64,000 nt of DNA. Source: an uncultured Treponema sp. (GTDB taxonomy: Bacteria; Spirochaetota; Spirochaetia; Treponematales; Treponemataceae). A program made the translations under genes and the position numbers. The notes beneath the pieces are model-generated. The model worked only from the letters and a program-made list of their open reading frames with translations. It did no database searches and had not been told where the DNA came from. The number at the start of each line of letters is the position of its first letter. The first letter of the stretch is position 1. Below are positions 1 to 64,000 of the stretch, in pieces. The DNA lies in the NCBI GenBank assembly GCA_946410085.1, contig CAMJZA010000009.1, positions 1 to 64,000 on the forward strand. The letters are read 5' to 3'.

Positions 1-313
1 GCACCAGTTCCGTAAAAAGGTCATAGAAAACCGAGCAGTCCCGGGTGTTGTTTGCGTAGGAGATGGAGCTGCGCTTTATTTCCCTGTCGAGCCCGAGATG
101 ATAGGTTATGCCCCTGTTCCTGCGGAACGCTTCTTCGATACTGCGGAGCCCGTTTGCATCCGTTATCTGGGCGTACAGCATCGCCCCAAACTGCATCCAA
201 GAGGCGTTCCCGTTGCAGTATTTGTCGGATTCATGGCTTTTTACCAGCGCGTCAAACCGAGATCTCCCCACGGCCTCTAGTATTTGTCCGAATAATGTGT
301 TATACTTGTTCAT
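1..313 (-). mobile_element. IS4-type transposase with DUF4372 N-terminus (truncated by window start)
   Basis: Reverse-strand translation from ATG at 313: MNKYNTLFGQILEAVGRSRFDALVKSHESDKYCNGNASWMQFGAMLYAQITDANGLRSIEEAFRRNRGITYHLGLDREIKRSSISYANNTRDCSVFYDLFTELV..., typical DUF4372/IS4 N-terminus; open to the window edge. Confidence 0.85.
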
Positions 314-793
314 GTCTGTAATTCCTTATGTGATACAGTCTTGTGTGGTAACTAAACTATATCACGAATTACAGACTTTAAACTATACTAATTCATTTTG
401 GACAGTAGTGAGAAAAAATATATTACACGGGAACGAAAAAACAGTGGGCAGCGGTGATTACAGGCATTGACTGGCATCGAGATATACCAGCAAAAAGTGT
501 AACTATTATCAAACAGAATTAACGTGAATGTGTTCTCAGAAATATGATGTATTTCATGGCTGCACATCCCCTGTTTGAGATTCCAGACTCGATTAAAGAA
601 ATTGGAAGCTGAACTTTTTGTGTTTGTTCTTCATTATGCGATGAAACTAAGGCAAAATTGAAGACACTTGGTTATAACGGATTATTTTAACTAACAGTCA
701 CGATGCTTATCTGTGGGAAACAATTTGTCAAAAATCAATCTTCTTGACAAATTGACCTGTCTAATCTATTTTTATTGTTGGAGGAATTGATTT

Positions 794-1018
794 ATGACAA
801 GCACTTACACGGTAAGACCTTCAGAGCTTACGCTTGATTTTATACACGCAATCCAAGCCATGTTCAAGGATAAGGAGATTGAAATCAACATACATGAGGT
901 AGCAGATGAAACGGATTATCTCCTTTCATCCCCTGCGAACAAAAAACATCTCCTTGAATCTATCTCTGAATTGAAAAAACGTGAGAATCTCGTCAGTATA
1001 GAGGAAGGGGCACTGTGA
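794..1018 (+). CDS. Type II antitoxin, RelB/YefM-like, paired with YoeB
   Basis: Small acidic protein directly upstream of and overlapping (ATGA-like, 4 bp) a YoeB toxin; RBS ggagg upstream. Confidence 0.7.
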   Translation: MTSTYTVRPSELTLDFIHAIQAMFKDKEIEINIHEVADETDYLLSSPANKKHLLESISELKKRENLVSIEEGAL

Positions 1019-1272
1019 TTGTTTCGTTTACTCAGCCAGCCTTTGAGGATTACCAGAATTGGGCGAAGGATGACAAGGCCGTTTTTAAGAAGATAAACAG
1101 CCTGATAAAGGAAATCCTGCGGACTCCCTTTACTGGGACTGGGAAACCGGAGCCACTTAAACACGAGCTTTCTGGTTTTTGGTCGCGGAGGATTACAGAA
1201 GAACACCGTCTGGTTTACAAGGTCGAAAAAGATGAGCTTCTGATTATCTCCTGCAAATATCATTATGAGTAA
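1015..1272 (+). CDS. yoeB: Txe/YoeB family toxin (mRNA endoribonuclease)
   Basis: 85 aa: FTQPAFEDYQNWAKDDKAVFKKINSLIKEILRTPFTGTGKPEPLKHELSGFWSRRITEEHRLVYKV...LLIISCKYHYE; canonical YoeB motifs including C-terminal HYE. Confidence 0.93.
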   Translation: MIVSFTQPAFEDYQNWAKDDKAVFKKINSLIKEILRTPFTGTGKPEPLKHELSGFWSRRITEEHRLVYKVEKDELLIISCKYHYE

Positions 1273-1318
1273 AGTCGGAAAAAGGGTTCGTTAGAGCCGT
1301 CCATGAACTTTCAACGCC

Positions 1319-1489
1319 TCAAGCATAATCTGCCTGTCTTTTTTTGTGTTCCTCAACAATCCAGACCTTAAACTCTTCGCATTCCTTGTCCAGCTCCGTA
1401 AAGTCGGGCTTAGGCGTGTGAAGGATGTAATTATAAAGAGAATCAGCTTTTTCACGTGCTTCCAGCATTTCTTCGGTAATACAGTGCAT
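1319..1489 (-). CDS. Small hypothetical protein (56 aa)
   Basis: SD ggaggt upstream of internal ATG (MHCITEEMLEAREKADSLYNYILHTPKPDFTELDKECEEFKVWIVEEHKKRQADYA). Confidence 0.45.
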   Translation of the reverse strand: MHCITEEMLEAREKADSLYNYILHTPKPDFTELDKECEEFKVWIVEEHKKRQADYA

Positions 1490-1563
1490 ACAAGACCTCC
1501 AGACATTACTATACCACAGTTTTTTTGAAGAAGTCATCGTTCAACTTGTTGGCATGATTACAG

Positions 1564-1820
1564 TTGGTCTTTCTCTTGACAATCAGGGGAATGCATTGTA
1601 TATATAAAAATATGGGGTACAACCGTGCAGACGTAATCGCAGAAAAGGAGCGGATAATAATCCTACCCCAAAAGAAATCTCTTGACGACATGCTGACTTT
1701 GGTCACTCCTGACAACATCCATTCAGAGACTGCGACAGGGAATTCAGTTGGGAAGGAAGCATGGTAGGCATGGGGAATGCTCCTAAAGTTGTTGAGAATA
1801 TAAAGTTGCTCATTGAATGA
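1564..1820 (+). pseudogene. Decayed MazEF-like locus: MazE C-terminal half followed by about the last 15 codons of a MazF-like reading frame
   Basis: NRADVIAEKERIIILPQKKSLDDMLTLVTPDNIHSETATGNSVGKEAW* is a MazE-type C-terminus lacking the AbrB half; it is followed by MGNAPKVVENIKLLIE* (1770-1820), resembling a MazF C-terminus. Confidence 0.5.
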
Positions 1821-1848
1821 ATTCGGTGATACACAAGAGGTGATTGGA

Positions 1849-3195
1849 ATGAACGAAATCAAACCGGTGAAAATGGGCTTATACCTGCAGGGCAGGAGCG
1901 AGGCGTGCCTGCGTGGAGGTTTTGACAGGGCGATGGGAGCGGTGCGCGACTCGGATATAGACATACTGGTGCTTCCGGAGTTCTCGCATGTTCCTTTTGA
2001 AGAGGACTTTCACAAGGCGGATTTGCTGAACAAACAGGCTTTGAATGCCATATACGAAAAGACCTTAGAGTTCAGTCGGAGCCTGGGCCGGGCTGTCGTC
2101 ATCTGCAATTACGATAAAAAAGGAATGATTATGAGCGTCTGGGCCAATGCATTTGCCAGCGATGGTGAGACCACGTGCAAAAGCTATATCAAACACACGA
2201 TGACCGGCTGGTCCGCCTGCCAGCTGGACGACTACCCGGCTTATGCGGAGGAAGCTTTTGCTCCAATACTTTTCAAAGGACATAAAATCGGCATGACGGC
2301 CTGCTTCGACTGCAATCATGCGGTGTTCAGCAGGAAATACGGCCTGAACGGGGCGGACATCCTCATCAACTGCACGGGTGGGGATGTTGAAAAGGATAAG
2401 TGGTACAAGTACAACAAAATCCGCGCCATGGAGAACTCCTGCTTCAGCTTTGTGACAATGGGGCACCTGTGGCAGAAGAGCGGCAGCAAATCTGGAAACT
2501 ACGTTTTTGGCTTTACGCCGACGGGGAAGGAGATGGTTCCCGTCCTGCTCAACGGAAATGACCGGGGGCGGCGGAATTTTCCTGACGGAGTATATGTATA
2601 CGACACGGCGCAGGATGACAGGCAGTTTGAGACTGATCCCCGCGCACGGCAGCAGGAAAAACCTAACAAGAATGAGGACGTGTCCATCTCGACTGACGGA
2701 ATCATGGACTTTTACATGAAGGGGCGGGAAGTCAAGGCGGGACTCCGTATCTTTCAGGTCAATGGTGTCAACCTTGTCATGTGCCTCATCGAAGGGGATG
2801 CCATCCTGAAGCCGGAAAGCGTCCTCAAACTTCTGTATGCACGCGAACTTGCAGACATTCCGAACAAGAAATACCTTATAATCAACAGGTGGAATACGGT
2901 GGACAGAGACTTCTATGAAAAGCAGCTGTCCCTCATATTGAAGGTGCACACCATGCAGAATTTCTGCGCTGTCATACTGACCTCAGACAACATGGTCAAG
3001 TGCTTTCAGGCCACTGATTGCAAGAATGCGCAGGTCATTCCCGCTGTCGCAGGAGAACTGGGGCTTGACCTGAATAGAATGGGCGGGCCAGAGACTATTT
3101 GGAAGAATCGTACGTATGGTGTTAAGGGAACTCTTGAGACGTACATGAAGAAAGCCTGGCGTAAGAATGTCGAATGGCTTGTCGAAAGCTTATGA
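1849..3195 (+). CDS. Carbon-nitrogen hydrolase (nitrilase-fold) protein with ~180 aa C-terminal extension
   Basis: Glu (LPEF), Lys (YIKH) and Cys (ACFDCNHAVFSRKYGLNGADILIN) catalytic motifs; SD gaggtg before ATG 1849; the ORF-track start at 1813 is an upstream TTG. Confidence 0.85.
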   Translation: MNEIKPVKMGLYLQGRSEACLRGGFDRAMGAVRDSDIDILVLPEFSHVPFEEDFHKADLLNKQALNAIYEKTLEFSRSLGRAVVICNYDKKGMIMSVWANAFASDGETTCKSYIKHTMTGWSACQLDDYPAYAEEAFAPILFKGHKIGMTACFDCNHAVFSRKYGLNGADILINCTGGDVEKDKWYKYNKIRAMENSCFSFVTMGHLWQKSGSKSGNYVFGFTPTGKEMVPVLLNGNDRGRRNFPDGVYVYDTAQDDRQFETDPRARQQEKPNKNEDVSISTDGIMDFYMKGREVKAGLRIFQVNGVNLVMCLIEGDAILKPESVLKLLYARELADIPNKKYLIINRWNTVDRDFYEKQLSLILKVHTMQNFCAVILTSDNMVKCFQATDCKNAQVIPAVAGELGLDLNRMGGPETIWKNRTYGVKGTLETYMKKAWRKNVEWLVESL

Positions 3196-3749
3196 CGGAC
3201 TTTTTCATGAAAAGTCAGCTGGGAAAACCGGCACTCCCTGACGAGCTGGAACAGAAAATCCGTAACCTGGTAGATAAATCCCTCCGCCAGCTGGAAGAGA
3301 ACAACCGCTGTCTGGACCTGTATAAAGAATACAGGTCGCTCACGGTCGAGCAGGTTCTCATGCTTAGTTACGGCGTATACGAAGATGCCCTGAATGAGAT
3401 ACGGGGCCGTAACGAAATCCAGTTTGCCGATCTGCTCAGGTCAGCCCGTGATGCTAAAGGTCTGACCGACGTCGAGCTGTACAAATCTGCTGGTCTAAGC
3501 AAGCAAGTCTATTCCAAGATAATGTCTGGTAAGTGCATTCCCAGCCGCGAAAGCGTTATAGCCCTTGCCGTTGCCCTCGGACTGGGGATTTATGAGGTAA
3601 ATGCTTTGCTCAAGACAGCGGGCTACTGCTTCCTGCCCTCCGATACGCTCTCCAAGCTTGCCAGAAACAGCATCCAGATGAAGAAGAATCTGGATGAACT
3701 GAACGACCTTTTGGATCAGGCTGGGCTTCCTGTCCTTGGCAGTAAGTAG
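3192..3749 (+). CDS. XRE-type HTH protein, translationally coupled to the nitrilase
   Basis: ATGA overlap at 3192-3195; HTH: FADLLRSARDAKGLTDVELYKSAGLSKQVYSKIMSGKCIPSRESVIALAVALGLGIYEVNALLKTAGY. Confidence 0.85.
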   Translation: MTDFFMKSQLGKPALPDELEQKIRNLVDKSLRQLEENNRCLDLYKEYRSLTVEQVLMLSYGVYEDALNEIRGRNEIQFADLLRSARDAKGLTDVELYKSAGLSKQVYSKIMSGKCIPSRESVIALAVALGLGIYEVNALLKTAGYCFLPSDTLSKLARNSIQMKKNLDELNDLLDQAGLPVLGSK

Positions 3750-3928
3750 CATGTAGGATTATACTTTACGCCCTTTTTAAGAATTCTCATTGTCTCGTTC
3801 GAACCGCTAAAATCTCCGTAAAAGTCGCTTGGCAGTTTACCACAGTAAGCCTTTTTTCCTGTACTATGGCATCAGGCTGTTGAATCTGACAGTTCGCTTA
3901 TAAAATACCTGTTGGCACGGAGGTTTCT

Positions 3929-4276
3929 ATGAAGGTATTGGAAATGCCCGAACAGTTTGGTGGAGAAATGCGTTCCATCGGAGAGTTAATTGCGTTGGCA
4001 AGTTATGAGGGGTCCTGCTATAGTAGACGGAAGAAAAAGAAATGCGGTGGAGAGCAGTGTAAGAATTGCCCCTATGGTGAAGCTCATAGGTTAAAGGGAG
4101 CATTGGACCCCTATCAAAGGGTCTGGGTTGATTATCAGGTTGAGAAGCAGGAAGCAGCCTGTAGAGTTACGGCAGAGGATGTTGCAGATTTTATAGGAGA
4201 TGCAATGGGATTACTTATTCCTGCTGCACTATTGGGTGCATTTGTTTGGTTTATATGGTGGATGTTTACGAGGTAG
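3929..4276 (+). CDS. Hypothetical protein with Cys cluster and C-terminal TM segment
   Basis: SD cggagg; CGGEQCKNCPYGEAHRLKG motif, then LLIPAALLGAFVWFIWWMF. Confidence 0.6.
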   Translation: MKVLEMPEQFGGEMRSIGELIALASYEGSCYSRRKKKKCGGEQCKNCPYGEAHRLKGALDPYQRVWVDYQVEKQEAACRVTAEDVADFIGDAMGLLIPAALLGAFVWFIWWMFTR

Positions 4277-4364
4277 AAGATGAACTTGAGTTCAAAAGCG
4301 GCATTTTTGTACCGCATTTTCTAATATGCTTTAGTATGCTTTTATTTTAGTATGGAGGAAAGCT

Positions 4365-4505
4365 ATGATGTACTGTTCATACTGCGGAAAGTTCCTTGTG
4401 AACGATGCCTTATTTTGCTATGCATGCGGGAAGAAGGTTGTTATACCAGATGCTGATGCTGTCCATTCTGATGAAGTCGTGAAAAAAAGTGTGCGGCCTC
4501 ACTGA
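4365..4505 (+). CDS. 46 aa zinc-ribbon microprotein (below the ORF-track length cutoff)
   Basis: SD tggagg; MMYCSYCGKFLVNDALFCYACGKKVVIPDADAVHSDEVVKKSVRPH*: two CxxCG knuckles. Confidence 0.65.
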   Translation: MMYCSYCGKFLVNDALFCYACGKKVVIPDADAVHSDEVVKKSVRPH

Positions 4506-4509
4506 AAAC

Positions 4510-4770
4510 ATGGCTTTCCCAGTCCTTCAGGAGCAGTTAAGGAAAATTTTAGACAAGCTGCCAGAGTCGGATCAAAAGATTATCAAGATGCGCTTTGGAC
4601 TTGAGGACGACTACACGTATACTCTCGCCGAACTTTCAGAATGTCTCAATGTGACAAGGGACGACATACGCAAGGCCGAGGCAAACGCCTTGAAACTTTT
4701 GAAACCACTAAGCGGCAGCAGGATAAGATGTTTACCTGACAAGAATTGTATTTCCCTGACGAATACGTAA
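4510..4770 (+). CDS. Stand-alone sigma-70 region 4-like protein
   Basis: LDKLPESDQKIIKMRFGLEDDYTYTLAELSECLNVTRDDIRKAEANALKLLKP matches RpoD-type region 4; regions 1-3 absent. Confidence 0.7.
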   Translation: MAFPVLQEQLRKILDKLPESDQKIIKMRFGLEDDYTYTLAELSECLNVTRDDIRKAEANALKLLKPLSGSRIRCLPDKNCISLTNT

Positions 4771-4881
4771 AATGATACGTGACAGACGGTAAGCGTTGTT
4801 CTTCAGTTCCGTTTTCTATACAATACAATGGGTACAATGGGTGCAGTGGATAGATTACGAATTCTGCGCTGGAGGTGTGAT

Positions 4882-5457
4882 ATGGGGAGTGTAAAAAGCC
4901 GCTCAGGGAAAAGAACCTTTCTCTTTTTCTGCTTAGCCGTACTGGTGCTGTCCGGCGGTGCGCTGCTCTTTGCGGCGGGCAAGAAGCCGCCTCGGGCCGT
5001 CTATGAAAAGCAGTACGAAGTACAGGTCATAAAGGTCGTTGACGGTGACACGGTGGATGTTGCATTTCTCGGCGAGACACCGCCGGAGTGTGATAAGTCC
5101 TGCCAGCGGATCAGGCTCATCGGCGTTGATACACCCGAATACTACAAGAAGGTCAGACAGCCTTATGCGGATGAGGCGAAGGCATATACGGGCAGATGCC
5201 TTGGAACAAACATGCTGCTGCAGCTTGACCGGGATACGTCATACAAAGACCGCTACGGGAGGCTCCTTGCTTATCTGTTCGCGGAAGACGGCAGCATGCT
5301 CAACTACGAGCTGGTACGGAACGGCTTCGGCAGGTACTACAGCAAATTTAAGTTCAACAAACAGAACATGGATTCTTTCAGTCAGGCGGAAGACTACGCA
5401 CGGGAGTGTCGGCTTGGCTTGTGGGGTCTGGAGGATACCGGCAGCGGTCAGGAATAA
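4882..5457 (+). CDS. Membrane-anchored/secreted thermonuclease (SNase homologue)
   Basis: SD ggaggtg before ATG 4882; N-terminal TM; VIKVVDGDTVDV...RIRLIGVDTPEY...DRYGRLLAYLF...LVRNGFGRYY; C-terminal GLW. Confidence 0.88.
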   Translation: MGSVKSRSGKRTFLFFCLAVLVLSGGALLFAAGKKPPRAVYEKQYEVQVIKVVDGDTVDVAFLGETPPECDKSCQRIRLIGVDTPEYYKKVRQPYADEAKAYTGRCLGTNMLLQLDRDTSYKDRYGRLLAYLFAEDGSMLNYELVRNGFGRYYSKFKFNKQNMDSFSQAEDYARECRLGLWGLEDTGSGQE

Positions 5458-5502
5458 AGAACGCTGTCTGGTGTCACAAAAAGTGTATTCGCTGCTTCCC
5501 CG

Positions 5503-5958
5503 TTATTCGTAGCTGATCACGGACTCCAGGGCGCGGACAAATTCTTCCAGTCCGGCTTTGTCCTCCTCAGTGAAGCGGGAGAGCGAAGGGCTGTCAATGT
5601 CCAATACCCCGGCAACTTTCCCGTTATGATGCATGGGGATGACAATTTCCGCATTGGAGGCCCCGTCACAGGCGATGTGCCCGGGGAATTCATGGACGTT
5701 CGCGACGACGATCGTCTCGTCCCTCAGGGCCGCCGTCCCGCACACGCCCTTCCCGAGGGGAATCCGTATGCATGCCACCTTGCCTTGGAACGGCCCCAGC
5801 AGGAGCGAACCTTTGTTCATCAGGTAAAAGCCCGCCCAGTTCAAATCTTCCAGCCCCGCGAAAAGCAGCGCGGATGCGTTCGACAAAAGCGGAATGAAGT
5901 TGCTTTCGTTCTCCGCAAGGGCGAGCAGCTGTTTTTTCAGCAGTGCGTAATCGGCCAT
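5503..5958 (-). CDS. msrC: GAF-domain free methionine-(R)-sulfoxide reductase
   Basis: NWAGFYLMNKGSLLLGPFQGKVACIRIPLGKGVCGTAA...HIACDGASNAEIVIPM...GVLDIDSPSLSRFTEEDKAGLE: fRMsr signature with three Cys. Confidence 0.88.
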   Translation of the reverse strand: MADYALLKKQLLALAENESNFIPLLSNASALLFAGLEDLNWAGFYLMNKGSLLLGPFQGKVACIRIPLGKGVCGTAALRDETIVVANVHEFPGHIACDGASNAEIVIPMHHNGKVAGVLDIDSPSLSRFTEEDKAGLEEFVRALESVISYE

Positions 5959-6009
5959 ATATGTTCCTCCTGAGTCAATTTTTTGTCGGGCTTATTGGGC
6001 AGTGCAGAT

Positions 6010-6885
6010 TCACCGCATTACCTCCGCTCCGTCCACGCTGCTGATGCTTCCGTCAAAGTATATGAAATCCTTTTCCGGGTATTTCCAGACCGCCCGGAAA
6101 AGCGTCGGGCGCTTTATGCCGTCGGAATACAGCCCGTATGATTCGCAGCGGGCTTCCCATGGGATTTGTACTGCGGTCCCGCCGGGGGCGGTCTGGCTCC
6201 GTTCGTCCGTTGAGAAGCAGGTCATCTCGTGCGCGTCGTTGAAGCGGAAGGTGCCGGACGCACTTACGCCCCCGAAGCTTATCCTGGCTTCCAGCGTATG
6301 CCCGTCAATCTGCTTGAAGCTCACGAAATCCTGCAGCAATGCTTCCGGGAGAAAGATTATCTCCGCAAGATAGGTAGCGAGGCAGGCCTTATCCATCTGA
6401 TCCCCGGTCTGATCGAACAGCTGGAAAAGCTTTGCGAGCACCCCCTTCATGCCGCCCCTGCCGTCCATATAATAGTCATAGCCCTGGAAGGGAATGCCGA
6501 ACATCCTGCTGTCAATGAAGGCAAGCCGTGCCGGGGCAGCGGCAAAATCAACCTGCGTGTAGTCGATTGTAAGCTTCGGCTTGCCCTGGCCTAGGGCGAA
6601 AGCGACCTTTTGGTATTCCATCGTCAGGACGGATTTTCTCGGGGTGCCGATGTAGCCGCAGGCCTCGACATAGTCCCGGACAAGCGGCGGAAGGCGGGCA
6701 AAATCCTCCCTTGTGTAAACGCCGGAATCGTGAGCCGGAGCATCCTGTTCTGCCACCCGTGTCCTTTTTTGGACATCTTTCTTGAACTGATTCTTGAGCG
6801 GAGAATATGGAATGGCAAACCATACTGCCGCAAGCAGGGCAATCGCAACAACAACAAACAGAATCATCATCCTCTTTTTCCTCAT
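6010..6885 (-). CDS. DUF6544/DUF6920-like membrane-anchored protein
   Basis: N-terminal TM; LPPLVRDYVEACGYIGTPRKSVLTMEYQ...; family name from memory. Confidence 0.5.
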   Translation of the reverse strand: MRKKRMMILFVVVAIALLAAVWFAIPYSPLKNQFKKDVQKRTRVAEQDAPAHDSGVYTREDFARLPPLVRDYVEACGYIGTPRKSVLTMEYQKVAFALGQGKPKLTIDYTQVDFAAAPARLAFIDSRMFGIPFQGYDYYMDGRGGMKGVLAKLFQLFDQTGDQMDKACLATYLAEIIFLPEALLQDFVSFKQIDGHTLEARISFGGVSASGTFRFNDAHEMTCFSTDERSQTAPGGTAVQIPWEARCESYGLYSDGIKRPTLFRAVWKYPEKDFIYFDGSISSVDGAEVMR

Positions 6886-6923
6886 AGTTCATCTCCTGTT
6901 TCCGGCAGGGCCCCGGACGGCAA

Positions 6924-7724
6924 TCAGCAGCCGCTGCCGGCTTCGATGAAGCCGACGATTTTCTCCATGAAGAGTTTTTCCCGCCTGAAATAGTCTTCCT
7001 CTGACTCCGTGTCCTGGCTGCAGGCCTGCGAAATCAGTTCCGCATAATTGCCGGGCAACTCCGGCAAACTGTGCGAGTAATACAGCGCCCGGTCCTCCGC
7101 CGGGGCATAGAAGCCGTTCAGGTAAAATAAAGCCCGGATTCCGGCCCGTATCGCGGTGTTCAGGTTCTCGTGCAGCTGGATGAACGCCTCCCGCCGGTAC
7201 CAGCGGTCTTTCTTGTAATCGGAAATGAGGTAATGGATGTAGCCCAGCGAATCGTCCAGTTTGTCTTGAATCTCTTTTTTTGCAAACTGATGTATTCTGG
7301 CAAGCTCGTTTTTGTAGGAACCATCCGGGTCGTATAAAATCTGGGATTCAAGCACGGAAAACTTCCGTGGCTCCTCAAACTTGGAGAACATGTCCGTGTC
7401 GATAAAATCCGTGAACAGGATGGCAAACCATGTGCAGTCAGCTTTTACGCAATGATACGGAATCGGCGGGTCCTGGTCGGGGCCGAAGATATCCTCTGCC
7501 GTTATGCTGCTTCCCTTCTTACGCATGACGATCAGATCGACCATACCGTCATATTCTCCGTCCTCCTTCCTGCGGGGATAATAATCCGCGCGGGAAAGGC
7601 TCCCGGAAAGGAGGATGCTTTCTATTTCTGATTTGTCGATTGAATTTATAAAAGAGGATGTCCTGTCACGCAGCCCCTGAACAAAAACTTTCTGCCGCGC
7701 AATTACCGCTTCTTTGCTTTTCAT
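6924..7724 (-). CDS. Nucleotidyltransferase-superfamily-like protein
   Basis: ILLSGSLSRADYYPRRKEDGEYDGMVDLIVM resembles the MNT GS...(D/E)xD motif. Confidence 0.5.
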   Translation of the reverse strand: MKSKEAVIARQKVFVQGLRDRTSSFINSIDKSEIESILLSGSLSRADYYPRRKEDGEYDGMVDLIVMRKKGSSITAEDIFGPDQDPPIPYHCVKADCTWFAILFTDFIDTDMFSKFEEPRKFSVLESQILYDPDGSYKNELARIHQFAKKEIQDKLDDSLGYIHYLISDYKKDRWYRREAFIQLHENLNTAIRAGIRALFYLNGFYAPAEDRALYYSHSLPELPGNYAELISQACSQDTESEEDYFRREKLFMEKIVGFIEAGSGC

Positions 7725-7814
7725 CCGTAATCCTTCCCAATACCCAGGCAGCAGGCATCCACAGTATTATACGGCGGGGAAGGCCATATCCTGGCTCCGC
7801 CCCGCCGTGCGACA

Positions 7815-8444
7815 TCAGAAGCCGAGGCAGTCGTTCACCAGAATGACGTGAATCCTGTCCTTGTGGTGGGAGAACCTCGTTATGAGGAACTGGCAGCAGA
7901 TCGTGTCGGGGGACTTGCAGTTCATGCATGCACCGGTCTTGCAGCAGGGCGTGGAAAGGCCGAATCGCTGCGCGTTTATGGGGGCGGCGACGTTCCGTGC
8001 CCGCTTCATCGCGCCGTCAACGTCCGAGCACACCTTGTTCATCCCGACGATGAAGACGACCTTCTTCGGTCCCTGTGCTATGGCGGAAACCCGGTTGGAG
8101 TTCCCGTCGATGTTCACGAGTACGCCGTCCTCGGTCATCGCGTTCACGCTGGCAAGGTACACGTCCGCATCGTAGGCCATGAGCATCGCGGCCCGCTTGT
8201 CCTCATAGGCATCCCTGTCGATGAACTTGTAGTTCCCTTTCTTGAGGAAATCGGTCAGCCCTATCTCATGCACGCTCATGCCGCCGCCCATCGTGACGCT
8301 GCTCCCCTCCGGGATAAGCTCCAGCGCCTTCTTCAGGGCCTCTTCCTTGCTCGCGGCGTAGTAGCCGCTCATGTTCCGTGATTCAAGCCCCTTGATGACC
8401 TTCTTCGCCAGAAGCTCGTTTCTCCTTGTGATGAATTCACTCAT
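7815..8444 (-). CDS. LUD-domain (LutC/YkgG, DUF162) protein
   Basis: MSEFITRRNELLAKKVIKGLESRNMSGYYAASKEEALKKALELIPEGSSVTMGGGMSVHEIGL...; strong SD aaggagagg; own promoter at 8463-8491. Confidence 0.85.
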   Translation of the reverse strand: MSEFITRRNELLAKKVIKGLESRNMSGYYAASKEEALKKALELIPEGSSVTMGGGMSVHEIGLTDFLKKGNYKFIDRDAYEDKRAAMLMAYDADVYLASVNAMTEDGVLVNIDGNSNRVSAIAQGPKKVVFIVGMNKVCSDVDGAMKRARNVAAPINAQRFGLSTPCCKTGACMNCKSPDTICCQFLITRFSHHKDRIHVILVNDCLGF

Positions 8445-8462
8445 TAAGCCACCTCTCCTTCC

Positions 8463-8491
8463 ATTATATGTATGCCTCCCCGTTCCGTCAA
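8463..8491 (-). promoter_or_regulatory. Sigma-70-type promoter TTGACG-17-TATAAT for the LUD gene
   Basis: Reverse strand: -35 TTGACG at 8486-8491, 17-nt spacer, -10 TATAAT at 8463-8468. Confidence 0.75.
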
Positions 8492-9110
8492 CCGGACGCT
8501 TTGTTATTCGGCTGGTGATTTGCGGGCTGCCCCTCCGCGACGGCTGGAAGGGCCTCAGGATTTCCGCGAGGGGCTTCCCCGCGTCCCGGGTAAGTTTCTC
8601 CGTCACTTTCATCGTGAAGATTGCGTCCGCGCGGCTGTCGTGGAACTCCATGCCCTGCGTGTCGATTCCGAGCCGCTCCACGAACGCGCCCAGTCCGCCC
8701 TGCATCCCGTAGAACTTTTCCAGCACCGTGCGGATGTCGTAGCATGCGTATTCGATTTCGGCAAGGCCGTAGCGCCTGCATTCCGCGCCGATCGTCTTGA
8801 GGTCGCCCTTGCAGCCGAAGCCCAGTACGAGCCTGTCCCCCGCGCCGAGGAGCGAGCGGATTCTCTGGTAGTGCTGCGGGAACTTGGGCTTCCCGGCGTA
8901 TTCCTCCCGGCTGTATGCGAGATGGCAGCGCGAGCCTTTCTTGAACAGGTACCAGTCGAAGGGCGCGTCGGGGTTCATCAGGATGTCGTCCGTCTCGATG
9001 ACCGAGAAATCCTGATCGCAGAGGACGTAGCCGAACGAGCAGATCTTCCCCGTCCCGCCGAAGTTGTTCGCGCACTCGATGTCAAAAAAGAGGTAGCTTG
9101 TGCCTGTCAC
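8488..9110 (-). CDS. DnaQ-like (DEDD) 3'-5' exonuclease; 3' end uncertain because the ORF reads through in frame into the LUD gene
   Basis: LFFDIECAN...GDLKTIGAECRRYGLAEIEYACYDIRTVLEKFYGMQGGLGAFVERLGI...EFHDSRADAIFT; start overlaps upstream GNAT stop (ATGA, 9107-9110). Confidence 0.75.
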
Positions 9111-9676
9111 TTTCCTACAATCTCCCAGTCGCGCCTGAGGAGGGCCCAGAGCGTGATGTCGATGAGCTTGCCGCGGCAGAGCTCGTAGTCCCGCATCTCT
9201 CCCTCTTTGACGAATCCCAGCCTGCCCGCGAGGGCCTGCGATGCCGTGTTCGGCGGTTCGATGAATGCCTCGATCCTGTTCATATCCGAGCTTGAGAAGG
9301 CGAAGTCCAGCACAAGCGTGAGGGCCTCGCCCATTATCCCCCTGCGCTGGTAGTTTCTGTTCAGCTCATAGCCCATCTCGGCCTTCTTGTCGTCATCGGA
9401 AAATGCGAAGAGGCCGCATGTCCCCACGAGCTTCGCGTTTTCCCGGAGCACGATGCCCCAGCGGATCATCGTCCTGTTTTTGAGGGCCTGCATGAAAAAG
9501 CGGGTCTGCCTCTCTGCCTCCTCCATGCTTTTGAACGGGAGCAGGTCGTAATAGCGCATCACCTCGCCGTCGGAGAAAATCTCGAACACATCCTCCGCGT
9601 CCCTTTCTTCCAGAGGCCGCAGGACAAGCCGCTCCGATTCCAGGACCAGATCCTTCCCGAAAAGTTCGTCCTTCAT
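9107..9676 (-). CDS. GNAT N-acetyltransferase (RimJ/RimL-like)
   Basis: LVLESERLVLRPLEERDAEDVFEIFSDGEVMRYYD...AEMGYELNRNYQRRGIMGEAL...N.ASQALAGRLGFVKEG. Confidence 0.88.
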   Translation of the reverse strand: MKDELFGKDLVLESERLVLRPLEERDAEDVFEIFSDGEVMRYYDLLPFKSMEEAERQTRFFMQALKNRTMIRWGIVLRENAKLVGTCGLFAFSDDDKKAEMGYELNRNYQRRGIMGEALTLVLDFAFSSSDMNRIEAFIEPPNTASQALAGRLGFVKEGEMRDYELCRGKLIDITLWALLRRDWEIVGK

Positions 9677-9972
9677 TTTACCCCCGTGCTTTTCTTCACG
9701 GCGACTGCCGTGAACTCTCCCGGCAGTTTCCCGTTCTCCCAGGACGGATGCTCGTCGAAGCCCGTGAGCGTGAAGCCGCTCCCGATAATCGAATTGATGA
9801 TCTCGCTTATGGTATACTTCCGGTAGATGCATATCAGCTTGCCGCCCGGCCTGAGGATTGCGTTCATCACCTGCATGAACGCGGCGATGTCATGGAAATA
9901 GTGCAGGACCCCTCCCTCCATGAAGGCATCGTATTCCCACGCCTTTTTGTGCTGCCTGGTATAATCGTCCAT
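9673..9972 (-). pseudogene. Class I SAM methyltransferase remnant with two apparent in-frame deletions
   Basis: MDDYTRQHKKAWEYDAF joins MEGGVLHYFHDIAAFMQVMNAILRPGGKLICI, which joins YRKYTISEIINSIIGSGFTLTGFDEHPSWENGKLPGEFTAVAVKK; the SAM-binding core is missing. Confidence 0.7.
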
Positions 9973-10121
9973 GAATCTCCCTCCGTGAGTTAGCTGTGTA
10001 TATAGAGCCGTGACTTCTCCGGCTCCCCGTCGCCCTGTGCCATGCTAGGCAATCCGCTTCCCGTCTATCCCGCACACGAGCATCTGCGAGCCGTCCTTGC
10101 CGGTTCATAGTTGTCATCTCC

Positions 10122-10676
10122 TTATGTCCGTGATAATTCAAGCCTCATATAGACCAGTTCCTGATAGCCACTTATCCGTGAGTTGAAGCCCCTGGGGGTC
10201 CGCCCGAACTCCACAAAGCCCGCGTCCCTGTACAGGGATACTGCCCGCCTGTTTTCGGCGACGACGTTGAGCTCCAGCTGCCCGTATCCGGCTTCCCGCG
10301 CGCACTCTATGCAGGCGGTCGTGAGGGCCTTGCCCAGCCCCAGACCCCAGTATTCCCGCAGGATGCTGATGCCGAATTCCGCCCGGTGCCTCAGCTTGTA
10401 CTTCGACCCGACTGCCTCGATCCCGGCCATACCCGCGAGCTTCCCGTCAACGAAGGCGAGGATTTCTATCTCGTTCGGGCTTGCCGCCTTTCCGTCCAGG
10501 AACTTCGCCTCCTGCTCCGGGTAATAGCTGTTCTCGTCAGGGTATGACAACAGGTAGTCCGTCTCCGCATGGGTTGCGTTGAAGTTCTCGTAGACGGCCT
10601 TCCCGTCCGCCGCCTCCCCGTTCCTGAGCACCGCCTCTTTCCCGTTTTTTAATGTAATTGTTTGATTGTATTTCAT
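10122..10676 (-). CDS. GNAT N-acetyltransferase
   Basis: ILREYWGLGLGKALTTACIECAREAGYGQLELNVVAENRRAVSLYRDAGFVEFG. Confidence 0.88.
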   Translation of the reverse strand: MKYNQTITLKNGKEAVLRNGEAADGKAVYENFNATHAETDYLLSYPDENSYYPEQEAKFLDGKAASPNEIEILAFVDGKLAGMAGIEAVGSKYKLRHRAEFGISILREYWGLGLGKALTTACIECAREAGYGQLELNVVAENRRAVSLYRDAGFVEFGRTPRGFNSRISGYQELVYMRLELSRT

Positions 10677-10789
10677 CTGTTTGTCCTCGTTACCGTCCTG
10701 CACTGCAATGGCCGAATTTCTTCCCGGCATAGGCCGTGCCTGTTATGAAATATGTCCTCGACAAATCCATCGTTCCTTATCCTCCCCCC

Positions 10790-11272
10790 TCACTTTGCCG
10801 TTACGTTCACCAGCGCATTGTATTCCCGGAGATATATCCCGCGGCGCATTTCATCGCTGGCGGCATAGTCCTCGTGCCTGGAAAAAATCTCTATGGCCTG
10901 CCCGACGGGAACCCAGTGCGGCTCCATTCCGACCGACCGTTCCCGCTCTGTCAGTTTCCGCCCGCAGCTGCCGGTAACCTCGCACATAAAATACGTGCTG
11001 ATGTATTTCCAGTCCTCATAGTATTTATCTATCTCAAGCACGCATGCCGAAGGCTTTGTGACGACACCAGTCTCTTCCGCAACTTCCCGCACGCAGCATC
11101 CGGCCTCATCCTCACCGTCCTCCATCCCGCCGCCCGGAATCATGTACAGGCCGGTCTGCGTCTCATACGACAAAAGGATGAGCGTGCCATTCATCACGAT
11201 TCCCCTGCACGCCGTGCGGGACTTGTCCCAATTCCCGGAATAGTTCTCCCCGGTAATCTCTATTGTCCTCAT
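10790..11272 (-). CDS. NUDIX hydrolase
   Basis: GGGMEDGEDEAGCCVREVAEETGVV Nudix box. Confidence 0.9.
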   Translation of the reverse strand: MRTIEITGENYSGNWDKSRTACRGIVMNGTLILLSYETQTGLYMIPGGGMEDGEDEAGCCVREVAEETGVVTKPSACVLEIDKYYEDWKYISTYFMCEVTGSCGRKLTERERSVGMEPHWVPVGQAIEIFSRHEDYAASDEMRRGIYLREYNALVNVTAK

Positions 11273-11475
11273 ATGTCCTCATATTGTTCGCAATTCACAG
11301 GGGCCGGGCCCGAGCTCCAGCAGAGAGCGTACCACAGATTCCTGTAATCCGCAAGACGGAATCAACCGGACGGAACAGAGGCTTCCATAGACGCCGGTTT
11401 TCCGTGGACAGGCCGGCTGCCCCGCCCGCGCGGAGTGCCGCCCCAATGACAGGGACGGCACAAGCTCCTTCCGGC

Positions 11476-12501
11476 CTACACCTTCCAGCCCCGGTAGCGG
11501 TTCTTCTGGTACTCCCTCGTGAACTTCGCAATCTGCATCATCTTCTCTTTGCCCCACTGGTTCTCGCTGTGGAGCTTAAGATAGGTCTGCCAGCGCTCCT
11601 CACTGAGCGAACCGTCCTGCAAGGCCGCACGGACCGCGCAGCCCGGCTCGCAGGTGTGGGAGCAGTCGCTGAACCTGCACTGGCTGAAAAGCGACGTGAC
11701 ATCCGGGAATGTCTCGTTTATGCCGTCCTCCATGCCGAGCAGGCCGATCTCGCGCAGGCCGGGGGTATCCATGATCCAGACCCCGTTCTGCAGGCGGAAG
11801 AGCTGGCGGTATGTCGTGGTGTGCCGCCCCTTTCCGTCCCCGTCGCGGATGTCGCTCACTTTCATCAGCGGCGAGCCGTTCAGGGTGTTGAGCAAAGTCG
11901 ATTTGCCGACGCCGGAGGATCCGACGAAGGCGATCGTCTTGCCCTCCTGCATATAGGGCGCAAGCTGATCCATGCCGTAGCCGGTCAGCGAGCTGATTGC
12001 GATGACGTCCGCCTTGTCGCAGACCGCCCGCGTGATCTCCAGCTTCAGCCCGACGTCATCGCACAGGTCGGCCTTGGACAGGATTACGACCGGCTTCGCG
12101 CCGGTGTTCAGCGTGATGGAAACGTAGCGGGCAATCCTGTTCTCGCTGTAATCCTGGTTCAGGGACGTGACGATGAACACGTAATCGAAATTTGCGGCGA
12201 GCGTCTCCTCGTGAAGGTGCTTCACGTATGATTCCGCATGTCCGCCCCGGTCAGGGCGTTTGAACGCGCTCGTGCGGGGCAGCACCTCGTCGATGAGCGC
12301 GTCCCCGTACTCATTGGTGATGACCTTCACGTAATCCCCGACGACCGGGCATTCCAGTCCGAGATTGTGAAACTTCCCCTTCAGCGTGCCGGTGAATTCG
12401 GAGTCAGGCCGTACCGTGCCGTCTTCGGCGCAGGGCAGGAGGGTAAACAGATTTTTCTGCACGCATGAGACGCGGGCAGAAATCAGGGTATTTGATTTCA
12501 T
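11476..12501 (-). CDS. rsgA: Ribosome small subunit-dependent GTPase A
   Basis: Circularly permuted GTPase: LSKADL (G4), GSSGVGKSTLLNTL (G1), DTPGLRE (G3), CxFSDCSHTCEPGCAV zinc motif. Confidence 0.95.
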   Translation of the reverse strand: MKSNTLISARVSCVQKNLFTLLPCAEDGTVRPDSEFTGTLKGKFHNLGLECPVVGDYVKVITNEYGDALIDEVLPRTSAFKRPDRGGHAESYVKHLHEETLAANFDYVFIVTSLNQDYSENRIARYVSITLNTGAKPVVILSKADLCDDVGLKLEITRAVCDKADVIAISSLTGYGMDQLAPYMQEGKTIAFVGSSGVGKSTLLNTLNGSPLMKVSDIRDGDGKGRHTTTYRQLFRLQNGVWIMDTPGLREIGLLGMEDGINETFPDVTSLFSQCRFSDCSHTCEPGCAVRAALQDGSLSEERWQTYLKLHSENQWGKEKMMQIAKFTREYQKNRYRGWKV

Positions 12502-12862
12502 TTGAATTTCCTAAAAGCGAGAATGCATATCCTGACGGATATTCCAGCGCAGCTCCGCTCCTAGGACAAGGACTGTGTGACAGCTTTTATGCCAGGCAAG
12601 CGGAGGCCGAAACGCAAGAGAAACGAATCATAAATCTATCTCAACCTCCTGAAAACTAAGATAGTTCCCTTATATCACAATTCAAAACTTTATGCAAGCC
12701 ATGAATCAATTTTTTGCCGCCGGCAGTTTTGTCTTCTATATTATCGCACTACAGGGACATCACGTATATCTGGCAGGGATTCTTCTCGTCCGCATCGGCA
12801 ATCTGCTGTATCATAACTGTCCCTGCAGCAAGGATACCCGAGATTCAGATATGTGTAAAGCC

Positions 12863-14203
12863 TTATCCCAGCGGGAACAGAAGGCAGAATTCGCTTCCTT
12901 CTCCGGGCTTGCTTCTGACGCTCAGCTTTGCGTTATGATATTTCGCACCGTGTTTTACAATTGAAAGCCCAAGCCCTGTGCCTGTCGTCCTGTTGCCCTG
13001 CGTGTCTTTTGCGCGGCTCTTGTCGATTCTGTAAAAACGCTCGAAGATTCTTTCCTGCTGGTTTTCTGCGATTCCTATCCCCGTGTCTTTGACAGAAAGT
13101 TTCAGATACCGTTTTCCAAGGTCAACATTTTCAATTTTCACGACAACATTCCCGTTTTCTTTGTTATATTTGACTGCGTTTTCGACAAGATTAAAAATCA
13201 TCTCCTGTATGACTGCGGGAACTCCGTGTATACAAACCTGTTCTTTCGTTTTGTTATCAAGTTCAACAGAAACATTTTTTTTCTTTGCATACGATTCAAG
13301 AGACTTGATTGTTTCGGTACAAATTTCTTCAATGCAGATTTCTTCTTTTTCCATCGTGATGGATTCTTCATCCAGCTTTGAAAGCTTCAGGATATCATTT
13401 ACAAGAAGAATCAATCTCTGCGCTTCGTTGTAGATATCTTCGGAAAAACTCAGCATCGTTTTTTCATCAGCTGAACCGCTTTTCATAATTTCCGCAAAAC
13501 CGCTTATACTGGTCAGGGGAGTTTTAAGCTCGTGGCTTACATTCGCGGAAAACTGTCGGCGGATTTCTTCCCGCTGCTTTTTCTCAAAGTTTTCGTCACT
13601 GATACGCTTTATGAAAGGCTTGAACTCTGAAAAAGTTTCATTCGTTTCGGGATTTTCAAAATCAATTTTTTCTATGGAAGCCGTGATTTTTTTTGAAAGT
13701 GCAGCGGCCACAAGACCTGAAATAATAAGGGCAATCACTAAAAGGCACAAAAGTTCCTGGCTTAAACCGAACATCAAAAGTCCCGCTGTATATTGCTGGC
13801 AGGAAACCCTGAGCACAGTGCCGTTTTCAAGCCGCTTGGCAAAATACAGGTTTTTCTGAAGCATGGTCGAAGAATAACGCGACACTTTGGAAGAGCCTTT
13901 TTTCATCGCCTCGATGAACTCACTGCGGGAAGCGTGATTTTCCATTTCGGCAGGATTTGCCTTGTTGTCAAAAATCACCTTTCCCTGAAAATCAATGACC
14001 GTGATTCTGTTGTCAGTCTTTATCCCCTCAAAAGTCGTCAGGAGCGAAAGATAATCGCACTCGTTTTCAAGCTCCGAAAAAATACGGTTTTCAAAATACT
14101 TGTAAAAGGAGTCGATGAAAATCACCGCACAGGCAAAGTAAACCGCCACGCCAACTAGCATTGTGTTTATAAAAATTCGTAAAGTCAATGATTTAATTTT
14201 CAT
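12863..14203 (-). CDS. phoR: Sensor histidine kinase, PhoR-like
   Basis: H-box FSANVSHELKTPLTSISGFAEIM, N-box NLVENAVKYN, G-boxes; neighbour of phoU/pst genes. Confidence 0.85.
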   Translation of the reverse strand: MKIKSLTLRIFINTMLVGVAVYFACAVIFIDSFYKYFENRIFSELENECDYLSLLTTFEGIKTDNRITVIDFQGKVIFDNKANPAEMENHASRSEFIEAMKKGSSKVSRYSSTMLQKNLYFAKRLENGTVLRVSCQQYTAGLLMFGLSQELLCLLVIALIISGLVAAALSKKITASIEKIDFENPETNETFSEFKPFIKRISDENFEKKQREEIRRQFSANVSHELKTPLTSISGFAEIMKSGSADEKTMLSFSEDIYNEAQRLILLVNDILKLSKLDEESITMEKEEICIEEICTETIKSLESYAKKKNVSVELDNKTKEQVCIHGVPAVIQEMIFNLVENAVKYNKENGNVVVKIENVDLGKRYLKLSVKDTGIGIAENQQERIFERFYRIDKSRAKDTQGNRTTGTGLGLSIVKHGAKYHNAKLSVRSKPGEGSEFCLLFPLG

Positions 14204-14283
14204 TTTCTGTCTCCAATAATCGAAAAAATGGACCGTTCTGCAATAAGACAGAGTATTGGCACCGCTTCATTCTATATCAATAC

Positions 14284-14345
14284 AGATTATAGTTTAAAAA
14301 TATTAGATTTTGGGGATAGAAATGTTAAATCTGAGTTAAATTTTT
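14284..14345 (-). promoter_or_regulatory. Pho-box-like element plus -10 upstream of phoR
   Basis: On + strand ATTAGAT (14302), GTTAAAT (14324), GTTAAAT (14335): 22+11 bp geometry; reverse-strand -10 TATAAT at 14286-14291. Confidence 0.7.
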
Positions 14346-14566
14346 CGGAATGATAGTATAGCAGGGGGGCTACAATCTGCTTGACCGCCCCCAAGGGCAA
14401 AGACCGGAACCGGGAGACCTGAGTGGCTGTTGCTTGTCCAGCCCAGTCCGCACTTTGCATTCAAAACATGCGTGATTGTGATTGTAAGCGGCTCGTAATC
14501 CGTGAGAACAAGCCCGCCGTTTTTGTCGGAACCAAGAGTAGGCTTTTTCCTCCTGAAAAATTTCAT
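14336..14566 (-). pseudogene. Alkaline phosphatase C-terminal remnant
   Basis: NGGLVLTDYEPLT...LNAKCGLGWTSNSHSGLPVPVFALGGGQ...FRKI resembles the PhoA-family GG(L/M)xLT...W(T)xxxHxGxPVPVFAxG C-terminus; ATGA overlap with phoU. Confidence 0.6.
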
Positions 14567-15198
14567 TTCCTTTCCCCCGTCAAAGCATAAATCACCCAGC
14601 CCGCGATGACCGTGGCGTGGTCGCCGATTCGCTCGATATACTTGGCAATCAGAAGGTAGTCAAGGATTGTCTCGCCCTCGTCCGTCTGGCGGATTTTTTC
14701 AACCAGATCCCTTTTGATTGTGCGGTAAAGGCCGTCAATTACATCGTCACGGACAATCACATTCCTTGCCTTGCTGTAATCCCTTTCGATGTAGGAAGTC
14801 ACCGCTTCGTGCAGCATTTGGATAATCTGGTCGGACATTTCGGCAATCTCTTTCATCTTTCCGTATTTGCAGTCCGGTACTTTTAGGACAAGGTCTGCAA
14901 TATCCACCGCATGGTCGCCGATTCGCTCCATGTCCGTAATCATCTTGAGTGCGGCTGTAATATGACGCAGATCCGCGGCTACCGGCTGCTGCTGGAGCAA
15001 AAGCTTCAGGCAGAGGCTTTCAATTTCCCGCTCCATCTCGTTTATCGCCTCGTCGTTCTTTGCAACCTCGCGCGCCGCATCAACATCCCGCCCCATCAAA
15101 GCAATCATGGAACTTTCAATGGCAATTTCAATCATCTTTCCCATGCTGATAATTAAGCTGTTCAATTTCCGCAGTTCTTTCTCATATCTTTCACGCAT
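14563..15198 (-). CDS. phoU: Phosphate transport system regulator PhoU
   Basis: MRERYEKELRKLNSLIISMGKM...DLRHITAALKMITDMERIGDHAVDIAD...YIERIGDHATVIAGW. Confidence 0.93.
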   Translation of the reverse strand: MRERYEKELRKLNSLIISMGKMIEIAIESSMIALMGRDVDAAREVAKNDEAINEMEREIESLCLKLLLQQQPVAADLRHITAALKMITDMERIGDHAVDIADLVLKVPDCKYGKMKEIAEMSDQIIQMLHEAVTSYIERDYSKARNVIVRDDVIDGLYRTIKRDLVEKIRQTDEGETILDYLLIAKYIERIGDHATVIAGWVIYALTGERK

Positions 15199-15234
15199 AT
15201 TTTCCTCCGTTATACAAAGGCGGCTCTCCACCGC

Positions 15235-16053
15235 TCAGCCGAATCTTCCGGTGATATAGTCTTCCGTCTTTTTCATTTTAGGCCTGCTGAAAAGCTGCTG
15301 GGTTTCGCCTTCCTCAATAATTTCTCCAAGCAGGAAGAAAACCGTCCTGTCGCTGATTCTGACCGCCTGCTGCATGTTGTGAGTTACAATCACGATGGTG
15401 TATTTTTCCTTGAGCTTCAAAAGGCAGTCTTCAATTTTTGATGTGGAAATCGGGTCAAGGGCACTTGTCGGCTCGTCCAGCAGAAGCACGTCCGGTTGAA
15501 GTGCAAGTGCACGGGCAATGCACAATCTCTGCTGCTGACCGCCACTAAGTTCCAGAGCGTTTTTTTTCAGCTTGTCCTTAAGCTCTTCCCAGATGGCAGC
15601 ATTCCGCAAGGCTTCTTCTACAATCTGGTCAAGTCTGGCCCGCTTTTTGATTCCGTAAGTTCTGGAGCTGTAGGCAATGTTGTCGTAAATGCTCATGGGA
15701 AAAGGATTAGGCTTCTGGAAAACCATGCCCACATTTTTTCGCAGAAGGTTCACATCGATTTTCGGGTCAAGAATGTTGCAGGAATTAAGCTTGTTCAGCC
15801 GCTCCGTCTTTCCGCCCTTCAACTCAATCAGTTCCTCCTGCCGCAGAAAAATCTCCCCCGTGATGCGGCATCCCTGAACAAAATCGTTCATGCGGTTTAT
15901 GGATTTTAGCAAAGTAGATTTTCCACAGCCGCTTGGCCCGATAAACGAGGTAATCTGCTTCTCCCTGATTTCAAGATTTATGTTTTTGAGGGCGTGGAAA
16001 TCCCCGTAGTATAAATCCAGATTTTGAATTCTGATTTTTTCATTTGCTTCCAT
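15235..16053 (-). CDS. pstB: Phosphate ABC transporter ATP-binding protein
   Basis: [54 protein letters not shown]. Confidence 0.97.
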
Positions 16054-16969
16054 TTTTTCCTCCCATCTTCCCCGCCGCAAAGTCCGCCAGCGCGTTTATC
16101 CCCGCCACCATCACAAGCAGCACGACCGCGGTGGCAAAGGCTTCTCCAGTGTGAAGCCCCTCGGAACTGAGCACATACATGTGAATTGCCAGAGTCCGCC
16201 CCGAGCCAAAAAGATTCTGGGGAATTTGGGCGACCGTTCCGGCTGTGTAAATCAAGGCTGCGGTCTCTCCAACGACACGCCCCGTCGCAAGAATTATTCC
16301 GCTTAAAATTCCGGGAAGAGCGGAAGGCAAGACAATCTTAAAAACCGTGCGTAATTTTCCGGCTCCAAGGCCAAAGCTTCCTTCGCGTAAAGTCAAAGGA
16401 ACTGCAAGCAGGGCTTCTTCCGTTGTCCGCATGATTGTCGGTAAAATCATGATTGCCACCGTTGCCGCTCCTCCCAAAAGTGAATAGCCCCAGTGCAAAA
16501 ATCCTACAAAAAGCAGCATCCCAAAAAGGCCGTATATAATGGAAGGAATGCCGGTTAAAGTTTCAGCTGTCATTCGGACTAGCTTTACAAATCGCTTGCC
16601 TTTTCTTGCATATTCTACAAGATAGATTGCGCTTCCAATCCCCAGCGGGCAGGTAATCAAAAGCGCAAGTAGCGTCATTACCAGAGTATTTACCAAAGCC
16701 GGAATTACCGAGCAGTTTTCTGAAGTGTATTCCCTGCTGAAAAGGCTCGGCGACAAATAAGGAACTCCTTTTACAAGAATGTATCCAATCATAAAAAGCA
16801 GGAGAAGCAATGTAATGCCGGCAGAAAAATAAACTGCGATTCTTACAAAAGGGGCGCCTGCCCCTCGCTCCAGCCTCCTCACTCGGCAAGCCTCGCTCCG
16901 GTGTCTTTCGCTACCCCCTCTAGCGGGCTCAAACGCCGCCCGCAACGCCTGCTCTCTTTTTCCAATCAT
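16040..16969 (-). CDS. pstA: Phosphate ABC transporter permease PstA
   Basis: Permease region ...[11 protein letters not shown]...[45 protein letters not shown]; atypical Arg-rich N-terminus. Confidence 0.93.
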
Positions 16970-17814
16970 ACAGGCCCCCTGTTTTTTACAAGATTAAAAG
17001 TAAGATTTATCAGAAGGATAAAGGCAAAGAGAACCACACCTGTTGCAATCAGGGCTTCCCTGTGCAAATCTGCGGCATAGCCCATTTCAATTACGATGTT
17101 TGCCGTAAGAGTCCGCACTCCCTTCAAAATTGAATCTGGAAGGCGGACTTGATTTCCCGCGACCATAATCACCGCCATGGTTTCTCCAATTGCCCGTCCG
17201 ATTCCCAAAATGACACCTGCCATAATCCCGCTTTTTGCGGCAGGAACTACAATGGAAAATACGCTCCGTTCATGACTTGCCCCCAAAGCCCTTGCGCCCT
17301 CGTAATAATTTTGAGGAACTGCATTCAGAGAACTTTCTGAAACGCTTACGATTGTCGGCAGAATCATCATGGCAAGCAAAAGAGAGGCTGACAAAATTGA
17401 AGAGCCGTTTCCGCCAAAAATGTCGCGCACAAAGGGCACGATAATCATCAGCGCAAAAAATCCGTAGACAACGCTGGGAATTCCTGCCAAAAGATTTATG
17501 GCCGATTTTAATATTTTATGCAGCCATACAGGACAAAACTTTGAGAGAAAAACGGAAGTCATAAGTCCTACCGGAAGCCCGATTATCAGTGCCCCTGCGG
17601 TAACATAAAGGCTTCCTGCAATCATCGGGAAAATGCCGTACAGATTGTTTGCGGGCTTCCATTTTGTACCTAAGAGAAAGTCTGCAAAACCGATTTTATG
17701 TATTGCAGGCAGTCCATTGACAAACAGGAAAAGACAGATGAGGAGGACGGAGAAAATGCTGAATATTGAGCAGAGAAGAAAAAGATATTTGAAAAGATTC
17801 TCTTTTACTTTCAT
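16966..17814 (-). CDS. pstC: Phosphate ABC transporter permease PstC
   Basis: AGIPSVVYGFFAL...NYYEGARALGASHERSVFSIVVPAAKSGIMAGVILGIGRAIGETMAV. Confidence 0.95.
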   Translation of the reverse strand: MKVKENLFKYLFLLCSIFSIFSVLLICLFLFVNGLPAIHKIGFADFLLGTKWKPANNLYGIFPMIAGSLYVTAGALIIGLPVGLMTSVFLSKFCPVWLHKILKSAINLLAGIPSVVYGFFALMIIVPFVRDIFGGNGSSILSASLLLAMMILPTIVSVSESSLNAVPQNYYEGARALGASHERSVFSIVVPAAKSGIMAGVILGIGRAIGETMAVIMVAGNQVRLPDSILKGVRTLTANIVIEMGYAADLHREALIATGVVLFAFILLINLTFNLVKNRGPV

Positions 17815-17861
17815 AAGAACTCCAGGGGGAAATTCCCCCGTTTTGTTTTGTTTAGTTCAGT

Positions 17862-18740
17862 TTAGTTTACTTCATTCCATTTTGTGATTTTTCCGGTGAA
17901 AATCGCCTCAACATTTTCTTTCGTAAGATTTTCCAGAGGATTTGCTTTGTTTACGATAACTGCAATTCCGTCAATTGCAATTGTGATTTCCTTTACGCCT
18001 TTTGCTTTTTCCGAATCCTTTAAGTCACGGCTTGCCATTCCAATATCACAGGTTCCGGCTATGGCATTGGAAACGCCCGTACTTGAATCGCTTGTCTGAA
18101 GCTCAATTTTTGCATTTGGATTAACAGAGCCGTATGCTTCGATGAGTTTTTCCATAAGCGGAGAAACCGAGCTTGAGCCGGAAACCACCACTTTTCCTTC
18201 CACCATATTTGAGTTGTATGCTTTTGACTGAACCTGAATGTATTTATTCCCAGCGACTATTTTCTGTCCGCCATCAGACAAAATAAAGTCCAGAAAATCC
18301 TGTGCGACAGGAGAAATATTTTCTTTTACGGTAACATTGAAGGGCCTGCTGATTTTGTAACTTCCATTGTTGATATTCTCTACGCTGGTCTGGGCTCCGT
18401 CGATTTTCAATGCTTTGACAGATGAGTTCAATGAACCAAGGGAAACATAACCGATAGCGTATTTGTCTCCTGCAACGCTGGTAAGCATTACGGCTGTAGA
18501 ATTGGTGATGGCCGCTTCATCTGTGGTATAGTCAACTTTTTTACCGGAAGCATCTTTCTTTTCGATTTTGAAAAGTTCTACGAAAGCACCACGGGTTCCA
18601 GAACCTTCTTCACGGCTCAATACAGAAATTGCTTTCTTATTGTTGAATCCTGAATTGCCCCAGGGCCAGGCAGATGCTGCTGTAAGGGCAGAAGTAAGGA
18701 TAAGGGCTCCTGCTGCGATTTCCTTAAGATAATTTTTCAT
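17862..18740 (-). CDS. pstS: Phosphate ABC transporter substrate-binding protein PstS
   Basis: VVSGSSSVSPLMEKLIEAY...SSTGVSNAIAGTCDIGMASRDL...GIAVIVNKANPL; signal peptide. Confidence 0.92.
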   Translation of the reverse strand: MKNYLKEIAAGALILTSALTAASAWPWGNSGFNNKKAISVLSREEGSGTRGAFVELFKIEKKDASGKKVDYTTDEAAITNSTAVMLTSVAGDKYAIGYVSLGSLNSSVKALKIDGAQTSVENINNGSYKISRPFNVTVKENISPVAQDFLDFILSDGGQKIVAGNKYIQVQSKAYNSNMVEGKVVVSGSSSVSPLMEKLIEAYGSVNPNAKIELQTSDSSTGVSNAIAGTCDIGMASRDLKDSEKAKGVKEITIAIDGIAVIVNKANPLENLTKENVEAIFTGKITKWNEVN

Positions 18741-18782
18741 ACTAACTCCTTGAGATTTCTCATCTCTAAACTTAAGATGATT

Positions 18783-18844
18783 GAAATCTATCAGAAGCCG
18801 GTTAAATTCTTATTTTGAAATCGTTAAGTTTCTGTAAAATTTCG
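18783..18844 (-). promoter_or_regulatory. Pho-box-like element plus -10 upstream of pstS
   Basis: On + strand GTTAAAT (18801), GTTAAGT (18823), GTAAAAT (18834): 22+11 bp; reverse-strand -10-like TAGATT at 18785-18790. Confidence 0.7.
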
Positions 18845-18850
18845 CGGATT

Positions 18851-19525
18851 TCATTTTATCTTGTACCCGACCCCGCGGATTGTTTCGATGATGTTCTCGT
18901 CATGCAGCTTTTTTCTGAGGTAGCGGATATGCACATCGACCGTCCGTGTTTCGACATCAGTATCAGTTTTCCAGATTTTTGAAAGCAGTTGTTCCCTCGT
19001 GAGAATATTTCCCTTGTTTTCCAACAGAATGCATAAAAGGTCAAATTCCTTTACCGTGAGAAAGATTTCGTTTTTCCCGCAAAAAACCTGATGCCTTGCT
19101 TTGTCCAGCTTTACCGCCCCGCTTTCAAGAAGGGGTTCCACTGCGTTTGAGGCAGGGGCGTACCTTCTGAGTACAGCCTTTATCCGCGCGACAAGCTCCA
19201 TAATTCCGAATGGTTTGGGGATGTAATCGTCAGCGCCGGTTTCAAGCCCCAAAACGGTATCGTACTCGGTGGTTTTAGCTGTCAGCATAATTACGGGAAT
19301 GTGCCGGGTCGCCTCGTTTGCCTTCAGTTTTTTCAGGACAGAAATGCCGTCCTCCTCCGGCAGCATAATATCCAGCAGAATCAAATCCGCCCTCGTGCTC
19401 TTTATCTCGCTCCAAAAATCAGAAGGACAGTCAAATCCCCTGCAAGTCATGTTCTGGGAATCCAACGCATATGCAACAAGTTTCCTGATTGAGTCGTCAT
19501 CTTCCAAAAGAAAAATCATGGCCAT
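18851..19525 (-). CDS. phoB: PhoB-like response regulator (OmpR/PhoB family)
   Basis: Receiver DLILLDIMLPEEDGISVLKKL; winged helix DVHIRYLRKKLHDENIIETIRGVGYKIK. Confidence 0.9.
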   Translation of the reverse strand: MAMIFLLEDDDSIRKLVAYALDSQNMTCRGFDCPSDFWSEIKSTRADLILLDIMLPEEDGISVLKKLKANEATRHIPVIMLTAKTTEYDTVLGLETGADDYIPKPFGIMELVARIKAVLRRYAPASNAVEPLLESGAVKLDKARHQVFCGKNEIFLTVKEFDLLCILLENKGNILTREQLLSKIWKTDTDVETRTVDVHIRYLRKKLHDENIIETIRGVGYKIK

Positions 19526-20852
19526 ATTTTACACCTTTTTTGACCGCTTTGTTAAGCTTTTTCTCCGCCTTGTGCAGTTTGATTATCAGCTCCTCGCACA
19601 AGACGGCCTGGTCATCGCTCAAGTTGTTTGTTGCAATCAGTGCGGTTATGTAGTTCATCAGTTTTTCGCTTTCCCTTTGGACGAAAAGGACTTCATCGAA
19701 AAATTCCTGCTCGTCCTCAATTTTATTCTCCGAAACTTTTTCCTTTGTGAGCATTGCAAAATTCAGAACTTTCTCAACCTTTGACTGAATCAGCAAAAGG
19801 GCTGATTCCGGTTCGTTGAGGAGCCTGTAATTCAGAAGGTTTTCTATACCATCCAATGGGGGCATCTTTTGGGGCTCATCATCTTTTACAAGCTTTGTGA
19901 CAATTTTTACCATCACTTTCAGAAGCGGAATCCAGATGATTGTCATAGCGACATTAAAAATTGTGTGGGCGTTCGCAATCTGCCTTGAAATCACTTCGAC
20001 CTCAATTCCCTTCGGGCTGACGGCCTGAACAAACCGTGCGAAAAGCGGGATTATCCAGATGAAAACAAGCGCGCCTGAAATATTGAAGAGGCTGTGCGCG
20101 ATTGCGCTCCGCTTTGCGTTTTTTGACTGACCGACCGCCGCCAAAAGAGCCGTTATTGTCGTCCCGATGTTGTCGCCCAGAAGAATCGGGATTGCGCCGC
20201 CCAGTCCGATTACACTTGTCATTCCGTCGCCTGTGTCTTGCGAAGCAAAGTTTTGGAGAACGGCAATCGTTGCGCTGGAGCTTTGAACGATTACGGTCAT
20301 CAGCGTACCAGTCAGAACTCCGAGAACCGGGATGCCTGAAACTTTTTTCATCATCTGAATGAACACCGCGCTTTTTGCAAGCGGTTTCATTACGCCGCCC
20401 ATTGTCTCGATTCCCAAAAACAAAAGCCCGAACGCAAAAATCGTGATGCCCATGTTTTTCCACCTCTGATTTTTTACGACGAAAGAAATCAGAAATCCGA
20501 TGAAAATAAAAGCATAGATATAATTTGAGAGCTTGAACGCAATGATTTGAGCCGTTATCGTCGTTCCGATATTCGCGCCGAAAATGATTGCGATTGCGAC
20601 AGGAAGGCTCATCACCCCTGCCGAAACAAAGCCGATGACCATGACAGTAGTCGCGCTGGAGCTTTGCAAAATTGCGGTTGAAAAAGCCCCGACCAGAACG
20701 CCGAGCAAGGGGGTCTTTCCGAGCACGGACAGTATCGCCTTGATTCTTGCTCCCGCCGTTTTTTTAAGGCTCTCGCTCATCAGGTTCATTCCGAACAGAA
20801 AAAGTGCAAGCCCGCCCAAAAGTCCGAAAACAATTTTCACGTTTGCATTCAT
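19497..20852 (-). CDS. Na/Pi cotransporter family protein with C-terminal PhoU-like region
   Basis: LFLFGMNLMSESLKKTAGARIKAILSVLGKTPLLGVLVGAFSTAILQSSSATTVMVIGFV...TVIVQSSSATIAVLQ: QSSSA motif pair. Confidence 0.93.
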   Translation of the reverse strand: MNANVKIVFGLLGGLALFLFGMNLMSESLKKTAGARIKAILSVLGKTPLLGVLVGAFSTAILQSSSATTVMVIGFVSAGVMSLPVAIAIIFGANIGTTITAQIIAFKLSNYIYAFIFIGFLISFVVKNQRWKNMGITIFAFGLLFLGIETMGGVMKPLAKSAVFIQMMKKVSGIPVLGVLTGTLMTVIVQSSSATIAVLQNFASQDTGDGMTSVIGLGGAIPILLGDNIGTTITALLAAVGQSKNAKRSAIAHSLFNISGALVFIWIIPLFARFVQAVSPKGIEVEVISRQIANAHTIFNVAMTIIWIPLLKVMVKIVTKLVKDDEPQKMPPLDGIENLLNYRLLNEPESALLLIQSKVEKVLNFAMLTKEKVSENKIEDEQEFFDEVLFVQRESEKLMNYITALIATNNLSDDQAVLCEELIIKLHKAEKKLNKAVKKGVKYGHDFSFGR

Positions 20853-20871
20853 AAAACACCTCGTTGGCTTC

Positions 20872-20933
20872 AGAGTGTAGTTTATGAATGTTAGATGTCA
20901 GGGAAGGGAATGTTAAATTCGGGTTAAATTATG
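20872..20933 (-). promoter_or_regulatory. Pho-box-like element plus -10 upstream of Na/Pi-phoB
   Basis: On + strand GTTAGAT (20890), GTTAAAT (20912), GTTAAAT (20923): 22+11 bp; reverse-strand -10-like TACACT at 20874-20879. Confidence 0.7.
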
Positions 20934-21065
20934 TTTTGGCTTGCAGCAAAACCCCGCACAATCGCTTTCATTGTTTTATCCCGCCTTCTTGCCCTGTTCT
21001 TGCCCTGCGTATGATACCCCCGAAAAAACGACTGTGTTCCGCCGCCCCGGCTCCGACCGGCAGGC

Positions 21066-21899
21066 TCATCCTTCCAGCAGGTTCCTGACGAGCCTCGTTA
21101 TCCGCGATACCCCGCCCGGCTTATGGTCCCAGTCGAACTGCACGTCGCTCCCCGCGACAGGTTTCCCTGCCGCACCACAGTCAAAGCCGTCCGCGAGGCG
21201 GCAGGGAATCAGAAGCTCCCAATAGCGGACCTCGTAGACACCGTCCTTCACGGACTCGACGACACCGAGGTGCTCCTGGAAAATCTGCATGAAGCCTTCC
21301 TGCACCTTGACCTTGCGATAGGCGGGGAACTCGCGGCTGATCCTCTCAATCGCATCCTTGTCCCCGATCTTCTCAAAATCCGGGCTCTCGGCGAAGTGCC
21401 CCCTGAAGGTCCTGAAGCTGTCGCTCAGCGGGAGGCACATATACGCGTCGTAGCTGTTCCCCTCACCGTCAGTTATGCCGAAGTCCGCGCAGCGCAGGAA
21501 GCCGTACTTGGGGTAGTAGCCCGGCTCGCCGGCAAGGATGATTCCCGCGATTCTGGCGGCCTCCGCAAGCTTGACCGTCTCGCGGATCAGCGTCCCTCCG
21601 ATGCCGTTTCCCTCGTAGGTCGGCTCAACCGCGAGCGGGCCGAGCATCGCGACCTCGTGCCGCCTGTCCCCGTCCACGATCCAGGCCCTCGTGTAATAGA
21701 CTGCCCCGACGATCTTCCCGTCCGCCTCGGCGACGCGGCTGATTTCCGGAAGGTAATCCCCGGATGCCCTGATGACCCGGATCATGTTGTGCTCCGTGCA
21801 GCCCGGATGGTACTTGTTCCAGAAGCTGCGCATCGTCATCAGCTCCGTCTCATGGTAATCCTCCGCCCGCTCTGCGCGGACAGTCAAATCCTCAGGCAT
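21066..21899 (-). CDS. N-acetyltransferase (YhbS-like GNAT with C-terminal extension)
   Basis: VAMLGPLAVEPTYEGNGIGGTLIRETVKLAEAARIAGIILAGEPGYYPKYGF. Confidence 0.85.
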   Translation of the reverse strand: MPEDLTVRAERAEDYHETELMTMRSFWNKYHPGCTEHNMIRVIRASGDYLPEISRVAEADGKIVGAVYYTRAWIVDGDRRHEVAMLGPLAVEPTYEGNGIGGTLIRETVKLAEAARIAGIILAGEPGYYPKYGFLRCADFGITDGEGNSYDAYMCLPLSDSFRTFRGHFAESPDFEKIGDKDAIERISREFPAYRKVKVQEGFMQIFQEHLGVVESVKDGVYEVRYWELLIPCRLADGFDCGAAGKPVAGSDVQFDWDHKPGGVSRITRLVRNLLEG

Positions 21900-22068
21900 G
21901 GGTTCCCTCCGTCAGTTCCTTCATATAATACAGTATACGCAAACGCTCATTATTACAAGGGGGCGGCAGTCTTTTTTTACCCCACGGATACGGTAGGATA
22001 CCCCGTCCTTTCCGCATCTTGCCCCAAAGTGTATTGCGTTTCCGGCCGTTCCGTTTTACCATACAGCT

Positions 22069-22704
22069 ATGGTTTTGGAAGCAATTTTACTGGGTCTTTC
22101 GACCGGAACATACTGCACGATGACCTGCGCCCCGGTTTTGATTCCCTTTCTCACAGGAACAGCAGAGCCGGACTACAAAAGGAACGCTGGACTAATCGGA
22201 GCCTTTCTCGGCGGAAGGCTCGTCATGTACTGCGTGCTCGGTGCCGTCTTTGCCGCCGCCGGACTGCTCGTCCACAGCTACATGGACCCGGTTCTCGCAC
22301 GGCAGCTTTCCTTGTACGCCTACCTTTTCTGCGGGCTGTCGCTCCTGCTGAACTCACTGGGATGCCGGTTCCCCTGGGGCCGCACCTGCAGGCTGCACAC
22401 ACTGCGACAGGCCGGCGGCGACTGGGTCACCGCCGTGTGCACGGGCCTTGCGGTCGGACTGCACGTATGCCCCCCGCTGTGGACTGCGCTCGTACGGTCG
22501 GTCTTCGGCGGGCACGAGCTTCCCGGGCTCTTCTACTTCATCTTTTTTTATGCCGGGACGCTCCCCTTCTTCCTCCCGCTGTTCGGCATTCCGTTCGTGA
22601 CGAAACGGCTTCCTGTCATGAAGCGCATCGCCCGCATCGCGCAGTTTTTCATGAGCCTGTACTTTACCCTGCTTCTGGGACTTGTCCCCATCCTGTTCGG
22701 CTGA
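22069..22704 (+). CDS. TauE/SafE or DsbD-TM-like integral membrane protein
   Basis: LLGLSTGTYCTMTCAPVLIPFL...; six predicted TM segments, Cys pair in TM1. Confidence 0.65.
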   Translation: MVLEAILLGLSTGTYCTMTCAPVLIPFLTGTAEPDYKRNAGLIGAFLGGRLVMYCVLGAVFAAAGLLVHSYMDPVLARQLSLYAYLFCGLSLLLNSLGCRFPWGRTCRLHTLRQAGGDWVTAVCTGLAVGLHVCPPLWTALVRSVFGGHELPGLFYFIFFYAGTLPFFLPLFGIPFVTKRLPVMKRIARIAQFFMSLYFTLLLGLVPILFG

Positions 22705-22752
22705 GCCGGCCATAAATCGTCTGCTTCAGATTTAAGATTTAAGGAGAATACC

Positions 22753-24003
22753 ATGATTTCAAGTCTGATTCTTTCCGTCATGATGACCTTCATCGTGTTC
22801 ATCTTCGTCGTGTTCGTCGGCAATTTTTCCGCAGGGAGCCTTGTGTACGCCGTGTTCCTGCTCTTCCTTTTTTGCGGGATGACATTTTCTGAACGGAAGA
22901 AAAAAGGGAGCGGGGTCATCTACCGCCGCATCTTCCAGACCGTCTTTGCCGTCGGCTTCTGCATCGCCTTTATCTCCGACCTGTTCGATGAACGCGGAAG
23001 TATGGCCATCACTACCCAGGCAATGAGCAACGCGGAACTGCCCTTCTGCCACATCGCGATTCCGCAGTCCCTGATCCCCCTGCTCATCACCAAATCGATT
23101 ATCTTCCCCGCGCGGATTTCCGGCCACTACGCCGCCGTCGCAAGCATGATCGTCATCTGGTTCGTCTGCACCATTACCATCGGACGCGGCTGGTGCAGCT
23201 GGGTATGTTTTTACGGCGGCTGGGAAGAAGGCTTTTCGCACGTCGCAAGGAAACCCCGCATCCGCCTGCTTCCCAAGAACAAGGAACTGCGGGAGATTCA
23301 CTTCGGCTTTTTCTGTTTCATACTGCTTGCATGCATCTGTCAGATGGCATGCATCTACTGCGAATGGTTCTGCCCCTTCAAGCTGGTCACCGAATACAGC
23401 CCAGTAAACTCAATCCCCAGTTTGATTGCAACGATACTCTTCGTCGGCCTGTTTGTCGCTCTTGTCGTCGTGCTCCCCATCCTGACAAAGAAGCGGACCC
23501 AGTGCAGCAGCCTCTGCCCATTCGGCGCGTTCGCTTCGCTGACGGACCGGCTGAGCATGTTCAGGATACGGATTGACACGCAGAAGTGCACGGGCTGCAT
23601 GCAGTGCGCACGTGCCTGCCCCTTCAGCGCAATCGACATACAGACCATTCAGGCAAAGAAAGGACGACCGGAACTTACCTGCGCAAAGTGCGGGGAGTGC
23701 ATCGCCGTCTGCCCGCAAAAAGCCATCTCCTATGACTTCAGCTTCGGCAAGGCCGGAGCCTGTTCCTCTCGCTCCGCACCCAAGACCGCGTTCGGCCGTG
23801 CGGTCCAGGAGCTCCTGCATCCCGCCCAGCTGTTCCGCTTTGCGGCATTCAGCTTTGCGGTTGTCATGTCATCGGACTTCATGGTAAAAACGCTTAACCT
23901 CCTGTTTTCGTTCATCGGAACCTGTATCGGGACAGCTGCCGGAAGCTCAATCGGAATATCCGTCGGGGCGTTCATCCCCGCTCTACTTGGAGGTGCAGCA
24001 TGA
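22753..24003 (+). CDS. NapH/NosR-like membrane protein with two 4Fe-4S ferredoxin motifs
   Basis: CTGCMQCARACPFSAI...CAKCGECIAVCPQKAI; membrane CxxxCPFG/CPF motifs. Confidence 0.85.
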   Translation: MISSLILSVMMTFIVFIFVVFVGNFSAGSLVYAVFLLFLFCGMTFSERKKKGSGVIYRRIFQTVFAVGFCIAFISDLFDERGSMAITTQAMSNAELPFCHIAIPQSLIPLLITKSIIFPARISGHYAAVASMIVIWFVCTITIGRGWCSWVCFYGGWEEGFSHVARKPRIRLLPKNKELREIHFGFFCFILLACICQMACIYCEWFCPFKLVTEYSPVNSIPSLIATILFVGLFVALVVVLPILTKKRTQCSSLCPFGAFASLTDRLSMFRIRIDTQKCTGCMQCARACPFSAIDIQTIQAKKGRPELTCAKCGECIAVCPQKAISYDFSFGKAGACSSRSAPKTAFGRAVQELLHPAQLFRFAAFSFAVVMSSDFMVKTLNLLFSFIGTCIGTAAGSSIGISVGAFIPALLGGAA

Positions 24004-24701
24004 AAAACAGTATCATACAGAAAATACGGTACACGTGCTCGGTCTGCATCACGGTCTTTGCCTGCTTCTGGGGAATCCCCGCATGCTTCATCTGTTCTTC
24101 GTCGCTGTCAGACCGCATCGGACGTTACCTGCATGTGGATTTGTCCTATACCGGCGGCCCGGTGTCTGCCGTGCTTGCGGACGACAGAGGGGAGACGGAA
24201 GCGCAGTTCGACCTGATTCGTTGCACCGTGCACCAGCCGGTCACCGGCGCACGCTGGCAGCAGTCCGCGGAATACTGGCAGCTGGTCCTTGACTTTGCGG
24301 CCCCGTCCGAAGCACGGAACGTCATCATCTACCTTGACCTCGATACTGTTGAAGGCGGAAGTCCCGCCCCGCTTTTCGACGCAACGCCTGAGGTCCAGTT
24401 TGACCGGGAGTACCCCTGGGACTTTGTGCTTCGGGCGAGCGGAGACGAAGGGAAGGTGTACGACAGCAGGGGAGATTTTGTGTGCAACACGGAAAACTAC
24501 AGCCTGAACGGCGGCACGCAGCTGAAAGTGCGCATCCCCCTGCAGGACAAGCGGGTACAGGAGATTCTCGGTGTTCAGACGGTCCGCCTGTACCTGCTCG
24601 TCTGCGACAGTGGCGGAAACTCCGGCGCGGATGTCATACGGGACACCCTTGGAGAAGGCGGGGTACTTCTTCCGTGCGCGGTGAGCATACGGGAGGAATG
24701 A
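24000..24701 (+). CDS. Secreted hypothetical protein, possibly glucodextranase-type DOMON-like
   Basis: ATGA overlap with upstream gene; signal/TM then YWQLVLDFAAPSEARNVIIYLDLDTVEGGS...EYPWDFVLRA. Confidence 0.5.
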   Translation: MKNSIIQKIRYTCSVCITVFACFWGIPACFICSSSLSDRIGRYLHVDLSYTGGPVSAVLADDRGETEAQFDLIRCTVHQPVTGARWQQSAEYWQLVLDFAAPSEARNVIIYLDLDTVEGGSPAPLFDATPEVQFDREYPWDFVLRASGDEGKVYDSRGDFVCNTENYSLNGGTQLKVRIPLQDKRVQEILGVQTVRLYLLVCDSGGNSGADVIRDTLGEGGVLLPCAVSIREE

Positions 24702-24750
24702 GCGTGCCACTTTGCAAAAAGATGAAAAGCTGGTACACTGCAGAGGCAAC

Positions 24751-25188
24751 ATGAAGATAACGATTCTGGAAAAGAACGCCGGCGAGGAAGACGAGCTGAT
24801 TGTCAAATGCGATTACCTTGATGAAAGCATGACCCGGCTCATCAATCAGTTCAAGACCGGCAAAGGCAAGTTACGCTTGTACAAGGACGCAAAAATCATC
24901 CTGACCGAACCGTCCGATGTCCTGTATTTTGAATCGGTTGACGACACGGTGTTCGCCTACACGAAGGATTCCGTATACGAGACGAAATCAAAGCTGTACC
25001 AGCTGGAATCGGAATTACCCGCCAACGTCTTTTTCAGGGCAAACAAGGCCGTCATCGTAAACCTTGACAAAATCGACAGCCTTGCACCGGTATTCGGCGG
25101 CCGCTTTGAGGCGGTCCTTGAGAACGGCTATAAGGTTATGATTTCACGGAATTATCTGAATGCATTAAAGGAGTTCTTAGGCTTATGA
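24751..25188 (+). CDS. LytTR DNA-binding-domain protein
   Basis: DVLYFESVDDTVFAYTKDSVYETKSKLYQLESELPANVFFRANKAVIVNLDKIDSLAPVFGGRFEAVLENGYKVMISRNYLNALKEFL. Confidence 0.9.
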   Translation: MKITILEKNAGEEDELIVKCDYLDESMTRLINQFKTGKGKLRLYKDAKIILTEPSDVLYFESVDDTVFAYTKDSVYETKSKLYQLESELPANVFFRANKAVIVNLDKIDSLAPVFGGRFEAVLENGYKVMISRNYLNALKEFLGL

Positions 25189-25619
25189 AACTGTTTTCCG
25201 TCATGCTGAATATCTGCGCGAGGGTCGTCACGTTTATCCTGCTTTTCATCGCAATCCTCAGGAATTTTTTTACCCCGGACGGAACGCTCCTCCTTTCCAT
25301 GCAGGATATCTGGGGCATCCTTTTCATCGGGCTTGTTTCTGGCGTTGCCTTCGGACTCTTTTACCTCAAGAAAAACATGAGCGGACGGGAAGCTCTGCTC
25401 ACACACTGCGCCTATTTCCTGATAGTGAACGCGTCGCTCAGCCTCACCGGATTTCATCTGGGATGGTTCAAGAAGGAACTTCCCTCGATTGCCCTGATGG
25501 AAGCGATGTTCACGGTCATCTATATCCTCGTGACCCTCCTTGTCTACCTGCTGGATTTTAACGAGGCAAAGAAGATAAACGAAAAGCTGCAGGCTCGGAA
25601 GCAAAGGCAGGGGGAATGA
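25185..25619 (+). CDS. DUF3021 family membrane protein (LytTR partner)
   Basis: Four predicted TM segments, ATGA overlap with LytTR gene. Confidence 0.8.
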   Translation: MKLFSVMLNICARVVTFILLFIAILRNFFTPDGTLLLSMQDIWGILFIGLVSGVAFGLFYLKKNMSGREALLTHCAYFLIVNASLSLTGFHLGWFKKELPSIALMEAMFTVIYILVTLLVYLLDFNEAKKINEKLQARKQRQGE

Positions 25620-25647
25620 ACACCGCAGGATTTTATTCCCCCTCCCG

Positions 25648-26055
25648 TTACTCCAGCTCCCCGGTATAATCGAGGATTCCGCCGAATTCAATGACGTTCG
25701 TGTAGCCCAAATCCACGAGGGACTTGGCCGCAATTTTGCTCCTCCGCCCGCTCCGGCAATACAGCAGTACCAGCTGATTCTTGTCAGGCAAAACTGCTGC
25801 GGCGGATTCCGCGGATATCGACTCCATCGTAAGGAGCACTGCCCCCGGGATATGCCCCGCCGCATACTCGTCCTCGCGGCGCACGTCCACGATGACAGAC
25901 GCGGGATTGGCCCGCGCGATTTCAAGACCTTCCGCCATCTGGACAGATTTGTAGCCCATGGCCGCCCCCTCCTTTTTCCGCGCCATCGCCAGGCATGATG
26001 CTGCCAGCGCAAACGAAAACAAAACAAGTGCCAGAGTCCTTCTCATAATTGGCAT
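25648..26055 (-). CDS. Exported rhodanese-like protein
   Basis: Signal peptide; VIVDVRREDEYAAGHIPGAVLLTMES...VLLYCRSGRRSKIAAKSLVDLGYTNVIEFGGI. Confidence 0.9.
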   Translation of the reverse strand: MPIMRRTLALVLFSFALAASCLAMARKKEGAAMGYKSVQMAEGLEIARANPASVIVDVRREDEYAAGHIPGAVLLTMESISAESAAAVLPDKNQLVLLYCRSGRRSKIAAKSLVDLGYTNVIEFGGILDYTGELE

Positions 26056-26241
26056 TATCTCATCCCTCCGAAATAAATCCTCGCGGCTGCTGTGGTTGTC
26101 CGCGAACACAGATCTGTCATCAAGCCCCATCGGCACTCTATCGAGTGCCAACGAGCTTGTGCTGCGCAAAAGCCCGCAAATCTGTCTACCGCTTCCCGTA
26201 AGGGATGCGGTAGACAGTCGGGGTTCTGCTGGCAGGGGCAC

Positions 26242-26664
26242 TTACAATTCCTCAACAAGCAGAACCTTGATTTCTTCAACCTGTCGAAGTTGCTTGTCAT
26301 TTGTCAAGAAAACTTCACAGTGATTTTGTATCGCACTTGCAAGTTGCAGAGCGTCCATGGCTTTTATGCCACTGTATTTTGCACGAAGCTCTGCTGCAAG
26401 AAGTCCGATACTGAAATCAATGTTCCGAACAGAAATTTCCATATCAGAAACAAAAGCCCGAAAAGCATGAACGTATTCAAACTTTTTGCTTCTGAAATGA
26501 AAAGAGCTATATTCTTCAACTGTTACAGGAGACGTTACAAGCAATTTACCTTGTTCATAAGCCTCTGAGAACCACAATTTCATCCTGTCGAAATATGCAT
26601 CGCTTCTTTCAATAAAATAGATAAAAGGCGATGTATCTATGAAAGCACTGTTAAATTCGGTCAT
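26242..26664 (-). CDS. PIN-domain ribonuclease toxin (VapC-like)
   Basis: AFIDTSPFIYFIE...TVEEYSSF...IKAMDALQLASAI...FLTNDKQL: PIN acidic residues. Confidence 0.9.
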   Translation of the reverse strand: MTEFNSAFIDTSPFIYFIERSDAYFDRMKLWFSEAYEQGKLLVTSPVTVEEYSSFHFRSKKFEYVHAFRAFVSDMEISVRNIDFSIGLLAAELRAKYSGIKAMDALQLASAIQNHCEVFLTNDKQLRQVEEIKVLLVEEL

Positions 26665-26866
26665 CATTCCTAAGCTCCGAAACGTACCGAGTCGCATAAT
26701 TAGCTCGTTCGCAAGGGATGACATACGAGTCAAAATTCAGTTTTTTCCGAGGAGCAGATTCAATCCGGCGGATGGAAATTTTGATTGAATTCAAAAGTTC
26801 CTGTTGCTCATCGTAAGGCAAAGACAATGCTTCGCGAGTTACGGTTGCCAATGCAGTATCATTCAT
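26651..26866 (-). CDS. Antitoxin of the VapBC-like pair
   Basis: 71 aa, overlaps toxin start by 14 nt; LSLPYDEQQELLNSIKISI. Confidence 0.75.
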   Translation of the reverse strand: MNDTALATVTREALSLPYDEQQELLNSIKISIRRIESAPRKKLNFDSYVIPCERANYATRYVSELRNDDRI

Positions 26867-26926
26867 AGCTTACCTCCATGCTGCATGCTTGCTTTTCTTC
26901 TTCTGTGGTTGTGCTTCCTCAGTCAG

Positions 26927-26955
26927 ATTATACAGCTTGCATACCGGCTTGTCTA
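26927..26955 (-). promoter_or_regulatory. Predicted promoter of vapBC (TAGACA-17-TATAAT)
   Basis: Reverse strand -35 26950-26955, -10 26927-26932. Confidence 0.6.
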
Positions 26956-27080
26956 TCCGTGCCCCTGCTACAGGCCGAAGTCCCGCCCGTCCTTCCGGCC
27001 TGCGATGGGGCCTGATCCGCCCGGTCCTTTCCGTATCCGGCAAACGGCATGCAGCATGCTGGTGCAATCCTGCAGGAAAC

Positions 27081-27205
27081 TTGTTTTTATACTGTAAAAG
27101 GTCTGTTTACAGACTGAAACTAGTCTAGTTTCAGTCTGTATCTGGACTGTTTTCATGTTGTAAACAGGCTGGTTTCATAGTAAAAGAAGCCTTGTTTCAT
27201 TCTTC
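27081..27205. repeat. Six-unit degenerate tandem repeat, ~22 bp period (consensus about CTGTTTNCATNNTGTAAAAGG)
   Basis: GTTT cores at 27083, 27105, 27128, 27149, 27172, 27194 (spacings 22, 23, 21, 23, 22). Confidence 0.65.
27108..27140. repeat. Perfect 33-nt palindrome TACAGACTGAAACTAG-T-CTAGTTTCAGTCTGTA
   Basis: 16-bp arms around a single central base, read directly. Confidence 0.95.
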
Positions 27206-27298
27206 CGCCAGGCATGCTGCATTTGTGCAGCAGACTGCCTTTGTTCCTGTGCACTGCTGTGCGGAACAGACGAAAAGCCGTTCTCCGTAACGCTTCCC

Positions 27299-27327
27299 TT
27301 GACAGAAGAGGTCTGTAGGGGTAGGAT
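27299..27327 (+). promoter_or_regulatory. Predicted promoter of yitT-like gene (TTGACA-17-TAGGAT)
   Basis: -35 27299-27304, -10 27322-27327. Confidence 0.6.
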
Positions 27328-27424
27328 AGGCAGAGATTCTGCAGGGGAGTGCGGAGCGGATGCTGGCCGGGGAACGGCTGGAACCCGTGCCTGTGCCGGA
27401 AGCAGAGTATATCAGATACACGGT

Positions 27425-28291
27425 ATGAAAAAGTTCGAGAAAAGGCAGCCGGTGCTGCTGCGACTGCTGCTTGTCCTTGCCGCGAGCCTGCTGTTTGCGT
27501 TTAACATAAATAGCTTTGTTCATGCAGCCTCCCTCTTTCCCGGAGGCTTTGCAGGTGTCGCCCTGCTTATCCAGAAGACTTGCAGGAATTTCTGGGGCAT
27601 TTCCCTGCCGTATTCTATCCTGACCTATGCCCTGAATGCAGTTCCCATCATGATCGGCTTCCGCTTTATAGGAAGGAAGTTTACGGTCCTGTCCTGTGTG
27701 CTCATCATCATTTCAGGTCTGGCAACGGATTTTCTCCCGGATATGCCGCTCACGGACGACAAAGTCCTGTGCGCTGTATTCGGGGGCCTGCTGAACGCTC
27801 TGGCGGTGAGCCTCTGTCTCTTTGCAGAAAGCTCTTCCGGCGGAACGGATTTCATAGCCATCTTTCTTGCCGAGAAGACCGGCCGGTCCGCATGGAACAT
27901 CATCCTTGCCTTCAACTGCGTGGTGCTCTGCCTTGCTGGCTTACTGTTCGGCTGGGATGCTGCCCTGTATTCGATTATCTTTCAGTATACGTCAACGCAG
28001 GCGATCGATTTCCTCTACAAGAAATATGCAAAGACAACCCTGCTGATCATTACCTCCCGGCCGGACGAAGTGTATCAGGTTGTCAGGAACCTGACGAACC
28101 ATGATGCGACGCTCTTTACGGGAACGGGCCTGTATTCCGGCAGGGAGCGGAATCTCCTGTACTCCGTCGTGTCAAGCTCCGAGTCCGGTCATCTGGAAAA
28201 GGCAATCCGGCAGACTGACCCTGATGCATTTATAAATGTCCTGCAGTCCAAGGCCATCATCGGTAAATTCTTCAAGCGCTCCAACGACTGA
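27425..28291 (+). CDS. YitT family membrane protein with DUF2179 C-terminus
   Basis: LLLVLAASLLFAFNINSFVHAASLFPGGFAGVALL...SSGGTDFIAI...YSVVSSSESGHLEKAIRQTDPDAFINV. Confidence 0.9.
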   Translation: MKKFEKRQPVLLRLLLVLAASLLFAFNINSFVHAASLFPGGFAGVALLIQKTCRNFWGISLPYSILTYALNAVPIMIGFRFIGRKFTVLSCVLIIISGLATDFLPDMPLTDDKVLCAVFGGLLNALAVSLCLFAESSSGGTDFIAIFLAEKTGRSAWNIILAFNCVVLCLAGLLFGWDAALYSIIFQYTSTQAIDFLYKKYAKTTLLIITSRPDEVYQVVRNLTNHDATLFTGTGLYSGRERNLLYSVVSSSESGHLEKAIRQTDPDAFINVLQSKAIIGKFFKRSND

Positions 28292-28338
28292 ATCTGCCGG
28301 GCAAACAGGGCATGCGCTTTTACCGGGCAGTGCTCCCG

Positions 28339-29841
28339 CTACGCATTGCTGTAGCCCATCAGGTAGCTGTCGATTTCACGGGCGCACTCCCGGCCTTCGG
28401 CAATCGCCCAGACGACGAGCGACTGGCCGCGGTGCATGTCCCCGGCGGTAAAGACTTTTTCCACGCTGCTCTGATAGCTGTCTGCCCGGTCCGTGGCAAC
28501 GGTTCCCCGGGGACCGAGTGCAACGCCGAATGCCTGTGCCGTATAGTCTTCTGCACCCAGAAATCCTGCTGCAATGAGAATCAGGTCGCAGGGAAGTTCC
28601 TGCTCGCTGCCCGCAATTTCGCAGAGCGTCCGCTTGCCGCCGGCCATTCGGAACTCGACCTGCACCGTCTGAATGCCGCAGACCCGGCCGTCCTGCTGGT
28701 GGACTTCCTTAATTGTTGTCCTGTATACCCGGGGATCTTTTCCGAACGTATAGATGGATTCTTCTGCGCCGTAGTCAACTTTCAGAACCTTGGGCCATTC
28801 CGGCCAGGGGTTGTCGGGAGTCCGTTCTGCAGGGGGACAGGGCATCATTTCAAGCTGGGTGACGCTCTTACAGCCAAGGCGGATTGCCGTTCCGGTACAG
28901 TCGTTTCCCGTATCGCCGCCGCCGAGTATGACGACGTCCTTGCCTTCCGGGTTAAAAAACTCCCCGTCGGACAGCTTTGAATCCAAAAGGCTCTTCGTGA
29001 CGGACTTGAGCCAGTCGACGGCAAAGAGTATGCCCTGCACAGGTTTTCCGTCGGTTTCGCTTCCTTTGGCGGTGAGCGGACGGGCTTTCTTTGCTCCGCA
29101 GCAGAGGGCGACGGCATCGTATTCTGCCAGGAGCCGGTCTGCATCTTCCCTGTTCCGTATGTCCGCACCCGTGACAAAACTGACCCCTTCGTCCTGCATC
29201 AGCGTGACCCGCCTGTCGATGATGCGTTTGTCCAGCTTCATGTTCGGAATGCCGTACATCAGTAGGCCGCCGATCCGGTCATCGCGCTCGAAGACCGTGA
29301 CCGTATGCCCCCGCCGGTTCAGCAGGTCGGCGACGGCGAGGCCGCTCGGTCCTGAGCCGACGACGGCGACTTTCTTGCCGCTGCGGATCTTCGGAATCTG
29401 AGGCTTCATGTAGCCGGATGCAAAAGCCTGTTCGATGATGAACAGCTCGTTGTCGTGGATGGTGACCGCTTCTGCGGCGTCCCCGCTGTTCCCGCAGTTG
29501 CAGGCTTTTTCGCAGAGGGCAGGGCAAACCCTCCCGGTGAACTCCGGGAAGCTTGAGGTCTTGAGCAGCCGCCATGCTGCCATGTCGAACTGTCCCTTGT
29601 AGAGGGCGTCATTCCACTCCGGGATGAAGTTGTGCAGGGGGCAGCCCGTTACCATGCCCTTGAGGCGGATTGCGCTCTGACACAAGGGGACGCCGCAGTC
29701 CATGCAGCGGGCCGCCTGGCATCTGCGGTCTGCTTCGGCCAGGGGCGTGTGGAATTCCGCAAAATGCTGTATCCGCTCGGCGGGTGCTATGTCTCCGTTT
29801 CCCTGCCGCCTGTACTCTAAAAATCCTGTTGCCTGTCCCAT
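28339..29841 (-). CDS. gltD: Glutamate synthase small subunit
   Basis: [39 protein letters not shown]...[48 protein letters not shown]. Confidence 0.97.
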
Positions 29842-29851
29842 CGTACTCCTC

Positions 29852-32800
29852 CTAGGCTACCTGCGTGGTTGTTTTGAAAGCTTCCATTACGGCCTCTTCG
29901 TGACTGAATCCCTTTTCTTCATTCCGGGCCGTTTCTGCCAGCATCCGCTTGTAATCATTCGGAATGATTTTCTTGAAGTCTGCAAGTGCACGGTCAAAGT
30001 CGCCGAGCAGGGACTGTGCCAGCGGGGACCCGGTCTTTTCAGCGTGCCGCCGGATCAGGTCTTTCAGGAGATCCTTATCGTGCTGACTTACGATTTCTTC
30101 CATGCTGACCAGCTGCTTGTTCAGCTTTTTGTACAGCTCATGCCGGCTGTCCAGTACGAACGCAATGCCTCCGCTCATACCGGCGGCAAGGTTCCGTCCC
30201 GTCGGTCCGAGGATGACGACGGTACCGCCCGTCATGTATTCAAGCCCGTGGTCTCCGCAGCCTTCGACGACCGCGGCGGCACCCGAGTTGCGGACGGCAA
30301 AGCGTTCTCCCGCAATGCCGTTTATGTAGGCTTCACCGCTTGTCGCACCGAAGAGGGCGACATTGCCGATGATGATGTTTTTGTCTGCCGCCCGTGTGGA
30401 ATTCCTGCCGGGCCTGACAATCAGCTTGCCGCCTGAAAGCCCCTTGCCGAAGTAGTCGTTTGCATCGCCTTCAAGTTCGATGGTCAGTCCCTTGGGTATG
30501 AATGCACCGAATGACTGGCCTCCGCCGCCTTCGGCATGGACGGTATAGCTGTCGTCTGCTATGCTTCCGCCGAAGCTTTTCTGAATCTCGCTTCCCAGAA
30601 TGGTGCCGAAGGACCGGTCGGTACTCTGGACTCTGATGGTCCCGAACTGCGCCTGCTTCCATTTCTTGAGGAGGACCTTTTCATCGAGGGTCTTGTGCAG
30701 GCCAAAGTCATAGACATCCTGAGGATCAAAGTGGCTCTTGACCGCATCAGCGTCTGCAGCTTTTGCAAGGATCCGCGACAGGTCCAGCAGGTCGGCATGG
30801 CCTCCGGCAGGATGCTGTTTTATGCCCAGCAGCTCTGTCCGTCCGACCAGTCCGTCAACCGTGCGGACGCCCAGCTTTGCCATGTACTCCCGCATTTCCT
30901 GCGCGATGAACTTCATGAAGTTTTCGACGTATTCGCTCTTTCCCTTAAAGCGCTTCCTGAGTTCGCTGTTCTGCGTTGCAACGCCGAAGGGGCAGGTGTC
31001 TTTCTGGCAGACCCGCATCATTGCGCATCCCATCGAAATGAGCGGGGCAGTTGCAAAGCCGAATTCCTCCGCGCCGAGCAGGGCTGCTATGATGACGTCA
31101 CGTCCGCTCATCAGCTTTCCGTCCGTCTCTATGCGGACCCGGCTCCTGAGGCCGTTCTGCACGAGCGTCTGCTGGGTCTCCGAAAGTCCCAGCTCCCAGG
31201 GCAGGCCCGCATGATGGATGCTGGAAATCGGTGCGGCGCCGGTTCCTCCGTCATGGCCGGAAATAAGGATGACCTGTGCTCCGGCCTTTGCGACGCCTGC
31301 TGCAATCGTGCCGACGCCCGCCTCACTGACCAGCTTGACGCTGATCCGTGCTGCACGGTTTGCATTTTTCAGGTCATAGATGAGCTGTGCCAGGTCTTCG
31401 ATTGAATAGATGTCGTGGTGGGGCGGCGGTGAAATCAGTGCGACGCCCGGCGTTGCATAGCGGGTTTTTGCAATCCAGGGATAGACTTTCTTACCGGGCA
31501 GGTGGCCGCCTTCTCCGGGTTTTGCTCCCTGTGCCATCTTGATCTGGATTTCCTTCGCGCTCAAAAGGTATGCTTCCGTTACGCCGAAGCGGCCTGATGC
31601 GACCTGCTTGATTGCCGAGTTGTATTCCGTTCCGAGCCGGTCCGGGTTCTCTCCGCCTTCTCCGCTGTTGCTCTTTCCCTTCAGGTGGTTCATCGCCTTT
31701 GCCATGCACTTGTGGGCTTCCTCGCTGATTGAACCGTAGCTCATCGCTCCCGTCTTGAAGCGCTGTACGATGCTTTCGACGGGTTCGACTTCTTCGAGCG
31801 GAATGCCGCCGTCTGAGGCATATTTGAACTCAAAGAGGCTCCGCAGGGTGTGGGGCCTCTTTTCGTCATCGACGAGGGCGGTATACTCCTTGAAGCGCGC
31901 GTAGTCCCCGTTCCGCGTTGCCTGCTGCAGGGCGATGATGGTTTCCGGCGAATAGAGGTGGTCTTCGCAGGTTGGTCCCCGCCTGAGCTTGTGGTTTCCG
32001 ACCGAATCCAGATGGGTGTTGACGGCAAGACCGAGGGGGTCAAATGCCTTGTTGTGGTGGAAGTTCACGTCCTCTTCAATTTCCTTGAGCGTAATGCCTC
32101 CCACCCGGCTGACCGTATTCGTGAAGTAGCGGTCTATGACTTCCGTACTGATGCCGACTGCTTCGAATATCTGGGCGGACTGGTAGGACTGGATGCAGCT
32201 GATGCCCATCTTTGCCGCGATTTTTACGATGCCGTTCAGGAGCGCCTTGTTGTAGTCGTCGATGGCGGTGTGGTAATCCTTGTCCAGCAGCTTCTGATCG
32301 ATGAGCTCGGCGATGCACTCGTGGGCCAGGTAGGGATTGACCGCCCGTGCCCCGTAGCCGAGGACCATCGCTGCCTGATGGACATCGCGGATTTCCGCAC
32401 TCTCAAGGATAATGGAAATCTTTGTCCGCTTTTTGGTCCGTATGAGGTACTGCTCAACGGCAGAAACCGCCAGCAGCGACGGGATGGCGACATGGCTTTC
32501 ATCAACGCCCCGGTCGGAAAGTACCATGATGTTGCTGCCTGCATGATACTGCCGTTCAAGCTCGTTGAAGAGGCTGTCGATTGCCGCTTCAAGCGATGTA
32601 TTCTTGTAGTAGAGGATCGGGAGCGTTGCGGCCCGGTAGCCCGGCTTGTCGAGCGCCTTTATTTTCATCATGTCGACGCCGGTCAGGATGGGGTTGTTTA
32701 TTTCCAGAACCGTGCAGTTTGTGCTGTTCGGTTCCAGGATGTTTCCGTCCGTTCCCACGTAGACGGTCGTATCGGTGACGATTTTTTCGCGCAGGCTGTC

Positions 32801-34360
32801 GATCGGCGGGTTGGTTACCTGGGCGAACAGCTGCTTGAAGTAGCTGAACAGGGGCGGGTGTTTTTCGGACAGGACGGCGAGCGGGGTGTCGACGCCCATC
32901 GAGGCCGTCGGTTCAACACCGTTCTGCGCCATCGGCAGGATCATCTCGTTCACGTCCTCGTAATTCCATCCGAATGCCCGGTACATGATGTCCCGTTCCT
33001 CCTGCGAGTAGACGGGGATTTTCCTGTTCGGAATCGTCAGCTCGTGCAGCTGGAGGAGGTTCTTGTCGAGCCATTCGCCGTAGGGGAACTGGCGGGCAAA
33101 CTGCTGCTTGCACTCTTCATCGGAGATGAGCCGCTTCTGTACGGTATCCACGAGCAGGATCCGGCCCGGCATGAGGCGGGATTTCTGCAGGATCTTTTCT
33201 TCGGGGATGTCAAGGACGCCGACTTCGCTGGAAAGGATGAGCGTATTGTCGCTCGTGATGTAGTAGCGGCTCGGACGCAGGCCGTTCCGGTCGAGTGTTG
33301 CACCCAGCAGGTCGCCGTCGCTGAAGAGGATTGCGGCCGGTCCGTCCCAGCTTTCCATCATGGTTGCCCAGTAATGGTAGAAATCCTTCTTGTCCCGGTC
33401 CATTGCGTCATCATGCTTCCAGGGTTCGGGAATACACATCATTACGGCAAGCGGAAGCGGCGTTCCGTTCATCATCAGGAACTCCAGCGTATTGTCGAGC
33501 ATTGCGGAGTCCGAGCCGCTCGTGTCGACGGCGGGCAGGACCTTCTTCATGTCATCGTCGGACAGGAGGGGCGAGCTGAGCGTTTCTTCCCGGGCCAGCA
33601 TCCGGTCCACGTTGCCCCGGATCGTGTTGATTTCGCCGTTGTGGGCAATGAGCCTGTTGGGGTGCGCCCGCTGCCAGCTCGGCTGGGTGTTCGTGGAAAA
33701 GCGGGAGTGCACGATGGCGAGGGCGGAACTGAATTCCTCGGACTGGAGGTCTTCGTAGAAGGTCCGCAGCTGTCCGACGAGGAACATGCCCTTGTAGACG
33801 ATCGTTCTGCTTGAAAGCGAGACAACGTAGGTTCCCAGCTGGGTTTTTTCGAACTGCCGGCGCAGGACGTAGAGGCGGCGGTCAAAGGCAAGGCCCTTTT
33901 CAACGCCGTCCGGCCGCTCGATGAAGCAGTTCATGATGACCGGCATGCATTCCCGGGCCCTGCACCCCAGAACGTCTTCCCTGACGGGAACCTGCCGCCA
34001 TCCCAAAAAGCGCAGGCCTTCTTTTGTGCTCAGGGATTCGATCATCCGCATTGCCTGTGCGCGGAGCAGCTTGTCGGCAGGGAAAAAGAACATGCCTACG
34101 CCGTAATCGCGTTCTCCTCCCAGCTGTATGCCGCAGTCTGCGGCAGCCTTCAGGAAGAAGGGATGGCAGATCTGCAGCAGAATGCCGACCCCGTCTCCTG
34201 TTTCGCCGCTTGCGTCCTTTCCTGCCCGGTGTTCCAGTTTTTCGACGATGCACAGGGCATTGTCAACGATGGAATGGCTCTTCGTGCCGTCAATGCTGAC
34301 GACTGCGCCGATTCCGCATGAGTCATGTTCAAAAGACTGTTCGTATAAGGTATGTGCCAT
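29852..34360 (-). CDS. gltB: Glutamate synthase large subunit
   Basis: ~1500 aa; SFEHDSCGIGAVVSIDG, SGEGGENPDR, GAKPGEGGHLPGKKV, C-terminal GXGXG repeats. Confidence 0.98.
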   Translation of the reverse strand: MAHTLYEQSFEHDSCGIGAVVSIDGTKSHSIVDNALCIVEKLEHRAGKDASGETGDGVGILLQICHPFFLKAAADCGIQLGGERDYGVGMFFFPADKLLRAQAMRMIESLSTKEGLRFLGWRQVPVREDVLGCRARECMPVIMNCFIERPDGVEKGLAFDRRLYVLRRQFEKTQLGTYVVSLSSRTIVYKGMFLVGQLRTFYEDLQSEEFSSALAIVHSRFSTNTQPSWQRAHPNRLIAHNGEINTIRGNVDRMLAREETLSSPLLSDDDMKKVLPAVDTSGSDSAMLDNTLEFLMMNGTPLPLAVMMCIPEPWKHDDAMDRDKKDFYHYWATMMESWDGPAAILFSDGDLLGATLDRNGLRPSRYYITSDNTLILSSEVGVLDIPEEKILQKSRLMPGRILLVDTVQKRLISDEECKQQFARQFPYGEWLDKNLLQLHELTIPNRKIPVYSQEERDIMYRAFGWNYEDVNEMILPMAQNGVEPTASMGVDTPLAVLSEKHPPLFSYFKQLFAQVTNPPIDSLREKIVTDTTVYVGTDGNILEPNSTNCTVLEINNPILTGVDMMKIKALDKPGYRAATLPILYYKNTSLEAAIDSLFNELERQYHAGSNIMVLSDRGVDESHVAIPSLLAVSAVEQYLIRTKKRTKISIILESAEIRDVHQAAMVLGYGARAVNPYLAHECIAELIDQKLLDKDYHTAIDDYNKALLNGIVKIAAKMGISCIQSYQSAQIFEAVGISTEVIDRYFTNTVSRVGGITLKEIEEDVNFHHNKAFDPLGLAVNTHLDSVGNHKLRRGPTCEDHLYSPETIIALQQATRNGDYARFKEYTALVDDEKRPHTLRSLFEFKYASDGGIPLEEVEPVESIVQRFKTGAMSYGSISEEAHKCMAKAMNHLKGKSNSGEGGENPDRLGTEYNSAIKQVASGRFGVTEAYLLSAKEIQIKMAQGAKPGEGGHLPGKKVYPWIAKTRYATPGVALISPPPHHDIYSIEDLAQLIYDLKNANRAARISVKLVSEAGVGTIAAGVAKAGAQVILISGHDGGTGAAPISSIHHAGLPWELGLSETQQTLVQNGLRSRVRIETDGKLMSGRDVIIAALLGAEEFGFATAPLISMGCAMMRVCQKDTCPFGVATQNSELRKRFKGKSEYVENFMKFIAQEMREYMAKLGVRTVDGLVGRTELLGIKQHPAGGHADLLDLSRILAKAADADAVKSHFDPQDVYDFGLHKTLDEKVLLKKWKQAQFGTIRVQSTDRSFGTILGSEIQKSFGGSIADDSYTVHAEGGGGQSFGAFIPKGLTIELEGDANDYFGKGLSGGKLIVRPGRNSTRAADKNIIIGNVALFGATSGEAYINGIAGERFAVRNSGAAAVVEGCGDHGLEYMTGGTVVILGPTGRNLAAGMSGGIAFVLDSRHELYKKLNKQLVSMEEIVSQHDKDLLKDLIRRHAEKTGSPLAQSLLGDFDRALADFKKIIPNDYKRMLAETARNEEKGFSHEEAVMEAFKTTTQVA

Positions 34361-34390
34361 GCCGTACTCCTCGCTCAAATGCATTCTGTC

Positions 34391-36025
34391 TTATTTTCCG
34401 CTGTCGCCGTAGTTGCTCAGGACCCGGGCGCTCGGGTCGTTGACGTCGCAGCCCTTCCAGCTCTTGTTCGGCATCCAGAAGTCAACGATCATCTGACTCT
34501 GGCCCGGATAGAATTTCTCAAAGATTTCCCGGTACAGGAGGGATTCTTTCGTAAAAGGACGTGCATGCGCGTACTGACGGCACTTTTCTGCAAATTCTGC
34601 GTCGGTATACGTTGCTTCTGCGTATTCCTTGAGGTCGTCGACCAGGGAGTGACCGACTGCATCACTGAAGGCTGCCTTTTCCCGCATCAAAAGGTCATGG
34701 GGCAGGTAGGGCTTCCCGTCATCGTCAGCTTCAAAGGCGTGGCGCAGGAGGTATTTGCCCTTGCCGTAGCGGTTCAGCTTGAGTTCCGGGTCAATCGACA
34801 TGACGTAGCTGACGAAGTCAAGGTCTCCGAAGGGGACGCGGGCTTCCAGGCTGTTCACGCTGATGCAGCGGTCTGCCCGCAGTACGTCGTACATGTGCAG
34901 TTCCCTGACCCGCTTGACGGCTTCCTGCTGGAAGGCTTCTGCTGACGGTGCGAAATCCGTGTACTTGTAGCCGAACAGCTCATCGCTGATTTCTCCGGTC
35001 AGCAGGACGCGGATGTCGGTCTGTTCATGAATTGCCTTGCACAGGAGGTACATGCCCATGCTGGCGCGGATTGTCGTGATGTCAAAGCTGCCCAGTGCGT
35101 AAATGACGTCTTCGAGGGCGGAAAGGACATCCTCGCGGGTTATGATGATTTCATGGTGGTGAGAGCCGATGAAGTCCGCTACCTGCCTTGCATATTTCAG
35201 GTCAATCGCGTCGGTTTTCATGCCGATGGCAAACGTTTCGATGGGCTTGTGCAGGATGCGGCTGGAAACGGCGCAGACGAGCGAGGAGTCAAGGCCGCCG
35301 CTCAAAAGGAAGCCGAGCGGTGCGTCTGCATCCAGCCGTTTCTGAATGCCTGCAATGAGCCTGTCGCGGATCTGGCGGCAGATGCCGTCCGCTCCGTCGA
35401 GTGCCCCCGCCTGCGTTTCGCTTACCGCTGTTATATCCCGGTAGCAGGTGAAGCTGCCGTCCTTGTAGTAGTGTCCGGGCGGGAAGGGGAGAATTTCTCT
35501 GACCAGACCCTCCAGATTCTTCGGCTCGCTGGCAAAGGCGATGCCTCCTTCCGTATCGTAGCCGTAATAGAGGGGGCGGATGCCGATGGGATCGCGGGCT
35601 GCGACGACGGATTTTGCTGCTTCATCGTAGATGATCAGCGCGTATTCGGCGTCGAGCATCCTGAAGACATCGCAGCCGTATTTTTCGTAGAGGGGCAGGA
35701 GGATTTCACAGTCGGAATCCCCGGCAAAGCGGTAGCCGTCTCCGCAAAGCTGTTCTTTCACCTTTCTCCAGGGAACGGACGTGTTTCCACCCTCAAGGAC
35801 GCCGTATATTTCACCGTTGCAGACCAGACTCCTTTTGTTTCCGGTAAAGGGCTGCATGCCGCTTTCGGCAAGTCCCATGATGGCAAGGCGCTGAAAGCCG
35901 AGAATCGCTCCCTCCTGTTCCAGTATCCGGGAACTGTCAGGTCCGCGGGATGTGGTCCGGTTAAAATTCGTGCGGAAGTCCTTCATTGAAATTACATTGC
36001 CAAAATAACCCATTACGCAGCACAT
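34391..36025 (-). CDS. asnB: Asparagine synthase (glutamine-hydrolysing)
   Basis: Start placed at MCCVMGYFGN so the class II GATase Cys is residue 2; FLLSGGLDSSLVCAVSSRI, EISDELFGYKYTDFAP. Confidence 0.92.
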   Translation of the reverse strand: MCCVMGYFGNVISMKDFRTNFNRTTSRGPDSSRILEQEGAILGFQRLAIMGLAESGMQPFTGNKRSLVCNGEIYGVLEGGNTSVPWRKVKEQLCGDGYRFAGDSDCEILLPLYEKYGCDVFRMLDAEYALIIYDEAAKSVVAARDPIGIRPLYYGYDTEGGIAFASEPKNLEGLVREILPFPPGHYYKDGSFTCYRDITAVSETQAGALDGADGICRQIRDRLIAGIQKRLDADAPLGFLLSGGLDSSLVCAVSSRILHKPIETFAIGMKTDAIDLKYARQVADFIGSHHHEIIITREDVLSALEDVIYALGSFDITTIRASMGMYLLCKAIHEQTDIRVLLTGEISDELFGYKYTDFAPSAEAFQQEAVKRVRELHMYDVLRADRCISVNSLEARVPFGDLDFVSYVMSIDPELKLNRYGKGKYLLRHAFEADDDGKPYLPHDLLMREKAAFSDAVGHSLVDDLKEYAEATYTDAEFAEKCRQYAHARPFTKESLLYREIFEKFYPGQSQMIVDFWMPNKSWKGCDVNDPSARVLSNYGDSGK

Positions 36026-36067
36026 ATCGTCTCTCACGCGCCCGAAAGCGACCCCCTGAAAAATTGA

Positions 36068-36149
36068 ATTTAAAAACAAAAAAGACGCCGTAGACACTAT
36101 CCCTTTCCGGGCCTGTTTACCCGAAAAGAACTGTATCTACGACGTCTTT
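36068..36149 (-). terminator. Large hairpin plus U-tract in the asnB-gltBD leader (attenuator or riboregulator candidate)
   Basis: Reverse-strand RNA: 17-bp stem AAAGACGUCGUAGAUAC/GUGUCUACGGCGUCUUU, inner 9-bp stem CUUUUCGGG/CCCGGAAAG, followed by UUUUGUUUUU. Confidence 0.8.
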
Positions 36150-36218
36150 GCCGTATGTCCTAGTAGTACTACTTCACGGAAAAAAAGTCAAGGGCATCGT
36201 ATCCGCTTTTTATTCGTT

Positions 36219-36803
36219 TTACTCAAAGAACATGTAGTCATCAAAGTAGACGCTCGTAATCTGGCCCATGACCAGCTGCTCATTAATTTTTGCCCGTATG
36301 CCTTCCTTTATCTTCTGTTCACCCATCTCCATCAGTTCGGCCTTTGTATATGACGAGAAGTAGCCGATGATGATGGATTTTTCCTGCTTTTCTTTCTGGG
36401 CCAGCTCTTCATAGAGCTGAATGTCGCTGGCAGGATAGGAGAACCAGGGGGCAACGACGAGCAGGGTACCGCTCTGACCGTCCTGGCCTTTCGTTACGGT
36501 CCGTATCTGGCCGAGATCAGTATAGGCGCTGACGCTCTGCTTTGATTTGAGGCTGGAGTTTACCACCTGCTTCGGACTTGGGTCGACCTTCCGGTATTTG
36601 ACGGAAAGCTCCCCGCCGTTCCTGGCAAGGGCGACTGCCGTGCCCCCGATAAAAATCGTGAACATCACGATGAGGATGATGATGAGCAGCTTATTGAGAA
36701 GCTGCAGGGAAGCATCATCTTCCTTTGCCCGGCCGTAGCGCCGGTCGTCCTGTTCCCGTGCGTAGTATTTTCCGTTGTCATGCCTGAATTTGATTCGTCC
36801 CAT
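36219..36803 (-). CDS. FliL-like membrane protein
   Basis: Single TM; C-terminus IIIGYFSSYTKAELMEMGEQKIKEGIRAKINEQLVMGQITSVYFDDYMFFE resembles FliL. Confidence 0.5.
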   Translation of the reverse strand: MGRIKFRHDNGKYYAREQDDRRYGRAKEDDASLQLLNKLLIIILIVMFTIFIGGTAVALARNGGELSVKYRKVDPSPKQVVNSSLKSKQSVSAYTDLGQIRTVTKGQDGQSGTLLVVAPWFSYPASDIQLYEELAQKEKQEKSIIIGYFSSYTKAELMEMGEQKIKEGIRAKINEQLVMGQITSVYFDDYMFFE

Positions 36804-36805
36804 GC

Positions 36806-38122
36806 TTACTCCTCCTGCAGCCTATATTTTGAGAGCAGCGATTTTGTCCGTGTCGTTGCTTTCCCGTCTTCGTCTACTGTTCCGGGAATCCGCGCTTCAA
36901 GTTCAACGCTTCCCTCCAGCCATGCTTCCTGTAAAATGGTGCCGTTCTTCCGGGCAAGTTCCACCAGCCGGCAGTCTTCCATCGGAATCCGGTACCGTTC
37001 AACCCTGCCGAACAGCTGTTCCGTTATTGCCTCGAGCAGCCTGTCAAATCCGGCGCCTGTCCTGGCGCTGATCCTGAGTGCCCCGGGAAAGGCCGCTTCT
37101 CCGAATGCAGCGGCTCCTGCGTCCTCAGCTTGTATATCGGTTTTATTGAGGAGCACGATTCGCTTTATTTTATCGGCTCCTATTTCCTTCAGGACCTGCA
37201 GGACCTGATTATACTGGCGGATGCAGTCTTCGTCGCTTGCGTCCACCGTTATGAGCAGGAGATCGGCATAGGAAGCTTCTTCAAGCGTTGACTTGAATGC
37301 GTCGATCAGCGTGTGGGGCAGGTTGGATATGAAACCGACCGTGTCAGTCAGCAGGACGGAACATCCTTCCGAGAGGGTGAGCTTTCGTGTCGTGGGGTCG
37401 AGCGTCGCAAAGAGCTTGTCTTCGACAAAGGCATCCGCCCCGGTGAGGGCATTGAGCAGGCTTGATTTTCCTGCGTTCGTGTAGCCGACGAGGGCGCAGG
37501 TCGGCGTTGCCGTCCGTTCCCGCTGCTTCCGCTGGATTGCCCGGCTGTTTTCGACGGCAGCAAGTTCCTTCTTTATCTGGACTATCTTGTCTTCAATCTG
37601 CCGCCGGTCAAGTTCCAGCTGGGTCTCTCCCTGTCCTTTGTTGCCGAAGCTGCCGCCCCGCTGACGGGAAAGGTTGCCGTAGCTGTGGCTCAGGCGGGGC
37701 AGGGAGTAGGTCAGCTGTGCCAGCTGCACCTGCAGGACAGCCTCCTTTGTCTGTGCCCGCTGGGCAAAAATGCGGATGATTACTTCATTCCGGTCAAATA
37801 CGGGGATTCCGGTGAGTTTTTCCCAGTTGCGCTGCTTGGTCGGGTCGAGTTCCCAGTCAAATATGATGCAGTCTGCTTCGACTGCTTTTGCACGGTCGGC
37901 TATTTCCTGCGCCTTGCCGCTCCCCATGCCGTAGGCGGGGGTCGGTTCAATTCTCGTCAGCTGGACTATTCCGGCACATTCCATGCCCAGGGTCGAGACC
38001 AGGCCTTCCAGTTCCTTCGTCGGGGAACCGGTGCTTTCTTCTGCCTCTGCCTTTTTTGCCGGCGGTGCACCGATGAGCAGGGCCCGTGCTTTTTTCTCTG
38101 CTTCCTCTTTGACTTCTACCAT
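36806..38122 (-). CDS. hflX: GTPase HflX
   Basis: GGSFGNKGQGETQLELDRR, ALVGYTNAGKSSLLNALTGADAFVEDKLFATLDPTTR, DTVGFISNLPHTLIDAFKSTLEE. Confidence 0.96.
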   Translation of the reverse strand: MVEVKEEAEKKARALLIGAPPAKKAEAEESTGSPTKELEGLVSTLGMECAGIVQLTRIEPTPAYGMGSGKAQEIADRAKAVEADCIIFDWELDPTKQRNWEKLTGIPVFDRNEVIIRIFAQRAQTKEAVLQVQLAQLTYSLPRLSHSYGNLSRQRGGSFGNKGQGETQLELDRRQIEDKIVQIKKELAAVENSRAIQRKQRERTATPTCALVGYTNAGKSSLLNALTGADAFVEDKLFATLDPTTRKLTLSEGCSVLLTDTVGFISNLPHTLIDAFKSTLEEASYADLLLITVDASDEDCIRQYNQVLQVLKEIGADKIKRIVLLNKTDIQAEDAGAAAFGEAAFPGALRISARTGAGFDRLLEAITEQLFGRVERYRIPMEDCRLVELARKNGTILQEAWLEGSVELEARIPGTVDEDGKATTRTKSLLSKYRLQEE

Positions 38123-38179
38123 AGATTTGTTGTATAATATCCGAAAACGGCAAAAAAGCCAATGGCATGATGCATTGAT

Positions 38180-38389
38180 ATGGATATGGAAAAAGAGACG
38201 CAGCAGCCCTCATCACACGGACTCCTCGCAAAGGCGCTTTCATTCAGCCCCGACCGGCAGGCGATTGTCGAGAGAGACGGCATTTTTTCCATACGTTCAG
38301 ACCTTCCGACGGGAGGAATGCCGCTCGACCCGAATCTCAAGGCCCTGGTCGATGCCGTCCTTGACGGGGGAGATGCTGCACAGTCATAA
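38180..38389 (+). CDS. Small hypothetical protein (69 aa)
   Basis: Intergenic ORF between divergent hflX and tpiA; no clear SD. Confidence 0.35.
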   Translation: MDMEKETQQPSSHGLLAKALSFSPDRQAIVERDGIFSIRSDLPTGGMPLDPNLKALVDAVLDGGDAAQS

Positions 38390-38502
38390 TCTGTTCCGGC
38401 ACGCCGTTTTCCCGTGCGGCAGTTTTCCTGCAGGCTCCTGTTGTATTCCATCTTCCATCGTCTATCTTTCATCTTCCATGCTTCTATCCCCTGCAGCACG
38501 CA

Positions 38503-38531
38503 TTGAACATACTTTCAGTTTGCGTTAGAAT
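38503..38531 (+). promoter_or_regulatory. Predicted tpiA promoter TTGAAC-17-TAGAAT
   Basis: Upstream of SD gaggag and ATG 38570. Confidence 0.65.
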
Positions 38532-38569
38532 CAGAAGAAATTACATACTATACATGCGAGGAGAACGAT

Positions 38570-39319
38570 ATGTCGAGGACACATTATATCGCTGGAAACT
38601 GGAAGATGAACTTGGACAAGGCAGGCTCCGTAAAGCTTGCCCGGGACCTTGTGGCAGCCCTTAAGGGAAAGAGCAACAAATATATGGTGGGCGTTCCCTT
38701 CGTCTATCTGGATGCAGTGGCGCAGGTGCTCAAGGGCAGCAACATCCTGCTCGGTTCCCAGGACATGGCTGCAACCGCAAACGGTGCGCACACGGGAGAA
38801 GTTTCTGCCGAGATGCTCAAGGACATCGGCGTACAGGTCGTCATCCTCGGACACAGCGAGCGGCGGCATGAAATCGGTGAAAGCGACGAGCTCATCAACA
38901 AGAAGGTCCGCCGCGCACTGGAGCAGGGACTGGAAGTTGTCCTCTGCATCGGCGAGCTGCTTGAGGACCGCGAGGCGGGAAATGCGGAGCAGGTCTGTGC
39001 ATTCCAGCTTTCTGCTGACCTTGCCGGCGTGAGCGAGGAGCAGATGAAGAAAGTGACGATAGCCTACGAACCTGTCTGGGCAATCGGAACCGGTAAGACG
39101 GCAACGCCCGCTGATGCCGAGGCGATTCACAAATTCGTGCGCGGCTACATTGCGAAGCTGTACAACCAGAAGGTTGCCGATGAGACGATCATTCAGTACG
39201 GCGGTTCAATGAAGGCGTCCAATGCCGCAGAGCTGCTTGCCCAGCCCGACATTGACGGCGGCCTGATCGGCGGTGCATCGCTCAAGGCTGAAACATTCGA
39301 ACCAATCTGCGTCCTGTAG
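38570..39319 (+). CDS. tpiA: Triose-phosphate isomerase
   Basis: AGNWKMN, ILGHSERR, AYEPVWAIGTGKTATP, IQYGGSMKASNA. Confidence 0.98.
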   Translation: MSRTHYIAGNWKMNLDKAGSVKLARDLVAALKGKSNKYMVGVPFVYLDAVAQVLKGSNILLGSQDMAATANGAHTGEVSAEMLKDIGVQVVILGHSERRHEIGESDELINKKVRRALEQGLEVVLCIGELLEDREAGNAEQVCAFQLSADLAGVSEEQMKKVTIAYEPVWAIGTGKTATPADAEAIHKFVRGYIAKLYNQKVADETIIQYGGSMKASNAAELLAQPDIDGGLIGGASLKAETFEPICVL

Positions 39320-39334
39320 GAATTCTGTTTTTAT

Positions 39335-39367
39335 CGCGGGGAATTGCGTATTCCCCGCGTTTTTATT
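39335..39367 (+). terminator. Intrinsic terminator after tpiA
   Basis: CGCGGGGAAT-TGCGT-ATTCCCCGCG then TTTTTATTT. Confidence 0.95.
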
Positions 39368-39388
39368 TCGAAAAATGCTGTTACTTTG

Positions 39389-39417
39389 TTGACGGCAACT
39401 GAAAGAAAGTTTATACT
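39389..39417 (+). promoter_or_regulatory. Predicted ppdK promoter TTGACG-17-TATACT
   Basis: -35 39389-39394, -10 39412-39417; SD ggagga before ATG 39446. Confidence 0.75.
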
Positions 39418-39445
39418 ATCGCTACATATATATATGGAGGACATA

Positions 39446-42352
39446 ATGGCTAAGACCAAGTATGTTTACTTTTTTGGTGATGGCGACGCAGAAGGCGATG
39501 AGACGATGCGCCCCTTGCTCGGAGGAAAAGGTGCCAACCTTGCGCAGATGGCAAAGAAGCCTTTGAGCCTGCCGGTTCCATCAGGATTCACAATTTCCAT
39601 TGACGTTTGTCAGGAGTATTACAAGCTCGGCAAGAAATATCCTGCCGGACTTGACGCTGAGGTTGCGAAATATCTCGGAAAGCTTGAGAAGTCAATGGGC
39701 AAGAAACTGGGTGACGAGAAGGATCCCCTTCTTGTTTCCGTTCGTTCTGGAGCCGCGGAGTCAATGCCCGGCATGATGGATACCATCCTTAATCTTGGTC
39801 TTAATGACAAATCAGTCCTTGGCCTTGCCAACAAGACGAACAATCCCCGTTTCGCGTGGGATGCATACCGCCGTTTCATCCAGATGTTCGGCAACGTCGC
39901 AATGGGCGTTGAGCACGACAAATTTGAGGAAATCATTTCAGAAGTGAAGGCCAAGGCCCACGTAAAGGAAGACACCGAGCTTTCCACCGAGGACCTTCAG
40001 GAGATTGTCTCCAAGTATAAGGCCATGTACAAGAGGGAGAAGGGCGAGGATTTCCCGCAGGATCCCCAGAAGCAGATGTGGGCAGCTATCGGAGCGGTCT
40101 TCGGTTCCTGGATGAACCCCCGCGCGATTACCTACCGCAAGCTCAACAACATCGACGAGCGCGTCATAAAGGGAACCGCCGTTACCGTCATGGCGATGGT
40201 CTTCGGAAACATGGGTGACACCTCCGGAACCGGAGTTGCGTTCAGCCGCGATCCTTCGACCGGAGAGAATCACTTCATGGCAGAGTACCTCATCAACGCA
40301 CAGGGTGAGGACGTTGTTGCCGGTATCCGCACGCCGATGGACATTTCTGCCCTTGAGCAGCAGCAGCCCAAGATTTTTGCCGAGATCACGAAGATCCGCA
40401 ACCGCCTTGAGAAGCACTATCATGACATGCAGGACATGGAGTTCACCGTTCAGGAAGGCAAGCTCTATATGCTCCAGTGCCGCAACGGAAAGCGCACGGG
40501 TCCTGCCGCCGTCAAGATGGCCGTCGATATGGTCGGTGAGAAGCTCATCACCAAGAAAGAGGCCCTGATGCGCGTCAAGCCTGATCAGCTGGATCAGCTC
40601 CTGCACCCGCAGTTTGATGCAAAGGCCCTCAAGGCTGCATCTCCGCTGGCATCCGCACTCAACGCTTCTCCGGGAGCAGGCTGCGGACAGATTGTCTTCA
40701 CCGCTGAGGAAGCAGTCGAGTGGGACAAGGCCGGTAAGAAGGTCATCCTCGTCCGCAAGGAGACTTCTCCTGATGATATCGCCGGAATGTACGTCGCACA
40801 GGGTATCCTCACCTCAACGGGTGGACGCACCTCTCACGCCGCTGTCGTTGCGCGCGGAATGGGAACCCCCTGTGTCTGCGGATGTTCCGAGGTTGTGTTC
40901 ACCGGAAAAGATGAAATTACGATCGGCGGCAGGAAGTTTGTCAAGGGAGATATCATTTCCATCGACGGTTCGACGGGAAATGTGTACGGCGAGGCCATCC
41001 CCGTTACGCCTGCTTCTGTCTCAGGAGACCTTGAGACCTTCCTCGGCTGGGCTGATGAAGTCCGTGCCTCTTCCAAGCGCGTCACTGCTTCAGGAAATAA
41101 GGTCAACGGCTTTGAGGTTCTTGCCAACGCTGAGCAGAACGAGGCCGCTCAGGCATTCCGCTTTGGTGCTGCCGGAATCGGTCTGTGCCGCACTGAGCAC
41201 ATGTTCTTTGAGGAGCCCAAGCTCTCTTCCTTCCAGAAGATGATTCTTTCCGAGACGACCGAGGACCGCAAGAAGAACCTCAAGGAAATCCTCCCGCTCC
41301 AGCAGAAGGATTTCTTCGGCATCATCAAGGCCATGGAGGGACGTCCCGTCACCATCCGTCTGCTTGATCCGCCGCTCAACGAGTTCATCCAGGCTGCAAC
41401 TCCCGCTGAGGCTCAGGCTCTCGCGAGCAAGCTCGGCTACAGCGTTGAAAAGATCAACAAGAAGTACGTGGAGCTCAACGAGCACAACCCGATGCTCGGA
41501 CACCGCGGCTGCCGCCTTGCGATTACCTATCCCGAGATCTACGAGATGCAGGTCGAGGCGATTGCCCTCGCTACGGCAGATGCCGACAGCAAGGGAATTG
41601 CCCACGATGTGCGCATCATGATCCCGAACGTGACCACCTTCGCCGAGCTCAAGCAGATCCGCGCTCAGGCTGAGGCCGTGATCGCTGCCGTCAACGAGCG
41701 GAAGGGAACCAAGCTCAAGTTCCAGATCGGATCCATGATCGAGTTCCCCCGTGCCGCTGCCACTGCGAATCAGATTGCGGAGTATGCGGACTTCTTCTCA
41801 TTCGGTACGAACGACCTTACCCAGACGACGCTCGGCTTCAGCCGCGACGACTACGGCAAGTTCATCGACTCTTACCTGGATCAGAAGGTCCTGGACAACG
41901 ATCCCTTCAAGACGCTCGACGCTGACGGCGTTGGCGCGATGATTGAGATTGCCGAGGAGAAGGGACGTTCCGTCAAGTCTGACCTGCATCTTGGCATCTG
42001 TGGAGAGCACGGTGGAGATCCTGCTTCCATAGAGCTGTGCTACAAGCTCGGACTGAACTACGTTTCCTGCTCACCCTTCCGCGTTCCCGCTGCACGCCTT
42101 GCCGGTGCTCAGGCTGTCATCAAGGCTGAGAAGGCCGGTAAGGAGGAAAAAGCTCCTGCAAAGCGCGGCCGCAAGGTTGCAGAGAAGACTTCTACCCGTG
42201 GACGCAAGGCTGCAGAGAAGACTTCTTCTCGTGGTGCTGCAAAGAAGACCGTAAAGGACTCAAAGCGTGGCGCAACGAAGACTGCCAAGAAGACTGCCGC
42301 CAAGAAGACTGCAAAGACTTCTGCGCGGGGTCGCAAGCCGAAGGCAAAATAA
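39446..42352 (+). CDS. ppdK: Pyruvate, phosphate dikinase with a C-terminal Lys/Arg-rich tail
   Basis: GGKGANLAQM, TSTGGRTSHAAVVARGMGTPCVCG, SFGTNDLTQTTLGFSRDD; residues after ...RLAGAQAVI form a 76-aa basic tail. Confidence 0.97.
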   Translation: MAKTKYVYFFGDGDAEGDETMRPLLGGKGANLAQMAKKPLSLPVPSGFTISIDVCQEYYKLGKKYPAGLDAEVAKYLGKLEKSMGKKLGDEKDPLLVSVRSGAAESMPGMMDTILNLGLNDKSVLGLANKTNNPRFAWDAYRRFIQMFGNVAMGVEHDKFEEIISEVKAKAHVKEDTELSTEDLQEIVSKYKAMYKREKGEDFPQDPQKQMWAAIGAVFGSWMNPRAITYRKLNNIDERVIKGTAVTVMAMVFGNMGDTSGTGVAFSRDPSTGENHFMAEYLINAQGEDVVAGIRTPMDISALEQQQPKIFAEITKIRNRLEKHYHDMQDMEFTVQEGKLYMLQCRNGKRTGPAAVKMAVDMVGEKLITKKEALMRVKPDQLDQLLHPQFDAKALKAASPLASALNASPGAGCGQIVFTAEEAVEWDKAGKKVILVRKETSPDDIAGMYVAQGILTSTGGRTSHAAVVARGMGTPCVCGCSEVVFTGKDEITIGGRKFVKGDIISIDGSTGNVYGEAIPVTPASVSGDLETFLGWADEVRASSKRVTASGNKVNGFEVLANAEQNEAAQAFRFGAAGIGLCRTEHMFFEEPKLSSFQKMILSETTEDRKKNLKEILPLQQKDFFGIIKAMEGRPVTIRLLDPPLNEFIQAATPAEAQALASKLGYSVEKINKKYVELNEHNPMLGHRGCRLAITYPEIYEMQVEAIALATADADSKGIAHDVRIMIPNVTTFAELKQIRAQAEAVIAAVNERKGTKLKFQIGSMIEFPRAAATANQIAEYADFFSFGTNDLTQTTLGFSRDDYGKFIDSYLDQKVLDNDPFKTLDADGVGAMIEIAEEKGRSVKSDLHLGICGEHGGDPASIELCYKLGLNYVSCSPFRVPAARLAGAQAVIKAEKAGKEEKAPAKRGRKVAEKTSTRGRKAAEKTSSRGAAKKTVKDSKRGATKTAKKTAAKKTAKTSARGRKPKAK

Positions 42353-42369
42353 GCTGAGGGGTAAAAAAT

Positions 42370-42393
42370 GACAGGCGGTATGTACCGTCTGTC
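42370..42393 (+). repeat. Short hairpin downstream of ppdK
   Basis: GACAGGCGGTA-TG-TACCGTCTGTC. Confidence 0.7.
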
Positions 42394-42408
42394 TCTCTCA
42401 AAAAAAAA

Positions 42409-42441
42409 GCCGGGAGCGTAAGCGCTTCCGGCTTTTTTTTT
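42409..42441. terminator. Bidirectional terminator between convergent ppdK and dnaE
   Basis: A9 tract, GCCGGGAGCG-TAAG-CGCTTCCGGC, T9 tract. Confidence 0.95.
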
Positions 42442-42499
42442 GCATCGTGTTGTATCGTATCTGACTTTGTATCTGAACGCTGCCGGCCTGTCCGGGAAT

Positions 42500-45400
42500 C
42501 TATTCCGTCCAGACGGCCTTGACCAGGGGCAGATCCCTGACCTGCTCGATGAACTCTTTGCCGCCGGGTGCAAGCATCTGGGCGTTTCCCTTGATGATAT
42601 AGCCTGTCTCTCCGACGGTAAGGTGGAAGAACACGCTGCAGTTTCCCTGCGCACCAAAGAGAACGTCCTTGAGCGGGCTTATGTCTCCCGGACTGCTGAA
42701 GCTGTTTTCAAGTTCGATGTGCAGCTCGCGTATTGCCCGCTCTCCCAGCGTCTTGGGATCTTCCAGGCTGTCCGCGATGAGGCTCGGCTGCTCCCTGCTG
42801 CCGTCTACCTTGCCCTTCAGTGCGTATACGCCTCCGTCTTCGAGTTTGTCCTTCAGCTCTGCCCATGTCTTCGCAAAGAAGGTAACGTCTATCGTTCCCT
42901 TGAAGTCGGCGAGCTTGGCAAAGGCCATCTGCTCTCCTTTCTTGTTTATGATGGTACGGATGCCCTGCAGCATGCCGATGGCGACATGACTCTTGCCGAC
43001 GTTCTTCATCTGCCAGGGCTTCTGCCCGCTTGCTTCCAGCGCATCCCTGAGTGCCTTGTTCTCCCGTCCGAGCCGCTCGATGTTCTCGCTGTTCACCGTC
43101 GCACACGTTTCGATGAGCTTCCGCCAGCTGTCGAGCGGGTGGCCGGAGACGTAGCAGCCGATGAGTTCTTTCTCCATGTTCAGTTCTTCCATGCGGGGCA
43201 TGGCTTCAACTTCTTCAAACTTGTAGTCTTCAAACTCCTGTATGCCCGCATCCCCGAAGAGGCTTGCCTGCCCGAACTCGGAACCGGCCCGCTTCTGCTC
43301 TTCGTACTTCATGACCGCCTCGTAGTTGGCAAGCAGGGTTGCGCGGTTCTGCCCGAGCCTGTCGAAGGCCCCGGTCTTGATGAGACATTCGAGGACGCGC
43401 TTGTTTATCTCCGTTCCGTCCAGACGGTCCATGAAATCCATGAAGGACTTGTAAGGGCCGTTCTTTGTCCGCTCTGCAACGATCATCTCGGCGGACCCCT
43501 GTCCCATGCCCTTGATTCCCATGAGGCCGAAGACGATCTTGCCGTCAACGACGTCGAACACCTCGTCCGAACGGTTTACGTCCGGCGGGTCAACTTCGAT
43601 GCCCATCTTGCGGGCTTCTTCAATGTATTCGGGGAGCTTGTCGGTGGATGTGATCTCGTTGGTCAGGTTTGCCGCCATGAACTCGGCGGGCCGGTTTGCC
43701 TTGAGCCATGCCGTCCGGTAGGCGAGGACGGAGTATGCAGCCGCGTGCGACTTGTTGAAGCCGTAGCCTGCGAAGGGAACCATTATGTCAAAAATGTCTT
43801 CGGCATGCTGCGCCGTAAAGCCCTGCTTGACGGCGCCTTCTATGAACTCCTTTTTCTTGCCCATGAGGACTTCAGGTTTCTTCTTTCCCATAGCACGGCG
43901 CAGCATGTCAGCACCGCCGAGCGAGAAGCCTGCGATTTTCTGGGCGACCTGCATGACCTGCTCCTGATAGACCATGACGCCGTAGGTTTCCTTGAGGATG
44001 TTTTCAAGGCAGGGGTCGGGATAGTGGATGGTCTCGGGCTTCCACTTGCCGTCGATGTACTGGGGAATGTAGTCCATGGGGCCGGGCCGGTACAGGGCGT
44101 TCAATGCGACGACCTCTTCAAGGCGCCGGGGCTTTGCCTGCCGCAGGATCTTCTGCATGCCAGGGGACTCGAACTGGAAGACTGCGACCGTGTCGCCCCG
44201 GCAGAAGAGGTCAAAGGTCTTCTCGTCTGTTTCGCTCACCTGATCGGCGTGGAACTCGGGTTCGCCTTCCTTCCGGTGCTTGTTGATGATGTTTTCGGCA
44301 TAGCGGATGAGCGAGAGGGTCTTGAGCCCCAGGTAGTCGAACTTGACCAGGCCGCAGGGCTCGATGATGTCCATCGTGTACTGGACGGCGACCTTGCCGG
44401 TCTTGGCGTCCTTGAACACTGGTGCCCAGTTGGGCAGGGCAGTCTTGCCAATGACCATGCCCGAGGCGTGCAGGCCCGTGTTGCGGTTCACGTTTTCCAG
44501 CTTGAAGCAGAGGCGGAAGAGGTCCTGATAGCGCGGGTCGTCCTTGAAGGGAATGAGCTGCCCGTTGTCGGGGTGCTTCTCGTCCGGCGGGGTAAAAGCG
44601 TCCTTGAGCTTTGCCTTGGGGTTGTCGGGGACGCATTTCTTGAGCATGGCGACTTCGTTCAGCGGAATGTCGAGTACGCGGCCGACGTCTGCAATGACCG
44701 CCTTGGGCTTCTCCGTACCGAAGGTGACGATGTGGCCTACCTGCGGCAGGCCGTACCAGTCTTCCGTGTGCTTGATTATCTCTTCGCGGAATTCGAAGTC
44801 CATGTCAACGTCAAAGTCCGGCATGGATACGCGCTCGGGGTTCAGGAAGCGTTCAAAGATAAGGCTGAAGCGGAAGGGGTCAATGTCAGTAATCGTCATT
44901 GCGTAGGCGACGAGGGAGCCTGCACCGGAACCGCGTCCCGGCCCGATGGGTATGTAGTGCTTCGCTTCTTTCTTGCGCTCATCGTACAGGGACTTGGACC
45001 AGTTGATGAACTCCCAGACGATGAGGAAGTAGCCTGAGAAGCCCATCGTGAAGATGACGCCCAGCTCGTACATCGCCCGGTCCACGATCATCTTGCAGTC
45101 CGCAGGATCCTTAAGCCGGTCGCCGTAGCGCTTGCACAGCCCCTCTTCAACGAGGTGCAGGACGAAGGCATCCTGTGAGACGTACTCTTTGGGTATCTGG
45201 TAGACGGGAAGGGTGTCCTTGAGTTCCTGGGTCTTGTACTGGTGTATCGTCAGGTTGCACATCGAGGCGATCTTGAGCGTGTTGTCAACCGCTTCCGGGC
45301 AGTCAGGGAAGAGCTGCCGCATCTCCTCCTCGGTCTTCATGTACCACTGGTCCCCCTGAAAGTGCATGCGGTTGGGATCTTTCAGGAGCTTCTTGGTTCC

Positions 45401-46135
45401 GATGCAGACGAGGACATCCTGTGCTTCCGCGTCGTCCTGCCGGCAGTAGTGGATGTCGTTCGTCACGACGAGGGGTATGTCAAGGTCACGGGCAAGCTTG
45501 ATGAGCTTTGGGGCGACCGCCTTCTGGTCCTCAAGCCCGTGGTCCTGCAGCTCGATGTAGTAGTGGTCTTTGCCGAACAGGTCCCTGTACTTGCGGGCGG
45601 TCTCGTAGGCACGTTCTTCGTCGCCGAAGAGGAGGGCCTTTGGCACCTCGCCCTGTATGCAGGCGGAAAGGCAGATGAGTCCCTCGTTGTAGCGCTGCAG
45701 GAGCTCCCAGTCAATGCGGGGCTTGTAGTACATGCCTTCGGTAAAGGCGATTGAAGACAGCCAGCAGAGGTTTCTGTAGCCCGTGTCGTTCATCGCGATG
45801 AGGATCAGGTGGTAGTACCAGGAACTCTTGCCGTTGCGGGAGTAGGGGACCTCGTTCTTTTCCGTATGGCTGCCTTCTGCAACGTAGAACTCCTCGCCGC
45901 AGATCGGATTGATGCCGTTGGCATGGCAGATGTGCTCAAAGTTCAGCACGCCGAACATGTTGCCGTGGTCGGTCAGGGCGAGGGCCTTCATGTTCAGTTC
46001 CTTGGCACGGGCAATCAGGGTGTCGAGCTTGCTCGCCCCGTCCAGAAGCGAGTAGTCCGAGTGGACGTGCAGGTGCACGAACTTGCTTTCGGGTGTCCCT
46101 TCCGGTGCGTCGGGGAAAACATGAATGTCTGCCAT
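42500..46135 (-). CDS. dnaE: DNA polymerase III subunit alpha
   Basis: PHP: FVHLHVHSDYSLLDGASK...ALTDHGNMFG; palm: GPGRGSGAGSLVAYAMTITDIDP, MPDFDVDMDFEFREEII. Confidence 0.98.
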   Translation of the reverse strand: MADIHVFPDAPEGTPESKFVHLHVHSDYSLLDGASKLDTLIARAKELNMKALALTDHGNMFGVLNFEHICHANGINPICGEEFYVAEGSHTEKNEVPYSRNGKSSWYYHLILIAMNDTGYRNLCWLSSIAFTEGMYYKPRIDWELLQRYNEGLICLSACIQGEVPKALLFGDEERAYETARKYRDLFGKDHYYIELQDHGLEDQKAVAPKLIKLARDLDIPLVVTNDIHYCRQDDAEAQDVLVCIGTKKLLKDPNRMHFQGDQWYMKTEEEMRQLFPDCPEAVDNTLKIASMCNLTIHQYKTQELKDTLPVYQIPKEYVSQDAFVLHLVEEGLCKRYGDRLKDPADCKMIVDRAMYELGVIFTMGFSGYFLIVWEFINWSKSLYDERKKEAKHYIPIGPGRGSGAGSLVAYAMTITDIDPFRFSLIFERFLNPERVSMPDFDVDMDFEFREEIIKHTEDWYGLPQVGHIVTFGTEKPKAVIADVGRVLDIPLNEVAMLKKCVPDNPKAKLKDAFTPPDEKHPDNGQLIPFKDDPRYQDLFRLCFKLENVNRNTGLHASGMVIGKTALPNWAPVFKDAKTGKVAVQYTMDIIEPCGLVKFDYLGLKTLSLIRYAENIINKHRKEGEPEFHADQVSETDEKTFDLFCRGDTVAVFQFESPGMQKILRQAKPRRLEEVVALNALYRPGPMDYIPQYIDGKWKPETIHYPDPCLENILKETYGVMVYQEQVMQVAQKIAGFSLGGADMLRRAMGKKKPEVLMGKKKEFIEGAVKQGFTAQHAEDIFDIMVPFAGYGFNKSHAAAYSVLAYRTAWLKANRPAEFMAANLTNEITSTDKLPEYIEEARKMGIEVDPPDVNRSDEVFDVVDGKIVFGLMGIKGMGQGSAEMIVAERTKNGPYKSFMDFMDRLDGTEINKRVLECLIKTGAFDRLGQNRATLLANYEAVMKYEEQKRAGSEFGQASLFGDAGIQEFEDYKFEEVEAMPRMEELNMEKELIGCYVSGHPLDSWRKLIETCATVNSENIERLGRENKALRDALEASGQKPWQMKNVGKSHVAIGMLQGIRTIINKKGEQMAFAKLADFKGTIDVTFFAKTWAELKDKLEDGGVYALKGKVDGSREQPSLIADSLEDPKTLGERAIRELHIELENSFSSPGDISPLKDVLFGAQGNCSVFFHLTVGETGYIIKGNAQMLAPGGKEFIEQVRDLPLVKAVWTE

Positions 46136-46177
46136 AGCGGCCCTCCTTTCGGCTGTGCTCAGTTGCCTGAGCTTGTG

Positions 46178-47386
46178 TTATGCTTCCGTGATTTTCCAGA
46201 CCCGGTGGATTTTCTGGTTCCGGTAGTCCTCGCTTATCGTGCGCTGACTGATGTCCTCTGCCCTGTAGCGGCTTGCCCCGTCTGCTGCCTTGGGCAGCCT
46301 GTCTTCTTCGAACTTAAGGCGGCGGCTGTTCGTGGAAAAGTAAAGGCTTCCTCCTTCGTTCAGGAGGGCGAGGGCATCGGCGACCAGTTCGGGCCAGTTC
46401 CGGTTTATGTCGAGTACGGTGTCGGTGTCCTTTGAGTTGCTGAAGGTCGGCGGGTCCAGGATGATGAGGTCAAAGCGGTTTATGCCGTCCTTCGCTTCTT
46501 TCTCCGACCTGCGGGCCTTAAGGTATTTGACCGCGTCCTGGCAGATGAAGCTGTACTTGTATTCGTTCTGCGGATTGAACTCATTGAGTTCCAGATTTTT
46601 CTTTGCCCAGCTGAGGTAGGTTCTGCTCATGTCTACGCTCGTAATCCGCCGGGCCTTGCCCTCGGCGGCGTAAACCGAAAAACTGCCGGTATAGCAGAAG
46701 AGGTTCAGAACGCTCTTGCCGTTGCTCTGCTCCCGTATTTCCCTGCGCAGGAGCCGGTGGTCCAGAAAGAGGCCGGTGTCGATGTAGTCTGTCAGGTTCA
46801 CCTGGAAAAGCTGCCCCTGCTCCTGCATCGTGCCTTGCACCGTGCAAGGCTCACGCCTCCGGGCGGAACTCTCTGCGCTGGCAGGCGATCCCTGCCGTGA
46901 ATCCGATCCGCCCCGTTTTTCGTACTGATTCCTGTGCCGCTGGCCTTCGCGCATCTGCATTTTTTTCCGGGTCTTGATGATGACGTGATCCCGCGCTATG
47001 CCGACTGCTTCGGAAGCAGCCTGCGCCATCGCATCCAGCCAGATTTCCTCTTCTTCCTCGTCCTTTTCGTAGGGGCGTTCATACAAATAGATGTGCAGCC
47101 AGCTGTTCCTGAGCGCGTCGGCAATGTAGGCTGCGGCCTCCGGACCGTTTGCGCTTATTGCGGTTGCTTCCTTTGCAAGGAGGCGTTCAATCTGGAATTT
47201 CGTAAAAATCTCTTCGGGGAGCAGGCGGTACAGCTCCACGGCCAGCGGCACCTCGGGGATGTCGCGGTCATAGAGCCGGTAGCAGGTAATGTCATTCTTC
47301 CGTGCCCACTTTTTGAGCAGGCGGAAGTTTTTGCTGAGCCTGTTTGCGAATATCTGTGCCTGATAGCTTGTCTTGTTTTCAGGCAT
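46178..47386 (-). CDS. Class I SAM-dependent methyltransferase, RlmK/RlmL C-terminal-like
   Basis: [31 protein letters not shown]...[42 protein letters not shown]...[13 protein letters not shown]. Confidence 0.9.
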
Positions 47387-50258
47387 TTCTTCCGTGGCAG
47401 TTCTTGTACTTCTTGCCGGAACCGCAGGGGCAGGGGTCATTCCGGCCCACTTTGGGCATCGTGCGGATAACCGTAACGCTCTGTCCCTGCCTTCCGCTCT
47501 TCATCGCCGAGTTCTGAGCCCGCATCTGGGCGTCACGGGCATTGAATGCGGATGCTACGCCCGCTGGGCCGCCCGTTGGGCCGCCCGCTGCGGGTGCCTG
47601 TGACGGCGTATTCGGTCCTGCCATCTGTGAACCAAGCTCGTCATGCCGGGTCGTCATGTTCTGCATGATGGGGCGGTGGACGGGCAGTTCATCTGCGGGG
47701 CGGATCTGAATCTTGACCTTAAAGATGCGGCTTGCCACCTGACTCCTGATGTCCGCAAGCAGGCTGTCAAAGGCATTGAAGCCGTCGATCTTGTATTCCG
47801 TCAGCGGGTTCTTGCTGCCGTAGGAGCGCAGGTAGACGGCCTCACGCAGGCCGTCCAGGAACTCCAGCTGATCCAGCCATTTGCGGTCAATGAGCTGAAT
47901 GTACTGGTAGCGGATGAACATGTTGAACTGTTCCTTGCCGACCAGAAGCTCCTTCTGGGTCAGGTCGTCCTGCAGCATTGCGGTAACGCCTTCCACGGTC
48001 AGCCGGTCGTAGGGGACAATCTGGCCGAAGTTGTTCTTTATCTTGTCAATGAGGGCGCTGCGGGCGTTGCCCCCCTTCGTATGCCGCTCTTCATACTCGT
48101 ATTCTTCAAAGAGTTCCTCGACGGTATCCTTTGCATTATTCATGACGCGCTTGTCAAGGTTATCGTCGGCGAGGATTGAATCGCGCTCATCGTAGATGAA
48201 GGACCGCTGCTGATTCAGGACGTCGTCGTAGTCCAGCAGGTTCTTGCGGATTTCGAAGTTGCGCTCTTCGACCTTCTTCTGCGCCTTTTCGATTGACTTG
48301 TTGAGCCAGGGATGGTTGATCGGCTCTCCCGGCTCCATGCCGACGCGGGACATGATCTTCTTCATCCGTTCGCCGCCGAACAGCCGCATGAGGTCGTCAT
48401 CCATTGAAATGTAGAACTTACTGCGGCCCGGGTCGCCCTGACGGCCCGAACGTCCGCGCAGCTGGTTGTCAATGCGGCGGGATTCGTGCCGCTCGCTTCC
48501 GATGACGTAAAGGCCGCCGAGCTGCTTGACCTCTTCGTAATCCTTGAGCCACTGCTCCTTTTCGATTGCAAGTGCGGCGGCGTACTGCTCTTCGCTTGCC
48601 TCTGTGCCTGCCCGCTTCCGTGCCCGCATCTCGGGGTTGCCGCCGAGCTTGATGTCGGTACCGCGGCCTGCCATGTTGGTCGCAACGGTGACGGAGCCTT
48701 TTGCACCGGCTTCCGCTATGATCAGTGCCTCACGGGCATGGTTCTTTGCGTTCAAAACCTCGTGGCGGATGCCGTGGCGGGTCAGCAGGGCGGACAGGTG
48801 CTCCGATTTTTCAACGGAGACTGTTCCGATCAGGACGGGCTGGCCTTTCTTGTGGCATTCATCGACTTCCCTGACAATTGCGTCCCATTTGTCGGACTCG
48901 TTCAGGTAGACCTCATCGTCTTCGTCCTTGCGGGCGACCGGCTTGTTTGTCGGAATCGCTACGACGTCAAGATTGTAAATCTTGTTGAACTCGACCGCTT
49001 CTGTTGCCGCCGTTCCGGTCATGCCGGACAGTTTTTCGTACATGCGGAAGTAGTTCTGAAAGGTGATCGTCGCAAGGGTCCTGTTGCGCTGGGCGATGCG
49101 GATGTGCTCCTTCGCCTCGATTGCCTGATGAAGTCCGTCGCCGTAGCGCCGCCCTTCAAGGATGCGGCCGGTAAACTCGTCGACAATCTGCACCTGATTG
49201 TCCTTGACCACGTAGTCAACGTCGTTGTGGTACAGGACGTGGGCGCGGATCGCCTGGGTAAAGTAGTGGACGAACTCGAAGTTCTGCTCGTCGAAGACCG
49301 TCGTGCCGTCCGCAATCAGCTTGTGCTGGTGGAGAATGTCGTCGATTTTGTTCATGCCCTTGTCGGTGAACGAGATGCGCTTGCTCTTTTCGTCTACCTT
49401 GTAGTCGCCTTCCAGAGCGGCCCGCTGTTCCGGCAGCATGTCAACCTCATCGGGATAGTCACCGGTCTTGGGGTCCTTTTCCATCTCGGTGAACATGCCG
49501 ACGTACTTGTCGACTTCATGGTACTTGTAGGTGTCGTCTTCTCCCTGACCGCTGATGATGAGCGGGGTCCTCGCCTCGTCGATGAGGATGGAGTCTATTT
49601 CGTCGACGACGCAGAAGTTGAAGCCCCGCTGGACTTTCCGCTTCAAGTCTACCTGCATGTTGTCGCGCAGGTAGTCAAAGCCGAACTCGTTGTTCGTACC
49701 GTAGGTTATGTCACAGTCATAGGCGATTTTCCGCTGCTCGTTGTCCATGTTGCCGAGAATGCAGCCGACGCTTTGGCCGAGGAACTTGTAGACCCGTCCC
49801 ATCCACTTGGAGTCGCGCTCTGCCAGGTAGTCGTTGACGGTGACGACGTGGACACCCTTGCCGGAGAGGGAGTTCAGGTAGACGGCGCAGGTACACATGA
49901 GCGTTTTTCCTTCTCCCGTCTTCATTTCCGTTATGCGGCCTGAGTGCAGGACAAGGGAACCCATGATCTGCACGGGGTAGGCACGCTCGCCGAGGACGCG
50001 GTAGGCGGCTTCCCGTGCCAGTGCGAATGCTTCCGGCAATATATCATCGAGCGTCTCGCCCTGAGCGAGCCTGTCTTTCAAAAGCTGTGTCTGCCTGGGG
50101 AAATCCTCGTCGGCAAAAGCCTGTGCCCAGCTTTCCTTTGCCTCAACCTGGGCGAGGAGGGGCTGCAGTGCCTTAACATCCCGTTCATTCTGGGATCCGA
50201 AGAAAAAGGTCAAAATCTTATCGAACATAACATCGAGTACTATATCTTTTTTTTCCAT
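47379..50258 (-). CDS. secA: Preprotein translocase ATPase SecA
   Basis: [57 protein letters not shown]-terminal [17 protein letters not shown]. Confidence 0.98.
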
Positions 50259-50260
50259 CA

Positions 50261-50289
50261 TTGACAATAAGACTTTGATTCTTTATTCT
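50261..50289 (+). promoter_or_regulatory. Predicted promoter TTGACA-17-TATTCT of the lipoprotein gene, overlapping the secA 5' end
   Basis: -35 50261-50266, -10 50284-50289; ATG at 50299. Confidence 0.65.
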
Positions 50290-50298
50290 GGTAATATT

Positions 50299-51543
50299 AT
50301 GAAAAATGCAGCCGCTTGCCGCTTCTTCCAGCATCCCTTCCTTTCCGCGGTCCTGAGCCTGCTTGCGGCCCTTTCCTTTTCTGCCTGTGAACGCTCCGGC
50401 AAGGTGACGTCCCTCGAAGAAAAGACGATTTTTACCCTCGGCTACGGGAACTTTGAAAATCAGCTGAACATCTTTGACCTGACCACCGTCTCCGACGTGG
50501 ACACTTCGCTCGTCATGCGGAACGGCTTTTTCTATATCCTGAATGGAGAATCCCGCAAGATAATGGAGATGAACAACTTCGGGGACCTCATCGTCTACTA
50601 CTATAACCCTGAGTTCAATCCCCGTTCTTCCTATCTGGACCAGAAGTCGAGCAGGGAGACGACGATGAAGGCCGTCGAATACGGTTTCAACGAGCTTTCT
50701 GCCATTACGGTCGACTCCTCCCAGAAACTCTATGCGGTCGACACCCTGCCGCTGGACCGGCAGGAACAGGACGAAAAGAAGCAGCTCGTCCTGAGTCAGA
50801 TCGTCCTCCGCTTTGACGGTAAGGGCAACTTCATCGATTACATCGGTCAGCAGGGGCCGGGAGGCACGCCCTTTCCCTATATCCAGGGCATTTACTCGAA
50901 TAATGCCAATGAGCTGATTGTCGTCTGCTACCTGTCATCGTCCTATACGGTCTACTGGTTTTCATCCTCGGGATACCTGCTGTACCAGCTGCCGATTGCG
51001 AAAGACGGCGTTCCCAACCCGCTCAAGGATGAAGGACTTGATTCCTTTTCTACGATAACGGCAATCATTCCCGACTATACGAGCCGGACCCTCTATCTGG
51101 CGGTCGATTACTACAAAAGCTATGTCGATGAGGCCATCCGCCTGCAGTCAGGGGTAGACTACGATTCATCGCGGGTCTATCCGCTTTCCGTGGAAGACGG
51201 CCGGTACGGGGAGCCGATAGAGGTTCTGAGTGCCAGCGGGGAACTGACGGACGGTTTTTCGGGTGAACAGTACAGCATTCCCTTTGACTTTCTCGGCGTG
51301 ACGGAAAGCGGCTGGCTCTTTTTCATTGTCAGTACGGCGAAGGGCTTTGAAATTCAGATGATTCAGGGCGACGGGCAGCGGATTCTGCGGCGGGACCTGG
51401 ATATTGACCGGACAAAGCTGCTCTATTACAATTTTGACCTGAGCAATTCGGGTATCCTGTCTGCCCTCCTCGTGAAGGATGCCCAGGCAGAAGTTGTCTG
51501 GTGGCGGACGGATTCCCTGATTCAGTCGGTCATAAATAATTAG
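50299..51543 (+). CDS. Spirochaete lipoprotein (LIC_12708-like)
   Basis: Signal peptide with lipobox-like LSFSAC; family by recollection. Confidence 0.6.
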   Translation: MKNAAACRFFQHPFLSAVLSLLAALSFSACERSGKVTSLEEKTIFTLGYGNFENQLNIFDLTTVSDVDTSLVMRNGFFYILNGESRKIMEMNNFGDLIVYYYNPEFNPRSSYLDQKSSRETTMKAVEYGFNELSAITVDSSQKLYAVDTLPLDRQEQDEKKQLVLSQIVLRFDGKGNFIDYIGQQGPGGTPFPYIQGIYSNNANELIVVCYLSSSYTVYWFSSSGYLLYQLPIAKDGVPNPLKDEGLDSFSTITAIIPDYTSRTLYLAVDYYKSYVDEAIRLQSGVDYDSSRVYPLSVEDGRYGEPIEVLSASGELTDGFSGEQYSIPFDFLGVTESGWLFFIVSTAKGFEIQMIQGDGQRILRRDLDIDRTKLLYYNFDLSNSGILSALLVKDAQAEVVWWRTDSLIQSVINN

Positions 51544-51572
51544 GCCGGTCCTTTCCGGGAGGAGGCGTTGGA

Positions 51573-52169
51573 ATGTATATGGAAAACAATTCGATAGACG
51601 GCTATGCCGAAGGCGAAGAGCCGCTTCACTTCTACTACAAGAAGGGGGAGTTCCGCCAGTACTATGACAATGACAAGATGCCCCTCCGTGATCTGGCAGA
51701 AGGAAAGGGACTGCCCAAGCGGGGCCTCTTCCGTGTGCTGGTTTCAACGAAGACAAACCGGGCCATCTTTACGGGGATGATCATGTGCTTCGCCCTCGTG
51801 CTGGCGCTCAATTTTCTGCGGGGGAGTGCGAACTCGGGGACGGTCGGCGGCATGTACTGTGAACTGACGGCCTTTTCCTTTCAGGAGCAGCTCTTTGCAA
51901 GCGTGGAAATACGGCCGTCCTATCTGACAAAGAAGCATCACCGCCCCGGTCCCTACGGGCAGAAGCTGTTTACCGCCGCTTTCAGCGTTACGAACAGTGA
52001 CGGCGAATTGTCGGAAAAGTCTGAACAGGAATTCCTCTATGATTCTGCGGAAGGGGAGAGCCGTTTTCTGCGGGCGACCTTCGGCGACTACGATGCGGGC
52101 AGGGTTTCCTGTACGCTCTCCCTCGGTGGCGAGACGCTCCGCCTGTCTGCTTCCGTGCAGAGGAAATGA
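51573..52169 (+). CDS. Hypothetical single-TM protein
   Basis: SD ggagg; one TM (AIFTGMIMCFALVLALNFL). Confidence 0.6.
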   Translation: MYMENNSIDGYAEGEEPLHFYYKKGEFRQYYDNDKMPLRDLAEGKGLPKRGLFRVLVSTKTNRAIFTGMIMCFALVLALNFLRGSANSGTVGGMYCELTAFSFQEQLFASVEIRPSYLTKKHHRPGPYGQKLFTAAFSVTNSDGELSEKSEQEFLYDSAEGESRFLRATFGDYDAGRVSCTLSLGGETLRLSASVQRK

Positions 52170-52262
52170 CCGCTATACAAAAGTTCTTTCGTGCTGTATA
52201 CTGGAACAACATAGCGTAGCGAATATCAATACGGTATCAATACATAAAGAGAGGTATGGGGA

Positions 52263-52835
52263 ATGGCTCAGTTTTATTTTCTTTCCGTCTTGTTTAATAT
52301 CCTTGTGGGGCTGATACTGATGTACGGCCGTGAACTTACGGCTGTTTCTTCTGATGCGGGGGAAGATGACGGGAATCTTCCTGCCGTCGATTCCTTTGAC
52401 ACTGCGGAGGAAGGGGATTTCGCCGACAATGACGGTTTCGCCGACTTTGAGGGCGATGCTGACGCTCTGTCCGAATCGTCGGGCAGCACCGGTGCCGGCA
52501 CAAGTGCCGTTGCTGCAAAGACCTCACTTGAAAATTTCTCGCTCTTCAATAATAAGGCATTCCGGCTGGTGACCGGTGTACTGAGCATGTTTGTCGCAGT
52601 CATCAAGCTGCTTTCCCCTATGGACATTCCGTTTATCGGAGATTTTATCCCGGCCTTTGCCGGACTGCTCGGCGGTTTTGCCTTCCTGGTTGAGTATTAC
52701 GAGGCTTCTTCCGAGGGCAGTTCCCTGAACGAGACGGTTCAGGCGATATTCATTGACTCCCGCAAATATCTCGGCTTAATCTGTCTTGCTGCCGGAGTCC
52801 TCCATTTCCTGCTCCCCAAGGTTATTCTCCTCTAG
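52263..52835 (+). CDS. Hypothetical multi-TM membrane protein
   Basis: N-terminal TM, acidic linker, C-terminal TM segments. Confidence 0.65.
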   Translation: MAQFYFLSVLFNILVGLILMYGRELTAVSSDAGEDDGNLPAVDSFDTAEEGDFADNDGFADFEGDADALSESSGSTGAGTSAVAAKTSLENFSLFNNKAFRLVTGVLSMFVAVIKLLSPMDIPFIGDFIPAFAGLLGGFAFLVEYYEASSEGSSLNETVQAIFIDSRKYLGLICLAAGVLHFLLPKVILL

Positions 52836-52844
52836 GGTCCTGTC

Positions 52845-53276
52845 ATGCAAAGCGAGTACCGGGGGGGCTCCATCGCCTGCATCGCTGTAAACGGGGGAAA
52901 AGTGCTCATTGCCCGCCGGAATCCGACGGGGCAGATGGGGGGCCGCTGGGAGTTTCCCGGCGGCAAGCTCGAGGCGGGTGAACGCGATGAAGATGCCGTT
53001 ATCCGGGAGTTCCGCGAAGAATTCGGGGTGGATGTCCGGGTCGGCGAAAAGATAGCGGAGGCTTCTTTCGTCCATGACGGAAAGTGTATAGCCCTTCATG
53101 CCTACCGGATCTTCGTGCCCCATGACGGCAGTGTGATTCCCTATCGGCTGACCGAGCACAGCGAATACCGCTGGACGGCGATTTCCGAGCTTGAACAGAT
53201 TCCCTTCGTCGACAGCGACATGAAGCTGTATCCTGCCGTCAGGCAGTATGTTGAGGCATTGCCCGATGAAGCATAG
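52845..53276 (+). CDS. MutT-type NUDIX hydrolase
   Basis: GGRWEFPGGKLEAGERDEDAVIREFREEFGVDVRV. Confidence 0.93.
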   Translation: MQSEYRGGSIACIAVNGGKVLIARRNPTGQMGGRWEFPGGKLEAGERDEDAVIREFREEFGVDVRVGEKIAEASFVHDGKCIALHAYRIFVPHDGSVIPYRLTEHSEYRWTAISELEQIPFVDSDMKLYPAVRQYVEALPDEA

Positions 53277-53670
53277 CCGTTTTTTGTGGAAGCTGGTCTT
53301 TCTTTTCCTCGGGAGTGTGTTTTTTTTTCCGGCCTGCCAGAAAAAAGTAGAGCAGAGCATCGATTTTGATATCCCCGGCGAAGAACCTCTTGCCTACCTG
53401 CCGGGTGTCGAATGGGCCGTCGTTACCGATTCCGTTGCTGCCCTGCGGGAGGATGCCGGGTTTGAGCACAAGGTTTCTCAGCATGCGAGGCGGGGCGACA
53501 TATTCGTGGTGACCGGCAAGCAGCTGCTCAACGTCAAGGCCGCTGACGGAACGGTCCGTACGGTTGTCTGGTACGGCTTTGATCAGGGCTGGCTCATCGA
53601 AGATTCCCTTTCTATCTACGAAAACAGAATGAATGCCCAGAACGCCGCTGAACAGCTTTTAAAGCGCTAG
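53266..53670 (+). CDS. Putative lipoprotein with SH3-like region
   Basis: MKHSRFLWKLVFLFLGSVFFFPACQKK lipobox; overlaps NUDIX stop by 11 nt. Confidence 0.65.
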   Translation: MKHSRFLWKLVFLFLGSVFFFPACQKKVEQSIDFDIPGEEPLAYLPGVEWAVVTDSVAALREDAGFEHKVSQHARRGDIFVVTGKQLLNVKAADGTVRTVVWYGFDQGWLIEDSLSIYENRMNAQNAAEQLLKR

Positions 53671-53724
53671 AGTCGGTCAATCAGGAAAGCTGCAGTCCTT
53701 CTTTTTTTCTCCCTTCTTTTGCCC

Positions 53725-53753
53725 TTGTATAAATTTCAGCAATCTTCTATAAT
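53725..53753 (+). promoter_or_regulatory. Predicted oadGAB promoter TTGTAT-17-TATAAT
   Basis: -35 53725-53730, -10 53748-53753. Confidence 0.65.
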
Positions 53754-53790
53754 TGGCATAATTTCGCTTTTTTCTTTTTTCGGAGGAATC

Positions 53791-54033
53791 ATGACCATAG
53801 CTCAAATGATTAGCCAGAGTTCATTGCTGACTTTGCTTGGTATGGGTGTCGTTTTTTCCTTCCTTATCATCATGATTATTTCCATGTATGCACTCCATGC
53901 AGTGCTTCATGCTATCGGTGCCGATAAGGAAAGCCCGGACACTTCGAATGCTGCCGGCAGCGCTGCTGTCCCTGCAGCGACAGACACGCAGGCCGTGGTC
54001 GCCGCGATTGCCACTGCGATTCATGCGAAGTAG
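53791..54033 (+). CDS. oadG: OadG family oxaloacetate decarboxylase gamma subunit
   Basis: Small single-TM protein LLTLLGMGVVFSFLIIMIISMY, directly upstream of oadA. Confidence 0.85.
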   Translation: MTIAQMISQSSLLTLLGMGVVFSFLIIMIISMYALHAVLHAIGADKESPDTSNAAGSAAVPAATDTQAVVAAIATAIHAK

Positions 54034-54115
54034 CCCCGGCTGTCAGTAAGGCTGCGGTTTTCTTCACGATAGAGTACACACAACACACAGAAATAATAGA
54101 GTATACGAGGTTTTT

Positions 54116-56158
54116 ATGTCTAAGGTTGGTATAACTGAGTTGGTGCTGCGCGATGCCCATCAGTCGCTGCATGCGACCCGTATGACCACGGCGGATATGC
54201 TTCCCGCCTGCGGTATGATTGACAAAATCGGCTACTGGGCCGTTGAAGGATGGGGTGGAGCGACCTACGATTCCTGCATCCGCTTCCTGAATGAGGATCC
54301 CTGGGAGCGCCTGCGCAAGCTCCATGCCGCCATGCCGAATTCAAAGATTATGATGCTGCTGCGCGCGCAGAACCTGCTCGGCTACCGCCACTATGCGGAC
54401 GATGTCGTGGAGAAGTTCGTCGAGATTGCTGCGAAGAACGGCATTGACGTGTTCCGCATCTTTGATGCCTGCAACGACCCCCGCAACATGGAGTGCGCTA
54501 CCAAGGCTGCCAAGAAGACGGGAAAGCACGTCCAGATGGCGATTTCTTACGCCGTTACCCCCTACCACACGATTGAAAAATATGCCGAGCTTGCCAAGAC
54601 CTATGCGGACTTCGGTGCGGACTCCATCTGCATCAAGGACATGTCCGGCCTGCTCAAGCCCTATGCCGCCTACGACTTGGTGAAGGCAATCAAGGCGAAG
54701 GTTGACCTTCCCGTCGAAATCCATACCCATGCGACGACCGGCCTTTCCGTCGCAACCCTGCTCAAGGGAGCCGAGGCCGGTGCGGACTACGTTGACACCG
54801 CCATTTCCTCCATGTCCATGGGAACCTCTCATTCGCCCACGGAGACGGTCGTCGAGATGCTCAAGGGAACCGACCTTGACACCCAGCTGGACACGTCCAA
54901 GCTGCTCGAGATAGCCGCCTACTTCCGCGAGGTGCGCAAGCACTATTCTTCGCTTGAGTCCTCCTTCCTGGGAGCTGACACCCGCATCCTGCTGTCCCAG
55001 GTGCCCGGCGGCATGCTTTCCAACTTGGAAAGCCAGCTCAAGCAGCAGAATGCCGGCGACCGCATGGACGAAGTCCTTGCCGAGCTTCCCAAGGTACACA
55101 AGGACGCAGGCTATGTGCCGCTCGTTACGCCGACCAGCCAGATTGTCGGTACCCAGGCCGTCATGAACGTCCTGATGGGCCGCTACAAGACGATGACCCA
55201 GGACTTCCGCAACCTTATTACGGGCCGCTTCGGCAAGCTCCCTGCGGATGCGAACCCTGATCTCGTGAAGAAGGCCCTGGAGCAGAACAAGATGGACGCG
55301 GTCCTCACCTGCCGCCCCGCCGACAAGATTGAGCCCGAGTGGGACAAGATGGTGGAGGAGTCCAAGAAGAACGGCGGAAACGGATCCGACGAGGATACGC
55401 TCACCTATGCGATGTTCCCGAACGTCGCCCCCAAGTTCTTCGCCGAGCGCGCCAAGGGACCGGTCAAGGCAGAGGAAGCCTTTGCCCTCAAGGAGACCCC
55501 GAAGGCCGCTTCTTCCGGCTCTGCCAATGGCAGCTACACGGTCACGGTCAACGGAACCGCCTATGCCGTTACGGCGAACGGAAGCAGCATCACGGTCAAC
55601 GGAACCGCATATAACGTCAACGTCGCCGAGGGAACTGCCGGAGCTGCCGCTCCCGTCGCTACCGGAGGCGCTGAGGTCAAGGCTCCCGTTGCGGGAACCC
55701 TGCTGCGCCAGAGCTGCAAGAACGGCGACCATGTGAGCAAGGGACAGACAATCATCGTCCTTGAGTCCATGAAGATGGAGCTTGAGGTCAAGGCTCCCGA
55801 GTCAGGCACGGTCTCATACATCGTCGCCCCCGGTTCACAGGTCAAAAACGGCGAGGTCCTTGCCAACATCGGCGGTGTTGTCCAGGCTGCTCCGGTGCCT
55901 CAGGCTCCGGTGGCTCCGACTGCCGCCGCCCCTGCTGCAGCTTCTGGAGGGACCATGGTCACCGCGCCTGTCGCAGGAACCTTCCTTCGCACTGCCAAGA
56001 ACGAGGGCGAGCAGGTGAACAAGGGCGACACCGTCGTCATCATCGAGTCCATGAAGATGGAGCTTGAGATCAAGGCTCCCGCAGCCGGCAAGGTCCACTT
56101 CCTCGCCACGGCGGGAACGCAGCTTAAGAACGGCCAGGCCGTTGCACAGATTAACTAA
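54116..56158 (+). CDS. oadA: Oxaloacetate decarboxylase alpha subunit with two tandem biotinyl domains
   Basis: [56 protein letters not shown]; two ESMKME motifs (Lys codons 55772 and 56054). Confidence 0.96.
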
Positions 56159-56169
56159 GGAAACGTACC

Positions 56170-57612
56170 ATGCCTCTGAACAGGAAAGCAAATAATACGA
56201 AAATAGCCCTTGTCATGCTGGCAATTATGGCGATGGCCTCCGTTATCTCTTTCGGAACGAAGGCCTTTGCTCAGGATTCCGCCGTGGAAGTTGTCCAGGG
56301 CGGAACCGGCATGGACAAGATTATCAAGGGGACGGAGAACTGGGGTCACTCCAAGGACATCTCCGTCAGCAAGTTCCTGACGAACATCGGCAAGTCCACG
56401 GGAATCTACAAGATGATTCACCAGCAGACGGCTGAAGAAATTGCCCAGGAAAAGGCTGAGGAAGCGGCGAAGGAAGCAGGTGCCCACAACACGTCCGCAT
56501 TTGCCGAGTCCGCTCCCGGCTGGCAGTACCTGCTGATGATTGCGGTGGGATTCCTCATCGTCTACCTCGGTGCAGCAAAAGGCTTTGAGCCGCTGCTCCT
56601 CATTCCGATCGGCTTCGGTACGATACTCGTCAACATTCCCGGCGCAGGGATGGGAAACGCCCCTGACGGTATGCTCCACATCATCTACAGTGCGGGCGTG
56701 GGCAACGAGTTCTTCCCCATGCTTATCTTCATGGGAATCGGTGCAATGACGGACTTTGGCCCGCTTATTGCCAACCCCAAGACCGCCATCCTCGGTGGAG
56801 CCGCCCAGTTCGGCGTGTTCTTTACCCTCTTCGGCGTGTCCCTGATGAACCTGATTCCCGGAATCGACTACAACATGATGCAGGCCTGTGCCATCGGAAT
56901 CATCGGCGGAGCGGACGGCCCCACGTCAATCTACGTGTCCGGCAAGCTCGCCCCTGAGCTGATGGCAGTCATCGCCGTTGCTGCCTATTCATATATGGCG
57001 CTTGTTCCGATGATTCAGCCGCCGATTATGAAGCTGTTGACGACTAAGAAAGAGCGGCTTATCCACATGGATCAGCTGCGCCCCGTCTCAAAGACTGAGC
57101 GCATCCTCTTCCCCATGCTGCTCCTTGTGCTGACGATTCTCCTCCTGCCTCCGGCGGCCCCGCTCATCGGCATGCTCGCCTTCGGCAACTTCGTCCACGA
57201 GGTCGGCTGCGTCCAGCGCCTTTCCAAGACGATGGAGAACGAGCTGATGAACATCGTGTCCATCCTGCTCTCTCTCGGAGTCGGAAGCCAGATGACTCCC
57301 GAGAAGATCATCAACGCGAACTCCTTGGGAATCATCCTGCTGGGACTGGTCGCTTTCGCGGTCGCGACTTCTGCCGGTCTCCTCATGGCAAAGCTGATGA
57401 ACGTGTTCCTGCCCAAGGGCAAGAAGATTAACCCGCTCATCGGTTCTGCCGGTGTTTCCGCTGTTCCTATGGCGGCCCGCGTTGCCAACAAGGTCGGACA
57501 GGAATTTGATCCGTCCAACTTCCTTCTGATGAATGCGATGGGTCCGAACGTTTCCGGCGTTATCGGTACCGCGATTGCCGCTGGTGTCTTCATCGCCACC
57601 TACGGCAGCTGA
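56170..57612 (+). CDS. oadB: Na+-translocating decarboxylase beta subunit
   Basis: [63 protein letters not shown]. Confidence 0.96.
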
Positions 57613-57633
57613 GTTTGACATAAGGTTGTGAAA

Positions 57634-57672
57634 GGGCAGGGCCGGGTCTTAGAATCCAGCCTTGCCCATTTT
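57634..57672 (+). terminator. Intrinsic terminator after oadB
   Basis: GGGCAGGGC / GCCTTGCCC (one G-U on + RNA) then ATTTTTATT. Confidence 0.7.
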
Positions 57673-57681
57673 TATTAATGC

Positions 57682-58689
57682 ATGATGAAAACCGTAATAC
57701 TGTACAGCATAACCGAGTCCTACCGGGTCAAACTCGCCGTCGCCCTCAAGAGCTTTCTTGAGGCCCACAAGGACTGCGGCAGGGATGTGGACATAATCAT
57801 CCAGTCTGCGGACATAAGCGATGACACAAGAAAACGACTTTCCGGCATGGTCGCATCCTTTCCCGGCTTCTCCTTGAAATTCCAGAACGGCAACGAGCTG
57901 GTCGCCCGGCTCAAGGCCAAGGGCTTCCTGGAATACCGGGGCAACTACTCCTGCTACAAGTTCTTTGACCTGGACAACGTGCTTGCTGAATATCCCGATG
58001 ATACGGTCTGCCTTATCTGCGATGCGGACACTTACGTGCAGGGGAGCGTGCTCGGGGCTGTGGACGCGCTGCTTGAGTCCGGCAAGATTCTGGCGATGGT
58101 GCGCGAGCCATTCCGCTCGTATTCACTGCTTGCCCGGGAACGCTTCGCGGACTGGAACACGGGCTTTGTCGCAATCAACGTCGGGCTCTGGCGGAAGCAG
58201 GGGGTGGAAAAGCTTTTGTACGAGGCACTGGATGCCGTCAAGGCTCAGGAAGGCGGCCGCATCCGCATTACCGGTGACCAGGCCCTGATGACCATGCTCT
58301 GCTACAAGCACATCGATTTTGTCCTGACCCTGCCCCCGAAATACAACTTCCTGCCCGCCCTGCATCTGTATGATTACGACCTGTTCTGCAGGCTGTTTGG
58401 GGTGAACAATGTCTATGAACGCGAAGCGTACGAGCAGTCGCGGAAAGCTCCCTCGTTTATCCATCTGATAGGCGGCAATACGTTCATCCCGCCCTGGCAC
58501 CGGCACGGCACTGCCCCCTACAGGAGGCTCTGGCTTGACTGCCTGCATTCCACGCCTTTCGCGGACGACTGGCAGGAGGAGGCAACGCCTATTGCTTCCT
58601 ACCTGATGTATCTGCTTGTCCGCCTGGCATATAAGATTCTACCGGCGGGATTGTATGCTTCCCTCTACAAGAAGGCGGCTCATATATAG
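57682..58689 (+). CDS. Glycosyltransferase (GT8-like)
   Basis: FFDLDNVL...DTVCLICDADTYVQGSV (DxD), ADWNTGFVAINVGLWRKQG, ITGDQALMTML. Confidence 0.7.
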   Translation: MMKTVILYSITESYRVKLAVALKSFLEAHKDCGRDVDIIIQSADISDDTRKRLSGMVASFPGFSLKFQNGNELVARLKAKGFLEYRGNYSCYKFFDLDNVLAEYPDDTVCLICDADTYVQGSVLGAVDALLESGKILAMVREPFRSYSLLARERFADWNTGFVAINVGLWRKQGVEKLLYEALDAVKAQEGGRIRITGDQALMTMLCYKHIDFVLTLPPKYNFLPALHLYDYDLFCRLFGVNNVYEREAYEQSRKAPSFIHLIGGNTFIPPWHRHGTAPYRRLWLDCLHSTPFADDWQEEATPIASYLMYLLVRLAYKILPAGLYASLYKKAAHI

Positions 58690-58710
58690 CATGAATAATA
58701 TAGCATGAAT

Positions 58711-58740
58711 AAAAAAACTCCCCGGGCGGGGAGTTTTTTT
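58711..58740. terminator. Bidirectional terminator between glycosyltransferase gene and aspS
   Basis: A7, ACTCCCC-GGGC-GGGGAGT, T7. Confidence 0.95.
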
Positions 58741-58754
58741 GTCCAGATACGCTC

Positions 58755-60587
58755 TTACGCTTCCTTTTCCGTGCAGACGATGTGCAGCTCCTTGAGCTGG
58801 GCTTCGTCCACTTCTGACGGGCACTCGTCCATCGGGGAGAGGGCGACGTTGTTCTTGGGGAAGGCGATGACCTCGTGGATTGACTCCTCGTGGCACATCA
58901 GCATGACCAGGCGGTCAAGTCCCGGGGCGATGCCGCCGTGGGGCGGGGCGCCGAACTTGAATGCCTGCACGAGGAATCCGAACGCCTTCTGTGCCCGCTC
59001 CTGGCTGTAGCCGACGATCTTGAAGACCCGCTGCTGCAAGTCGGGGTCGTTGATCCTCATGCTGCCCGAAGCAAGCTCGTAGCCGTTCAGGACCAGGTCG
59101 TAGAGGTCTCCCTTGACGGAACCCGGGTCGCTTTCCAGCGTGGGCCAGTACTTCTTCTGGGGCAGGGTGAACATGTGGTGCTCGGTTTCCCACTTGTTCT
59201 CGTCCTCGTTCCAGGCGAAGTAGGGGAAGTCGATGATCCAGACAAAGTGGAACTCGTCCTTGGGGTCATACAGGTTCAGGTCCTTGCCCAGTTGCTTGCG
59301 GACGGCCCCGAGGGCCGTACAGGCGACCTGCCACTTCTCGTCGGAAACGAAGAGCAGGAGGTCGTTCTTCTCTGCGGACAGCTTCTCGCAGATTTCCGCC
59401 TCGTGCCCGGCAAAGAATTTGGAGATGCCGCCCTCAAACTTGCCTTCGGCATCGACCTTCATCCAGGCAAGGCCCTTTGCCTTGTAGGTCTTGGCGACTG
59501 CTTCAAGCTCTTCCACCTTCTTGCGGCTGTACTTGTCGGCAACGTTCTTGACGACGAGGGCCTTGTGGCCGCTCCGTTTGTGCCGCTCAATGTCCTTGCC
59601 TGCGGCCGCAGCCCCTGCCTTGAAGGCGTTGAAGTCCGACAGGCCTGCCATGAAGGCCGCGTCCTGCATCTTGAGGCCAAAGCGGAGGTCAGGCTTGTCG
59701 GTTCCGTAGAAGTCGAAAGCGTCATCCCAGCTCAGGCGGTCAAAGTGAGCGGGCAGGGTGTAGCCCATCGTCTTCTGGAAGATGTGGCCCATCATGCCCT
59801 CCGTCACCTCCAGGACCTCCTCGCGGTTGGTGAAGGACAGCTCCATGTCTATCTGGGTGAACTCAGGCTGCCGGTCGCCGCGAGCGTCCTCGTCGCGGTA
59901 GCAGCGGGCAATCTGGAAGTACTTGTCGAATCCCGAGACCATCAAAAGCTGCTTGTAGAGCTGGGGACTCTGGGGCAGGGAGTAGAACTTGCCGGGGTGG
60001 ACGCGGGAAGGAACCAGATAGTCCCTCGCGCCTTCCGGGGTAGACTTGATGAAAGTCGGGGTCTCTATCTCAAGGAATCCTTTGCCCGTCAGATACTCGC
60101 GCGTTGCGAATGCGACCTGGGAGCGCAGGATGATGTTGTGCTGCATCGGGGCGCGGCGCAGGTCCAGGTAGCGGTACTTGAGGCGGAGGTCTTCGTTGGG
60201 AAGGACTATCGTACCGTCCTTCTGACGTACCTCGTCAATTGCAAAGGGGAGGGCATCGCTTTTGGTGAAAATCTCAATCTCTTCTGCCTCGACCTCAATT
60301 TCGCCGGTCGCCATATCGGGGTTAATGTCCTTCTGCTGGCGGGCAGCAACGCTTCCTGCCACTGCAATGCAGTACTCGCTCTTGAGCGAGGCCGCAGTCT
60401 CCTTAACGGCGGGCGGGGCCTTGTCGCCCACAACGACCTGCGTTATTCCGTAGCGGTCACGGAGCAGTATGAAAGTCAAGCCGCCGAGTTCCCTCGTGCG
60501 GTGAACCCAGCCGTTCAATACAACCTTTTTACCGACATCTGCGGCCTTCAAATCGCCGCATGTCACCGTTCTCTTAGCGTTTTCCAT
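58755..60587 (-). CDS. aspS: Aspartyl-tRNA synthetase
   Basis: GWVHRTRELGGLTFILLRDRYGITQVV, FLEIETPTFIKSTPEGARDYLVPSR, RCYRDEDARGDRQPEFTQIDMELSF, GGIAPGLDRLVML. Confidence 0.98.
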   Translation of the reverse strand: MENAKRTVTCGDLKAADVGKKVVLNGWVHRTRELGGLTFILLRDRYGITQVVVGDKAPPAVKETAASLKSEYCIAVAGSVAARQQKDINPDMATGEIEVEAEEIEIFTKSDALPFAIDEVRQKDGTIVLPNEDLRLKYRYLDLRRAPMQHNIILRSQVAFATREYLTGKGFLEIETPTFIKSTPEGARDYLVPSRVHPGKFYSLPQSPQLYKQLLMVSGFDKYFQIARCYRDEDARGDRQPEFTQIDMELSFTNREEVLEVTEGMMGHIFQKTMGYTLPAHFDRLSWDDAFDFYGTDKPDLRFGLKMQDAAFMAGLSDFNAFKAGAAAAGKDIERHKRSGHKALVVKNVADKYSRKKVEELEAVAKTYKAKGLAWMKVDAEGKFEGGISKFFAGHEAEICEKLSAEKNDLLLFVSDEKWQVACTALGAVRKQLGKDLNLYDPKDEFHFVWIIDFPYFAWNEDENKWETEHHMFTLPQKKYWPTLESDPGSVKGDLYDLVLNGYELASGSMRINDPDLQQRVFKIVGYSQERAQKAFGFLVQAFKFGAPPHGGIAPGLDRLVMLMCHEESIHEVIAFPKNNVALSPMDECPSEVDEAQLKELHIVCTEKEA

Positions 60588-60591
60588 GGTG

Positions 60592-60606
60592 GCACTATGA
60601 TAGTGC
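60592..60606. promoter_or_regulatory. 15-bp palindrome GCACTAT-G-ATAGTGC in the aspS/cof divergent spacer
   Basis: Perfect 7-bp arms, overlapping the inferred aspS -10 (reverse TATCAT 60597-60602). Confidence 0.75.
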
Positions 60607-60635
60607 AAAAACAGATTTTGTGCTATACTAGCCGC

Positions 60636-61439
60636 ATGAAGATTATCTTTACGGACATAGACGGAACCTTCCTTGACTTCGGCGGCTACATCCCCCCGTC
60701 CGCCGTGGAAGCGGTACACCGGGCCCGGGCGAAGGGAAACAGGGTCTTCGTCAATACCGGCCGGCCCAAGGCGGAGATAACGCCGAACATCAGTAGCGTC
60801 GGCTTTGACGGCTACATCTGCTCGAACGGGATGTATATCGAGGAAGCCGGCAAGCAGCTGCACTATGAGTGCATGGATGCCGCGCTGGTCCGCGAGGTCT
60901 GCGGCTGGATGGACCGCTTTGCAATCGGCTATTTCCTTGAAGGGCAGGAAGCCGTCTATACGAATCCCTTTTTTCTGGACGAGACGGCCCGGGGCCTGGG
61001 GCAGGCGGCGGCGGATGCGCTGGAACGCTCCTTTCCCGGCCTGTTCCGGGTGTGTCCGCTCGTCTACGACGGAATTGCGAAGATAAACCTGGTCAACCGG
61101 GACGGCAAGTACGAGGAACTGAAGCAGCGTTTCGGTGACCGCCTGCAGATTGCCGGCTGGACGCGGACGGGCAGGCCCGACGAGATGGCCGAGATTACGA
61201 AGCTCGGGGCAAGCAAGGCAAAGGGCTGCCGCTTCATGCTGGAACGCTACGGCCTGACCGTGGCGGACAGCTATGCCTTCGGAGATACGGGCGGGGATGC
61301 GGACATGCTGCGCTACTGCGGAACCGGGGTCGCGATGGGCAACGGCACGGACGAGGCCAAGGCCGCCGCCGACTATGTAACCGGCACGGTCCGCGAGGAC
61401 GGGCTTATCCGGGCATTCGAGAAATTCGGCCTTGTATGA
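60636..61439 (+). CDS. Cof-type HAD phosphatase
   Basis: MKIIFTDIDGTFLDFGG...VNTGRPKAE...EITKLGASKAKGC...AFGDTGGDADMLRYCGTGVAMGNGTDEAKAAADYVT. Confidence 0.93.
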   Translation: MKIIFTDIDGTFLDFGGYIPPSAVEAVHRARAKGNRVFVNTGRPKAEITPNISSVGFDGYICSNGMYIEEAGKQLHYECMDAALVREVCGWMDRFAIGYFLEGQEAVYTNPFFLDETARGLGQAAADALERSFPGLFRVCPLVYDGIAKINLVNRDGKYEELKQRFGDRLQIAGWTRTGRPDEMAEITKLGASKAKGCRFMLERYGLTVADSYAFGDTGGDADMLRYCGTGVAMGNGTDEAKAAADYVTGTVREDGLIRAFEKFGLV

Positions 61440-61505
61440 CGGCGGCGTATAAGGCCTATACGGCTTATAAAACTGAGCTTTTTCGGGTCTGCATCCTGTT
61501 TTTTG

Positions 61506-61535
61506 TTGAAGAAACAGGATTTGCTATGGTATAAT
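61506..61535 (+). promoter_or_regulatory. Predicted promoter TTGAAG-18-TATAAT of the symporter gene
   Basis: -35 61506-61511, -10 61530-61535. Confidence 0.65.
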
Positions 61536-61564
61536 GGGAGCAGCCAAAACGTCTGGAGGTTATT

Positions 61565-62803
61565 TTGAAAGAGAAAAAGATTTCGCTGTCAACGAAGATT
61601 TTCATCGCACTGGTGCTCGCAATCATTGTGGGAATTGCCTTTACGTCCCATGCGGCAATCGCGGTGAAGTACATCAAGCCCTTTGGTACGATATTCCTTA
61701 ATCTCATAAAATGGATTGTCTGCCCCCTTGTGTTCTTCTCGATTATGGCGGGCGTCATTTCAATGAAGGACATCAGGCGGATCGGTTCCGTCGGCGTGAA
61801 GACCGTCGTGTACTACCTGTGTACCACGGCCTTTGCAATCACGATCGGCCTGTGCTTTGCCAGCCTGTTCAAGAACTTTTTCCCGGTGCTTCAGACTTCC
61901 GACCTGTCCTATACGGCAGCATCAAAAGTAAGCTTCATGGATACGCTTGTCGGCCTCTTCCCGTCCAATTTCATCAAGCCCTTTACGGATGCAAACATGC
62001 TGCAGATTATCATCGCTTCGCTGATAATCGGCTTTGCCCTGCTCATGATCAGCAACGGCAAGACGGACAAGGACCTGCTTGATTTTTCTGCCGTAGAAAC
62101 GCTGAATGACATCTTCCTGAAAGTGATGGAAATGATCGTATCCCTTTCTCCCATCGGTGTCTTCTGCCTGCTCTGCCCCGTCGTTGCGGAAAATGGACCG
62201 GCAGTATTGGGTTCGCTGGCTAAGGTCCTGCTGGTTGCCTATATTGCCTATGTGTGCCACATGCTGCTCGTGTATTCGCTTTCGGTCAAGTTTGCGGCGA
62301 ATCTCAACCCCGTCAAGTTCTTTAAGGGCATGTCGCCCGCAATGATATTTGCCTTTTCATCGGCTTCTTCCGTCGGAACCCTTCCGATCAACAAGGACTG
62401 TGCCGAAAAGCTCGGTGCGGACCGGGACATCACTTCCTTCGTCCTGCCGCTCGGTGCAACGATAAACATGGACGGTACGGCAATCTATCAGGGTGTCTGC
62501 TCCATATTCATCGCGTCCTGCTTCGGCATTTCGCTCACCTTCCCGCAGCTGCTCATGATTATCTTGACGGCAACGCTTGCGTCAATCGGAACGGCGGGAG
62601 TTCCCGGTGCCGGTATGGTCATGCTGGCGATGGTCCTGCAGGCGGTCGGTCTTCCCGTCGAAGGCATTGCGCTCGTTGCGGGTGTTGACCGTATTTTTGA
62701 TATGGGCCGGACAGTCGTAAACATCACGGGCGATGCATCCTGCGCCGTCGTCGTTTCTGCGATGGAAAAACGCCGGCTTGCAAAAAAAGCCGCAAAGGCA
62801 TAA
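61565..62803 (+). CDS. Dicarboxylate/amino acid:cation symporter (DAACS), TTG start
   Basis: SD ggagg before TTG; ASSVGTLPINKDCAEKLGADRDITSFVLPLGATINMDGTAIYQGV. Confidence 0.94.
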   Translation: MKEKKISLSTKIFIALVLAIIVGIAFTSHAAIAVKYIKPFGTIFLNLIKWIVCPLVFFSIMAGVISMKDIRRIGSVGVKTVVYYLCTTAFAITIGLCFASLFKNFFPVLQTSDLSYTAASKVSFMDTLVGLFPSNFIKPFTDANMLQIIIASLIIGFALLMISNGKTDKDLLDFSAVETLNDIFLKVMEMIVSLSPIGVFCLLCPVVAENGPAVLGSLAKVLLVAYIAYVCHMLLVYSLSVKFAANLNPVKFFKGMSPAMIFAFSSASSVGTLPINKDCAEKLGADRDITSFVLPLGATINMDGTAIYQGVCSIFIASCFGISLTFPQLLMIILTATLASIGTAGVPGAGMVMLAMVLQAVGLPVEGIALVAGVDRIFDMGRTVVNITGDASCAVVVSAMEKRRLAKKAAKA

Positions 62804-62820
62804 GCAGCCTGTTTCTGGTT

Positions 62821-64000
62821 ATGGAAGGGAAAAAGAAAATCCGCATAGTCTTCGCCGGCGGCGGTACCGGCGGTCATATTTATCCCGGTATTGCGGTCGC
62901 AGATGAACTGAAGCGTCTCGCCGCTGACCGGGGACTTGCGCTTGATGTCTGCTGGATCGGAAACAGTGCGGGAATGGACAGGGATATCGTTGCAAAGAAC
63001 CTTGTCAGCTGCGGCGGTTCCATTTCGGAATTCTACGGCATTCCTTCGGGCAAGCTCCGCCGCTATTTTTCCGTTCAGAATTTTCTGGATCTGTTTAAGA
63101 TTGTGGCGGGCTTTTTCAAGTCCCTCGTTCTGCTGGCACGCCTCAGGCCGGACTGCCTCTTTTCGAAGGGCGGTTTCGTAAGCGTTCCGCCCTGCCTGAG
63201 CGCCCGGATCCTGCACATTCCCTTTTATACGCACGAATGCGATTTTACGCCCGGACTGGCAACCCGGCTCAATGCAAGGGGGGCGGCAAAAATCCTCCTG
63301 TCATACGCGGAGACGGCCTCCTGTTTTAAGGGACTGCCAGACGGAAAGTGTTGCGTCACGGGAAATCCGGTCCGTCCGGTTTTCTACGCCGGGGACGGAG
63401 ATGCAGGCGCCGGAGCGGAGGCCGGGCGCCTTTTCCTCGGCATCGGGCCGGGGCCGCACAAGCCCATTCTCCTTGTCCTGGGCGGCAGCCTTGGCGCAAA
63501 GCAGGTCAATGAGCTGGTCCTGGAAAACCTTGACTGGCTGACGGAACGCTTTATCGTCGTTCATCAGACGGGCCGGGCATTTGCAGAAGAGCATCCCGAG
63601 CTGATGCAGGGGAGGGACGGCTACCGTCCCTATCCTTTCATCTATGCAGAAATGCCTTCCGTCATACAGGCTGCCGATATTGTCCTTTCCCGTTCCGGGG
63701 CAAATTCAATCTGGGAGTGCGCCGTGTGCCGCAAGCCCATGCTCCTTGTTCCGCTTTCGGGGAGCGGTACCCGGGGAGATCAGGTGGACAATGCCCGGTA
63801 TTTTGAACGGGCGGGGGCTGCCCTCGTGCTTGCGGGGGCAGATGCCGATGCATTTCACCTGCGGGAGGCCCTGGAAAGCCTGCTTGATGCGGACCGGCGT
63901 ACCAAGATGTCGGAGGCTGCCGGAAAAATCTGCGGCGATTCCCGGCCGGCACGGACGATAGCACAAATCATTTTGGATGGAGTATACGGAGGAGCAGATG
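62821..64000 (+). CDS. murG: UDP-N-acetylglucosamine-undecaprenyl-PP-MurNAc-pentapeptide GlcNAc transferase (cut by window end)
   Basis: IRIVFAGGGTGGHIYPGIAVADEL...LFSKGGFVSVPPCLSA...VTGNPVRP...LVLGGSLGAKQVNE...SRSGANSIWECAVCRKPMLLVPL. Confidence 0.96.
   Translation, partial: MEGKKKIRIVFAGGGTGGHIYPGIAVADELKRLAADRGLALDVCWIGNSAGMDRDIVAKNLVSCGGSISEFYGIPSGKLRRYFSVQNFLDLFKIVAGFFKSLVLLARLRPDCLFSKGGFVSVPPCLSARILHIPFYTHECDFTPGLATRLNARGAAKILLSYAETASCFKGLPDGKCCVTGNPVRPVFYAGDGDAGAGAEAGRLFLGIGPGPHKPILLVLGGSLGAKQVNELVLENLDWLTERFIVVHQTGRAFAEEHPELMQGRDGYRPYPFIYAEMPSVIQAADIVLSRSGANSIWECAVCRKPMLLVPLSGSGTRGDQVDNARYFERAGAALVLAGADADAFHLREALESLLDADRRTKMSEAAGKICGDSRPARTIAQIILDGVYGGAD

Follow-up and report, generated by a model that had tools for sequence, protein, structure and literature searches.

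DRT1 is a class 3 UG/Abi reverse transcriptase (RT) with a nitrilase domain, and its nitrilase has been described as an abortive-infection effector, with oligomer formation and C-terminal gating (PMC13275509). The locus examined here lies at the start of contig C9 in a 3.64-Mb draft genome of an uncultured Treponema, of which 64,000 nucleotides were analyzed (the window). A gene for a nitrilase-type protein is followed there by a gene for a helix-turn-helix (HTH) protein. As in DRT1, a predicted nitrilase-fold domain with its catalytic residues kept is found in an accessory, defense-like setting. Unlike DRT1, which exceeds 1200 aa and includes the RT, the nitrilase of this module has 448 aa, a separate HTH partner, and no match in PADLOC. 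The parallel with DRT systems drawn in a sequence-only reading of this DNA therefore holds for the shared fold but not for membership in DRT1, which was ruled out because, as that reading had noted, no RT is present in the 448-aa protein or adjacent open reading frames (ORFs).

Three further comparisons are relevant. HigBA-type toxin-antitoxin (TA) systems also have two coupled genes with the HTH gene second and are mobile, patchy, and located near other TA genes; their first gene, however, encodes an RelE-fold RNase of ~90 aa, whereas the first gene here encodes a 448-aa nitrilase, the HTH protein has 185 aa, and toxicity is hypothetical. Operons of macro-domain, VWA, and ADP-ribosylglycohydrolase (ARH) genes with a C-terminal HTH share the HTH domain type and the genus, but in the module a nitrilase replaces the macro domain and the HTH is encoded as its own protein. 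Aliphatic amidase (2uxy) probably has the same fold class, as suggested by Foldseek searches with a low-confidence model (pLDDT 52), and its catalytic-Cys region aligns with the stretch around C152; it differs in sequence (E 0.07), in the 186-aa C-terminal region of the module protein, which has no match, and in the coupled HTH gene. The features of the locus, in window coordinates, were as follows.

2-313, minus strand: DUF4372-domain fragment running off the contig edge (domain match)
794-1018: weakly PhdYefM-like partner of YoeB
1015-1272: YoeB toxin (131.9 bits)
1319-1537, minus strand: 72-aa ORF with no match reaching a Pfam cut-off
1564-1767: 67-aa ORF with no match reaching a Pfam cut-off
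1835..1843, plus strand: Shine-Dalgarno-like sequence AAGAGGTGA, 5' of the nitrilase gene
1849..3195, plus strand: nitrilase-superfamily protein, 448 aa, with PF00795 over residues 29-201
1849..2634, plus strand: predicted catalytic nitrilase domain, with E44, K115, and C152 unchanging among relatives
2200..3150, plus strand: recently exchanged tract of ~950 bp, with 89-100% identity to the copy in genome G210 (module ends, 74-81%)
2635..3192, plus strand: C-terminal region of ~186 aa without a sequence match or confident fold match
3192..3195, plus strand: ATGA, in which the nitrilase stop overlaps the HTH start (ATGA or GTGA in 6/6 loci)
3192..3749, plus strand: XRE/Cro-type HTH protein, 185 aa, with the HTH at about residues 77-136 from the start at 3192

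The 448-aa protein scored 36.1 bits against PF00795 (CN_hydrolase; curated cut-off, 23.2) and 37.3 bits in the genome search, and passing this profile cut-off places it in the nitrilase superfamily. A 36-bp-longer ORF with a TTG start at 1813 was rejected as the start of the gene, since TTG is not the conserved start. The Glu-Lys-Cys triad that had been read as intact, E44 (LPEF), K115 (YIKH), and C152 (TACFDCNH), was invariant in all five complete copies; direct alignment with a solved amidase covered the Cys region alone, where phmmer weakly aligned the C152 stretch with 2uxy. The best PDB matches of the full-length model in Foldseek were nitrilase-superfamily proteins (E 7e-9), with low TM-scores for an AlphaFold2 model built from five input sequences. 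None of the amidase equivalog models (AmiE/AmiF) in NCBIfam matched up to E 1, and the curated near-misses were deaminated-glutathione amidase and NAD+ synthase; a direct alignment with the nitrilase domain of the genome's own NAD synthase was too poor for use. No TA toxin model in Pfam or NCBIfam and none of the families in PADLOC-DB 2.0.0 matched the protein. It represents a previously unnamed subfamily of predicted amide-cutting enzymes.

The C-terminal extension had been described as belonging to no recognized family, and this was borne out: sequence searches with the ~186 residues found nothing similar and no known enzyme, metabolic enzymes included. When modelled separately (pLDDT 59), the region had no confident structural relative; Foldseek matches were weak, and the best nitrilase ranked 12 (E 0.19). 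From the secondary structure predicted for residues 270-448, this stretch could have been a degenerate second nitrilase half, but that idea was rejected: besides the weak Foldseek matches, sequence comparison did no better than chance (74 and 136 of 1000 shuffles), and hhalign gave a probability of about 1%. A putative distant relative in another genome, G051 (E 0.002), proved to lie in a 113-aa frame of no relation, close to a gene resembling DHH-type phosphatases, and this weak match was attributed to chance. The region probably serves in oligomerization, active-site gating, or partner binding.

The coupling of the two genes was conserved. An HTH start codon overlapping the nitrilase stop (ATGA) had been noted, and a 4-nt overlap was detected at each of the six loci where the pair occurs, as ATGA at two and GTGA at four, with that of genome G054 derived from ORF coordinates. 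ORF lists place the HTH start at 3174, but the start kept in all relatives is 3192. HTH_3 and HTH_31 were above cut-off (38.6 and 36.6 bits; residues 83-142 of the longer form), which identifies the predicted product as an XRE-type HTH protein; its PADLOC matches were to HTH stretches of other models only. Less similar relatives of the HTH protein are common in Treponema, with matches in 31 of the 98 genomes searched. Some stand alone (G058; 36-48% identity), and others form the C-terminal part of macro-domain fusions whose operons also contain VWA and ADP-ribosylglycohydrolase-like genes, where Macro and VWA were annotated by Pfam (VWA below cut-off) and ARH was assigned by eye. Conserved operons of such macro-domain-HTH fusions with VWA and/or ADP-ribosylglycohydrolase-like genes were observed across the genus (L071, L072, L073, and L080), and PADLOC gave no match for the three L071 proteins examined.

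A search for an operator common to the module loci detected no 7-mer in at least four of the six upstream regions, which argues against conserved autoregulation of the module. The lack of a conserved operator is compatible with control at the protein level and gives classical autoregulation no support. Repeats containing TTGAAAAGTCCGC were observed just 5' of a DUF4143 ATPase gene and of the nitrilase gene (L049 4500-4628 and 7430-7478; L050 1565-1689 and 3034-3072; L044 2535-2576). The exact TTGAAAAGTCCGC motif was restricted to the module locus in genomes G147, G189, and G054, and these repeats could possibly be a shared promoter or operator.

Of the six loci, this genome accounts for two, and four further Treponema metagenome-assembled genomes (MAGs) have a single locus each. 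The nitrilase was carried by 5 of 200 Treponema genomes and by none of 392 other genomes sampled across the phylum. A scan of 84,980 species, which relied on two short peptide patterns that distant relatives could escape, recovered the same four foreign genomes only, and searches of plasmid, phage, and viral-contig collections yielded no homologue. The relatives that carry it are Treponema or uncultured Spirochaetaceae MAGs, one of them from goat rumen; the RUG/RUI genome series presumably consists of rumen genomes, and the carriers apparently all come from the rumen.

The second copy in this genome, on contig C4, had 73% (nitrilase) and 75% (HTH) identity to that in the window. Nucleotide similarity between loci extended from the nitrilase start codon to the HTH stop and was confined to the module. 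Across most of 2250-3150, identity to the G210 copy was 99-100%, whereas an EF-G gene of the two genomes was 77% identical (dS 1.4), and the ~950-bp tract reflects a recent exchange. Similarity limited to the module, together with this near-identical tract against a divergent EF-G gene, identifies the pair as a horizontally exchanged accessory unit. A dN/dS of 0.06-0.23 over the complete copies excludes chance ORFs and indicates that both genes are maintained by purifying selection. Overall, these comparisons of sequences indicate that the pair is an unnamed, mobile, recombining, and selected two-gene accessory module of Treponema. The G+C content was 51% in the module, 42-43% in both flanks (window 1-4800), and 54% in the whole window, a pattern across 1-4800 that is consistent with acquired DNA.

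The neighborhood of the pair largely agreed with the sequence-only reading. The upstream fragment carries DUF4372, a domain from the N terminus of IS4-type transposases, and the YoeB TA pair was recovered with its weakly PhdYefM-like partner. A supposed MazEF remnant was not upheld, as the two ORFs concerned (1564-1767 and 1319-1537) were below every Pfam cut-off. No Rfam element was found in the first 6 kb of the window. Counted over the six loci alone, the surrounding units recur in changing order: YoeB TA genes in the window, C4, and G147; an SNase gene in the window, G147, and G189; an AAA ATPase with DUF4143, which PADLOC lists as candidate PDC-S01, in G147, G189, and G210; a lipoprotein and a second HTH protein in C4, G054, and G189; and a zinc-ribbon/sigma-region-4 protein in C4 and G210, which is broken in the window. 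The C4 locus also has DUF6884/GIY-YIG (PDC-M57A), PIN, and a second YoeB protein, and the G210 pair adjoins TerY-P-like kinase, phosphatase, and VWA genes and ZorA-/ZorB-like genes. No metabolic operon was seen around the pair at the six loci.

Several details of these neighborhoods were observed separately. The YoeB TA unit common to both module loci of this genome (window 721-1271 and L042 10678-11228) has 88% nucleotide identity and sharp ends. The zinc-ribbon and sigma-70 region 4 protein is intact in C4 (L042 9056-9442) and G210 (L048 10040-10492) and split over two frames in the window (4365-4770, plus strand), apparently as a pseudogene or through an assembly error. In G210, ZorA/ZorB-like motor genes immediately adjoin genes for a PP2C phosphatase, a VWA protein, a kinase, and a TerY_C zinc protein (L048 10473-17043), with no ZorC/D recognized in this interval; the set could be a hybrid of Zorya-like and TerY-P systems.

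The reading that we tentatively favor is that the pair is a conflict-type module, TA- or abortive-infection-like, in which a nitrilase effector is combined with a cognate HTH controller; a role in defense is plausible. The HTH protein would either repress the operon or keep the enzyme inactive. If this control were lost or signalled away, for example by infection or stress, the freed nitrilase would hydrolyze an essential amide-bearing metabolite and growth would be arrested, following either a toxin-first, antitoxin-second logic (a HigBA-like order) or abortive infection. This effector reading is favored because the triad is invariant under the low dN/dS; because the 4-nt-overlap pairing is kept at 6/6 loci; because the module is rare and patchy and present twice in this genome; because the loci are homologous only within the module, where the exchanged near-identical tract lies; because TA and candidate-defense neighbors recur (YoeB, PDC-S01, TerY-P with ZorAB-like genes, and PDC-M57A); and because the HTH domain type is that of macro-domain proteins in VWA/ARH operons. 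DRT1 also gives a precedent for a nitrilase effector in immunity (PMC13275509). Against it are the lack of a PADLOC match for the nitrilase, the lack of a shared operator, and the weak likeness of the C152 stretch to aliphatic amidase. The earlier proposal of a nitrilase effector with an HTH partner was thus strengthened in the conserved pairing and the recurrent neighbors, though not by any PADLOC match to the nitrilase. The further proposal of a new class of immune or addiction system, a stand-alone RT-free nitrilase effector checked by a coupled macro/VWA-type HTH protein, is more doubtful; no description of such a nitrilase-HTH pair was found in the literature. With only two proteins, naturally occurring variants, and a clear catalytic Cys open to mutation, such a module would be a simple system for finding the target metabolite of a nitrilase effector.

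The chief rival, which we consider rather unlikely, is that the pair consists of an accessory amidase, catabolic or detoxifying, and a dedicated HTH regulator, which rumen spirochaetes would carry as cargo for niche adaptation. The amidase-like Cys region, the near-misses to deaminated-glutathione amidase and NAD+ synthase, and the mixed cargo of the island (SNase, lipoproteins) all fit such an enzyme, but the pair's own operon has no transporter or metabolic gene at any locus, the homologues lie outside metabolic operons, no amidase equivalog model matched, and a coupled downstream regulator is, to our knowledge, unusual in catabolic operons. A cargo amidase would still document a mobile, recombining enzyme unit among apparently rumen spirochaetes. 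Less probable again is a regulatory or signalling pair, in which the nitrilase-fold protein would modulate the HTH protein, without killing, by editing or sensing either a protein side chain or a small molecule; the link of the HTH family to macro, VWA, and ARH-like proteins, that is, to ADP-ribose-linked functions, suggests this, yet the search gave no conserved operator or target. Simple cargo in the form of a mobile gene cassette of a chromosomal integron is very improbable and largely refuted. The genome does have an integron integrase with two attC-like sites on contig C26, and the modules reshuffle with sharp boundaries, but attC sites of the type present in this genome were found only at C26, with none flanking the module in the window or at other loci, and a cassette origin was rejected for this reason.

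Minor elements were detected in two other parts of the genome. At the C4 locus, a DUF3800-XI RNA (Rfam RF02975, 46.9 bits; L042 12825-12875, minus strand) lies between Sel1/zinc-ribbon and lipoprotein genes, and a 47-bp near-perfect palindrome (L042 11942-11988) lies between the lipoprotein and second HTH genes. On C26, the integron integrase (L057 4767-5717; 422 bits) is beside tRNA genes and the two attC-like sites (7940-8010 and 9352-9414); the contig ends within the array, where a macro-domain-like gene and a pair with a PIN-like toxin are among the cassettes.
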